Part shown: positions 1 through 64,000 of the stretch, one piece after another
Position numbering within the stretch: the stretch's first letter is position 1
Layout of the letters: each line of letters begins with the position of its first letter
NCBI RefSeq assembly: GCF_017916325.1
Contig: NC_090168.1
Coordinates: 1,197,143-1,261,142, forward strand
From: Leishmania martiniquensis
Lineage: Eukaryota > Euglenozoa > Kinetoplastea > Trypanosomatida > Trypanosomatidae
Direction: 5' to 3'
Length of the DNA: 64,000 nucleotides
The notes under the pieces: model-generated
The model's input: only the letters and a program-made list of their open reading frames with translations
The model's database searches: none
Told to the model about the DNA's origin: nothing
Made by a program: the position numbers and the translations under genes

Positions 1-1624
1 CATGTTTGTGTGTCCCCTTTTGCTTCCCTTTCGCAACGGTCGACGACGTCTCAGTGGAGTGTTTTGTTTCCATACAAACAGACACACACACACAGACAGA
101 CAGACGCAGACGCAGACGCGATCACTCGCCTTTTTTTTAAGTGATACATATATATACATATATATATATATATCGGGCGCTTATGTGTTTATGGATTGTT
201 GCTTCATGGAGAAGCTGTGTGTGTAAGTGTGTGTGTGTGTGTGGATGAGAGAGGGGGAGGGTGAATGGCTCAGGCGAAGAGCATCGAGAGGAAAGCCGCG
301 AACATCGAGTAGGCGTACTCTGCGCAGGGAACTTCTTTGCTTGTGTCCTTTGTTTCTCTGCGTGAAATTCCTCTTTGGGAGTGTGCCGCCGCTTCATCCT
401 TTCCCTTCTTCCCCCCTCTCCGCTCTCTCTTTCTCTCTCTGTGTTGGTGTGTGATGTGCTCCGGGCTTTTTCTCTTCGTTTGTGTGCCGGTTTCTTCTTT
501 TTGTTGCTGCATATCTGCCCAAGCTGCCGTTTGCATCCACGGGCCACACCGCACGCAGCCACTGCGAGGGACTTCGCTGGAAGCAAAAAAGGCACCCGTT
601 CGCTCCTCCAGCAGCATGGGTGGACGGATGAGTACATGGGCTCACCTACTGGTGATATTTCCTGTTGGTGTCAGCGGCTCCAAGTGAAGCATCGACGCGT
701 GCACGCAAGCGGCAATAAAAAAAGATCTAAGGCAGGTGTAGAACATTTCTTCACCTGCGAGTGATCTTTTTCTGACGAGCTGGAGCGCTCTACGAGCTTC
801 AGTGGAAAGGCGTTGAGAACTTCCCTCTGCGTCCTGCCCCGCCCCCAACACACACACACATACACACACATACACATGCACACCGAAACGGGGGGCGGAT
901 CGAAATCCTTCTGCCTGTGAATCCGATGTCCCTGTGGGACACGCAGCAGATGTGCCGCCTGTTCACCTGTTGGCCCAGGCGACTGCGAGGTTTGCCGCAG
1001 CACGCTTGGTAGATATGGGTAAGCGGAGGGGGAGAGGGAACTTCCCCACCTCCCTCTTATTCCCCTTACCAGCATGACTCTTTGGCCCTTGCTTGTGTGG
1101 TCGAGAGGCGCACCTCTGCGCGGAATGTGCTGAAGAGTCATCATCTGCTCCTGCGCGTCTGATCCTTTCTGATTTGCATGTTGGTGCCGCCCTTTAGACT
1201 CGCGCGGCGTGACGGACCAGTACGTAAAGCGGTCAGGTTCATGACTTGGCATGTGAGCAGGTAGCCGCGTCACCAGAGAGGAGACCATTTCATTCTCAGT
1301 GTATCGCGTTCTAGTGGACCGATCCTGCCATTTTTCGACCCTGACCCAAGTGCCGCAGAGCATACACAATCACAGAACCCACTTCTCACGCAGGAGGACA
1401 CTGTGGCTCGCTTATTGGCCTCTTCTCGCGCCTGTCGCGCACTTCCTGTTTCTCCGAGCAGATTCAGGCTGCTAGCTCTTTCCTGCCCTCTCCAAAGACA
1501 TATAAATATATGCATATATTCATTGCGTCTTGTCGTTGTATAATCCTCCTGCATATCTGCATCAAGCGCCTGCAGCTTCTATTGGTCTTCATCCTTCGAC
1601 GCCCCCCTTCCTGATACGTAACTC
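1..1624. other. Non-coding spacer at left edge
   Basis: No reading frame here looks like a protein: the open frames are simple-repeat translations (runs of Thr/His from CA repeats, Ser/Leu/Phe from pyrimidine tracts). It holds a mixed TA/CA microsatellite at 145-175, a GT run at about 221-241, CA runs near 850-878 and several pyrimidine tracts. It is most likely the 3' UTR of a gene to the left plus the short 5' leader of the gene at 1625. No tRNA B-box or other RNA gene was recognised by eye. Confidence 0.6.
145..175. repeat. TA/CA microsatellite
   Basis: Alternating TA with occasional CA units, directly after a short T-run. Similar tracts recur near 36.1, 36.2, 41.5, 54.9, 59.3 and 61.95 kb, always in spacers. 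Simple-sequence DNA with no gene in it. Confidence 0.85.
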
Positions 1625-1924
1625 ATGGGGCTCCCGGGTTGGATGCGGCGGTGCGAGATCTACGCAATCTGCATGGTATGGCCGATCGCGACCGTCGTGG
1701 GGCTGGTGGGCACCTATCGCATCTTTATGTGGAGTTACGGCGGCCGCGAGTGCTTCCGATACGTCGCTATTCAGGAACCGTTCAAGGAGGAGTGGTACCA
1801 GGCCAACCCCAAGTCGGCGCTGGGCATGGACACGCCACTCTCGCACGTGCCAAAGTACCTGGAGACGCCCGGCTACACCGTCGACGGGGCCGTGGACGAG
1901 CACCCCCACCACCGCAACTTTTAA
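1625..1924 (+). CDS. Small single-pass membrane protein, probably mitochondrial; family not recognised
   Basis: A 99-residue protein starting at ATG 1625. What is visible: a short basic N-terminus with two arginines (residues 8-9), one hydrophobic segment at about residues 11-33 that could span a membrane once, then a polar tail rich in aromatic and acidic residues with a Pro/His-rich C-terminus ending in HHRNF. The codon pattern changes sharply from the spacer on both sides and the tail is not low-complexity, which supports a real gene. Size and layout are like small kinetoplastid respiratory-complex or ATP-synthase subunits, but no diagnostic motif was seen and that is only an inference. 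Independent trans-splicing is expected from the pyrimidine-rich stretch at about 1545-1615. Confidence 0.7.
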   Translation: MGLPGWMRRCEIYAICMVWPIATVVGLVGTYRIFMWSYGGRECFRYVAIQEPFKEEWYQANPKSALGMDTPLSHVPKYLETPGYTVDGAVDEHPHHRNF

Positions 1925-3587
1925 ACAGCCCTCAAAGGAGGGGTCTGGGGCTCCCCCTTGATGCGCTGGACTTTTGTTTTCGCCGCGCACGTGTTTACTG
2001 CAGTCTTCCGGCAACTGCCCTTTCCTCAGACGTCCCATGAATTTTCACTTTCCTGAGAGTGCGGCGGGCCTGTTCTCATGCTACAGCGAGCTGCGCTACG
2101 GAGGAAGCTTTCCATGGCATTTTCTGGAGTACTGTTATGTGACGTTCTGTGTAGAAAGAAGCGGTGCTGCTGGAAGGATCTCTTGTGTTGCGGAAAGTAC
2201 TGTCTGGGATGGCGCTTTCTGCGTGCCCCCCTCCCGCTCCCCCACAGTGGTGCTGTAAGGCTTTCATGAAAATAGTCTGCACGAACGCACACGCACGCAC
2301 AAAAGAGGATCGTCAATCGTCGACGCACGCGCATTCATCGTGAGGAAACGCGTTGCTGGTGGAAGCATGCATTAGCGTCGCCAAAGCGCGCCTGAAGTGC
2401 TGCGCAGAAGTGCCTGGGTAAGTGCAGGGCTTTGCACTGTGAGTGGCATGCTTTTGTGAGGATTTGGAGGAGGGTTGTCTGCCTTGACGATTTCTGTCGG
2501 ACTCGGTAAGACTCTCCGCCGTTCTGTGCTTCGCGGCATCCGTTGTTTATGCTATGCTCTTCAGTGTCGGGCCGTAGTGGAAGCGTCTGCCATAGCGCCT
2601 TTTTGCTGCTCCTTGCGTCATCCTTTGCCGGCGGTTTCGCTGGCATGCCGAAGTGGGCGTGACGGCGGATGCAGAAGAGACGATGCAGAGCGCCGATACA
2701 AGCGTTGGAGCTAATCAAGAGGTAAAGGCAGCGAGAGGCAAAGAGGAGCTCATTCATTCCTTGCTTCTTCCTGTGTGTGTGTGGTGGTGGTGGTGGGGCG
2801 CTGGTAGCTGAGGGGGGAGGGGAGAAAAGGTGCAGGATGGCCAGGCGAGCAGTGGTGGTGGGTGAAAAGGACGGAGGTGGCTTTGCTTTTAGTGTTGTCA
2901 TCGTGTGTGTGTGTGGGGGGAGGCGCCCCATGTACACGAGGGAGTACCTGCGAAGTCACCCTACGTACGCATGCGCGTACACACACACACACAGGAAGAA
3001 AAAGCGGAAATAGTGAACGAAACGGTCAAAGCGATGCGCCTTCATTCTGATGCTCACTCTATCGACTCGTCGTGAGAAGCATCTCGCTCGCCATCACTCG
3101 ACCCCGCATCCCGTCCTCTCCTCTCTCTGTTCCCTTCCCTCTTTGCTCTTGTCGTTGCATGCGCCTCGCCGCTGCTGCCGCCTTTCTGGTAAGCCGTAGT
3201 TCCTCTTTTGGTGATGCGGCGGTGCACATGCGCGGCAAGGGGGACTGCGCAGTCGAGCAAAGGCTCACGTCAGTGAGCCCCCCTCTCAGCTCTAGCTTGC
3301 CGAGTAGAGAGGGCGACTTCCTCTCTTGGCTTGATGAGATACGCTGCGTCGCTGCAGCGACGAATGGCGGGCGCCATCTCCTCGCTGCTGCATGCGAGCT
3401 CGATCGCCGTGGATCGGTCCTGTACCTCTGTCGCACACGCAGCCAAGCATCACTTTCATTACGGACTCCACCTTCCTCCATCGTCCCTTCTCCCTCTATC
3501 TGTCGCTTTCCCCTTTTAAGCAGCGCGGCACATTTTTCGTGCCGCCGGGCGGTTAAAGGCGCTCCCCACTGCCGCCGTCGCTTCCAC
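1925..3587. other. Spacer and possible upstream leader of the OB-fold gene
   Basis: Contains GGT/GT runs near 2770-2800, a GT run near 2908-2920, CA repeats near 2978-2994 and two strong pyrimidine tracts (about 3110-3155 and 3482-3518). The frame of the next gene stays open back to about 3072, but 3072 is GTG, and ATG 3159 lies inside the first pyrimidine tract, ahead of any AG acceptor. Composition is Ser/Arg/Pro-rich and repeat-like, so I treat this part as non-coding with moderate confidence. Confidence 0.5.
3482..3520 (+). promoter_or_regulatory. Probable SL trans-splice acceptor (pyrimidine tract + AG)
   Basis: A run rich in C and T ends with AG at 3519-3520. The first ATG after it is 3588, in frame with the downstream gene. 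This decides the start chosen there. Predicted by pattern only. Confidence 0.5.
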
Positions 3588-5279
3588 ATGAGGTGCTCCG
3601 CAGCTTTTCTTTTTTCCGGGACTCCTCCCGGCGCTGCTGGCAACGCCACCGCTCCGCCCCAGCGCTCATCGGTTCTTCCTTTGGCGGTGGCCCGCCAAGA
3701 ACATGAACTCCACAAGGGCAGTGGGAACCGAGGAATGCGTTGGGTGACAGATTGTTCAAACATCGTCGGCAGCAGCGGCCTCAGTCGTGCCCCTCGCCCT
3801 GTCACAGCTCGCCAGCTCTGCCGCGCTATTCTTGGCATGAATCAGCTTAGCGGCGGCGCCTCACTGATCGAAGAGCGCTGCGGCTGCCACGCCACGCAGG
3901 GGACGTCCACCTCTACATTCTCGTCAGCGCCGCCTTCCATGGCGGCTTCGTGTGGAGTAGGCTGCGAAGTGTGTGGTGATGGATATAACTTGCGCGATGC
4001 TGTCAGCGCTGCCCGCGTTGGCGAGAGCACGATCCGTGTGGATGCGGTTGCCTGTCACCGTTTCGTCGTGTGTGGCCGTATTGTGCGCTGCATCGATGCC
4101 TTCTCTAACGGGAGCGTTGCCGCTGCAGCAGGGGCAGCCGTATCTTCCGCTCCATTGACTATGGTGCCGTATGACCTTTTCTGGCTTTCAGACACCACCG
4201 GTGTGGTGTGCGTGCTGCGCCTTCGTCCTGGTCTAGCGCACATCTCCACTTCGCTGTCAGCCTCTAGTTGTCGTTGTGATGGATGGCCTATCGTGCCGGT
4301 GTGCGACTGGCGCACCTCACACACCGCTTCTGCAATGGCGGTATCGCACGCCTTTGCCGCTGCTGACGCCGGAGGGCCTGCGCCTCCTTCCCCGCGCGCC
4401 CCAAGGTGCGCGTTCCTGGCGAATCGAAGCTCATGCTCGCCTACGCCTGAGGGACGACTGTGCTGCACTGGTGTGTGTAATCGAGATGAGGCGCACAAAG
4501 GCATTGAATACGGCGCGAGCGTGGCAGAAGCCATGACAAACATCGGTCTTGCGTGTGAGGACGACTATGCCCTCTGTGTGAACGACTACGCAGTGTGCAT
4601 AGGTACCCTTGCTTTCGCTGACGTCGATGCCCACGTGCGGCATGCTCTACAGCCATACGCCAGTGACATACGCCAAGCTACTTGGGCCGCAGCTACGTCG
4701 TCGTGGTCGTCTGCTCATCTCCTCTCAGCTGGTGCAGGTTCTTGCAGCGGCGTTGATGCGGAGTCAGGCGGCGTGGGCTGTGGTGCATGCGGGGCTAGTA
4801 GAGACACTCCCGTCATCGATGAGGGAGGTGCGGGGGCCAGCGAGCAGCCTAGGTCGGCGCCAGTGCCGCCATCGAGGGAGCAGTTTGTGTTACTTCCTGG
4901 CAGTGAGGTGCCTCTCACGTTAGACGCGGCACGCGGGAAGCTGGGCGTGGTAGGGTCGCTGCCATCGAGCACTCGCTACCTCACTGCTGCTGAAGTGACG
5001 GAATGGGGAGGCACACCTGCCTGTGCAGCCTCCACTGCAACGCTGTTGAGGTCTTCGGCATCGACACGCCACGGCCACGGCGGCGAAGCGAACTCCGCCG
5101 CCGTCATAGATCGCCGATCCTCGACACACGCTTGCGCCGCGACTGACATGAATGAGATACCGCTCGTAAGCATCAAGGGAGGTCTACGCCTTGTCTCAGA
5201 CACGAACGAGTGCATGTTTTGGTGGCTTTCGGCGGTCGAGGCGCACGTGCGATGGAGCAGGCGCGTGCCTGCTCCATGA
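3588..5279 (+). CDS. RPA32/Stn1-like OB-fold protein (candidate)
   Basis: 563 residues from ATG 3588; in-frame alternatives are ATG 3159, 3228 and 3837. Two separated blocks resemble the single OB fold of RPA32/Stn1. Block 1, about residues 140-210, has a helix-like lead (NLRDAVSAARVGESTIRVDA), a strand ending VVCGRIV and a 'YDLFWLSDTTGVV' strand-turn matching the RPA32 'Y.IDD.T' pattern. Block 2 has 'YAVCIGTLAF' (near residue 335; RPA32 'YVKVAGHLRSF') and a C-terminal strand plus helix, 'LRLVSDTNECMFWWLSAVEAH' in two parts: LRLVSDTNE then CMFWWLSAVEAH (RPA32 'IMPLEDMNE...HILEVINAH'). The protein stops soon after this helix, so the winged-helix domain of canonical RPA2 is missing. Low-complexity inserts of over 200 residues separate the strands. 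I infer a ssDNA-binding or protein-docking role in a CST-like or RPA-like complex. The similarity is read by eye and unproven. Confidence 0.6.
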   Translation: MRCSAAFLFSGTPPGAAGNATAPPQRSSVLPLAVARQEHELHKGSGNRGMRWVTDCSNIVGSSGLSRAPRPVTARQLCRAILGMNQLSGGASLIEERCGCHATQGTSTSTFSSAPPSMAASCGVGCEVCGDGYNLRDAVSAARVGESTIRVDAVACHRFVVCGRIVRCIDAFSNGSVAAAAGAAVSSAPLTMVPYDLFWLSDTTGVVCVLRLRPGLAHISTSLSASSCRCDGWPIVPVCDWRTSHTASAMAVSHAFAAADAGGPAPPSPRAPRCAFLANRSSCSPTPEGRLCCTGVCNRDEAHKGIEYGASVAEAMTNIGLACEDDYALCVNDYAVCIGTLAFADVDAHVRHALQPYASDIRQATWAAATSSWSSAHLLSAGAGSCSGVDAESGGVGCGACGASRDTPVIDEGGAGASEQPRSAPVPPSREQFVLLPGSEVPLTLDAARGKLGVVGSLPSSTRYLTAAEVTEWGGTPACAASTATLLRSSASTRHGHGGEANSAAVIDRRSSTHACAATDMNEIPLVSIKGGLRLVSDTNECMFWWLSAVEAHVRWSRRVPAP

Positions 5280-6248
5280 CACAGTGCTTGAGCCCCTCCC
5301 TTCCCCCTTCACACACACGCACACACCCTCTCTCCGACACTCCCCCTCCTCCTCTTCGTGCCTTGGCGTGTGACGGACTCCTTGCTGAGGAAGTTGGTGG
5401 TTATCTTGCCGTAAACTTCTTTCTTCCATCAGTTTCAAAGCTCCTTTGGATTTTGCTCTGCTACTGCTCTGCCTTTTTTTTTTCAAAGTGTAACGTGTCC
5501 AACGGTGATGGCGGCGCCCCTTTCCCCTTACACCGGCAGCGATTGAGTCAAGCTGAGGCCAAGTCATCAGAGCCAGCACGCACAGCGACGGACGTTTGCG
5601 GTCTTGATGGGTGCACGCGGCCTGGTCGTCATGGCCTAACACGCCCACCCACAGAGGCGGACGTACGCGTGTGTCTTTTGGTTTGGTGTAGCTCGGGTGC
5701 CTCCACATGCTTGTCTCGTGTGTCTCTGTGACACCGTACATATGCCCTGCGCTTGGCCCCTCGCCCTCCTCCTTCGTATGCCGCTCCCCCTCTCTGTCCC
5801 TCCTCTCTTTTGGGCATCGCACCAGGTGTATTGGGCCTCTCGCTGTTTTCTTTGTCCTGCACTCCAGACCCATCGGCCACCGTGCGCTCCCCAGAGGCAA
5901 GCACACCCGCACTCACACGTACTCGCAGACGAGCCGTTTCCCTCTCAGAGGGCAGAAGATCGCATTTGTGCGCATCTGCGGGCAACGCGCCGGCGCATGT
6001 GTTTTTCTGTTTCCTCTACAATAATAGAGTAAAAAGGTCCTTTACTCTCCTCTTTTTTCATGGGGGGGCGTGGGGTACGCGATTGTGGCTACAAACGTGT
6101 CAGCAGAACGGAACGGAACAGACCCGTTACGTTCAGCGCTGCTGCGTCGCACACTAACCGACCTCGCGCACCACTCCTCCGGGCCTGCCATCCCTGCCCA
6201 ACGCTGTCCACCTCTACGCATAGTTGCGCGAACCCTTAGTCGAACGAA
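5280..6248. other. Spacer
   Basis: No supported gene. CA repeats near 5312-5325, a T-run near 5467-5483, and pyrimidine-rich blocks. Likely acceptors for the next gene are the AGs at 6222-6223 and 6238-6239, just before ATG 6249. Confidence 0.6.
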
Positions 6249-9200
6249 ATGCAGCCAGGGGGACGCAAGCGTGGCCGTAGCGGCTCCTCTTCTCCACCGC
6301 TTGCACCACTTTCTGCCGCGTGCGGCGGTGGTGCGCCCGGTGCTGTCGCCTGCGCGCTGAATAACGGCGGCTCTCTTTTCGCATCTTGTGGGCTTCTTCG
6401 AAATCGACAGAGCCACATCGGTGAGAGAAGTGCGGCCGGTCTTGGTGGTGGTGTGGCAGCCGTGACTGACACCACTGTCGCTCGGCAAAACCTGCTGCAC
6501 TTGCCGGCACTGCAGGAGGTGCTGCGGCGCACCTCACTGGCTGAGATGCGCGACCGCGAAGTGGTGGAGTTTCTACACGGGGCGGAGCAGTGGCTGCGCG
6601 AGCTCAGCCGCCCGCTCCAGTCGTTAGGCGCAAGCGGCAGCTCACGTGGCGGCTTATCGTCCTCCGCGTTCAGGGGCTCTCTGCCGAGCATGGAAGTAGA
6701 CGCGCTACTCAGTGCGTACCGAAGCGCCCTATCGGAGCTACGCCTACTCGTGCTTGGCGTCTTGCACACAATGCCGTGGTGGCGTGTTGTAGAAACGGTG
6801 GCGTGCAACCCGGTCACGGCGCAGGTGCGCAGGGCTCGCGTAGCTGGTACCTGTGGTAGAGGGGATCACAGCAACACCGGTGGCGGCGGTCGCATTGGTA
6901 GTGGATCCGGTCCATCGAGGGTGGCAGCGAGCTACCGTGGCAGCTCAGATCGCTCAGTGGCGGCAGTGCACGCCATTACGCGCTGGCATGTGCGTCTGCA
7001 AATCGCGTTTGAGCGTGTGTGCTTGACATTGATCGATCAGTCGCAACAGACGGTGCGTGGGGTCCTCGAGGTGTTACTGAAACCCTGTCAGCTTCGTCCG
7101 CCTGTGCGCGATGGAGCGCGGCGCTCCATCCCAAGTGACAGCTTCATTCGTGTCCTAAATGCTGTGGCGACCAAGTACGGCGCCAGCTACGTTGTGGAGC
7201 TGCTGGAGGGCTGCATTGCCGACTTCATGCCGCGGCGTAGGTGGGTGGAACGGCGCCATCACGTGGCCTGTACAGCTGTCTTGCTGTACCTTGCACTAGA
7301 GGGGCACACTCCAGCGTACCATTCGCGCCTTGGCAACAGCCAAAGCCTGCAGCGCGCGGTGGAGCTTCTCAAGTCCCTGCGCTCGCCTCACGCGGATGGC
7401 AGAGGTGGCGCCGGCGACTTCTCATGTCTGCTTCCATCCGCCATGCGCTCCTATTCTGTGCCCCTACCTGGAGGTACATCAGAGGAGAGCGGCACCGACA
7501 TGGGCGGATGGTCGTCTCCCGCCTCGGTGCATCAGCAGGGTGACCGCGCCTCGCTATCGTCGATGCTGCCAACGACCGGCGTTCTGCCGGCAGGCTACGT
7601 GAGCGCAACGCTTTTGGAGGGGGCACGGGCTGGCGAGGCGGCGCTGCGGCAACAAACTCTGCCCCGCCCATCCCTGTTTGGAGGAAGCTCGTCCTTGGTG
7701 GAGGCGACCACGACCGCGAGCGAAACGGAAATCAGCGACAGTGACGCGCACGGCAGGGGCTCTGCGAGACCGGTGGTAAAAGGCGGCCACGCTGGCGGCC
7801 TGGCTGGATGCAAGGTCACAGCCGCATTTTCTGCCGGTGGCAGTGATAGCTCTGGTGCGGCAATAACCCGCAGGAAGGCCAGGTTTGCTGGGGAGGTAGC
7901 TGACCAGCTCAGCAGCGAGGGTGCTAGCGGCGCAGCGGCAGTTCCCGGTTCAGCAGTAGCGGCTAGCGCGCCAAGCTTCCTTGATGTGACGGCCGAGCAC
8001 AACAATAAGCTCTTGTCGCACCGCAACGAAATCGTGCGCGTGCTGCTCAACCGGCTGCTGGATGTGGAGTTGACCCTAGAGCCCAAAGATGCAGAGGAGC
8101 ACGAGAGTGGGTGGTCACCCTTCGGTGGCGTTCACGGGCTCAGCGACGGCACCTCATCCTTTGCGATGGCGCTGAGCACGCGTCGAGCAACTATTCATTG
8201 CAGCCCGTTCGGCTCTCCAGCGGCGTCTGGTCTGGGGAACCCCGCGGCCCTCCTTTCAGGGCCGCGATCGGCGCTTACAGGTGTTGGTGGTCACTCTGTC
8301 AGTGTATTCCCCAGCGCCCCGCTTACCGCGGGACGAGCCAGCTCGTTTCGACCTCCCACGGCTGCGTCCTCCGGCCTAGATAGTCCCTCTTCCCTGTCGA
8401 CAGCCGCGCTTCTACTTTCACAATCCGGCTCGCTTGCTCTCGGTGATGCCGGGAGCCTGTCTGACTGGAACTCTGCCGCGGTGGCCGGTGGGTCGCTCGC
8501 TTCTTCGCAGCCCCTCGAGCATCTCTTCAACACACTCTCGCAGCCTTATCTCCGCATTCTGCGCGACTGTGCGACGCTCGTATACGGTCGACTAGCCGAT
8601 GACCTCCGCCGTCAGCAGGGCGCCGGCTCATGCGGCAATGCAGATTGGTGGATGGACATCGTGTTCTTCTATCTGACCGTCGTAGCGCGCGTCGATCGGC
8701 CAGTGTACTTGTTGTACCTCGCTCCGAGTCTGTCGATGCGTGGGACGGAGGATGAGTCCGTGGGGCTGCTGCATAAGCTCATTACTCTTGTGATCAAGGG
8801 CAGCATACCGGTGGAGCAGCCGCGGAGCAGCAGCAGCAGCAGCGCCTTTGGACGCTCCTCAGCGACATGGGCGTCGTCCGCGGCGTCTTCTATTGTCAGC
8901 GCCTCTTCTCTGTCTCTCTCTGCCGCTCCCGTTCAACCTGTGCGTCTGCGCATGGCGCCGCCGGCCGGCACTAGTCGTCGTGTCGTTACAATGGAAGAGC
9001 GCCTGCGTGCGGCTCGGCATATCTTTCCACTATTCCGCTTTCTTCAATGTCGCATCGACGAGACCAGTGGGGAGGGAGTGCGGCGTCGTCTGCTAAAGTG
9101 GACGGCGCAGGAATTGCGCCGGCTTGGTGGTAGTGGTGGTTGCGGTGCCTCTGCCTTGGGGAGCACCGGCGGGCCGGGCGGCTGCGCATACACGCGCAGC

Positions 9201-9749
9201 CGCCCACCGCCCTCGCGAGAAGCACGATTAGCCCTTATCACCTTTGCGCAGTGCGCGGCGATATCCGAGTTGATGGGGGTGGATGTGGTGCCACAGGTGA
9301 GCAGCACTAGCAAATCGGCGCTTGACTCCACTCGGTTCACGGCGAGTACCGCATACGGGGATACCTCGGACGGCATTGCGGCAGCCTTGGAGCCGTTGCT
9401 CAAGCGCTACACGTTGCAGAACGAGGTGCCAGCGGACGACGCGGTGGATGCTGGGGAGAATGACAGCAGCAATCACTCCGCCGCCTCGTTGTCTGTGCCG
9501 CCTTCAGAGGCGTCGTCATCATCACCGTCCGCATTAGCCTCTTCCTTGGCGCGTGACGGGGATCGGGTCGCCCAAAAGGCATCCAGGAGGACAGCAGCCA
9601 GTGCCGCCTCAGTGGTGCCCTCGTCGACTTCGCGTGACACGGCGCAGAGGCAACCCCGTCGCCGTATCGACCTTCGACAAATGGAGTTTGAGGGGCTACT
9701 GCAGCCGCAGCTGATGGCATACTGCCCATGGCAGGCGTGGCTGCGATGA
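6249..9749 (+). CDS. Large kinetoplastid protein of unknown function
   Basis: 1166 residues from ATG 6249, which is the first ATG after AG acceptors at 6222 and 6238. No family was recognised. It alternates helical, Leu/Arg-rich blocks (about residues 75-200, 225-380, 575-620, 755-850, 915-965, 985-1055) with long Ser/Gly/Ala-rich linkers (about 205-235, 390-570, 630-750, 865-900 and 1070-1140). One poly-Ser stretch near residue 862 is encoded by AGC repeats. Helical blocks include 'VRGVLEVLLKPCQL' and 'VVELLEGCIADFMP', reminiscent of HEAT/ARM-like scaffolds, but this is inference only. A basic 'RKRGRS' near the N-terminus could be a nuclear signal. No transmembrane segment or signal peptide is visible. 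The open frame, third-position GC and lack of repeats in the helical blocks make it a confident gene with unknown role. Confidence 0.85.
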   Translation: MQPGGRKRGRSGSSSPPLAPLSAACGGGAPGAVACALNNGGSLFASCGLLRNRQSHIGERSAAGLGGGVAAVTDTTVARQNLLHLPALQEVLRRTSLAEMRDREVVEFLHGAEQWLRELSRPLQSLGASGSSRGGLSSSAFRGSLPSMEVDALLSAYRSALSELRLLVLGVLHTMPWWRVVETVACNPVTAQVRRARVAGTCGRGDHSNTGGGGRIGSGSGPSRVAASYRGSSDRSVAAVHAITRWHVRLQIAFERVCLTLIDQSQQTVRGVLEVLLKPCQLRPPVRDGARRSIPSDSFIRVLNAVATKYGASYVVELLEGCIADFMPRRRWVERRHHVACTAVLLYLALEGHTPAYHSRLGNSQSLQRAVELLKSLRSPHADGRGGAGDFSCLLPSAMRSYSVPLPGGTSEESGTDMGGWSSPASVHQQGDRASLSSMLPTTGVLPAGYVSATLLEGARAGEAALRQQTLPRPSLFGGSSSLVEATTTASETEISDSDAHGRGSARPVVKGGHAGGLAGCKVTAAFSAGGSDSSGAAITRRKARFAGEVADQLSSEGASGAAAVPGSAVAASAPSFLDVTAEHNNKLLSHRNEIVRVLLNRLLDVELTLEPKDAEEHESGWSPFGGVHGLSDGTSSFAMALSTRRATIHCSPFGSPAASGLGNPAALLSGPRSALTGVGGHSVSVFPSAPLTAGRASSFRPPTAASSGLDSPSSLSTAALLLSQSGSLALGDAGSLSDWNSAAVAGGSLASSQPLEHLFNTLSQPYLRILRDCATLVYGRLADDLRRQQGAGSCGNADWWMDIVFFYLTVVARVDRPVYLLYLAPSLSMRGTEDESVGLLHKLITLVIKGSIPVEQPRSSSSSSAFGRSSATWASSAASSIVSASSLSLSAAPVQPVRLRMAPPAGTSRRVVTMEERLRAARHIFPLFRFLQCRIDETSGEGVRRRLLKWTAQELRRLGGSGGCGASALGSTGGPGGCAYTRSRPPPSREARLALITFAQCAAISELMGVDVVPQVSSTSKSALDSTRFTASTAYGDTSDGIAAALEPLLKRYTLQNEVPADDAVDAGENDSSNHSAASLSVPPSEASSSSPSALASSLARDGDRVAQKASRRTAASAASVVPSSTSRDTAQRQPRRRIDLRQMEFEGLLQPQLMAYCPWQAWLR

Positions 9750-10783
9750 TTTGCCTCCTCGTCAGCCTGCGTGTTTTTTGATTCATCTCGTGCGGAGCGT
9801 GAGGGGCTCTCTCTCTTGCTCAGCCATGTAGAAGGCACTTCGTGAGGGGGGAGGGGCGTGCAGATGGAAGGATGGACGAAAACTGCAGCAGTAACCACCA
9901 CAGACAACACGAAAGCGGAGAATGAACACAGCGTTTTCCCTTCCTGGTTCGGCCGACTCGTCTTGGTCTCATCATCCGTTCACCCACCCACGCTGGCCCT
10001 CTCTCTGCATGGTAACAGGGTCCCTTTCCCTTCTGCCGCCCTCGTCCCGCGACAGCAAGGGCTGCTGGCGAGGCTGAGTCGTCTCGGTGGGGAATAAGTG
10101 CTGGCCGAGTAAACTCTGTACACGCGCAGCCTTGCGGAGCTGCAGCGGTACTTGATTTCGGGCTTCCATGCCTCAGAGAAAATGACACAGGGGCCCGCTG
10201 CGAGGAGATCGGGCTCGAGAGGAGCTTGAAGGGGGCATCTGGGAAAAGAGGCTGCGAGGAAAGAGTGAGGCGCGCTACCGCGTCCCCCTTCTGCCCACCT
10301 GGTGATATGGGTGCTTTAATGTGTCTGTCTCGGTATTTGAGTGCGTGGAGTGCGTGGGAAGGCAGCCAACTTTGACGGCTCTCTTTCTGATTTGTCTTTG
10401 AGCACGTTCGCATCACCTGTTGTCTCGATGATGAGGGCGCCTTCCGATGCGCTGCATCCTTGCCTCTTCTTGGTGGGCGGGCGCAGCTTCATCCATCACT
10501 TCCCCCCATCTTCTTCGCTTTGTCTGCGGCGCTTCCTCTCCACAGCTGAACGTGCACCAGCCCTCTCTCCACCTGCTCTATTCCTCCTTGCATCTTCTCT
10601 GTATTCAGCTGTAACACAGTTGTAAGCAGGCGTATCACCGAAGCCACTACTCTCCCCCACACTTTGCTCCTCGCTCCCACCCCTCTGCCATTGGCCGTGG
10701 CTCGTCATCCCTCGCCTTGGGTTTGTGCCGACACGCTGGAGCGTCACCTCTGTTCTGTCCCACGGCCCATACACCATTTCAGA
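9750..10783. other. Spacer
   Basis: No gene seen. Mixed-composition 3' UTR-like sequence followed by pyrimidine-rich blocks at about 10490-10610 and 10645-10690. The frame of the next gene is open from 10664, but that codon is TTG and no ATG occurs before 10784. Confidence 0.6.
10743..10782 (+). promoter_or_regulatory. Probable trans-splice acceptor region of the trifunctional enzyme gene
   Basis: A C/T-rich stretch ends in CAG at 10780-10782, two bases before ATG 10784; another AG lies at 10740-10741. Whichever is used, the first ATG in the mRNA is 10784, which places the PTS2 at the protein N-terminus. Confidence 0.5.
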
Positions 10784-13588
10784 ATGAGGCGCGTAGAGAA
10801 ACTATCAAATCACTTGCAGGACAACGACTTTGTCCGCGTCGAGCGACGCGGTGTGGTTGGGTTGATTCGCATGCTCAGCTCGGCGCCGCCGCATTCGCAG
10901 GTTGGCGGCTGCGTCCTATGTGCGCCAATGCGCGCGCAGATTCTGCGTGCCCTTAGGACACTAGAAGCTGACGTCGGCTGCCTCCTCATTGTGCTCACCT
11001 CGACTAGCCACCGGTTCTTCTCTAGCGGCATCGATATCACCAACTTCAGGGAGTGCTTCGTCTCTGACCCCACCGCGCAGCCGCCGATGCCTTCGTTGTC
11101 GGAACTCACGAGCGCTGTGGCACTGTGTCCAAAGGTCTGTGTAGCGGCCATTCAGGGACTGTGCTCCTCCTGGGGACTGGAACTCGCTTTGGCAGCGGAC
11201 TACCGCATCTGCGAGGTCAACGCGCAGTTCCGCTTTCCGGAGGTGCGGCTGGGCATCACCCCCTGCGGTGGTGGTGCCCACCGCCTCGTCTGCCAGGTCG
11301 GCGTGCCGCAGGCGCTGAAGATGCTGTGCCGCGGCTGCCCCGTGTACGCGAAGGAAGCGTATCAGATCGGCCTTATCGACGTCCCCGCGTACAACGCCCC
11401 GCACTTGTGGACTGCGCTGGTGGGGTTCATTGAAAGCCACGTCACCGCAACCGGCCCAGACACGCCGGGCGGCAATGAAACGAAGGTAACCACCTTGCGC
11501 ACGTTGAAGGATGCGCAGGCGGCTAAAGCGCTCGCCCTGTACCGCCGTCGCAGATGCCCTGCGCTCGCGAAATGCCCCTTCTTTCTGCGCGGGTGGTCTG
11601 CGTGGATGGAGCATCAGCTGCGTGGGTCCGTGCCGCGCGGGGTGCAGGCCCCGTATCAGGCGATAAAGGCAGTGAAGCTGGCTGCGATGCACAGCTGCTA
11701 TCGCAGCGGATGTGGAGGCGTCCCGAGTGCTAAGGGTGCGGATGGCAGTAGCCCCACTTCCGCGTACGCAGCGGCAGAGCGGGCGCTGTTTGAGTCGTGT
11801 CTGCTTCTGCCCGAGGCGCAGGCGACTCAGCATTTGCTGCGGGCGTCCCAGCGGACGTCGACGTCGTGGGAGAAGAAATGGATCTCGCAACAGCGTCCGG
11901 TGCCAGGGCTCTCTACCCCAAGTGATCGAAGCTCTGCCGACAACGCTGCCGTCAAGCACCTTGTCTCAGCGGCCTCTGCCATCGACCCCGTCACTGTCGA
12001 CGTCACAGAGCGGCAGGGACTGAAGAAGGTGGCTGTCATTGGCGCTGGCACCATGGGTACATCGATTGCGCTCATGCTGCTGTGGCAGCCGGAGATTGAA
12101 GTCTTTCTGGTGGGAGGGGATGCGCAGCGGCGCGAGGTTGCTCGCCAGACCATCGAGGACTACCTCCGCTCCCGCGTTCAGGCACACCGGCTGTCAGCGC
12201 ACCGCTGCGACGACATGATGCGCCGGTTGCGTGTGACAGGCAGTTGCCTAGAGCAGCTTCCTTCGGTAATCGCGGACGTGGACCTTGTATTTGAGTGTGC
12301 ACCGGAGGTCGCGTCCATCAAGCAGAGCATCTTCGCCCGCCTCGACTCCGTCTGCAAGCGCTCCGCGATTCTCGCAACGAGCTCGTCGGCGCAGGATGTG
12401 AATGAGCTGGCGAGCGTCACGCAGCGGCCCGGGCAGGTACTCGGCATTCACTTCTTCCCCCCTGCAAATGAGTCCCCGCTTGTGGAGGTAATCCGTGGCG
12501 CGGCGACAGCACAATGGGTTGTGGAGTGCATCATGCACCTGCTATGTCGGCTGGACAAGTACCCGATCCTATCCGCCAGCCGTCCCGGCTACGTTGGGAC
12601 TCGGCTGCTGCTCGCAGCGCTCTACCAAGCATATGCAATGCTGGAAGACGGCTGCTTTCCACTACAGATCGACACGGCCCTGTGTAAGCAGTTCCACTTT
12701 ACCCGTGGTCTCTTCGAGCTGGAGGACATCATGGGCCTTGATGTGATGGCCATGGCGCGCGCGTCCATGTACGCGGCGGCAGCGCGCGTCAACGGCCGGA
12801 CGGCGCCTCCTCCCAAGAGGGTCGGCATCGAGCCAAGCGTCCCAAGCGCCATTGAGCTCAGCAACGCATGGTGCCTGCCAAGCCGCCATGTCTTCGACAT
12901 CCCGGACGCTCTCATAGCCGCCGGCGCCCTTGGCCGCAAGACACGTGAGGGGTGGTACAGCTACGTGACACCGCAGGAGGCGACGCTGAAGTATCGCCTG
13001 CGGCATCCCATCGCATCTTGGCTGTGGACTGGATCTGCACGATACAACCAGGGCGCCGGCCAAGCCGTTGAGCCTGGGTCTGCTGCAGCTACTACCGAAA
13101 CCGCGGAGCGCGCTCCGGCGGCATTGGATTCTTCTGTGCCATCAGCGGTGTCACCTTCGATCGCTGTGCCGCGCCACCGCTACCCGCTGGTCAGCCTGAA
13201 ATCCCTCATACGGCAGCACAGCTACTCCACCGAGTACCGCACGATCGACTGCAGCAAGCGCCGCCGGGTGACACGCCGACCGTTCTGCGAGGAAGAGATC
13301 TTCGAGCGCATTGTGTTTGCAATGGTAAACGAGGCGGCCAAGATTATGGCAGACGGCATCATCACCGACGCGGCCGACATTGACTGCACCTCCGTCTACG
13401 GCCTAGGCTTCCCAGCGTGGAAGGGAGGATTGTGCTACTACGCAGATCGCGTGTCGGGAATCGACACGATTGTGCGTAAGATGGAGGTGTATCATCGGGC
13501 GCTCGGGTCGGAGGAGTTTCCGGCACCATGCTTGGCGTTGAGGGAGATGCAGGCGAAGGGCATGACGTTTGGGGCAATGTTTAAGTGA
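10784..13588 (+). CDS. TFEa1: Glycosomal trifunctional enzyme alpha subunit (enoyl-CoA hydratase / 3-hydroxyacyl-CoA dehydrogenase)
   Basis: 934 residues from ATG 10784. Residues 3-11 (RVEKLSNHL) fit the PTS2 signal R-[LVI]-x5-[HQ]-[LA] exactly, so import into glycosomes is expected and the start is well supported. The N-terminal crotonase domain (about 15-340) keeps an oxyanion-hole segment 'SSGIDITNF' and both hydratase glutamates, E133 in 'GLELAL' and E153 in 'FPEVRLG'. The NAD-binding hydroxyacyl-CoA dehydrogenase domain starts near 413 with the nucleotide loop GAGTMG (420-425) and keeps its catalytic His at 556 in 'GIHFFPPANESP'. C-terminal helical domains end with 'GFPAWKGGLCYYAD', typical of multifunctional beta-oxidation enzymes. 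It should hydrate 2-enoyl-CoA and oxidise 3-hydroxyacyl-CoA with NAD+; family members also have isomerase activity. In T. brucei a glycosomal TFEalpha1 with a PTS2 is known. A Ser/Ala-rich linker near 840-880 is an extra insertion. Confidence 0.93.
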   Translation: MRRVEKLSNHLQDNDFVRVERRGVVGLIRMLSSAPPHSQVGGCVLCAPMRAQILRALRTLEADVGCLLIVLTSTSHRFFSSGIDITNFRECFVSDPTAQPPMPSLSELTSAVALCPKVCVAAIQGLCSSWGLELALAADYRICEVNAQFRFPEVRLGITPCGGGAHRLVCQVGVPQALKMLCRGCPVYAKEAYQIGLIDVPAYNAPHLWTALVGFIESHVTATGPDTPGGNETKVTTLRTLKDAQAAKALALYRRRRCPALAKCPFFLRGWSAWMEHQLRGSVPRGVQAPYQAIKAVKLAAMHSCYRSGCGGVPSAKGADGSSPTSAYAAAERALFESCLLLPEAQATQHLLRASQRTSTSWEKKWISQQRPVPGLSTPSDRSSADNAAVKHLVSAASAIDPVTVDVTERQGLKKVAVIGAGTMGTSIALMLLWQPEIEVFLVGGDAQRREVARQTIEDYLRSRVQAHRLSAHRCDDMMRRLRVTGSCLEQLPSVIADVDLVFECAPEVASIKQSIFARLDSVCKRSAILATSSSAQDVNELASVTQRPGQVLGIHFFPPANESPLVEVIRGAATAQWVVECIMHLLCRLDKYPILSASRPGYVGTRLLLAALYQAYAMLEDGCFPLQIDTALCKQFHFTRGLFELEDIMGLDVMAMARASMYAAAARVNGRTAPPPKRVGIEPSVPSAIELSNAWCLPSRHVFDIPDALIAAGALGRKTREGWYSYVTPQEATLKYRLRHPIASWLWTGSARYNQGAGQAVEPGSAAATTETAERAPAALDSSVPSAVSPSIAVPRHRYPLVSLKSLIRQHSYSTEYRTIDCSKRRRVTRRPFCEEEIFERIVFAMVNEAAKIMADGIITDAADIDCTSVYGLGFPAWKGGLCYYADRVSGIDTIVRKMEVYHRALGSEEFPAPCLALREMQAKGMTFGAMFK

Positions 13589-14757
13589 GTGGCAGCCGTA
13601 AGCGCACGAGCTGCACGCGACCGAATCGCCCCTGAGGAAATAGTTGAGCCAATGCTGTGGTGCCCCTGATTGTGTCTGCTGTGCAGTTCGGCGTGCAGAC
13701 GGTTCTTTTTTCCCTTCTCTTTTGCAGTGGGTAGAGCAGTGTGGGAAGACGGCGGATGCCAAGCAATACGTTGCGTAGGATACGTATACCTCCGCGCACA
13801 ATTGTGGCGCCCCACCGGCCGAGCTGCAAAGCAAGGCGCTCGCCAGTTTCCCCGCGGCTTTCAGCGCGGCATCGGCGCTTTTATACAGAGACGTGTGAGG
13901 GCGACGATTTTTCTCCCCTCTTAAATGTTTTTTTCTTGGGTTCGTTCGCGTACAAAAGAAGCGAAAAGAAATGAATGGGAGCGGCAAATGGGGATGTAAG
14001 CTTGAGGGACAGAAAAAAGGCTTCACACGCGCCCACGATGCATCTGCGGCTTTGTGAGGTATCGGGGTTGGGGGAACAAAGGGTGGAGGGACAGCCGTAA
14101 AACCCGTCCGCTTCGGCCAAGGAATCGCGCTGGCGAGGCAGAGGTAGACGAGGAGAGAGCGCTGCCCTAAAGAGCCCGCCTCTCCCCTCCCCTCCGATCC
14201 ACACCTGCTCCCTCATCGTGCAGACGGCTTCCAGGTGTGCGTTCTGCACTGAGCGCATGTGAAAGCTGTTCAAGAGCTCGCCTGGCGCTGCTCATCGGAG
14301 GCTTGCCCTCGTATCTGGGTAAAGGCGAGGGGGGGCGAGGGCGGCGCTGGCCAGACACAGAAAGACTGCAGCCCTTTCATGCTAGTGCGTTCGCGGTTGT
14401 CTCTCTTTCTGTACTGCTCAGCTTCCCCCTTTTTTCCTGGATTATTTTGCGTCATGAGTTCGCTGTGATCCAGCCGCAAGTGCCATCCCTGCTCTTACCC
14501 ACACCTGCAGCAGCTGCGCTTTACTCGTGAGGCACCCTTCTGGGTATTGAATGGCCCGCACCCTTTGTGGCCTTCCCCACTCCGCGCGCTGAGACTTTCT
14601 CCCTCTTTCGGGCTCCGCCTCCTCCACTCCCCTTCCGCCCGCCCTCACCCACACCTCTGGTTGTACCCCACACCAGCGCATATTCGCACCTGAACAGAGT
14701 GAGAAAACGGCACCAACAGCAAACCATCATCACTGGCACCCTTCGGACTCGGCCGCC
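13589..14757. other. Spacer
   Basis: No gene seen. Contains A/T-richer stretches near 13920-13980, a G-rich segment near 14325-14345, and a strong pyrimidine tract at about 14590-14670 that ends in the acceptor of the next gene. Confidence 0.6.
14586..14676 (+). promoter_or_regulatory. Pyrimidine tract and AG acceptor
   Basis: Long C/T-rich run ending CCAG at 14673-14676, followed by further AGs and by ATG 14758 with a purine-poor GCC context. Fits SL trans-splicing of the MPP-alpha mRNA. Confidence 0.5.
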
Positions 14758-16209
14758 ATGCTCACCGCAAGTCGTCTTCTCCGTGGCGTCGCCGAGACCA
14801 TCACGCGCGAAAACTTCAGTATATCCCGCCTCACGAATGGCCTTCGAATCATTACATGCGAAGATGGCAACGGCATCACCGGCATGGGACTTTTCTCTTT
14901 GAATGGCCCCAAGTTCGAGGAGGAGGGGAGCTTTGGCGCTGCGGCGGTAACGGAGTCCCTTCCGCTGCGCAGTAATATGCGTATGACGACCGAGGCAATC
15001 AGCCAGTCGTTGGGCGTCTTTGGCAACGCGTACAGGGTAACCAACAATCGTGAGGCGATGTCTGTCATGCTCATGATGCCGCGCTACCACCAGAGGGAAG
15101 GACTCGATGTCCTCAACGGGATGTGGCTGCACCCGACCGAGAGCGCCGACGAATTTGCCGTGGCGAAGGCACAGACTCTGCACCGCAGCTCTCTCGCCAG
15201 CCGAGACGCAACGAGCATGCTGTTTGAGCTCGTCCACAAGGCTGGCTGGAGCGGTCGTGGACTTGGCAATCCGCTCTCTCCGACGGAGGAGCAGCTGGAG
15301 CGACTGACACTGGAGAAGTTCCACGCCTTCCACCGCCGCTACACGACACCAGAGAGGACAGTGCTGGCGGCGACGGGGGTGTCGGACCACCAAGCGTTCG
15401 TGGAGGAGTCGGAGATGCGGCTGCAATTTCCTGAACCGTCGGCGCCGACGTCCCTCTCGTCTAGCACAGAGACTGCAAGCATGACCGCTGCGGCCACGGC
15501 TCAGACTCACCCGTACACGGGCGGCTGCGAGTACGTTCAGAACACCGCGGCGCCGGAGTCCATGAATAAGTTTCAAGAGAAGAACCTTAGTCACATGGCG
15601 CTCTTCTTCAAGGCCATTCCAATGGCCCATCCCGACTACTTCACCTTCTCAGTCATTCAGACACTGCTGGGTGGTGGCACCTCCTTCAGCTCTGGTGGCC
15701 CTGGCAAGGGCATGCAGACAAAGCTGTTTCGCGAGGTTCTGAACCGGGAGCCGAACCTTCACGGCATGGAGTGCATTACAGCGTGGTACAGCGACGGCGG
15801 CTTAATCGGCCTCTACGGCTCTGCGCCGCACGAGCACGTCGAGAACCTGCTGCGGATCATGATACATCAGGCGGCATCGATCAGCCAACGCATCACCCCG
15901 GCGCACCTGGAGATGGCAAAGAACCAGCTCAGCTCTCAGCTTATCCTCCTGGGTGAGGGACGCGAGCAGCTTCTGAACGACATGGGCTTCAACCTTCTCG
16001 TGCATGACTACACGATTACCCCCCAGGAGACCATTCAAGGCAGCGCCCAGGTGACCATGTCGCGCCTCCATCACGTTTGCGCGCAACTTCTGGAGCACCC
16101 TGTTACGTTTGCTGTGTATGGGGAGACGAAGGGGATGCCCGATTACCATCAGCTGGTCGCTGCTTTGAAGAAGTCTTATGCGTCCCTCAACAAGAGCACA
16201 CTGGCTTGA
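14758..16209 (+). CDS. MPPA: Mitochondrial processing peptidase alpha subunit (M16 family, non-catalytic)
   Basis: 483 residues from ATG 14758. The glycine-rich loop of alpha-MPP is clear at residues 304-319 ('LGGGTSFSSGGPGKGM'). This loop binds presequences and hands them to the catalytic beta subunit in the matrix. The place where beta-MPP carries the zinc motif HxxEH reads 'SFGAAAVTES' (58-67), so this chain cannot bind zinc, as expected for alpha. The N-terminus (LTASRLLRGVAETITREN) is basic, hydroxylated and without acids for ten residues, a plausible presequence. The C-terminal M16 domain begins near residue 255. Ser/Thr/Ala-rich linker at 228-250 is longer than usual. In many eukaryotes this protein doubles as a complex III core protein; nothing here decides that. 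Its partner is not in the window. Confidence 0.9.
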   Translation: MLTASRLLRGVAETITRENFSISRLTNGLRIITCEDGNGITGMGLFSLNGPKFEEEGSFGAAAVTESLPLRSNMRMTTEAISQSLGVFGNAYRVTNNREAMSVMLMMPRYHQREGLDVLNGMWLHPTESADEFAVAKAQTLHRSSLASRDATSMLFELVHKAGWSGRGLGNPLSPTEEQLERLTLEKFHAFHRRYTTPERTVLAATGVSDHQAFVEESEMRLQFPEPSAPTSLSSSTETASMTAAATAQTHPYTGGCEYVQNTAAPESMNKFQEKNLSHMALFFKAIPMAHPDYFTFSVIQTLLGGGTSFSSGGPGKGMQTKLFREVLNREPNLHGMECITAWYSDGGLIGLYGSAPHEHVENLLRIMIHQAASISQRITPAHLEMAKNQLSSQLILLGEGREQLLNDMGFNLLVHDYTITPQETIQGSAQVTMSRLHHVCAQLLEHPVTFAVYGETKGMPDYHQLVAALKKSYASLNKSTLA

Positions 16210-17146
16210 CGTAAACGTGAAAACGTGTAAACGGAAAAAAAAATCGGCAAAGGGGCGTGAGAAGAATCGGACGTCGTTGGGGACTCACTGTTCGGAGGAG
16301 GAGGAGGAGCAGGGTGGGTGGGTGGGGTGGGGGGCCAGTGGAACAGCTTGGCACACCAACCCAATGGCTGCCCCCTGCCGCTGCTTCTCCTTGCCTCTTG
16401 CGCCATCTACCGTGGAGGAGGTGTACGGGGATCGCACATCTGTTTCACATTCCCCTCCCTCCCCATTTTAAACACGCAGACGAAAAGCATTCTATTCGTT
16501 CACTTTTGGCTCTCCGTTTTCGGCTTCGACTTTTTTTTGCCCTTCTGTTCACAGATTGTGTGCATGTGTGGTTGAAAGGGGGTCAGTCTGTGGTGCTCTC
16601 CGCCCCCTCCCTCTCTTCCCTTTCGTGGCTCAGTGGCGAGCAGGTACGCGATTTCCGCGTGTGTCTGCCGGGGGATTTGTGCGCGCGTTTGTGGCTGTCG
16701 CCGTAGAGCCTCAAACTGGTGGGCCGCAAAGCAGGAACGCAATAGAGGTGGGTTGAGGATCTGCAACCGGAGTATATCCGAGGTAGGATCGCTTGAGAGA
16801 GTCGAGGGTGCCGGGAGCTGGCTGGCGTGACTTCTGCCTCTGCAGCCTTCACGGATCAAACGGAAGCCATCTGCTACCCAAACTGTGGGTATGCATCTCG
16901 GTACTCATGAGCCGCTCTCACTGATCTGCCCGTCCATGCTCATCTCGCCAGCCCTCTCCCCCTCTACCCTCTCTACTGGAGTGCGTTCTTCCACGTGCCT
17001 TCGTGGGTGTACACCACTGCTAACGAAGAACTTATACATCCGCTGTCGTTTACGCACACACACGCACCGGCCTAGCAGAAGAAGGGAAGCGCCAAGGACA
17101 AGGGAGGCGGTGAGCGAATCGATCTGTTACTCCTCTGGTGAGCACG
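16210..17146. other. Spacer with G-quadruplex motif
   Basis: No gene seen. The 3' UTR of the MPP-alpha gene begins with a G-rich element (see 16312-16334), then come pyrimidine tracts at about 16440-16550 and 16940-16980. An AG acceptor near 17070 precedes ATG 17147. Confidence 0.6.
16312..16334 (+). other. Predicted parallel G-quadruplex in the MPP-alpha 3' UTR
   Basis: Five runs of G (16312-14, 16316-18, 16320-22, 16324-27, 16329-34), each separated by a single T. Single-base loops with runs of three or more are the most stable class of parallel G4. It lies on the coding strand about 100 bases after the stop codon, so the mRNA itself would carry it, preceded by a GGA-repeat. A regulatory effect is inference. 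Confidence 0.75.
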
Positions 17147-18622
17147 ATGAGTGTTTTAGATGCAGTTGTGGTGAACCAGACGATAATAGAGGCCGTGCGC
17201 GTGGCTCTCGAGCAGTACACCGCCGGGGGTCATCAAATCACCGCCAAAGCGAATGCGGCCGGCATGCCCACTGAGCAAGAGAATGTCATCCGTGGCGCGC
17301 TTCTTGCTGGGCTCAAGAGTTACTGGGCAGCGGCGCAGCAGCACGCCACCGGCGTGGCATCGCAGGGAAGCGCCAAGGAGATGGAGGGCAGTGCCCACTC
17401 CCATCCGGTGGGCGCCATGACCGCGATCGCCACGCGGACACTGAGTGCCGCTCTCGAGCAGCTTCAAAGAAATGCGACAGCGACGCAGGAGGTGGTGCAG
17501 CAGGCTCTGCTCAGCATTGGGGCTCACTTGCGCAGCGTTGCAAGCCACAGAGGAGATGATGATGAATCGATCGCCGCAGCTGCCGTCTACGCGGCCACCC
17601 CGGAAGTGACTCGGGCACTGGAGGCAGCCCTTTCAGCGCAGAGCGTTTTTGCGGCAGATGGTGTCAAGTCAGCGAGCGTTGCATCGCCGGTGGAGGCCAG
17701 AGGTGGTGTTGCGCAGCTAAGCGGCCTTTCTGCTGTGCAGTGGGTGTGGCTGCTCGCGACCCTTGTGCTTGGCTACGTGTTGGTCTCGTTTGTCTTCGGT
17801 CGTCTCCTTGGCTTTGGCGGCGCGCTGAATCGTCGGCGACCGCGGTCGAACACCGTGCTGATTGGCCTGCCCGACAGTGGCAAGACGGCACTGTTCATGC
17901 AGCTTGTGCACCATCAGCAGCTGCTCGAGTCCCGGACAAGTATGCACGCGAACATCGGGTACATGTGCGCAGCGGCGCAGTACGGTCTCTCGAAGGGAGC
18001 GAAGGGAGTGAGGGTCGTCGACTTTCCTGGTCACCCGCGACTGCGCGAGGGAATGCTACGCGCCATAAGTGAGGCTGTGAACGTCGTCGTTGTCATCGAC
18101 GCTATCACTGTCCAAGACAGCCAACAAGAGGGGGTTTCTGCGGTTGCAGAGCTTCTCTTCAGTGTTTTACAGGCTCCTGAGTTCTACGGTGTTCAGCGGT
18201 TACTCTTCGCATGCACAAAGCGTGATGAGATCACCAGCTATACCTCCAAATCGGTGCGGAAGCTGTTAGAGGCGGCCATGGTTACCTCGATCGCGTCGCG
18301 GCAGAATGTGATAGGGCGCGTGGAAAGCGTTCGGGACAGCAGCAACACGGTCATTACCGGAGAGGGCAAGTCTGGCAGTGGCCGCCACGGCGGTCGCCGG
18401 TACCTGCTGTCGTTGGATGCCACGGACAACCATGACCTCGGCAGTGAGGCAGCTGCTGCACAGGGGCACTTGCGTGGAGCCTCTGGGGTGAGCGCAAAGA
18501 GCTTCAGCTTTGAGCAGCTGGGCATTCCAATAGCATTTGTGGACGTGAGCAGCCGGCCAAACGTGGCTGAGCACAAGTATTCGGTTACCGCCGTGGAGGA
18601 CTTCCTGCTGAGGACTGGATGA
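17147..18622 (+). CDS. SRPRB: Signal recognition particle receptor beta subunit
   Basis: 491 residues from ATG 17147; the frame opens earlier only with a GTG. A hydrophobic anchor at about residues 199-219 (VWLLATLVLGYVLVSFVFG) is followed by a small GTPase domain: P-loop GLPDSGKT (240-247), switch II DFPGH (292-296) and base-recognition TKRD (357-360). This order, membrane anchor then Arf/Sar-like GTPase, is that of SR-beta, which holds SR-alpha on the ER membrane for co-translational targeting. It is about twice the length of animal SR-beta: residues 1-195 form an extra Ala/Gln-rich, predicted helical N-terminal region, and residues 388-440 are a Gly/Ser-rich insertion inside the GTPase domain. 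The C-terminal 'GIPIAFVDVSSRP' matches the G5 region. The function of the N-terminal extension is unknown. Confidence 0.88.
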   Translation: MSVLDAVVVNQTIIEAVRVALEQYTAGGHQITAKANAAGMPTEQENVIRGALLAGLKSYWAAAQQHATGVASQGSAKEMEGSAHSHPVGAMTAIATRTLSAALEQLQRNATATQEVVQQALLSIGAHLRSVASHRGDDDESIAAAAVYAATPEVTRALEAALSAQSVFAADGVKSASVASPVEARGGVAQLSGLSAVQWVWLLATLVLGYVLVSFVFGRLLGFGGALNRRRPRSNTVLIGLPDSGKTALFMQLVHHQQLLESRTSMHANIGYMCAAAQYGLSKGAKGVRVVDFPGHPRLREGMLRAISEAVNVVVVIDAITVQDSQQEGVSAVAELLFSVLQAPEFYGVQRLLFACTKRDEITSYTSKSVRKLLEAAMVTSIASRQNVIGRVESVRDSSNTVITGEGKSGSGRHGGRRYLLSLDATDNHDLGSEAAAAQGHLRGASGVSAKSFSFEQLGIPIAFVDVSSRPNVAEHKYSVTAVEDFLLRTG

Positions 18623-19300
18623 GGAGGCGTAGTGCTCAGCGTTGAAGATACCGAAAGAGAAAAACGCTGCGCTTCGATTGTGTAGTTAGGTGGTGGTTGT
18701 GGGCGGCTGAAGGTCGGAAGAGGCTGTGATAGAGCGCACTGTTTTGGCAGAGGATGTGACTCGGTGCTTTTTTTGTGGTGCGCTAGACGAGCTCCTGTGC
18801 GTGTTTTTTACGCTTTTCTTCTCTCTTCGGTGGGCCGTTTCGCTGTCGTGTGCGCCGTTGTCTTTGCCGCTTGTCTGGCCCTTCTCCTGTGTGCGTGCGC
18901 GCGCGCTTGTCTGCTCCTTGACCCGAAGGCATCTCTCCTGCATTCCTCGTTCCCTTTCCCGCAACGCCCTTGGCTGTCACCTCTCGCTCTTTCTCTTTTA
19001 GTTTCCCGATCCGTGTGTGGTGTTGTGGCTGTATACTTGCCTAGCTGCGTACCTACGTACGCGTATCTGTCCGTTTACACGCATCCCTGCATAAGGCATT
19101 CATACACGTGACGATTCATATCTGTGCATGTTTGCGCATGCGTGAGAGTGCGTGTGTGCGCGCGCAGAGCCGTCGATGTGCGCTTCCTGCGGATCCTTCA
19201 CACACACCTCGCCCGCGTACCGTTGCAGCATGACACGTGGAGCATCAGGAGAAGCGCCCCTCTGCCCCCGATGACAGGAGAGCGGCACCGCTCTCCATGT

Positions 19301-19788
19301 GCGGCAACTCAGCTCCGGCCCGTCTCCGCCACTCTCTCTCTCGCTCGCTCTGTGTGTGTGTCTGGGGGGGGCCGAGGGCCGACCGCCCCCGCGCCCTGTC
19401 AAGTCCCCAGTCACCGCTGGTGGGGGGAGGGGGATAGCACAGGCTCGACATGGTGCACCGGAGGGGGCGACCACAGCGCTGCATCGCTGCGGCTGTCGGC
19501 GATCAGGGCCGCGATGGCGTGACTCCGAGCTCGCTTTGCCCACTGGTGCGGGGAGCGTGAGCGGCCCGAGGGGGGCGCGAGTGGGCGGGCGGCGTGGTAA
19601 GGAGCGGCCGCGAGGCGGACTGCGTGTGCAGAGGCTGAGGCCGTGGCTGTGCTCCGGCGGCTGCGCCTGTGTGGTGGTGTAAGGTGTGTCTACGCGGCTG
19701 CTTGGCGCCGCGCGGCGGGGCCTGCGAGGAGCTGGGGGAGGAGGGGGAGGGGGGCCTAGAGGCTTTGATTAGGGCTGTAATGGTAGAG
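19301..19788 (+). mobile_element. SIDER-like interspersed repeat, copy 1
   Basis: A 488-bp G-rich segment that recurs at 40233-40722 in the same orientation. By direct base-by-base reading the two are identical except for one CT unit in a CT run near the start. Position in a 3' UTR, size near 500 bp and lack of coding capacity fit the SIDER retroposons of Leishmania, which are truncated, non-autonomous relatives of ingi/DIRE elements. I see no poly-A tail and no target-site duplication, so the class is inferred. The 3' part is rich in G runs (about 19732-19754). Confidence 0.65.
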
Positions 19789-20888
19789 AACGGAGCCGTT
19801 AATTACGACGAAAAAGTGCTCTTTCACATGCGTTTCTCAGCCTGCGGCGCATACTCGCACACCCGCTGGCACGCGTGTCTCTACCTTGGGTCACCTTCAA
19901 CTGTTTCTCATTTTTGTTCATGTCACCTCTTTGTCAGAGCGTGGTCGTTGCCGTACCGCATCAGCAGTACACAACGACGTGTACGTCGATGGAGAGGGCG
20001 AAGGGACTTCTTCTCAGGAACGGTGGAGCCCCTGCGTGCCCGTGAAAAGCACTGATGTACACTCGAGGTACATTGGCAGCGGGGCCGCTCGACTGTCGTG
20101 GCAGACACCCGTGTGGGACGCACCTAGAGAAAAAAAAGTGAGGGATGGTCTCTGTAGAGGTTGTGTGCGGTGCAGACATGAAGATAAGGGTGTCTGTTGA
20201 GGCGTAGGGGGTCAAGCCAATCGGCATAGCAGAGTCACACTCACAGAACAACAGCAGCAGCAATTACGACAAGGGTAAAGAGCCCCAACTTTGGGGTGTA
20301 TGCGCGTATGTGCGCGCGCATGCCTGCAGTCAAGACGCTGTTCACGGCGGCAGCATCTCTCCGTGCGGAAAGGCACGCGCATACCGGCTCGGATAGACGT
20401 ATTGCGCTGGGTAGTACGACTCTTCTCCCCCTTTCCCTGTTGCGAGCTCACGGGTGTTGCACAGGATTGAAAGCCAGTGCTTCGCGCAGTTGGCTTTGCG
20501 TCTTGTCCGCCGGCTGGACTCAGAAAACTGCGCAACGCAGCAGCAGCTGTGGCAGTGCCTGAGTTTTTTTTCTCTTGCCTCTGTCTGCATGGATGCCCGA
20601 GAAAAGCCCTACGCGTAAATGCCGGAACGGGCTGACACCGGTCTTTTCGGACTGTTCCTCCACCCACGCCAATGTGGGGATACTCCCCGTCTGTGTACTT
20701 CTCATCTCATTCTGACTTTTGTGCTTCTGCTATGCCGCTCCTGTTGCGGCTGCGCCTTCACCACCCTCCTTGTGGGACCGTCTTACTACCTCCAGTCCTG
20801 TGCGTCGGTGCACTCGCTCCTCGGCGCTCCATCGATCGCACACAAGCAGTAGTCTTCTCCCTCCCTTCCCCTCTACTCCCCCCCTCAC

Positions 20889-31467: not shown

Positions 31468-32032
31468 GACTACCTTATATGGTGCGAATAGGTGTGTGTA
31501 CGCTTCCTCGCCTCGCCCCTCTCCACACGCTCATGGCTGCATTTCTTCTTTACCGCAGGACAGTGAAGAAGAAAAAAGGGGAGCGGAGGGGCTGACGCAA
31601 AAGCAAACATAGAGGCTGAGAAACAGGCGAAAGCACAACCGCTTGACTGACTTATCAGGGCCCCTCGGCGGAGCAGCTGGCAGTACCCACTGGCGCTAGC
31701 ACCATTGCCACTTCAGCCCTCTTTCTCTCTTCTTCAGCCTCTTCCCTCTGCAGACTCCCGCTGAGCGACAGAAAGAGGGAGGTGGGGCACCGATGCCCCA
31801 TCCCATCATCCGGTATACGCATCTGAGGGAGGGGGGGAGGTTGCGGACAACGTGCCCAGAAGGCACCAAACACCACATTCGATTTGGCCAGTTCAGGTAC
31901 TGAGCTGCTCTGTCCGACACCCCTCCCCTTCTCCTCGTGCCAATGCACCCGCGTCTGTGCGCTCGAAGACGTCCTCGCCTCGCTCTTGATTGTCTCCCTG
32001 TTTCCTCCACCGTTGCTACCAGAAACCCCGGC
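31468..32032. other. Spacer and alternative leader
   Basis: No separate gene. It holds a G-rich run near 31828-31841 and pyrimidine tracts near 31920-31938 and 31991-32022. The interval 31943-32032 is in frame with the next gene and would encode an Arg-rich, acid-poor N-terminal extension if ATG 31943 were used. Confidence 0.55.
31991..32022 (+). promoter_or_regulatory. Strong trans-splice acceptor, 11 bases before ATG
   Basis: TGTCTCCCTGTTTCCTCC-type tract ending CCAG with AG at 32021-32022. Use of this site would remove ATG 31943 and leave ATG 32033 as the first start codon. Confidence 0.55.
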
Positions 32033-35000
32033 ATGACCTCCCGTATACCACTTCCACTGCGACTCGTGCAGTGTGACTGGTGGCTGGCCACAGAAAGCGG
32101 CAGAAGCAGCAGCGGGAGCGTTAGCGCCCGCTCCCGTGTCCTGACTGCGTATAAGCCGAGCGGCCTCCCATGCTACGCCGCGTCACAGGTGAGCGCTGTG
32201 GCCGCCAGTGGTGGTGACGGGCGGCGCCTGTGCGCCATTCACACACGACACACACATCCCGCATCATATTCGACGCCCATTGTAGCGGCGGGGCCGCAGC
32301 CGCATCCTGACGACCCGAGCGACTCCCTCCTTACGCGTGTCGTGGACTCTGCCCTGCCGGGTTGTGCGCCATACGTGGCACTGCCTGTTGTGTCATCCCT
32401 TCTGCGCCGCGGAGGTCACGACACCGCAGCGGCCGCGCAGCTGAACCAATGGACCAGTCGCCACAAGGGTGTCGTCGTGTTGACGCAGACGCCCAGCGAC
32501 GCTCTGTTCTTGCGCAATGCTGCACAGCTTGACCTCGTACAGCAGACGTACCGAGTAGTGTGTCGCCTTCCAGCTGGTGTAGCTTCAGCGGTGCGTCGGT
32601 ATTTGCGCACGCACCTCAGCGGCACCCAGCTGGGTAAGGCTACCAATGGCGCGTCCACGGCACCGGGGATGCTAAACCCATACTTGCAGGCCCACCGAGA
32701 ACGGCGACGTGAGCAGCAGGCGCTTGTAGACCTCAACGTCGGCATTCCACTAAGCGCTGAGTCTCTCTCTGCGACAACAAAGGCCAGAGCCGTGTCGGTG
32801 TCCACTTTAGCCAGCGATGCGCGCCTACCGCCGAGCGTGCGCCCGCACCCGCTCGTCACAGGTGGCTTCTTCGACGTTGCACGCGGGCAGCTTCGCGTAC
32901 GGAGTAACCTGAAGTGCTATATACGGGCGCAGGCGCCGCTGACGGAACCCTCGGCAGCGCGCGTGCACCAGTGGTCTCGACTGCAAAGTCTTTTTCGCGC
33001 ACCTGCTGCTGCCACGCTTGGCCACGGCTGTGGCGCTAGCGATCCCATCGAGGACACGAGCGAACTCCGACACCCCTGGATGCGATCTTCATGGCGCCTC
33101 GGCGTCTCCGTTGATGCTCCCTACATGCAGTGCGCCGTCGCAGGAGTGGGGGAGGGCGACGGTGATGACCGCCGTTCTAGCGTTCCTGCGCCGCGCGGCA
33201 AGTTGCTGTCAATGGAGGTCCAACTGGTATCCCTGTCCCCGCGCGACGACAGCGACATGGCCTTGTACGAGGTGCACACCCACGGTGACACCACCGCTGA
33301 CGAGGTGGCCGCTGTGTTCCAGGCAGAGGGCCTGCGCGTTATTAACGACTACGTGCAAGATGTGTCACTCGCAATGGCTGTAGAGGAGGTGGCGACGCGC
33401 ATGCGGGTGGCACCACCTGGCCTGTTGCAAGAGCTCCCGATGGGTCTGCAGCACCGCCTTCGCTCGGCCACAGCAGAAGAGCTGGTGGCGCTACCTCTGA
33501 CGCGTATGCCGTTGGAGGATGCCGATCGCCTTGCTACTCAGCATACCCTCCAGCAACTGTCCTCGTTGCCGTCCTTGCTGCCGTTTTCAGATGATGTGGA
33601 CCAGCTTCGGCAGGTGGTCGCCGCCGCAGCGTCGCCTGCCGTCAGTAACACGCGCCATCCTCTTCAGCGTCTCCTTCTGCATGCCCTCTCGTCGTTTGAC
33701 CTGACAAAGGAGACGGACCGCCGCGTTTACGAGCAGGTAATGGCGTTGACTCTCGGCAATGGTGTTGAGTGTACCGGCGTTGTCTTCCCAGACCCATCGG
33801 ACGCAGGCAACGTGCATGTTTTGCAGCAGCTCTGGCTCACTTACGAGCAGCAGCGGCAGCGGTACCCATCTCTGGCTGATGCGGTGCGCGCGGCGCGACA
33901 GCATCCGCTTGCATCTTCACTGCGGTACACTACTCGCACCGTGTTGAATGATTCGGCTGGGCTGGCCCGTGTCCCGCTACTGGCAGATGTGATGGCAGGC
34001 GCAGCTCTAGGGATGGCTGCGGAGGTGTGCTCCCCCGCTCGAATCGGTGACGTGTGTGGCGCCCGCGGCGAGTGCAGCTTCACTCAGGCTGTTGAATTGT
34101 GCAGCACGTTCTCGTGCTCGCCGACGCTCAAGGCTAGGTACAGATTAGGTGATGACGACGCCGGCGGTCAGATGGCTTCTGCGCTGACAAGCTTCAATCA
34201 CCCGGTAGCTCGATGGCTGCAAACAGAGGTTCCACCGCCTTATGAGACCGCCTTCCAAGAGTGGTGCGCCGCCTCTGCTGCTCCGTCGTGCTGCGCCGAT
34301 GCGGCTGCTGCAGGTGTGGAAATCGTCTCTCTCTGGCCTTCACCGCAGAGTCTGCTGGGGCGCTGCCACGTCCCACGAACATGGGACGATGACAGGTCTG
34401 AACCTGTCGCAAAACGCCCTCGCGCAAGCGACGACAGCAGCCACGCAGCCGCGACACTGCAGGAGACGCTTGCGGAGCACATCCGACTACCAGTGCGTGT
34501 GTTCCTCCGTGTAGAAGAGTTGGCAGAGCTGCAGTGCGCGCACTGTGGGGGAGTAGGGCACACGTGGCAACACTGCGTTGTGCGCGTCTCGGAGGCTATG
34601 GCGGCGGTGGAGGGGGATGGTGCGGCAGCCAAGCACTCACTACTCCCCGAGCGCATTGCGAGAACCGCGGATGCGCTACCGGTCTCAGAAGTGATGCCGG
34701 CTATTTTGGAGAGCTCCGTGATGGAGAGCGAGGGACTGACCTCCACGGACGACGCGGTCGCTGCCCTCGCGGAGGAGCGGGGTGCCCTTGCGCAGCATCG
34801 TCGGCAGCAGCAGCTTGTGTGCATCGGTGGCGACGGTGGCGCTTCTGCGTCGCGGTCATCACCTCTGTCGCCGTTAGCAGTCGACACTCCACCCATCGCC
34901 GTGCCAAATATCGCCGCAACGCAACGTTTCAAGGCTGAGCATGCCCTGCGCAACGAGTCTGGCAAACCTGTCATGCACCGTCGTGCCATGCGATGCGTGT

Positions 35001-35539
35001 ACTGCGGTGGCCGTCATCACGTGGCGGCGTGCCCGACGCTGCGGGCGCAGGATAGCGAGTCCGATGCGCGCAGTGCCGACGCTGCAGGTGACGCTGCGCC
35101 AGGGCCCACGGCCTCGCTGCCTGGTTCGCGTGAGAGTGAGCCACTGCCTTTCTGCATCAAGTGTGGGCGAACCGGCCATCTTTACACACGCTGCCGCGAC
35201 GTTCCGGTACATCTGCATCACGCGACGCACTGCCCCATCTGCCTCCAGGCGCGCACCAAAGCCTCGCACGATCCGGTGCACTGCCCGCAGCGAGTCCCTG
35301 CACCCGAAGGCTACCGGCTTGACGGGATACCAGCGTTGACAAAGGAGGACAGCAAGCACAGCAAAACATCACCGTGGCGGTCATCCAGCCGGCCACAGGC
35401 GCTCTTCGATGAAGGTCGTCGTGAGGCGGTGACTGATAGACACCAGCGGATCCGCGGGAAGCGCGCCGGCGGCACGCCTTCTCAGCGGCGGCGACGGGGC
35501 TCCGTTCTAATCGCGGACAGCTTCATTGACGGGAAGTGA
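32033..35539 (+). CDS. RluA-type pseudouridine synthase fold, probably inactive, with CCHC zinc knuckles
   Basis: 1168 residues from ATG 32033 (1198 if ATG 31943 is used). The N-terminal half shows the RluA order: 'YKPSGLP' (40-46; family 'NKPSGL'), then 'NQWTSRHKGVVVL' (138-150) where the family has HRLDxxTSGLLL, then 'LYEVHTHGDTTADEV' (from 411) where the family has 'GRTHQIR', and 'RVINDYVQD' for 'PI.GD..Y'. Lining up the glycine puts Thr141 where the catalytic Asp should be, and the Arg of the HQIR motif is also gone, so RNA isomerisation looks impossible. Three CCHC zinc knuckles follow: near 835-848 (CAHCGGVGHTWQHC), 988-1000 (CVYCGGRHHVAAC) and 1041-1054 (CIKCGRTGHLYTRC), with a further Cys/His cluster near 1070. 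These usually bind RNA. A structural RNA-binding or rRNA-assembly role is inferred. The basic C-terminus (about 1110-1160) is Arg/Ser-rich. Confidence 0.65.
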   Translation: MTSRIPLPLRLVQCDWWLATESGRSSSGSVSARSRVLTAYKPSGLPCYAASQVSAVAASGGDGRRLCAIHTRHTHPASYSTPIVAAGPQPHPDDPSDSLLTRVVDSALPGCAPYVALPVVSSLLRRGGHDTAAAAQLNQWTSRHKGVVVLTQTPSDALFLRNAAQLDLVQQTYRVVCRLPAGVASAVRRYLRTHLSGTQLGKATNGASTAPGMLNPYLQAHRERRREQQALVDLNVGIPLSAESLSATTKARAVSVSTLASDARLPPSVRPHPLVTGGFFDVARGQLRVRSNLKCYIRAQAPLTEPSAARVHQWSRLQSLFRAPAAATLGHGCGASDPIEDTSELRHPWMRSSWRLGVSVDAPYMQCAVAGVGEGDGDDRRSSVPAPRGKLLSMEVQLVSLSPRDDSDMALYEVHTHGDTTADEVAAVFQAEGLRVINDYVQDVSLAMAVEEVATRMRVAPPGLLQELPMGLQHRLRSATAEELVALPLTRMPLEDADRLATQHTLQQLSSLPSLLPFSDDVDQLRQVVAAAASPAVSNTRHPLQRLLLHALSSFDLTKETDRRVYEQVMALTLGNGVECTGVVFPDPSDAGNVHVLQQLWLTYEQQRQRYPSLADAVRAARQHPLASSLRYTTRTVLNDSAGLARVPLLADVMAGAALGMAAEVCSPARIGDVCGARGECSFTQAVELCSTFSCSPTLKARYRLGDDDAGGQMASALTSFNHPVARWLQTEVPPPYETAFQEWCAASAAPSCCADAAAAGVEIVSLWPSPQSLLGRCHVPRTWDDDRSEPVAKRPRASDDSSHAAATLQETLAEHIRLPVRVFLRVEELAELQCAHCGGVGHTWQHCVVRVSEAMAAVEGDGAAAKHSLLPERIARTADALPVSEVMPAILESSVMESEGLTSTDDAVAALAEERGALAQHRRQQQLVCIGGDGGASASRSSPLSPLAVDTPPIAVPNIAATQRFKAEHALRNESGKPVMHRRAMRCVYCGGRHHVAACPTLRAQDSESDARSADAAGDAAPGPTASLPGSRESEPLPFCIKCGRTGHLYTRCRDVPVHLHHATHCPICLQARTKASHDPVHCPQRVPAPEGYRLDGIPALTKEDSKHSKTSPWRSSSRPQALFDEGRREAVTDRHQRIRGKRAGGTPSQRRRRGSVLIADSFIDGK

Positions 35540-36272
35540 GACGCCGTGCACATGTGCTTTGTTGCTAATGAACCTCTGCCAGGTGCGTCCAGTTCAGGCC
35601 TGTGTAATGACAGTTGGATGGTAAAGCAGGTACTGCGTGCGGGCTCGGTTGGCAAAGCTGCTCGACATGTACTGTCGAGATGGGAGGAGAGCAGAAGAGG
35701 GTCATACAGAGGGAGGTATCTCGGGTACTGTGTATCAATTCTGACGTGCCTTCATTCCTGCCGTTGCCACGGTTCTGCCACGGGCGCTATTACCACTGCT
35801 CGTGGTGCAGCTGGCCACCACTCCCCCCTCGGCCATCGTCTGGTGTGTTGCGGCGCACCATGTATTCTTCATGAGCACTTTGTTGGCTACGGGTGAGGAC
35901 GACAAAGATGGCGGTGCCACGCCGCTTCCTCCGCCTCTCAGTCCCACTCCCCTGAGAAGCGTAGGCGCCTCTGCCTCCTCCCCCCGCTGGGTCGCACTTG
36001 GCAATTCTGCACTTCCCCCTCCCCCTCCCCTTTCCATGAGCGTTGGCCTGCCGAACGAAGCGGGTATGGTCAGTGGCAGAAGCCTTAACTGAGCGCATAC
36101 ATATATATATATATCGACACCTAGTGAGCCTCCGTATCTGCCGCAATCACCACCACCAGCTTCCTTGCCCCCGCCCCGCGGCTACTTCATCATTCCCCCC
36201 CACACACACACATACATATATATATATGTGAAGGCTTGGAGGCAGTGTGCCACACCGACAGAGAGCGACGCC
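35540..36272. other. Spacer
   Basis: No gene seen. TA microsatellites at about 36097-36115 and 36201-36229 lie within 200 bases of the next start codon. A pyrimidine tract near 36160-36200 ends in a CA/TA run; an AG at about 36231 may be the acceptor. Confidence 0.6.
36201..36229. repeat. CA/TA microsatellite
   Basis: CA units pass into TA units just upstream of the golgin gene; a second TA tract is at 36097-36115. Confidence 0.85.
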
Positions 36273-39200
36273 ATGTGGAGGGAGTGGACAAGCAAGATCA
36301 AGAACTTCGCTGAGGACATTGCCTCACCCGATTACGACGAGGACAGGCACTCTAGCGGCGATGAGCACGACCGAGAGGAGGTGGAGAGCGATGGCGAAAT
36401 AGGCGGCCACCCCCTGCCACGTGATCAGTGCGCCGATGCGCACCACAGAGGCGACGTTGGAATGGCACATGCGAGAGCATATGACCAAAACAACCCTGGC
36501 GCTGCCTATGGTCGCGGGGGTAGTGCATCTGTGACGGAAACCACGGCGCGGCGGTTGGTCTTGCAGTACAACGAGCCTACAGAGGACTACCATGCCAGCG
36601 CCGACGCTGCCTTGTGCGCAGAGGCTTCTCAGATCTCCGCAGTGGCCGCGCCCTTTTCTCCCTCGCAACAGACGAGCCCATCTCCCACTGCGGGAGCTTC
36701 CACGCTGAAAAATGGTGTGATCCAGGCATCAGTGGGAGCTTGTGGTGATGACGCTATCCGCGGGCCCTTTTACCCTTTGGGCGCCGCCCAGGACGCATCC
36801 ATACCTCCAAGCGAACGCCGCGGTCCGCCGCGGGCAATGATGACTCCGAGTCCTCAGTTGGCCGCATCGCAGCGCTCACCACTGCAGCTCGCCGCGTCGC
36901 TTTCATCCGCCTCTGCGGCGCCAATGCCGTCGCTTCCACTGGAGGCATCTGCCAAGGAGGTCACCTCGTCACGAGCGACCACTGCTGCGTTGTCGGCTTC
37001 GCTAGCACAGCCGCAACATGTACCAGGGCCCGCGCAGTCGCAGCTTCAGCGTATTGCTGCTCTCGAGGCAGAAAGGGAGCAGATGCTGAGCAGCATGCAA
37101 AAATATCAAGATGACGTACGGTGCGCGCGCGAGCGCACGGTGCAGTACTACGAAGCGAAGCTCAAGGAGGTGACAGCGAGCGCTCCACAAGCGAACGTGG
37201 CAGAGGAGATGATTGCCCTTCGAACGGCACTCCAGGCAGCCGTAGACGAGTTGGAGGGGGAGAAGGCGGTCAAGACGACACTCGAAGAGCGTGTTGAGAA
37301 GCTGCAGCAGCACGCTGACGAACTCCGCGCGCGTCTCGCCGCAGCTCAGGAGGAAGTAACGACGATGGAGGCGATTGCGGCTGCTGCCGCCACTGCAGCG
37401 CCTGCGGCATCTGTGAAATTTGGTTCGACTTCGGCTCCTGCAGAGGCGGACTGGCGTAGGCATCATCATGAGGAGCTCGAACGGCTCGAAACGTTAGTAG
37501 ACGAGCAAACGGTGCACTTAGCGGCACAAGCCGCGCAGCTGGAGTGCGCTGAGGCGAATCGCCGTGCCCTGGAGGCTAGGCTGCAAGAGGCGGAGGCGGA
37601 GGCGATGGCGCGCCTCACAGGGATCCACGACAGGAGTGGCGATGCCCTGCTCGAGGAGAGGCAGCATGCCCTACAGGACGAGGTCGACTCCCTCAAACGC
37701 GAACTAGCGGAAGAGCGCCACCGCTCCAGCGAGAGACAAGTGCTACTGGAGGATGCGCAGCGCGAGAAGGAGGCCCTCGCTGCGCAGCTGAGTACTAAGC
37801 AAGCGATAGCGGAGAGCGATGCAGTCGCTTTGGAGGAGACGCCGCTGCCGCCTGTGGCCGCGGCTGCCACTGCCGCCGCACCGGCAGCGCACGAAAAAGA
37901 GTGGAAGCAACTCGTCGACAAGCTGGCTCTCGAAGAGGCGCAGCGCGGAGTGCTAGAGCGAGAGGTGCAGCAGCTCAAGGAGGCGGCGGATCAGCTTCAG
38001 CGCACGCTCGACAGACGAGAGCACGAGCATGCAGCAGCGCTTGCTAAAGCACAGACGGCTTTGGTGGAGAAGGCCAACAGTGTCGGAGGCCAAACGATGG
38101 AAGTCTCACAGACAGATGAGGAAGAGCTTCGTGACCTACGGACAAATCTGGAGGAGGAGCATCGTCGTGGGAACATGCTGGAGGCTGATAAGCAGGCTGC
38201 GCTGGAGACTTGTGTTGCGGCAGAGGCGCAAGCGGCTGCAGCGGAGTATCGCTGTTGTGCTCTTCAAGCTAAACTCGACGCCTTCCAGCAGCAAGCGTCG
38301 CGGTGCGAAGAGGAGGAGCGGCTGCGCGTGGCTGCTTCGGAATCAGCGGTAAGTAGCGCAGACCTTTCCGTCACGGTTCTGACGCAGGTGAAGAACGAGT
38401 TGGCTGCTAAAGTGCAGACGCTGGAGGGAACAATGGATCAGTTGCGGCGCATGACGGTGGGCACGCTGGTGCGGCTGGGCGTTGACTTGGAGCACATCCT
38501 TCATGAACGCCACCCGCAGAGCGGCACTGATGAAGAGAGGTGCGCGAGGCACGATGACGCTGAAGATGATGGTAGCAAGAATAAAGACCGGGGCCGGGCT
38601 GGGGCGGTTGCTGAACTGCCACTCCTGCAACTGTTCTCGTTGTTAACGGCAGAGTGCCTGGAACAGCACAGCCTTGTGCTGCGCGCGGAGCGAGTGCAGC
38701 AGGAATGGGAACAGACGTATGCACAGGCCCGGCACGTCAACGACTCGCTTAACCAGCAGATGGCCGATGCGTGGAGCATCATTGGGAAGCTGCGGGAAGA
38801 GCTTTCCGTGAAGGAGGAGGCAACGCGTCAGATGCAAGCGCGCGTGGAAAGTGGTGATGCTCACCTCGTTGAGACACAAGAGCAGGTAGCTGTTGCTATG
38901 CACGAGCTGCAGACGCTGCGCGAGGAGCGCGAGGGGTGGGCGGCGCGCTTGCGACAGTCTGAGAGTGGCGTAGAGAGCCAGGCAAAGACGGTTTCTTCTC
39001 TGCAGGAGGAGCTCCATGCGCTGCAGGAGATGCTGCAAGGGAAGGAGGAGGAACTGCAGGCGTCTCTGCAAAGTATGGAAAACTTGCAGGTTGTCCTCGA
39101 TCGGTTTCAGGAGAACAGGCGTCAAGAGGTGGAGGCCTTGACGTTGGAGTCGCAAGTTGAGGTGGAGGAACTGAAGAAGCAACTGAGTGCCTCCCTGCAA

Positions 39201-39854
39201 ATCAACGATCAGCACGCGAGCGAGGTGGCAGGTTTGCACGAGAGCTTTGAGCAGCAGATGGCTGCAAAAGATGCGGAAGTTACGACGATGCACCGCAAGC
39301 TGGCCGAGGTGCGCAAGGCGCTCGAGAAGACAACGTCGCGGCACATGGACAGCTCGGAGACAAGCATCGACAAGCGCGTGGTGTCGCAGCTGCTAGCCAA
39401 GTGCATGCACGCCTTTCTTGAGCAGCGGAGAGAGGCGGAGGACATGCTCAAGGTCTTGAGCGGCCTACTTGACTGGGATGAGGCAACGCAGGAGCTCGTG
39501 GGGCTGCTGCCTGGTCCGAACAACCCGCTGCCGCTGGGCTCCAGGTCCTCCCAGGGAGGGAGTGGTCGTCGAAGCCTGTTTAGGTGGCTTCGTAGCGGGA
39601 CGAATAGCTCTGTGCCGCAGTCGGCGGTGACGAGCACCGACGGGACGGCGGGGACGAGCAAAGCGGGGCTGGCGGCCATGTGGGTCGAATTTCTGCTGAA
39701 GGAGAGTGAGGGCAAAAGGGGCGCTGCCACTCTATCACCTCCTGCCTCCTCCGCTTTAGGCTCGCAACCTAACCCCTCATTCAGCTCCCCACCACCGTCT
39801 GCGGCTACGGCGACGGTGACGGCGGAAGCTGCCGAGAGCAGCCCATCGACGTGA
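36273..39854 (+). CDS. GMAP-210/Rud3-type golgin with GRAB domain
   Basis: 1193 residues from ATG 36273. The N-terminus 'MWREWTSKIKNFAEDI' is a short amphipathic helix like the membrane-curvature (ALPS-type) start of GMAP-210, whose corresponding part reads 'ISNFTKD'. Residues 25-270 are acidic then Ser/Pro/Ala-rich. From about 275 to 1030 it is almost continuous coiled coil (heptads with Leu, and Glu/Gln/Lys/Arg elsewhere), broken near 375-395 and 525-545 by Ala/Pro segments and near 745-780 by an acidic loop. Residues about 1031-1080, 'IDKRVVSQLLAKCMH' then 'LKVLSGLLDWDEATQELVGL', match the GRAB (GRIP-related Arf-binding) domain: basic start, buried Leu/Val and the LDWDE turn. In Rud3/GMAP-210 this domain binds Arf1-GTP on cis-Golgi membranes and the coil tethers vesicles. 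The last 110 residues are Ser/Gly-rich. High confidence in golgin class. Confidence 0.82.
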   Translation: MWREWTSKIKNFAEDIASPDYDEDRHSSGDEHDREEVESDGEIGGHPLPRDQCADAHHRGDVGMAHARAYDQNNPGAAYGRGGSASVTETTARRLVLQYNEPTEDYHASADAALCAEASQISAVAAPFSPSQQTSPSPTAGASTLKNGVIQASVGACGDDAIRGPFYPLGAAQDASIPPSERRGPPRAMMTPSPQLAASQRSPLQLAASLSSASAAPMPSLPLEASAKEVTSSRATTAALSASLAQPQHVPGPAQSQLQRIAALEAEREQMLSSMQKYQDDVRCARERTVQYYEAKLKEVTASAPQANVAEEMIALRTALQAAVDELEGEKAVKTTLEERVEKLQQHADELRARLAAAQEEVTTMEAIAAAAATAAPAASVKFGSTSAPAEADWRRHHHEELERLETLVDEQTVHLAAQAAQLECAEANRRALEARLQEAEAEAMARLTGIHDRSGDALLEERQHALQDEVDSLKRELAEERHRSSERQVLLEDAQREKEALAAQLSTKQAIAESDAVALEETPLPPVAAAATAAAPAAHEKEWKQLVDKLALEEAQRGVLEREVQQLKEAADQLQRTLDRREHEHAAALAKAQTALVEKANSVGGQTMEVSQTDEEELRDLRTNLEEEHRRGNMLEADKQAALETCVAAEAQAAAAEYRCCALQAKLDAFQQQASRCEEEERLRVAASESAVSSADLSVTVLTQVKNELAAKVQTLEGTMDQLRRMTVGTLVRLGVDLEHILHERHPQSGTDEERCARHDDAEDDGSKNKDRGRAGAVAELPLLQLFSLLTAECLEQHSLVLRAERVQQEWEQTYAQARHVNDSLNQQMADAWSIIGKLREELSVKEEATRQMQARVESGDAHLVETQEQVAVAMHELQTLREEREGWAARLRQSESGVESQAKTVSSLQEELHALQEMLQGKEEELQASLQSMENLQVVLDRFQENRRQEVEALTLESQVEVEELKKQLSASLQINDQHASEVAGLHESFEQQMAAKDAEVTTMHRKLAEVRKALEKTTSRHMDSSETSIDKRVVSQLLAKCMHAFLEQRREAEDMLKVLSGLLDWDEATQELVGLLPGPNNPLPLGSRSSQGGSGRRSLFRWLRSGTNSSVPQSAVTSTDGTAGTSKAGLAAMWVEFLLKESEGKRGAATLSPPASSALGSQPNPSFSSPPPSAATATVTAEAAESSPST

Positions 39855-40232
39855 TGGCATGCACGAAGCTCCCCCACCCCCCGCATATGAAAAACACAAG
39901 CTCATCCCTGAAGCCGTGGTTGGCGGCTCGGACGGCGTGGGCCTGAAGGTTTACGAGCTCTTTTCGACAACAGTCGCAGTACTTTCTCCTTGTTGGTTGC
40001 ATCGCTTGGGTGTGGATCCCTCTCATTCTCTCTCTCTTCGATTGCTATCTTTGCTCACTGCTTCGCGCTTTCGACGGGAAGATACGCGCGCGCGCCTCTG
40101 CATTTAGTATGTCGGTCTTTTTATTTGTGTTTGTGTGCTTGTGCGCGTGCGTGAGTGTGTCGTCAGCAGTCGTGATGGAAATTGTACGCTGCCCATCTTT
40201 GTCATTCGTGACGACGGAAAACGTCGCCGTGA

Positions 40233-40722
40233 GCGGCAACTCAGCTCCGGCCCGTCTCCGCCACTCTCTCTCTCTCGCTCGCTCTGTGTGTGTGTCTGGG
40301 GGGGGCCGAGGGCCGACCGCCCCCGCGCCCTGTCAAGTCCCCAGTCACCGCTGGTGGGGGGAGGGGGATAGCACAGGCTCGACATGGTGCACCGGAGGGG
40401 GCGACCACAGCGCTGCATCGCTGCGGCTGTCGGCGATCAGGGCCGCGATGGCGTGACTCCGAGCTCGCTTTGCCCACTGGTGCGGGGAGCGTGAGCGGCC
40501 CGAGGGGGGCGCGAGTGGGCGGGCGGCGTGGTAAGGAGCGGCCGCGAGGCGGACTGCGTGTGCAGAGGCTGAGGCCGTGGCTGTGCTCCGGCGGCTGCGC
40601 CTGTGTGGTGGTGTAAGGTGTGTCTACGCGGCTGCTTGGCGCCGCGCGGCGGGGCCTGCGAGGAGCTGGGGGAGGAGGGGGAGGGGGGCCTAGAGGCTTT
40701 GATTAGGGCTGTAATGGTAGAG
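40233..40722 (+). mobile_element. SIDER-like interspersed repeat, copy 2
   Basis: 490 bp, same strand as copy 1 at 19301-19788 and identical to it apart from one additional CT unit near base 30 of the element. Flanks differ immediately outside. It lies 378 bases after the golgin stop codon, so in that 3' UTR. As for copy 1, no tail or target-site duplication was recognised. Confidence 0.65.
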
Positions 40723-41532
40723 GAAGCGATGACATTGAGGAAAGGCACACGAAGAGATTTTCTTCTAGTGCATTGGTGTTATCAACGCATCAGATCTGTT
40801 CTACGTTTCGCTTCTTGCAGGCTTTGTGCCGCTTCGGTTGTATTGTGTGCGCATATCTGTCTATGCCTTTGCCTCGATCTCTCTCCTCTTCGGAGTGTGC
40901 ATGTTTACCTGCCACAACCTCTTTTTTTTGCTTCGAAAGGGGGCCTGACACACGCGCATCGAATGAAGTCCGAAAATCACGAGCAAAAAATAAAAAATAG
41001 AAACGAAGACGGCGGATGATCCGTCGCGGCAACAATGGCGCCGAGCCCTCCTCACGCTTTCTTTCATAATTCTAGCCGCCCTCCTTTCCACGCACACCAA
41101 GAGAGATTCGTGAACTGAGCTCACGTGTCAGGCACAGTTGGCGTGGCTGTGCCGTACGCCCTTCCCTCCTCTTTTGCTGCCTCCCTTCCCTCTCGCTCTC
41201 CTCTTCTGCCGGCCAGTCGTCGAGGATGTCGGCTAGACAGGAAGTCGCTGTATCGTCACCGATGCATGACGCCCCGCAGCTCTTTCTTCACGGCTTTTCT
41301 CGTGACGTTGCCTCTAGACCCTTTTGCCACGCCGATGCGACCAACCACCGGCATCCTCATACCCCTCTCTTCTTCCCCCCTTTTCAATACACGCACGCGC
41401 ATGTATGCATGGCATCGCTAATGTGCGTCTTTATGGGTACGCGCGGTTATGCTGCTCACCTCTCTTTTTCGATGGCGAAGGAGAGGCGCGACCACTCCTC
41501 ACTCAGGCACACAAGAGGTGAGCCCATACAAC

Positions 41533-41546
41533 TGTACACACACATA

Positions 41547-41579
<33 letters not shown>
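41533..41579. repeat. CA/TA microsatellite
   Basis: CA units followed by a long run of TA with one CA interruption; the longest such tract in the window. Confidence 0.9.
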
Positions 41580-41965
41580 CTACAGCAAAAAGAAGGAAGC
41601 GGAAGACCGCTGCTCTAGACGTAGCTGCTGGCGTGAACTTCAGCTCACTACAGCGCCAACGAAAGACATTGCGTGTGAGGGGGACTTCCGCTTTGCGTGC
41701 ATGTTCGTGTATCTGTATCCTCGTTTCTGTGTGTTTGTGTTTCTACTGCGCCTTTGCGTGACATGTGTGCTAATCTGTGTGGCAGGTCTTTCTGAAGGTG
41801 CTCGATAACGGTACGCTTCCCTTCAAAGTGTCGTCCATCTTTATTTCGGGGCACTTTTGGCTTGCTCAGAGAAGAAGGGGATTTGGGCGAACTTTTCCAT
41901 CATCCTCTCCCACCAACGCTCCCCGTTGTACCCCTTCCCCCAACACACGCACGCATACACGCATC

Positions 41966-42005
41966 GCTTTTTCGGCTTTTTTTTCACCCTTTCCATCCAC
42001 CTTAG
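41966..42005 (+). promoter_or_regulatory. Strong trans-splice acceptor, 5 bases before ATG
   Basis: T-rich tract including a run of eight T, then CCTTTCCATCCACC and TTAG with AG at 42004-42005. ATG 42011 follows directly, giving a very short 5' UTR and strongly supporting that start. Confidence 0.65.
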
Positions 42006-42010
42006 CATTA

Positions 42011-44461
42011 ATGTCCGCTTACGAGTGGGTGATCGAGCAAGAGAGCCCCGACGGGGTGACCACACGTATAGTGTTCGACTTCGCTGATGACGAGGCCGGA
42101 AGTCACGGAAATGGTGGCCGCGTCAGCGTGTCGTCTTCGACCCACCACTCACACCTCCGCCGCGATGGACGCGGGCGGGGCTTGAGCAGTGGTGCACCAG
42201 GTGGTGGTGGTGGTGGTGGTGGTATCTTCGCTTTCAAGGAAGCAGCGCGCTCAGAGGGTGGCAGTAGTCGGCGCAGCAGTAAGCGCAGTAACGGCAGTCG
42301 GTCGCGCTGCCCGCGTCATCAGCACCTCAGCTCCTCCAGTAGAGGTGGGGCCTTCCTCGGTGGTGCCAGAGCCAGTGAAAGCGGTAGCAGTACGATGGCA
42401 GGGCCCATCGGCTCCGCGTATACGTCAGCGGCTCTGTGGCAGCGTTATCAGCGCGTGCTATTCGGCGGCGGACGCGGCGGAATGGCAGCGGCTGTTGCTG
42501 GCGTCGCAAGGGCGCTAGCGACCACGCACGAGGCCTCTTCCCCCATATCCGCCTCAGCACTTGCGTCGTCTACCCGGGCAGATCCGAGCGCCGGTCTGCA
42601 TGGCGGTACACACTATTTCAGTCTCAGCTCGCCCCCAGAGGCTATCAAGGGTGGCCAGCCGCCCAGCACTGTGCTCATGTCCGCCGACGGAGTGGAAGCA
42701 GGTGATGAGGAGAGGCAAGAAAGCCGCGGCTGCCAAGCACGGCGGACCCGCTGTGGTAGAGGAATAGGCCGCAGCAGCGGCAGCTGTGAGAGCCGCGACG
42801 TGACGTACTCGGAAGGGGCTAGCGCTGCGGTTGGGACGGGTGCCGCAACCCAAGCGCACACGACTGGCGGCAGTGCTCGGCATTTGCCTGCTCAGATGGC
42901 TTCTTCGACGACAGCGGCCCTCGCACCGCCATCCAGCGGTAACGATCGCTCTGGCGAGGGGCGCGAGGGCATCGAAGATTATGAGGATCTCGACGATGCC
43001 GACATGGCCAGCGTAAATGGCTCGTACTACGTGCTGCGCGACGTGTGGGCAACCCGGGCCGCGTGTCCTCGCACTATCTCGGCGACTTCCACAGCGGACT
43101 TTCCCGCGTTTCCGCCACTGCACCCTATTAGCGTGGAGGAAGAAGCGGGATCGGCGGAGACGGTGATTGACAGCCGTGGCGGCCCATCTGGCACCGCCGG
43201 CGTGTGTAACGGGCTCGCCAGTACTGCAGGGGTCCACGCCGAAGACCCGGCGTCGCTTGCCCCTGCGAAGAGCCTGGAGGGTGACGATCCGCGGGCTCCA
43301 GCGGAGAGCCCGCGGCGGTACAACAAAATGCTGCTCAAGAAGGAGCGTCAGTGGCGGCGCAGGCGTGGGGGGCAGCCAACGGCCTCGAGCGGTGGCAGCA
43401 CGCTCCTTTCTTGTAAACGGCTCGGCGTCTGTGCTGGTGAGAGCAGCCGAGGCCTTTGTGGTAGTACTTCTGCCTGTGTCAGTCGGCGCGGTCGTCAAGA
43501 GAGCACCGTGAGCACAGTAGACCAGTTTGATGACCGCAGGCAGAGAAGCAGCGGCGCATTATATAACAGTGAGGATGACGTGGACGACGATAGCTGCGAC
43601 ACTTCTCTCTCATCCCTAGAGTGCCTCAGCACATCCTCGAGTGACGATTTCCACGCGCGCCAGCTGCGGGCGGATTCGGTCTTTACAGCCACCGTGCAGT
43701 CTCTGGCGATCCGAGCCGAGCGCGAGCGCAAGAAGATGGAGGCGCGGGAAGAGCAGATGCTCCGGGGAGAGGCCGTGCAAAACAAGGAATGGCTGAGGAC
43801 ACAGCGGCCACCTCTGTCCTCGCAGGCGGCCTGTGGAAGCCAACTGCCATCGGCGAGCACTGCTGCAGGTGGCACGATGAGACATAGCGAAGTGTGCTCC
43901 AACACTGGTGGCAGTGGCGCTATCTCGTCTTTCTTCATTTCGCCAATCCACCAGTTCGTGGCGGCGGAGTCTGCGGATTGGGCTGCAGGTACGGAGTTTC
44001 AGTTTTTGGGGCAAGGCGGTCTCGGCCGCGGTGATATCACGACATCGTTTCCGTTTGCATCCTTGCGGCCGTCGCAGGTGGTGCCTCGGCGCGGCACCTG
44101 CGCACCTGTACGGGCCGCCGCGGGTCGACGTCGCGGCCGGTCTGATGACAACGAAGGTGAAACGGGGGCGATGAGTAGTACGGGCGGGGAGGCTACTTTG
44201 ACCTCCGAGACACACGGGAACACTACCGATGCCCAGACTGGCTTCCGCCGCGCACGCAAGAAGCGTAAGCGGGGCGATTGTGCTCGCCAGGCAGTTGTGG
44301 GGGAATGTGGGGGCAGCCGGGCGCTGCGTCCCGTCGCAGCCCCGTCTAACGGCCCTCCGCTGGAGATCTTGCCGTGCAGCAAGAAGGATATGCGTGAGGA
44401 CCTCCTCGAGTCGTTTCTGATGGAGGTGGTGCTAGACGAAGACGACTTTCAGTTCAGCTAA
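42011..44461 (+). CDS. Conserved-looking kinetoplastid protein of unknown function
   Basis: 816 residues from ATG 42011, just after a textbook acceptor. No family recognised. The first 30 residues look ordered ('AYEWVIEQESPDGVTTRIVF' then an acidic patch). Then come long Ser/Gly/Arg/Ala-rich stretches, with a run of eight glycines from a GGT repeat at about 42197-42222. Two other parts look ordered: an acidic patch with 'NGSYYVLRDVW' near residues 335-347, and a charged helix 'RAERERKKMEAREEQML' near residue 570. A basic KKRKR cluster near residue 752 could be a nuclear signal. The C-terminus 'MREDLLESFLMEVVLDEDDF' is an acidic amphipathic helix such as docking peptides have. Mostly disordered; a nuclear adaptor is possible but unproven. 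Confidence 0.78.
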   Translation: MSAYEWVIEQESPDGVTTRIVFDFADDEAGSHGNGGRVSVSSSTHHSHLRRDGRGRGLSSGAPGGGGGGGGIFAFKEAARSEGGSSRRSSKRSNGSRSRCPRHQHLSSSSRGGAFLGGARASESGSSTMAGPIGSAYTSAALWQRYQRVLFGGGRGGMAAAVAGVARALATTHEASSPISASALASSTRADPSAGLHGGTHYFSLSSPPEAIKGGQPPSTVLMSADGVEAGDEERQESRGCQARRTRCGRGIGRSSGSCESRDVTYSEGASAAVGTGAATQAHTTGGSARHLPAQMASSTTAALAPPSSGNDRSGEGREGIEDYEDLDDADMASVNGSYYVLRDVWATRAACPRTISATSTADFPAFPPLHPISVEEEAGSAETVIDSRGGPSGTAGVCNGLASTAGVHAEDPASLAPAKSLEGDDPRAPAESPRRYNKMLLKKERQWRRRRGGQPTASSGGSTLLSCKRLGVCAGESSRGLCGSTSACVSRRGRQESTVSTVDQFDDRRQRSSGALYNSEDDVDDDSCDTSLSSLECLSTSSSDDFHARQLRADSVFTATVQSLAIRAERERKKMEAREEQMLRGEAVQNKEWLRTQRPPLSSQAACGSQLPSASTAAGGTMRHSEVCSNTGGSGAISSFFISPIHQFVAAESADWAAGTEFQFLGQGGLGRGDITTSFPFASLRPSQVVPRRGTCAPVRAAAGRRRGRSDDNEGETGAMSSTGGEATLTSETHGNTTDAQTGFRRARKKRKRGDCARQAVVGECGGSRALRPVAAPSNGPPLEILPCSKKDMREDLLESFLMEVVLDEDDFQFS

Positions 44462-45095
44462 GGCAAGGGTGGAAGGAGGCGGGTGGCAGAAGGTGGCGGG
44501 GACGTCTCCTTTGAGACTTTTTGTCTTTCGGACCACGTCTGTCACCACTTGCGTGTGTAAGTGTGTGTGTGTCCCTTGCTCAATTTTGCCTCCCCTCTCA
44601 TCTTGTGTACTGTTTTTGCCATCTGTTCGCGGGTGAACTTTTAGAGTGTTTCAAATAATACTGAAGTGGCCATCGACGCACAGCCTATCTGTGCGGAGTG
44701 CGGGGAGCGAGTCTCGGGTGAGGGTGCGAACGCCATGTTCGGTGTGCACACGCGTGGGTGATAGAGAAGGGGTGGTCGCATGGGCCAACGCTTCGGCAGG
44801 CGCCGACTCTCTATCGCGCTTTTCCTCTTCTCACACCCTTCTTCTCCACGCTCTGCGTGGAGAAGCCTAAGCGGAGCAGGCAGCAGTAGCATGCCCCGCG
44901 TCTCTGCCCCACACTCGGGCTCGTTTTGCCTCTCCCAGGATTTCCTTTGATGTCGATCACGAGTGCACCACCTCTCTCCCCGGCTTTTTTTTTGCCCCTC
45001 TGCAAACCTGCGCGCATATGCACCCATTCCCATGCAGCACACCCACTGTGGCTTGGCTGTCACCTCTGCAGGGAGCCGCTTTGTGGATCTCGCGC
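44462..45095. other. Spacer
   Basis: No separate gene. GT run near 44551-44570 and the pyrimidine tract at 44970-45003. ATG 45018 is in frame with the next gene but lies between the tract and the first AG, so it should be lost on splicing. Confidence 0.55.
44970..45035 (+). promoter_or_regulatory. Pyrimidine tract and AG acceptor
   Basis: C/T tract with a run of nine T, then first AG at 45034-45035; a second AG is at 45070-45071. The first ATG after either is 45096. Confidence 0.5.
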
Positions 45096-45923
45096 ATGCG
45101 CACATCTGATGGACTGAAAGGAACGCAAGAGAACATCATGCGTTGCCTCGCCGCCGCCGTAGAAGGGGAGACGTCGCCAAAGCAGCGGCAGCAGCACAGC
45201 GCGGCCGGAACGCAGTCGCCGCACATTACGAAGGAGAACATAGACGCGTTCAACTTCTTCCAGATATTTGGTCTGCCCACTCCAACCGCTTCCTCGCCGG
45301 CGGCCTCCGCGGGCAGCCGGCGTGGGGGCAGTGGCGATGTAATTCCAGTCATCGACGTGGCCGCGGTGCGCCGTGTTTACCGTCGTCTGAGCCTGCGCTT
45401 CCACCCGGACAAGGACAACTCTGACGAGGCGCGGCACGCCTTCGAGGTGGTGCGGACGGCACTGGAGACGGTCATCGACTCGACAAAGCTTGCCGCCTAC
45501 ATCAAAACGCTCGTGGAGGTGAGTAGTGATACTCCCACGAGTGCCGTCGCCGATGAGGAGGCGCGCCAGCGCCAGCGAGCGCAACAGGCACAGGACGAGG
45601 CCCAGTGGGCAGCGGACATACTTGTGCAACGGGCACAGGAGCGCCTGGCAAAGGAAGCGGCGGAGCGGCAGGCTGCCCAGGAGCGTGAGGAGGCGGCCCA
45701 ACGACTTCTATCAGAGCTGACGAGCTCGCTGAACACACCGTTTCAGTTGATGGAGGCGGAACTGGTACGTGAGTGGGACGTGGATGAGGAGATGCTGGCC
45801 ATGAAGACGGAGGAGGTGAGGAAGCTGCTGCGTCAATTGGCATCGACGGACAGCATGTGGACGTCTCATGTAATGCACGATGGTGCGTCGCGGAAGCGGG
45901 ACCGCGAGGGAACGACACTGTGA
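45096..45923 (+). CDS. J-domain protein, DNAJC8-like
   Basis: 275 residues from ATG 45096 (ATG 45018 and 45138 are in-frame alternatives). The J domain runs from about residue 50 ('FNFFQIFGL') to 145 and keeps the HPD tripeptide at 103-105 in 'LSLRFHPDKDNSDEARHAFE', which stimulates Hsp70 ATPase. A Pro/Ala/Ser/Gly insertion (about 60-85) lengthens the loop between the first two helices. The pattern after HPD (DEA..AFE.V..AL...ID) and the long Arg/Glu/Gln/Ala-rich helix that follows (about 165-220) resemble DNAJC8/SPF31, a spliceosome-associated J protein. The C-terminal 'WDVDEEMLAMKTEEVRKLL' region is not known to me from other families. No signal peptide or membrane segment, so cytosol or nucleus. 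The J domain is certain; the DNAJC8 assignment is inference. Confidence 0.8.
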   Translation: MRTSDGLKGTQENIMRCLAAAVEGETSPKQRQQHSAAGTQSPHITKENIDAFNFFQIFGLPTPTASSPAASAGSRRGGSGDVIPVIDVAAVRRVYRRLSLRFHPDKDNSDEARHAFEVVRTALETVIDSTKLAAYIKTLVEVSSDTPTSAVADEEARQRQRAQQAQDEAQWAADILVQRAQERLAKEAAERQAAQEREEAAQRLLSELTSSLNTPFQLMEAELVREWDVDEEMLAMKTEEVRKLLRQLASTDSMWTSHVMHDGASRKRDREGTTL

Positions 45924-46644
45924 GGCTCGTCATGCAACGCTGCGCTGCCGCTTCATATTCATTTGACGTTTATTTGCGCAGATCACTTGGACGTTTCGCC
46001 GACACGCCTGCACGCAGGGAGGGGCGCGGTGTACTTTCGCTTAGCAGGAGACACCCATTCCCTCCCCTTCTGAGATCTCATTGGCCAGTAGTACTGTGCA
46101 TCTGCTTACACTTGGTGGTCTCTTCCTCTGTTATGCACGCTCATTTCGGCTTCCATCCTCATCCTTAACTTGGCAAGCGACTCGTGTGGCCAAGTCTCCG
46201 ACTGACCTGTGAGGGCGCGCCGGCGTGGCATCAAGGGATGCTCCATTGCATACCGCTCAACGTCTTTCTCCTCGTCTTTTTTGTCGGCGCGCGTTTTCTT
46301 CTCCTCTTCCTACACAGACTTTCATCCCGAACGCGCCGCCATCACAACTCTCTCTACCCCACTCCACCCACCCCACCCCACCCTACCACACCACACACAC
46401 ACACACATGCACTGCTCCGTCCCGTCTTCCCGCTTTCCTATCGTATGACAGTGGCCCAGGGCGGACTTGGACACACGCGCAATCGCAGGAGACCGCTGCC
46501 GATGGAATAGGAGCACATCAGTTAGAGAACAGCGCACAGTCTCATACATAGACGGCAATCTGTAGACCCTTTTCGGCCCGATTTTTCGGCGCCCTTTGGA
46601 CATCCGAAGCACCTTCCCAATTACTGCTGCAGCGCTGGTTCCCC
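45924..46644. other. Spacer with template-strand G4 motif
   Basis: No gene seen. A C-rich element at 46367-46383 is followed by a CA run to about 46408. A pyrimidine-rich stretch near 46560-46590 and AGs near 46606 and 46632 precede ATG 46645. Confidence 0.6.
46367..46383 (-). other. Predicted G-quadruplex on the minus (template) strand
   Basis: On the + strand: C runs 46367-69, 46371-74, 46376-79 and 46381-83, each separated by one A. The minus strand therefore has four runs of G with single-T loops. It sits about 260 bases upstream of the MCM3 start codon. Confidence 0.7.
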
Positions 46645-49290
46645 ATGCTTAGCAACCGCACTCTCACAGAGGAGCAGACGATTATTCGGCGGCACTTCAC
46701 TGACTTCTTCGAGAGCGAGCGCTTTGAAGAGAAGTACAATGCACGAATTCAGGCCATGATGGTGGCTGGTAAGGCGCGCCTGCTGCTGGACATCGGCGAC
46801 CTACTCGACTACTTCCCTGTCAGCGCAGGCGGAGATGCTCTTGACGGCGTTGGCAGTGGCGGGGCTAGCAACGAGCTGGGGCTCTCGCTGGGGGCCAGCA
46901 TCATTCGCCAACCAGGCAAGTACATCCCTCTTTTAGAGCTGGCGCTTCACGACGTCGTGCTTCGGCAGCAGCCGGAGTACCTCAAGGTCGACTATCGCTC
47001 TCGCATTGTGCATGCCGGCTTCGAGGGCCCGGTTGGTCGCGTTCTGTCACCTCGAGAGCTCTACGCGCGTCACCTTAACACCATGGTTGCTTTAGAGGGC
47101 ATTGTCACGCGGCAGTCGACGAACCGGCCGCGCGTGCTTGAGACGGTGCACTACTGCATCGAGACGAACAAGTTCACCAAGAAAGAGTTCCGTGATCAGC
47201 TCACGCCCATGATCGACAGCGCACATCTGCCCACGGTGAACGTGATGCCCAAAACGGACATTGAGGGCCACGCCCTACGCACAGAGCTGGGCTTGTGCAC
47301 ATTCATGGACTCGCAATGCGCGGTCCTGCAGGAGGCGCCGGAACGCGCACCGACTGGTCAGCTGCCCCGCAACGTCGAGGCGCGCTTCGATGACGACCTC
47401 GTCGATGCCGTGAAGCCGGGCGATCGTGTACTGCTTGTGGGCGTGTACATGCCATACACCACATCAGATAGCAAGAGCTTTCAGTCCATTGTGCTGGTAA
47501 ATCACGTCGTCTCGGCACAGGCCTTCACCTTCCTATCACGTCCCATTCCCTCTGTCGAAGATCGACTGACTCGCTTTGCGCAGAAGTGCCTCGAACAGTT
47601 AGGCCCCAGCGGCGTGATGGAGACGCTGTCCAAGGCGGTTGCCCCTACGATTTACGGTATGGCGACTGCAAAGCAAGCGATCTTGCTGATGATGGTCGGT
47701 GGTGTAGAGCGCCAGTCCCACAACTCCCACGTTCGCGGTGACATCAATATCCTTCTTGTTGGGGAACCGTCGACGGCAAAATCGCAGCTGCTACGCTTCG
47801 TCCTCGGCATTGCACCGCTCGCCCTCAGCACGACGGGCAAGGGCTCCTCCGGTGTCGGGCTGACGGCGGCTGTGGCGACCGATAGCTACACGGGCGAGCG
47901 GTCGCTGAGCGCTGGGGCGATGGTGCTGGCAGACCGTGGCATCCTCTGCATTGACGAGTTCGACAAGATGGGCGCCCAGGACCGGGTAGCAATGCATGAG
48001 GCAATGGAGCAGCAGACAGTCACCATTGCCAAAGCAGGCATCCACGCGTCGCTGAACGCTCGGTGCAGCGTGCTTGCGGCAGCAAATCCCATTTACGGTT
48101 TTTACAGTGTGCACCACCGCTTGTCATTCAACGTCGGGCTGCCCGAGTCGCTGCTCTCCCGTTTCGACTTGACCTTCATCATCCTAGACCAGCACTCCTC
48201 AGACTATAACCGTCGCATTGGCTACCACATTCTGCGCAACCACATGACCTCAGAGGCGGTCCGGTACGACGAGGTCGAGTCACGCACGGTGGTCGACAGT
48301 GTCGAGACAGGCGGGGGCAGTGGAAGCGGCAGCACTGAGCGGGATGGCGGTGATGGACGTCGGAGTGGTCGGGCCGGAGACGGCGAGGGTGGGAGCAGCG
48401 GTCCGAGTCGTCTGGACCTGCGCATGACGACAAACAGTACCGGTGAGCCCATTGTCAGCATCGACTTTTTGCGAACGTTTCTGCAAATGGCGAAACGCGG
48501 GTCGCCGCTGCTCACGGAGGCGTCGCGCGATCTCGTGTGCCAGCATTATGTGCAGCTACGCGCGGAGCAGCAGGATGGCGGGCGCGACGGCTTTTTCATA
48601 ACCCCGCGTACGCTTGACGCCATTGTGCGCTTGTCAACGGCACACGCCAAGCTGCGCCTCTCGCCGACGGTGGAGGAGCCGGACGTCACAGCCGCAATGA
48701 CTCTCTTGCGGGCCTCTGTGAACGCCGCGGCGACGGCGACGCAGCTGCGCCGAGACGATAATCAGCATTCGCTCTCAGAGGCGGCGGGCGGGGCTGCTGG
48801 AGCGGCACCTGCACCTGGTCAGAAGCGTCCAGCCGCCGCGATGGAGGTAGTGGCAGGGCAGCGTGGCGCGAGCAAGGTGGGCACCCTCCTCGGCCATGGT
48901 AGCGAGGCATACGCCGATGGCGATGCGCCGGGTAGTGGCTCTGGTCCGCGGCCGCGTGCCGAGCGGGCTTCCGGCGACGACATTCGCCGAGGTAGTGGTG
49001 AAGCGGCCGCTGCGGTCACGGAAGCCGCGGCTGCAGTCACAAACGGCATCCTCAGAGGGACTCCAAATGCAGGAATCGACGTCAATCTCAACCGGCGCGT
49101 GATTGAAGCCCTCAAGCAGCTGCAGCGCGAGCAGCGAGATGTTGTGTCGCTGGACGAGCTACAAGGGCGCCTCGGTGATGATACGATTTCTATGGCGTCG
49201 CTGAAGCTGTCCGTGACGCAGCTGCAAGGAGATGCCTTTATCTTTGAGAGTACCGAGGACGGCGGCGACAACACCATCCAGTTCATTTAA
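46645..49290 (+). CDS. MCM3: DNA replication licensing factor MCM3
   Basis: 881 residues from ATG 46645. It is one of six subunits of the MCM2-7 helicase ring. The N-terminal domain carries 'VALEGIVTRQSTNRPRVLE' and the MCM3-type 'EAPERAPTGQLPR' with 'DDDLVDAVKPGDRVLLVG' (near 250-275). The AAA+ core shows 'GVERQSHNSHVRGDINILL', Walker A GEPSTAKS (373-380), Walker B ILCIDEFD (433-440), 'HEAMEQQTVTIAKAGI' and the arginine finger SRF at 505-507. 'GVER.....S.VRGDINILL' plus the APAGQLPR-type motif favours MCM3 over the other MCMs. No CxxC zinc pair is visible in the N-terminal domain, as usual for MCM3. A Gly/Ser-rich insert (about 552-590) and a low-complexity segment (about 705-800) precede a C-terminal winged-helix-like end. 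It acts in the nucleus at replication origins. Confidence 0.93.
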   Translation: MLSNRTLTEEQTIIRRHFTDFFESERFEEKYNARIQAMMVAGKARLLLDIGDLLDYFPVSAGGDALDGVGSGGASNELGLSLGASIIRQPGKYIPLLELALHDVVLRQQPEYLKVDYRSRIVHAGFEGPVGRVLSPRELYARHLNTMVALEGIVTRQSTNRPRVLETVHYCIETNKFTKKEFRDQLTPMIDSAHLPTVNVMPKTDIEGHALRTELGLCTFMDSQCAVLQEAPERAPTGQLPRNVEARFDDDLVDAVKPGDRVLLVGVYMPYTTSDSKSFQSIVLVNHVVSAQAFTFLSRPIPSVEDRLTRFAQKCLEQLGPSGVMETLSKAVAPTIYGMATAKQAILLMMVGGVERQSHNSHVRGDINILLVGEPSTAKSQLLRFVLGIAPLALSTTGKGSSGVGLTAAVATDSYTGERSLSAGAMVLADRGILCIDEFDKMGAQDRVAMHEAMEQQTVTIAKAGIHASLNARCSVLAAANPIYGFYSVHHRLSFNVGLPESLLSRFDLTFIILDQHSSDYNRRIGYHILRNHMTSEAVRYDEVESRTVVDSVETGGGSGSGSTERDGGDGRRSGRAGDGEGGSSGPSRLDLRMTTNSTGEPIVSIDFLRTFLQMAKRGSPLLTEASRDLVCQHYVQLRAEQQDGGRDGFFITPRTLDAIVRLSTAHAKLRLSPTVEEPDVTAAMTLLRASVNAAATATQLRRDDNQHSLSEAAGGAAGAAPAPGQKRPAAAMEVVAGQRGASKVGTLLGHGSEAYADGDAPGSGSGPRPRAERASGDDIRRGSGEAAAAVTEAAAAVTNGILRGTPNAGIDVNLNRRVIEALKQLQREQRDVVSLDELQGRLGDDTISMASLKLSVTQLQGDAFIFESTEDGGDNTIQFI

Positions 49291-50597
49291 CTCGTGCGGA
49301 TGTGGTTGATCGACGACATTGCCGATCCTTCCCTTTCCCTTTCCGTGCATCTACTCCTTCCCTGGGGTTTTGATCACGTGCTGCGTCAGCGCTTTCCCCC
49401 CGCCCCTCTCTCTCGCAGGCTGATCATATGATGGCGAAGGCGGGTGGCAACAGATTCCAAGCGGCTGGTGCGGTTCGTCTCTTTTTTTGGGTATGTGTGT
49501 GTGTCTGTGAGGGGGGGTGTTTGGCACCATAGATCGACTCCTCTCACATCGCGTTGGGGTTGAATAATGATTTTTGATCTCATTCAGCGCCCATGGCTTT
49601 TGCTGAGCACATATTCCGCAGCGATGTGTAGATGCCTCTAGTCAACAAACGGGGGGTGGGAGGGGTGAAGGATAAAAGAGAGAGGGGGAAGGGGGCTGCG
49701 GCATGTGAGGCGTGTGCCATGGCGGCAGCCCTTTGTCGTTTCCCCTTCCACAGACGATAGCGGCTAGGAAAAGACCTGCGTAACTGTCGCTATGGAGTCA
49801 CCCCTGCCCCGGCTCACACCCTCCCCTGCCCTCCCAAGTGTCGCAGTTGTCATAGCGAGAGAAGGAAGGTTTCGCTGTCGCGGTGTGTGTGTCTGTTGGT
49901 GCCGGCGGCCGTGTGAAGAATTTCTGTTTTCTTTTCGCCTCCCTTCCCTTTTCTTTTGTACAGCGTACGAACGGGTGTCACCAATAGATACAAATCGGTC
50001 TGAAACAGAGAAACGAGTGGAGAGGGGCACACAGAGTGACCGAGCCCATCGGCTAGAACGTGTGCGAAGGGAGGCCTATGCTTTATGCAGATGCCCTCCG
50101 CCTCTCGCGCGCACGTATGCGTATGCGTGGGCAATCGTTCGTGTGCGCACGCAGGCGCACGGAGGCGGAGACGAGGGAAAGTGAGAGAGAGTAAGAGGGG
50201 GGGTGAAGGCAACACTCCCCTCTCTGCCCCTTTTCTGTATCGCGACCGCGTGCGCTGGTGACTTTGTGGGCATCGCGGCCTCAGCGATGCGTGTGTGCTT
50301 TCTCATGCGCTCACAGAAGGTAAACGAACGGCCATGTACGCGACTGCACCGCCTCGCCCGTCATTGCCCTTGCTCTTCTCCCAGCGGGAGCCGGGTGAGT
50401 GCGCCTCACACATACTAGATGGGCTGCATCTCTTCTCTGTTCGACATCCCTCTCTCTCTACCTCTTTCCCCCCACCTGCACATGTCTTCATGTGGCTCTA
50501 ACTCCCTCTTCGGCTGTCACGATCTGCCTGGGTGCGTGATGGTGTGCCGGTGTGCATGCGTATCTGTGCGGATACAAAGCAACATCAACGAGAGGCC
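49291..50597. other. Spacer
   Basis: No supported gene. A G-rich stretch at 49651-49695, a GT run near 49495-49508 and pyrimidine tracts near 49380-49420 and 50448-50483. An open frame from ATG 50419 (starting MGCISS) overlaps the pyrimidine tract and was rejected. Confidence 0.55.
50448..50579 (+). promoter_or_regulatory. Pyrimidine tract with distant first AG acceptor
   Basis: C/T tract at 50448-50483; reading on, no AG dinucleotide occurs from there until 50578-50579. The first ATG after that AG is 50598, so this decides the start of the LYR gene. Confidence 0.6.
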
Positions 50598-51095
50598 ATG
50601 CCTCGTGGTGGCCTGCATCCGTCGCGATGGCTGCTGGCGCGCGGCAACGCTGGGTCGCAAGTCGTCGGTGCTGAGGTGCCGTCTTTCCGCACTTTTCCGT
50701 ACCGTGCCCAGGACACACTGTACCTGTACCGGCACTTTCTCCAGCTCATCTACCATCACTACGGCCCAGAAGAACGCAAGGACCTCCTCTTTCGGCTGCG
50801 TAACGAGTTCTCCAGCAAGCGGCATCTGCGCGGCCCTCGTGCTATTTCGGCGGCGCTGAAACGCGGGGAAGGGATGCTTGCACTGCAACGCGAACTTCTG
50901 CAATCGCGCGAGGTGCGCCGAGGCACGTCGCGTGAAGGTGGGGCACAGAGTGTCGATGCGCTGTGGGATCAGTTTCAGATCGTCTCCGGGCATGTGCTGC
51001 CTGGCCTCCGCAACTATGAAAACTCGTTGCCCGTGTCACACGGGAGCTATGTCACACAGGCAAGCACAAAGAATGTGTACTCGCGGCGCCAGTGA
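50598..51095 (+). CDS. Mitochondrial LYR-motif (Complex1_LYR) protein
   Basis: 165 residues from ATG 50598. The N-terminus (PRGGLHPSRWLLARGNAGS) is basic with no acids for over 20 residues, a likely mitochondrial presequence. Residues 43-45 are the LYR tripeptide in 'LYLYRHFLQLIYHHYG', followed by a charged helix with a conserved-type 'LRNEFSSKRHLRGP' and 'ALKRGEGMLALQREL', the normal three-helix LYR fold with its phenylalanine (F in NEF). LYR proteins bind acyl carrier protein and assist assembly of respiratory complexes, Fe-S clusters or mitoribosomes; which client this one serves cannot be told. It ends with a Tyr/Ser-rich tail (about 125-165) not typical of the family. The next gene is a beta-ketoacyl-ACP synthase, whose pathway makes the acyl-ACP that LYR proteins bind. 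Confidence 0.78.
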   Translation: MPRGGLHPSRWLLARGNAGSQVVGAEVPSFRTFPYRAQDTLYLYRHFLQLIYHHYGPEERKDLLFRLRNEFSSKRHLRGPRAISAALKRGEGMLALQRELLQSREVRRGTSREGGAQSVDALWDQFQIVSGHVLPGLRNYENSLPVSHGSYVTQASTKNVYSRRQ

Positions 51096-52220
51096 TGATA
51101 GCGGAGTGGCCTATGAGCATAGGGTTGAAGCGGAAAGAAAAAACATGAAGCGAAGACGCGCTCACACGCCCTGACGAATGTCGCACTTCTGCCGAACTGG
51201 TGGGAGAGGAAAACGGGGGCCACGTGTAGACCCCCCACGTTGCTTCGCACGCACGGTGGAAGCTGATACGCTGCAAGGGAGGAATGCTGCATGGGGAAAG
51301 AAGAAAATAATAATGCAGGAGACGGCGGCCACGAGCGTAACCCTTTCCGCTCGGCTCCCCTTTTCTCGGTGCATTTTATTTCTTCCTTTCCCGGGGCTGC
51401 AGTCTCGTGTGTGCACGCTGCGCCACTTATGTCCCCCTTTCTTCCTTTGTTGTTGGTAGTGCGTGCTTACGGACATCTAGAGTCAATGCAGCAGCAGTCG
51501 CTGCTGATCAATTCTCCGACCCTCACTCCAGCCACTGCTCATCTCCTGCCCTCCCTTCGTCCTCTCTTCCGTCGCATCCCTCGGCTCCTGTCAAGGGCAA
51601 CAAGCACCAAGCGGGTGGCATGCGACTGACCACGGTGATGAATCGAAAGGCTGATAACGATGATGGAAAAAAATGAAGGCGGGGGCACGACTTTCATAGC
51701 CTTCTGTGCGCGAGCTTCTGCCTCTTTGCGCTTCTTGTGTGTGTGTGTGTGTCTGCGCGTGTGCATCCCTCTTTCTTATGTGCGCTTCGAGTGCTGCCCA
51801 GCACTGCCTCCCCCTCTTCTCTTTTGGCACGGACACAAACGCTAATTCTCTGCTGAGTGCGTGACGCGTGTGTCCTCTCACCTGGTGTGTAACGTTTCTG
51901 CCGCCTTGTTGGAACTGCCAATTCAGAAGCGTCGGCGGAGCACACGCAGCTGCGCCAGACACCACCACCTACTCAGCTCTGTCGCTGAGGCCCTGCGCTG
52001 CTGCCGGTGCCCTTCCGCTCCTCCTCCGCTGCGCCCATGAACGCGCCCCCCTCCCCTTCTTTGGGTCTCCTTCCCCTTCCCTCTCCTCGCTGGAGTTTGA
52101 GAGAACCAGCGACGGACGCCTTTTCACACACATACACAGACGAGAACCGTCATTCTATCCGCCTCCTCCCCTCTCCCCGTCTGAGGAGGCTGCTCAACGA
52201 CATACGCACACCGGCCACAC
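51096..52220. other. Spacer
   Basis: No gene seen. GT run near 51738-51752, pyrimidine-rich blocks near 51540-51600, 52015-52090 and 52155-52180, with AGs before ATG 52221. Confidence 0.6.
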
Positions 52221-53660
52221 ATGGGCTTTGGAGCTCTTCCGATCCGCACCCCACGCCGTGTCGTGGTAACGGGTATCGGCATGGTGACGCCTCTCGGCAT
52301 TAGCGCTGCGAGCACATGGGCGGCGGTGTGCCACGGTCAGTCCGGCATTCGGCCACTGCTTGAGGCACCGTATTTTTTGCCCGGCTTTATCCAAAACGAC
52401 AAGACCTTGTCACCACAGCAGAAGGCTGCAGCCCTAAAGAAGCTTGTTGCTGCCTTGCCGTGCAAGGTGGCTGCTTCTGTTCAGCCGCCAGCTGCGGCGA
52501 AATCGGCGGCGAGGACGCCGGACGAGCTGACACACACGGCGGATCCGTTCGCTCCGACGGCGCACGAGCCGCGTGCGCTGCGCTTCTGCGCGCATGCGGT
52601 CGAAGAGGCGCTTTCAGATGCGGCTCTGCAACTCTCTGAGGCCGTTCGAGATCGCTGTGGCGTCAACATTGGCATGGGCATCCCCTCGCTTGCCGACGTG
52701 ACGGACGTGTCGGCCTACCTTACCGGAGGCGCCATCGCCACCGATGCAGGTCAGGTGCACTACGCTAAGGTGCATCCATTGTTTTTACCAAAGATTTTAG
52801 GCAATATGGCAGCTGGCCAAGCGGCTATCTGCCACAAACTGCGCGGCCCTATCGGCAGCAGCGTCGCTGCCTGTGCGACTGGGGCGCACTGCATTGGTGA
52901 GGCAGCCTCGTGGATCCGTGAAGGCCGCGCGGATGTCATGGTGTGCGGCGCAACGGAAGCCTGCATCACGCCGGTGTCGGTCGCTGGCTTTTCACGGATG
53001 CGAGCACTGTGCACGCAGTACAACGACACCCCGTCGTCCGCCTCACGCCCGTTTGACCAAAGTCGCTCTGGCTTCGTCATGGGCGAAGGCTCCGGTGTTT
53101 TGATTCTCGAAGCACTTGAGCACGCAATGGCTCGCGCGGCACCGCGCATGTACGCCGAGCTGCGCGGCTTTGGAGTCTCATGCGATGCTCATCACATGGC
53201 CGTGCCGCACCCTGATGGAATCGGTGCCCGTCGCTGCGTGGAAGAAGCCTTGGCTGATGGTGGAGACGTCCCTGCTGCTGCCGTCGGCTATGTCAACGCG
53301 CACGCGACGGGCACCATTGGTGATGAACTGGAACTTACAGCGATCCAGCGCGCATTGCGACCATCGCAGTCACAATCCGCTTCTGCGCTGCTTGTGAGCA
53401 GCGCCAAAGGAGGGCTAGGCCACCTCCTCGGAGCTGCGGGTAGCGTCGAGGCGACGCTGACGGCCTTGGCGCTGCACGAGCAGCGCGCGCCGCCGACGGC
53501 GAACTTGACGACTCCGTGTCTCACGCCAGAGCAGGAGGAGTGCGGGCTGGTGTGTATCCAAGGTAGCGCCGCGCAGCAGCTGCAGAGTTGCGAGGCGGCA
53601 ATATCAACAAGCTTTGGCTTTGGTGGGATGAACACGGCGTTGCTCTTCACGCGTGTGTAG
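52221..53660 (+). CDS. KAS: 3-oxoacyl-ACP synthase (beta-ketoacyl-ACP synthase II type), mitochondrial fatty-acid synthesis
   Basis: 479 residues from ATG 52221. A thiolase-fold condensing enzyme: the start 'RRVVVTGIGMVTPLG' is typical, and the Cys-His-His triad is complete with C218 ('SVAACATGAH'), H361 ('VNAHATGTIGDEL') and H401 ('SAKGGLGHLLGAAGS', with Lys396). 'FDQSRSGFVMGEGSG' (278-292) and the C-terminal 'SFGFGGMNTALLF' complete the family. It condenses malonyl-ACP with acyl-ACP, adding two carbons. Trypanosomatids use type II enzymes in mitochondria for lipoate and other acyl-ACPs, so mitochondrial location is expected; the short basic N-terminus (IRTPRR) is compatible but not a clear presequence. 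A Lys/Ala-rich insert (about 64-102) is longer than in bacteria. The nearby LYR-protein gene fits the same acyl-ACP pathway. Confidence 0.92.
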   Translation: MGFGALPIRTPRRVVVTGIGMVTPLGISAASTWAAVCHGQSGIRPLLEAPYFLPGFIQNDKTLSPQQKAAALKKLVAALPCKVAASVQPPAAAKSAARTPDELTHTADPFAPTAHEPRALRFCAHAVEEALSDAALQLSEAVRDRCGVNIGMGIPSLADVTDVSAYLTGGAIATDAGQVHYAKVHPLFLPKILGNMAAGQAAICHKLRGPIGSSVAACATGAHCIGEAASWIREGRADVMVCGATEACITPVSVAGFSRMRALCTQYNDTPSSASRPFDQSRSGFVMGEGSGVLILEALEHAMARAAPRMYAELRGFGVSCDAHHMAVPHPDGIGARRCVEEALADGGDVPAAAVGYVNAHATGTIGDELELTAIQRALRPSQSQSASALLVSSAKGGLGHLLGAAGSVEATLTALALHEQRAPPTANLTTPCLTPEQEECGLVCIQGSAAQQLQSCEAAISTSFGFGGMNTALLFTRV

Positions 53661-54309
53661 GACGGAGACAGTTACGCGGAAACGCGGCGGGTGCGGGGGA
53701 GACGCTGGAGGCGCTCATCGTCTCGACACGCACAGACTGTTTGTGTAGTGCGATAGTGCCGGGGCACCCGCAGCTGTGGCCGTCTCTCGTACCTCACCGA
53801 CCCCTTCGTGAGACAGGCTGTACCCCTGCGTGGCTTCTCTTCCAGTTTTCTTTGGTCGTATCTCCTCCGAAGAGACCAGCCAAGGGCAAGGGCAGAATGG
53901 AGGTGCGATTCTTGCATCGCAACAGGCCTTTGCGTCTTCCACCTCTCTCCCTCTAGTGTCCCCCTCCCCAACACTGGTATCAGCCCAGGTCGTGGTACAG
54001 GTGCTTGGTCTTGCGGAAAGCGAGTGCGTGCGCGCCCTCTCGACAGGTGCCTCTTCAGCGATGCGGCTCATGACGAAGGGCCCACGTGGGGGACGGTGTG
54101 TGCAGAGGCCTACAAGCGGACGAATGCGCTTTCAGATGCGCTTTGCTGTGCACGTCGGTCCCATCGATGGAACGCGAGGGAAGGCGAGGAGGAACAGAGA
54201 CTGCACCTCTGCGCCGTTTCTCTCTACAACAACGCCTTCCCCCCCTTTCCCCAACACACGTTACCCTTCCTACGGTGGCACTTTGGACTTCACAGCTTGG
54301 TATGGCTTG

Positions 54310-54545
54310 GTATAGGGAGGGGGGGGCATCCGTCATGGGCGAAAAGGTCGTGAGGGGCGATGCACGCCAGTCAGCCACATGGTGCGTGCGCGCAACAGTT
54401 GCAGTGGCTCCTGCGCCTGGCCGGGTGTGCTGGCGAGGCACCGGTGCCGACCGCACGGCGGGTGCAGCCGGGCTCTTCGCTGGCTAGCCCAGCTTCTGGC
54501 GCGGTGGGGTAGACGCTGGCGCACTGGTGGTGGCGTGAGTTTTTC
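54310..54545 (+). repeat. Possible highly diverged relative of the SIDER-like repeat
   Basis: Order of features resembles the middle of the 488-bp repeat: a G run, then ACATGGTGC, then later CACTGGTG-GG-CGTGAG. Sequence between is not alignable by eye. It lies about 650 bases after the KAS stop codon. Weak call. Confidence 0.25.
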
Positions 54546-54891
54546 TGCTGACTTTTTGGCGGCGAAACTGATATTTCACCCAAAGCATATCGCCTCTACT
54601 CCTCATCAAGGTTCTCAATGTTTTCACATCCCCCCTGTGGAACTGAAAGAGGTGCGTACGCGTGCAGGACAGGTTCGGGGACGCATGAGCGGGTGTAAGG
54701 CGTCCTCAGGGCTCCTTTTTTGTGCCTGCTTCGGCACGAACTCTCCCTTTATGACTCTCTCTTGCTCCCGCTCCTTTTGCTCCGCGGTTCGCCGCGTGAT
54801 CAGCTTGCCTACAGCCTCGCCTTGTATACCTCTCACTTGCTCTCCTTCGCTGGCTGCTCCTGCCTCTCTCTCTCTGCATGTTTGTGGGTAA

Positions 54892-54910
54892 ACATATATA
54901 TATATATATG
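54892..54910. repeat. TA microsatellite
   Basis: Short run of TA units in the gene-free region, followed by a GT run near 54942-54958. Confidence 0.85.
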
Positions 54911-57900
54911 CGATTTCATCTCGCTGGAATCGGCACGTGTGCTGTGTGTGTGTGTGTGATTCTGTCATGCGCTGACTCCCTTACATGGCATGCGCGCATG
55001 TGTATTCTTGTGCGTTCCGTACACGGGCTTTCATCGACGCACACTTGCATGTGCATGCACGCATACATATTTGGCCATTAAACAAAAACTAACCACTACG
55101 CATATACGCACTCAACCATTCCCGCTCTTTCCCGAATTTCGCACTCCAAAACATCAGTTAAGCGCACCATAACATTAAAATCTCAGGAGACGCAAAGCTT
55201 TTCACTGCCCCCCTTCCTCTTACCCAACGCCGGCCTTTGTCTCACTTCTCTACCGCCACTTTGGCTCTCTTCTGCACTCTCTCTCCACTTGACGCGGACT
55301 CCCTCGCTCCCCTTCAGTGGGCCGCCTATCATCGGCTTCTCACCTGTGTAGGTCTCTCCCTTCCATCTCCCTCTCCGACCTCATTAATCCGTGCACACTG
55401 GCTCTGGTCACCGGCCCCCCCTCCACTCTCCCTCTTTCTGTTCTTGTCGTCGTTACCGTTGTTCTCGTCCTCCACCCGCCCACCGCATCCTTAGCGTCGG
55501 TGCCGCAACCGGGTATTGCACCGCTTCTGCCGGCGCCGCGGCCCACGCATCGAACTCGTCTCCCTCCCTCCCCCTCTGGGGCCTCCTTAAACCTCTTTCA
55601 CCACTCTAAACTCTTCGTCCCATTCCCACGCTATTGCTTTCCCTTTTCGCCTTCCGTTTCTCTTCGGATCCCCCCGCTCCCCTTTTCCTGTTCTCCCCGT
55701 GCTGCACTTTTCCACAATTTCTTTTTTCCCTTTCTTTTCGCCTACCCTTTCTCCCCTCTTCCATCAGTGGTGGACATTCTCTTTCGTGTCTGATCTATTT
55801 CTTTATTTTTTTCCCCTTCTCCTCCCGACCTGTCTGCCTGCCTCTCTGCCTGTGCGTGGACGATACTCGTCTCTCTGCCGTCGCCACTCCGCCCTCTTGC
55901 CCCACCGTCCCTCTCTGGATCAGGGGAGCCGCCTCTCGACGAGGAGGGAAGGGGCAACAGCTGCACCAGCATCTCTAGCGACGTATCATACGTACGTCGC
56001 CTCGTTTTCAAAGCCCCGTTTCTTTCAATCTCGCTCGTTTCCTCTTTTGTACCGCCCTCTCCCCAAACCATCATCAAACACCCTTCCGCTCCACTCTCCA
56101 GCCCTCTCCCCACCCACACTCACTTCGCCATACACCCCCCTCCCTCCATCACCCATAGGCGCCGCCAGCACTGCCGTAGCCCTTCCCTGTTTTTGATCGT
56201 TCTGCCTGCGAGAAAGAAAGTAGAGAGTCGGTAGCCGCTACCCGCACACGCACACAGCCCCGGTGCCGTCGCTCTGCCTGTCCGTCTCGACCGCCTGTCC
56301 GCCCTTCCTACGAACGTCTCTCTCTCGTTCGGTTGGCTCTTGTCACAGACGCTCGATTCTGACCTGTCTCCTTCTTTCCCCTCTATCGCGTGCCGTTGTC
56401 CTCCGATTGGACGCTACCGAACTTTTATCGTCTTGCTGCACATCCCATAAGGGGGATTGAGCAGAGACGGCTATTACACGCACGTGGAGTGTGCAATCGT
56501 TTTATTTAACTATTTTTTTTCGGTTTGTGGAGGGCACCGTCGCTTCAAATATATTCGTCTCTCCGCTTCTCTTACATCGCTGTCTTTCATAGCACGAGCA
56601 CCAGCAGCCCACTGCACTACTGGCACCGTCACAACAGTGCAGCCGCCCGCGGTGATCATCATTGTCCCCGGTGCGAAGAAGAGAGAGAGAGGAGTGTTTC
56701 GAAACGAAAAAAGGAGAAAGGAGAGAAGGGAAGGTCAATCATATCGGTGTCGTGTGTGTGTGTGCCAGTGAGAGGGGAGGGTCGGTGGACTAAGCGGTGC
56801 GGACTGTTGGCAAACATCTTTTGCTATCTCTTCCTTCCCTCTTCACGCATTGGCTGCATCTCCTCTATCTCTTTCTCTCTCTCTCTCTGACATTTGGATC
56901 TATCATCGTTAGCCGGGCGTGCGTGCTTCTGTTGCTCGTGTTTCTGTATGTAAATATATATTTCGCTTGTGCCTTTCCTGTTGAATCCCTCCGTTGTATT
57001 GTTGCGTGCGGGTACGTGGGTCTGTCATCCACTCAACGATCCTCGTCTTCGACTCGTTGCTCTCTTTGTTCTCGCTGCCCTCCTTGCCAGTGGCCCTTGC
57101 CCCCACTGACGTGTTGCTGCTCATCCGCAAAGGTGGTGCACAGCATTCCTACGGAAAAAAGAAAACGAACGATCGTTTATTTTGGGCTCGTTGGAAGGTG
57201 GGGCAGGAGTAAAGAACACCCCTCCCCCTTCTTTTGTTCGCACATCGCCCACCTAGAAAAGGGCTTGCGAGGGCAAGGAAACTTTAAGAGCGTTGGTCCA
57301 CCAGGCGAGGCAGGCTCTCCCCGTGTTGGAGACGTGAGCACAGCAAGACACCTCACTCACACTTAAACCCGAAGAGAGCGAAATATTGAAGCTTTCGGAA
57401 AGGAGGGGTCAACAGGCTTGTTATTCTTTTTCGTTTCTTTTGCTTTCGGCAAGCATATCCTCTCACTACCCTCAACCATTATCACCACCTATCCGCACGC
57501 TCCACGTCTTCCCCGCGCACGCGGACTGACACCAGCCACACGAGCACCTTCCTCTAGGTTTGCTCGCTCTCTCTGCGTATTCTCTTTCTGTTGTTTCACC
57601 TGCGCAACAAGGAAGACGTCGATCTACCCTTTTTTTTTCTCTTCCCCCCCATACACACACACTCTTCCGTTCTCTATCCCTGTCGACACATCTCTGCTGT
57701 TTGGAAGAGTCTACTTTTTTTTTTATTCTTCTCTTTGCACTTCCAAATCGTTTCCTGCTAATTCCGTATCCTGAGTGTCCAGTGCCTTTGTCGGCGTGTC
57801 TGTGGTAAGACGGAACAGCGAAAACGAGAGCATCGCTGATCTCGGGCAGCGGCTGGAGATCGAGGGCGGGCAGCTTCCACATACGTAGCGCTTCAGGTTG

Positions 57901-60900
57901 CACGGTCTGTGAGCTGGTGCACGTGTGTGCTTCACAAATCCCTCTTGTTCCGTGATTTTTTCTTGCGCCACGTCTGCATTACTGGTGTTTTTTGGAGGTG
58001 TTGCTCAACACTCTCTTTCGTCGTCGTGTGTAGCTCTTTCTCCCTTCCCCTTCTATCTCCTGAACTCTCCTCTTACTCTCGTACCACCGTTCCCCCTTGT
58101 CTTCCTTTGAGTCTATTAGTGTGGCACAGCACCTGCCGTTCGCCCTCCTCCCTGTCCCGAATCGGTGCCGTCTTCTCTCTCTCTCCCTCTTCTTTGCTTG
58201 CCTCTCACCCACGCTCTGTGCCGAAGCTTCTGCTCCTCTGTGGTGTACCACCCCGTGTGCTTGCGCTTCTCGTGTGGTGGAGCATCATACATCAGCGTCA
58301 TTGGTGCACTGTTTTTTTTTTGCACGCACCTATTTTTCTTTTTCCTTTTAGCCATCTCCCTCCCTCCTTCCCTCTCTCTTCTTTGAGCGCCTGATCGTCT
58401 CCCTTCTGATTTCTTTCGTGGCGTCCACTTCTTTCTTTTGTCATTTAGCCTTGGACACTCTCTCCCAAGTCACTGTCTCTCCTATTCCTTCACCTCTCCG
58501 TCTCTCGATTGGCCCCGCCTTTTCTTTCATTTCTCTGCATCCGCTTCTTGGAGCGCTTTCTCTCTCTTCTTTTTCGTTGCATCTCCCCTCCTTCCCTCCC
58601 TCCTCGTCGCTCACGCCCTCGTTTGTCGCTTGCCTATCCGCTTCTTTTCCTGTTCTCCACCCTATCCTTCGTCTCCTCCCCCACTCTCCTCTTACGTTGT
58701 TGTTTATCCCCTTCTTTGTTTCTCCTCTCTGCTTCATACTGTTCTTTTCTTTTTTTCGTCGCTGTTAGCACCCCTTTTGTCTCTCTTCAGCTTTCCTAGC
58801 GTTTGTGTTTCTGTTGTACGTCTTCTCGCCTGTGCGTATACTTGCTAGTTCAGTGGGTGCTCGTGCGTGTCGTTTGTAGTCATCTTTTCACCGTCTCTTC
58901 ACCTTCTGAACAGTCTACGCTTCCTCTCCACTTGTTGTTTCGTGAACTCGCTTCTGCTTTGCCTCTTCGTTACGCCCTCGCTCTTTTCCCTCTGTTGGTA
59001 TAGGACCTCCCTTTCTTTTCCCATTTCGCATTCTGTTCGTTTTTTCTTTTCGTCGCCCGCACGTGTCTTCAGAGCCTCCTTGCCCAGCATCTGGCCTCTG
59101 ATTGCACCGCATCGTATCCCTTCTTTTCCTGTCGCGTAACGTGGTGCTCTTGCATGGTGCCCCTCTGTTGTTTTCAGCTGCTGTCCCTCCCCCTGGTTGT
59201 ATTTTTCGCTTCCTATCCTGTTGTCTTCTCGTGCTTTACGTTCCCTTCTATTTTGTTTTTCGCTTTGACGCCCTTTACCGCCACCACCACCACCGTCTCT
59301 CTACCGCACGCCTTACCCTTTTTTTTAAATATATATACATATATCTCAAACAGTAAGGCGTCTGCTCTTCTCTAGTCGTGCGCTCCTCGTCAATTCGTAG
59401 CGAGAACGCATAGCAGAGTAGAAAAGCGAACAAATCACACGTGCAGAGTGCCTCTTCTTTCTGTTTTGTTTGACAAATCAGCTCCGGTGCACAGCATCGT
59501 CATTCTGGCCAACGCCATCACCTCACAGTCCTTTGCCCATCACTGCCGCAGCAGAGGAGGAGCAAGAATCGCAACAAAGGGCTAACGTCAAGAAGAGGTC
59601 TGAGCCTAGTAAGTGCGCTTCTGTTTACCAGCGCATTCGCAGCCAACCTTGTTTTGCGTTGCTCTTGCCCTCCTCTCTTGTACGGGCACTCGGAAAGGAA
59701 ACAGAGCGAAGGCGTCGCTTCTGCAAGCAAGGTAGGGCGTTCAGATAGCAGCGCAAACACGCGAGCGTTGAGTCAACGCAAACGAACGCCGCAATAATAA
59801 TAAAAGCAGGTATCCGTGGGATCGTGCTGTGCAGTGCCTTCTCACTCCCTCTCTACAGGGGCACACACACATTAACACACACAGACGTACATTTGTACAC
59901 GCACAAGGCGGCAATCGTGGGCAAGTACAAAAGGATACGCTCTCCCGAAACGTGCGTTCATTTCACAAGTGGCCTGAGAAAACGCATATCTGAGTGCGTG
60001 CTTTTGCTTGCGTGTGTGCGTGTGTGCACGCTGCTTCCTCTACATTGGCCACGCCGCTTTTATTCATCATCCCTATCTGCTCTGTCACGTGATAGCCTCG
60101 TGTGCCCACCCTTGACTAATTTTTCTTTTTGGTGTGCGTACGTGAAGCGTGTATCATCTCGACTGTTGCTTCCGTGCTTGGTGCGTGTGCGGGTGGGTGC
60201 CAGCTAAGGTCTCTGCCTGGACTACCCTCTCCCGTTCTCCCGTTCTCCCGCTCTCCCTCTCCCCACTTCAGCAGCGCTTATAGTTTTCTTTCCCTGCTCT
60301 GCCGTGCTTTGGTGTACTCTCTTCGGATTGCCTTCTATCCTTGTGTGAAGTTTTACTTGTCTTTTGTTTTTTTCTTTCGAATCAGAGGTAGTTGCTCGTT
60401 ACCTCTCTATTCCCGCACTTCTCCGTTCTCCCTTTTCTTTTCCTATTTCTCCTTGACTTCTTTCGTTACCCTCACTCTCTCCTCTCCCTCTTCGTTACCC
60501 ATCCCCTTCTCTTCAGGTGCCCTATTGCGTTTGGTACTGACGTTACCCTCCCCACTTAATCCCTTCATCACAGCGGGTCTGTCTGTGTCCGCGCGTGCTT
60601 GCGCGGCTTAGTGCGTGCGTTCTTTCTTATTTTCCTTTTCTGCAGCTTCCGGCTACATTTTATCGTACTGCCACCGTCGCTGCCGCCAAACTCTGCGTTT
60701 CACGCACTATTTTTTCGGCCTTTTCGATCTCCCCCTTCTATCCGCCTCACTTTGTCTTCTTCGCCTCTCTCCACTGCTCTCTTCCTCACACCTTCCTATA
60801 CGGCTTCTGCCCTTGGCCTCATAGTTTTTTTTTGTGGCCTCGCGCGTGACTGTGTGTGTGTGTGTCCTCGTGCACGCGTATCTTTTGCAGTCCGCTTCGT

Positions 60901-61751
60901 ATTGGCTTATTTCTCTGTGGATAGTTTTGTCTTTGTGTGTGTGTATTTGTCTCTTGTTGTCTTTGCGTTAGTGTTATCGTTTCATTATCTCGGTGTGCTC
61001 ACCATTGGCTTTTTTTACACGAACAATAAAACGGCGTTGCGTCCATTTTTTCTCTGCTGTGTGCGTGCGTGTGTGTGCCCGCGACTTCGCCCACTCCCCT
61101 CTCTTCTCCACAAGGGGTTACACTCTGTTTTGCCGTCTCTCTCTCCTCTTGCTGTGTGTGTGTGCGTGTGCGTGTGCGCACAGGGCTCTTTATTCTTCAT
61201 TCTCTTCCCCTCAGCGTCTGTTAATTGCCTGTGAGTACTGCGTGGACTCCACATCGAGGCAAGGAGTCTCTGGTTCACCCCCCACCCACCCCACCACACA
61301 CACACACACACTTGTCCCCTCGCCGCTTTCTCCTCTCAGCACCTCTTTCTCTCTGAGAGGTTCACCTGGCGCGCGCGACGAAGGAAGGCATCGTAAAGAC
61401 ACAGAAGTGTGCTGCGAAAGAGGAATAGAAGGCACAGCTGGGGCTGGTTTGCCGGTGTGTGCGTGTGTGTGTGTGTGCCGACGCTGTTGCCTTTGCCACT
61501 CGCTTTACCCTTTTCTTTCTCCCTTTTGCCCTTTTCGTGAAGTTTCTATTTTTTCTCTTTTTTTCAGTCTTGTCCGTTTGCCGACGCAGAAAATTGGATC
61601 TGCCGGCCTCGCTCTCCCCCTGTCTCTCTTCCTCATTCCTTTTACCGCCTCTGCGCGTCTCCTTCCCTCGTAGCGGAGAGCAAGCAGAAAACGGAACAAC
61701 AACCAAACGGTGGGCGTTCCCAGCAGAGGTGAGGTGGGGCAGTGTAAACGC

Positions 61752-61785
61752 TGGCCGCCGCCGCCGCCGCCGCAGCAGCAGCAGC
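61752..61785 (+). repeat. GCC/GCA trinucleotide repeat in the probable leader of the RRM gene
   Basis: About six GCC units pass into four CAG/GCA units, about 290 bases before ATG 62074, inside a region I consider non-coding. Confidence 0.8.
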
Positions 61786-61952
61786 CATACAAAATCAGAA
61801 CACGCCGAAACAACGAAGACGGCACTGCTTTTTTTTTTTGCTTCTTTTGTTGTTTTCTGGCGATCTCGTCGACTGTTCTTTTGGTAAAGCGGGTGACGAT
61901 CACGAGGCCATTGGAATCGCATCAGTGTGACAGACGCCAGCGCCTCTGCCCG

Positions 61953-61978
61953 CATATATATATATATTTTATATATTT
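61953..61978. repeat. TA-rich microsatellite
   Basis: TA units with a short TTTT interruption, ending in TTTAG (AG at 61979-61980), which could itself act as the acceptor for the next gene. Confidence 0.8.
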
Positions 61979-62073
61979 AGTTCGGTGGATTGAGTGATCT
62001 CGGCCGTCGGTCTTTTGCGCTCCCTTCATTGTTGCATCACCACACACATACGCACGCACGGCGCCCGGTAACG

Positions 62074-63507
62074 ATGTCTTCACCACATGGGCACCAAAAT
62101 GTGCGGACGGGAGCCGCCGCCCCACCCCAGCCGCCTACAGTTATGCTGACTGCCGTGTCTGTAACGCCGCAGGGCAGCACCACGCCCCTCACCTGGCCAT
62201 CGGGGTGGAGTCGCTGCAGTAGCAGCAGGGCACCAACGGTCACTTCTGTGGCCCTTTCTTCATCAGTGCAGGACCTAGGTGGAGCAGTACGACTGACGAG
62301 CTCATCATCGGCGTGCTATGCGGAACCCGCCTCCATACTCGGTGCCGGTAGCGCGGGCACAGCACCGTTTGAGATGCTTGCCTCGCCACAAGAGCAACAG
62401 AAGCAAGCAGAACTGCACGGGAACCGTGATGAGCATCTCATGGTCTCCCCGCCGCTGGTGGACTCTGCTAGGGAGAGCTGCAATGGCGACGAGAAGACTT
62501 TTATTTTTCAGCTGCGCGGCCTACCGTTCGCTGCAACCAGAGAAGACGTTGAGGCCTTCCTGCGTACTGTTGACTACCAGCGATTGGACATTGGAGCACT
62601 GGCCACTGGGGAGTCCAGTGGCAATGCTTTTGTGGAGCTGAGGGGCCCATATGCTGCCGAGCAACTTGGACGGCTGCACAACACAATAATCACTGTGGCT
62701 GCCGATGCTCGAATGCCAGCACGAGAGCGCCCTCGCCCGCGTTATGTTGAAGTTCTCAATGCCGACTCTACACGGAGAGAGCAGGTGTTGCGTGTCGATG
62801 CGCGCACAGCGAGGAGTGCTTTACCGCTGCAACGCCGCGCTCGAGTCGCGGCAGCAGCAGCGGCAGCCACAAGCATCCTCTCATCCGCCGGCGTCTTGAC
62901 GGAGGCACAGCAACAGCAGCCCGTGTCACAGTTTCAGCCAATGATTCTCAGTCAGCCGCCGCCGCAGCAGCCCTTAGCAATATCTGCCGAGGGTAATGTT
63001 CGGTACTTTATCACGCCTGCAGTGATGGTGTCGCCTTCGGCGCAGTGCTACATGGAATTGCCAAACCACGGCAGCCCCTCCAACACCTCGTGGGGTCCCT
63101 ATGCGCTGCTATCGCCACAGCAGTCACCGCTGCAGAGCTCACCTTTGCTGGCATCGCCGGTGCCAGTGCCAGGTCTTCTTGGGCCGCGGGCTGAGACGGT
63201 GGCCACCTCTGGCATACCAGCTATGCTGAATGCTCAGAATATGGAAGGGAGTGGCCTGGTGCCTGGCTCGACACTGGCGCCTTTTCCTGGCTACCAGTTG
63301 GTCGCACCCATCGCACCACAGATGCAAGTGCCGCCGCAGCGGCGCGTGCTTAACAGGCCAAATGTGTCTTACTTTCTTGTCGCTGCAGTACCTGCACGCT
63401 CTTCGACACAGGCGGCGGCGCAGAACACCTACTATGTGGAAGCGCCGCCGTCTGCACCTGCAGCCGCCTCGAACAGTTATTTTCACTCGAACGGTGGCAG
63501 TGCATGA
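62074..63507 (+). CDS. RNA-binding protein with one hnRNP H/F-like RRM
   Basis: 477 residues from ATG 62074; the frame continues upstream to a TTG only. One RRM at about residues 142-229: RNP2-like 'FIFQLRGLP' (143-151), RNP1-like 'GNAFVEL' (183-189) and a closing 'RYVEVLNAD' (223-231). 'LRGLPFAATREDVEAFL' and 'RYVEV' are hallmarks of the quasi-RRMs of hnRNP H/F, which bind G-rich RNA without the usual aromatic RNP residues. The flanks are Ser/Ala/Pro/Gln-rich. A motif repeats in the C-terminal part: 'NVRYFITPAVMVSPSAQ' with 'CYMELP' (from 308) and 'NVSYFLVAAVPARSSTQ' with 'YYVEAP' (from 430). T. brucei has an HNRNPH/F protein acting in splicing and mRNA stability; orthology is likely but not shown. 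A role in binding G-rich UTR elements is inference. Confidence 0.82.
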   Translation: MSSPHGHQNVRTGAAAPPQPPTVMLTAVSVTPQGSTTPLTWPSGWSRCSSSRAPTVTSVALSSSVQDLGGAVRLTSSSSACYAEPASILGAGSAGTAPFEMLASPQEQQKQAELHGNRDEHLMVSPPLVDSARESCNGDEKTFIFQLRGLPFAATREDVEAFLRTVDYQRLDIGALATGESSGNAFVELRGPYAAEQLGRLHNTIITVAADARMPARERPRPRYVEVLNADSTRREQVLRVDARTARSALPLQRRARVAAAAAAATSILSSAGVLTEAQQQQPVSQFQPMILSQPPPQQPLAISAEGNVRYFITPAVMVSPSAQCYMELPNHGSPSNTSWGPYALLSPQQSPLQSSPLLASPVPVPGLLGPRAETVATSGIPAMLNAQNMEGSGLVPGSTLAPFPGYQLVAPIAPQMQVPPQRRVLNRPNVSYFLVAAVPARSSTQAAAQNTYYVEAPPSAPAAASNSYFHSNGGSA

Positions 63508-64000
63508 CGCCCTCCCACTTCTCCCCATCCTCCCTGAACAGCCACATCAAGGTCTACATGGGTCGCGGCAGTCAGGCGTGATCCGCATTGGTTGCGTGGT
63601 TGATGGTATTGTTGCGCTTCTTCTTTTTCGTTCTTCTCCCCTTTGCGTCGGATTGAGTGGGCGTTTTTTTGTTGCCTCCGCTTTTTTCCCCTTCAGTTCG
63701 CTTTATCGCGTTCCCTTTTGTCCTTCACTCCTTATCCCATGTGTTCACCCTCTTGTTTCTCCCTAATGCCGTGCGCGACTACACGTCCTCCGTTTTCTGA
63801 GTCTCACATGCTGCGTTCAATGCGTGCGTGTATGTGTGTGTGCGTGTGTATTTTTCCCCCTTCTTCGCTTCCAGGGGACGACCCCCCACCACCTCCTCCT
63901 ACTCCCCTCCACACACACACGCGAAAAAAAAGTGCGTTGCTACGAGCATACGCATGCCCATTCACCCCCAGGCCCCTCCCCCACGCCCTCGCAGCATTGC
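63508..64000. other. 3' UTR and spacer at right edge
   Basis: No gene seen. T-rich stretch near 63615-63710, GT run near 63825-63850 and a CA run near 63910-63922. Begins right after the stop codon of the RRM gene. Confidence 0.6.

Follow-up and report, generated by a model that had tools for sequence, protein, structure and literature searches.

Our analysis of a 64,000-nucleotide stretch of Leishmania martiniquensis DNA (the window, which lies on contig C33 of a 32.3-Mb genome in 41 contigs) uncovered an RPA2-like gene of Leishmania-type parasites that is unannotated so far. Its product is most likely a trypanosomatid duplicate of RPA2, and the sequence comparisons described here make it highly probable that the protein shares homology with the OB domain of RPA2, all the way from its N-terminal motif to its C-terminal helix.

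By reading of the frame, the gene corresponds to an ORF at 3588..5279 that begins with the ATG at 3588, ends with the stop codon at 5277-5279, and encodes 563 residues. The frame stays open upstream to 3051. Since 11 of the 15 family proteins (the window protein counted) begin with MRC[SAP]A, the remaining four being fragments or starting further in, the ATG at 3588 is favored as the start. The ORF, as originally predicted, is a real gene, as its frame and relatives across its full length attest. We found 14 such relatives (11 plus 3 added), including proteins from Leishmania (P0008 of Leishmania tarentolae among them), Porcisia, Novymonas, and Leptomonas, with 49 to 59% identity to the window protein among those named Leishmania. 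None of the 14 has an assigned function or domain; the named ones are labeled hypothetical or uncharacterized, and precomputed Pfam domains are present in 0 of 14. Conservation in the family sits in six blocks (alignments A1 and A5), between which both sequence and length vary. The features of the gene are as follows.

3588..5279, plus strand: coding sequence of the RPA2-like protein (563 residues), from the ORF and relatives over the full length
3789..3839, plus strand: N-terminal motif APRPVTARQLCRAILGM, residues 68-84, corresponding to RPA2 "RPVTIRQIL", from family conservation
4002..4229, plus strand: residues 139-214, proposed OB strands 1-3, including the D-T-T-G turn and the long loop that links strands 1 and 2, from the RPA2 alignment
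4230..4580, plus strand: variable stretch inserted after strand 3 and before strand 4, residues 215-331, with no invariant or near-invariant columns in family alignments
4581..4628, plus strand: strand 4, NDYAVCIGTLAFADVD, residues 332-347, from family alignments
4875..5012, plus strand: conserved block in the strand 4-5 insertion, VLLPGSEVPLTLDAAR..LG.VG.LP..TRYLTAAE...W, residues 430-475, from conservation
5157..5264, plus strand: strand 5 and C-terminal helix, residues 524-559, corresponding to the RPA2 trimerization helix, from the profile match to Ustilago RPA32

Because ready-made profiles gave no match, with no Pfam scan of the RPA2-like family finding an OB domain, we built our own profile, A6. 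It combines the conserved blocks of 10 family proteins out of 15, without the inserts and with zero RPA sequences; P0003 to P0007, being close copies or lacking the N terminus, were excluded. The set searched comprised 1024 six-frame ORFs (from the window and 12 loci) and four named proteins. The window gene came first, followed by the canonical RPA2 encoded by this genome with an E value of 1.8e-8 (its locus is present twice in the set, as L007 and L008), Ustilago RPA2 (1.2e-4), the next unrelated frame (0.26), and human RPA2 (0.66), while human STN1 and human RMI2 were not among the best 15 matches listed. With the whole alignment A5, in which the inserts are kept, the genome's own RPA2 was again second (5.4e-6), ahead of Ustilago RPA2 (9.8e-4) and the next unrelated frame (0.074); human RPA2, STN1, and RMI2 were not among the best 12 matches listed.

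When A6 was compared with 177,635 PDB sequences, Ustilago RPA32 was the top match (E 0.011; next, 0.51). This match consists of two stretches, the N-terminal motif and, as its main part, strand 5 with the C-terminal helix. As each stretch is weak alone (E 270 and 1.1, respectively), its weight lies in their order and their sum. The APRPVTARQLCRAILGM motif pairs in profile alignments with the N terminus of Ustilago RPA32 as well as with that of the genome's own RPA2. A single BLASTP comparison of the RPA2-like protein with its own RPA2 gave a weak match (E 0.005).

In hhalign comparisons with 60 shuffles per target, the genome's own RPA2 scored 63, corresponding to a z of 24.8, part of which may reflect composition common to two fast-evolving proteins of the same genome, for which shuffles correct in part only. 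Ustilago RPA2 (z 6.7), human RPA2 (z 3.5), human STN1 (z 1.6), and human RMI2 (z 1.2) followed, all comparison families being single sequences and STN1 and RMI2 being represented by the human protein only. Human RPA2, at a score of 18.8, lay barely above its best shuffle of 18.1. As a yardstick (24 shuffles), the genome's own RPA2 yielded z 26.1 against human RPA2, 6.4 against human STN1, and −1.3 against human RMI2; a family profile scores above single sequences, as in the yardstick, and these z values are not like for like. Human RMI2, to judge by that negative value, is too divergent to serve as a fair probe. Read against the yardstick, the z scores place the RPA2-like family next to trypanosomatid RPA2 and at a distance from the other proteins compared. 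Together with the A6 match, they bear out the original designation of a second RPA2-like OB protein or RPA2 paralogue. The resemblance to RPA32 claimed at the outset is above chance by way of the genome's own RPA2, whereas that to human RPA32 itself turned out to be weak.

The RPA32-like blocks named in the original prediction are all conserved, namely, the turn near "YDLFWLSDTTG", the strand "NDYAVCIGTLAFADVD", and the C-terminal strand-helix "RLVSDTNECMFWWLSAVEAH". With the canonical trypanosomatid RPA2 (G000:C15:110137-110907, 257 residues), the RPA2-like protein shares the RP[LV]TI[KR]Q motif, the order of OB strands, the TG turn, the long strand 1-2 loop, and a C-terminal D-[ST]-NE helix ending in TH-RL; the canonical protein has an RPA_C domain and the RQW tryptophan, whereas the RPA2-like protein lacks both and carries two long insertions. 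At the sequence level, the trimerization helix pattern D-x-NE....L..[AV]..H is present. Over the 19 columns of this helix, the ten A6 members have a mean identity of 49% to their own RPA2 (37 to 58%), compared to 42% between that RPA2 and human RPA2, a gap of about one residue. For the same ten members, identity is 39% in the N-terminal motif and 13 to 33% in the strands. The tryptophan of RQW, which in RPA2 stacks on single-stranded DNA, occurs at the RPA2 spacing from the TG turn in 0 of 13 members, and the aligner places a gap at this position in 10 of 10.

The chain ends 16 residues past WWL, and no RPA_C winged helix is found in the RPA2-like protein, the single match in the genome being the canonical RPA2 on contig C15. 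This agrees with the predicted stop after the helix, and the absence of RPA_C is why we file the protein as an RPA2-derived paralogue and not as canonical RPA2. In P0016, the most distant member, the strand 1-2 loop measures 28 residues; the 12 others measured have 34 to 43. It has 29 residues in the genome's own RPA2, 19 in human RPA2, Ustilago RPA2, and human STN1, and 15 in human RMI2. A figure legend describes an insertion of ten or eleven residues in trypanosomatid RPA2 (PMC5161316), which we infer to be this same loop. Its length fits a duplication within the trypanosomatid lineage, although a low-complexity loop could have arisen twice.

The two insertions vary in length within the family. 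Between the D.TG turn and the DYxVC strand, there are 127 residues in the window protein and 63 to 142 over 13 members; from strand 4 to strand 5, there are 179 and 121 to 181, respectively. The claim of more than 200 low-complexity residues between strands therefore stands with regard to length, but these insertions are only partly of low complexity, since about 45 residues of the second form a conserved block. Its consensus, VLLPGSEVPLTLDAAR.ELG.VG.LP..TRYL[TS]..EA..W, has ten invariant columns across 11 aligned members. A Pfam search with the block gave no match, and a search of the PDB returned one row at chance level (E 1.3). AlphaFold models had a mean pLDDT of 31.7 for the window protein (12 sequences) and 41.5 for P0016 (13 sequences), in both cases a confidence too low to reveal a five-strand barrel, and a structure search with the P0016 model produced no OB-fold match. 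In the P0016 model, ten-residue means of 75 to 88 are reached in the 45-residue block only, while in the model of the window protein the block attains 56 to 66. Possibly, the block is a small independent fold.

That a second RPA2 copy exists alongside the canonical one has been described for C. elegans RPA-4 and is also the case for human RPA4 and Tetrahymena Teb2. These paralogues retain the overall RPA2 layout. At the level of layout, the RPA2-like protein differs from them in its large insertions and its lack of a winged helix.

We consider it probable that the protein is a fast-evolving RPA2 duplicate working in the following manner. Its C-terminal helix would enter a three-helix bundle with RPA1 DBD-C and RPA3, as canonical RPA2 does. 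Profile searches of the genome detected one RPA1 DBD-C, one RPA3, and one RPA_C domain, that of the canonical RPA2; with one profile-detectable copy of each, RPA1 and RPA3 are the sole obvious partners. The outcome would be a second form of RPA, in which contact with DNA via the RPA2-like subunit is weaker or nil and which would lack the winged helix on which repair factors dock. A different docking surface would come from the two long insertions, chiefly from the conserved 45-residue block. The retention of the helix, the loss of the stacking residue and the docking domain, and the gain of a new block together point to a subunit that would assemble with RPA1 and RPA3 and alter what the complex binds.

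The original prediction also proposed a candidate Stn1/CST-type subunit, which the sequence comparisons do not support. On this reading, the protein would be the Stn1-like member of a trypanosomatid CST complex not yet described, acting at telomere ends. STN1 belongs to the same RPA2-type OB fold family, and the genome's own RPA2 somewhat resembles human STN1 (z 6.4). According to a review of T. brucei telomeres from 2023 (PMC10704157), no obvious CST homologues have been identified, and thus a CST subunit might have been overlooked and missing known partners do not decide on STN1. Nonetheless, the similarity of the RPA2-like profile to STN1, of which only the human sequence was compared, is near chance at z 1.6, against 24.8, 6.7, and 3.5 for the three RPA2s, and the tryptophan of STN1 "NCICW", which aligns with that of RPA2 "RQW", is missing in 13 of 13 members. 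STN1 has C-terminal winged helices, for which the chain of the RPA2-like protein leaves no room after WWL. A search of the genome for the Stn1 family was empty, a result of little weight given that the search matched none of its controls, and one for Ten1 returned a single sub-threshold stretch (E 0.22) with an internal stop. On balance, we regard a Stn1-like subunit as improbable. The RPA2-like protein may still have a telomere role, since a second RPA2 could perform CST-like work. An extended scenario, which we judge unlikely, is that trypanosomatids, having no recognized CST, made a stand-in from a duplicated RPA2, i.e., a telomere- or fork-specific RPA with RPA1 and RPA3 whose extra block would recruit a partner, for example, a polymerase like PolIE or PPL2.

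Human RMI2, a single OB unit that ends after its C-terminal helix, has this layout in common with the RPA2-like protein and carries a leucine where RPA2 has the RQW tryptophan, and the genome has two RMI1_N matches, all of which would suit the missing RMI2 of a TOP3-RMI1 dissolvasome. We hold this reading to be quite improbable: similarity to human RMI2, the only sequence compared, is near chance at z 1.2, albeit with a single probe so insensitive that the genome's own RPA2 reaches just −1.3 with it, and a genome search with the RMI2 Pfam family PF16100 was empty, with one match, under the cutoff, among its 14 controls. RMI2 depends on the OB2 domain of RMI1; against human OB2, the C-terminal region of the RMI1 encoded on C25 scored at chance level (z 1.3, in a single-sequence comparison). 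By eye, the C-terminal "LTVDLGHAWLRQLVG" of this RMI1_N protein (G000:C25:741740-742261; L011:757-2226, minus strand) resembles "LDVDFVDEILTSLIG" of human RMI1 OB2; T. brucei RMI1 has been said to apparently lack OB2. The start of the RPA2-like protein raises a different scenario, an RPA2-derived mitochondrial protein acting on kinetoplast DNA. In 11 of the 15 proteins, the short M-R-C-[SAP]-A start is followed by hydrophobic residues, with a stretch of low conservation between it and the core, and such short N termini can be import signals in trypanosomatids. However, RPA1 and RPA3 are nuclear, and a mitochondrial location would therefore leave the protein without these partners, which makes such a role improbable in our view.

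If a second RPA2 is indeed present, Leishmania RPA studies may blend two complexes. Among the results concerned would be the binding of telomeric single strands reported for Leishmania RPA1 (PMC10704157). The RPA2-like protein furthermore offers a taggable candidate for CST work in these parasites.

Elsewhere in the window, a gene at 46645-49290, named from its sequence as an MCM3-like helicase, is transcribed in the same direction as the RPA2-like gene, and we saw no link between the two. Across the window, a tRNA search with bacterial settings found nothing, no Rfam family reached its gathering score, and no tandem repeat scored 100 or more. The region 53661-61989, about 8.3 kb, is without an ORF of at least 250 residues and has a strong strand bias, with an AT skew of −0.65 at 58-59 kb and −0.60 at 60-61 kb.
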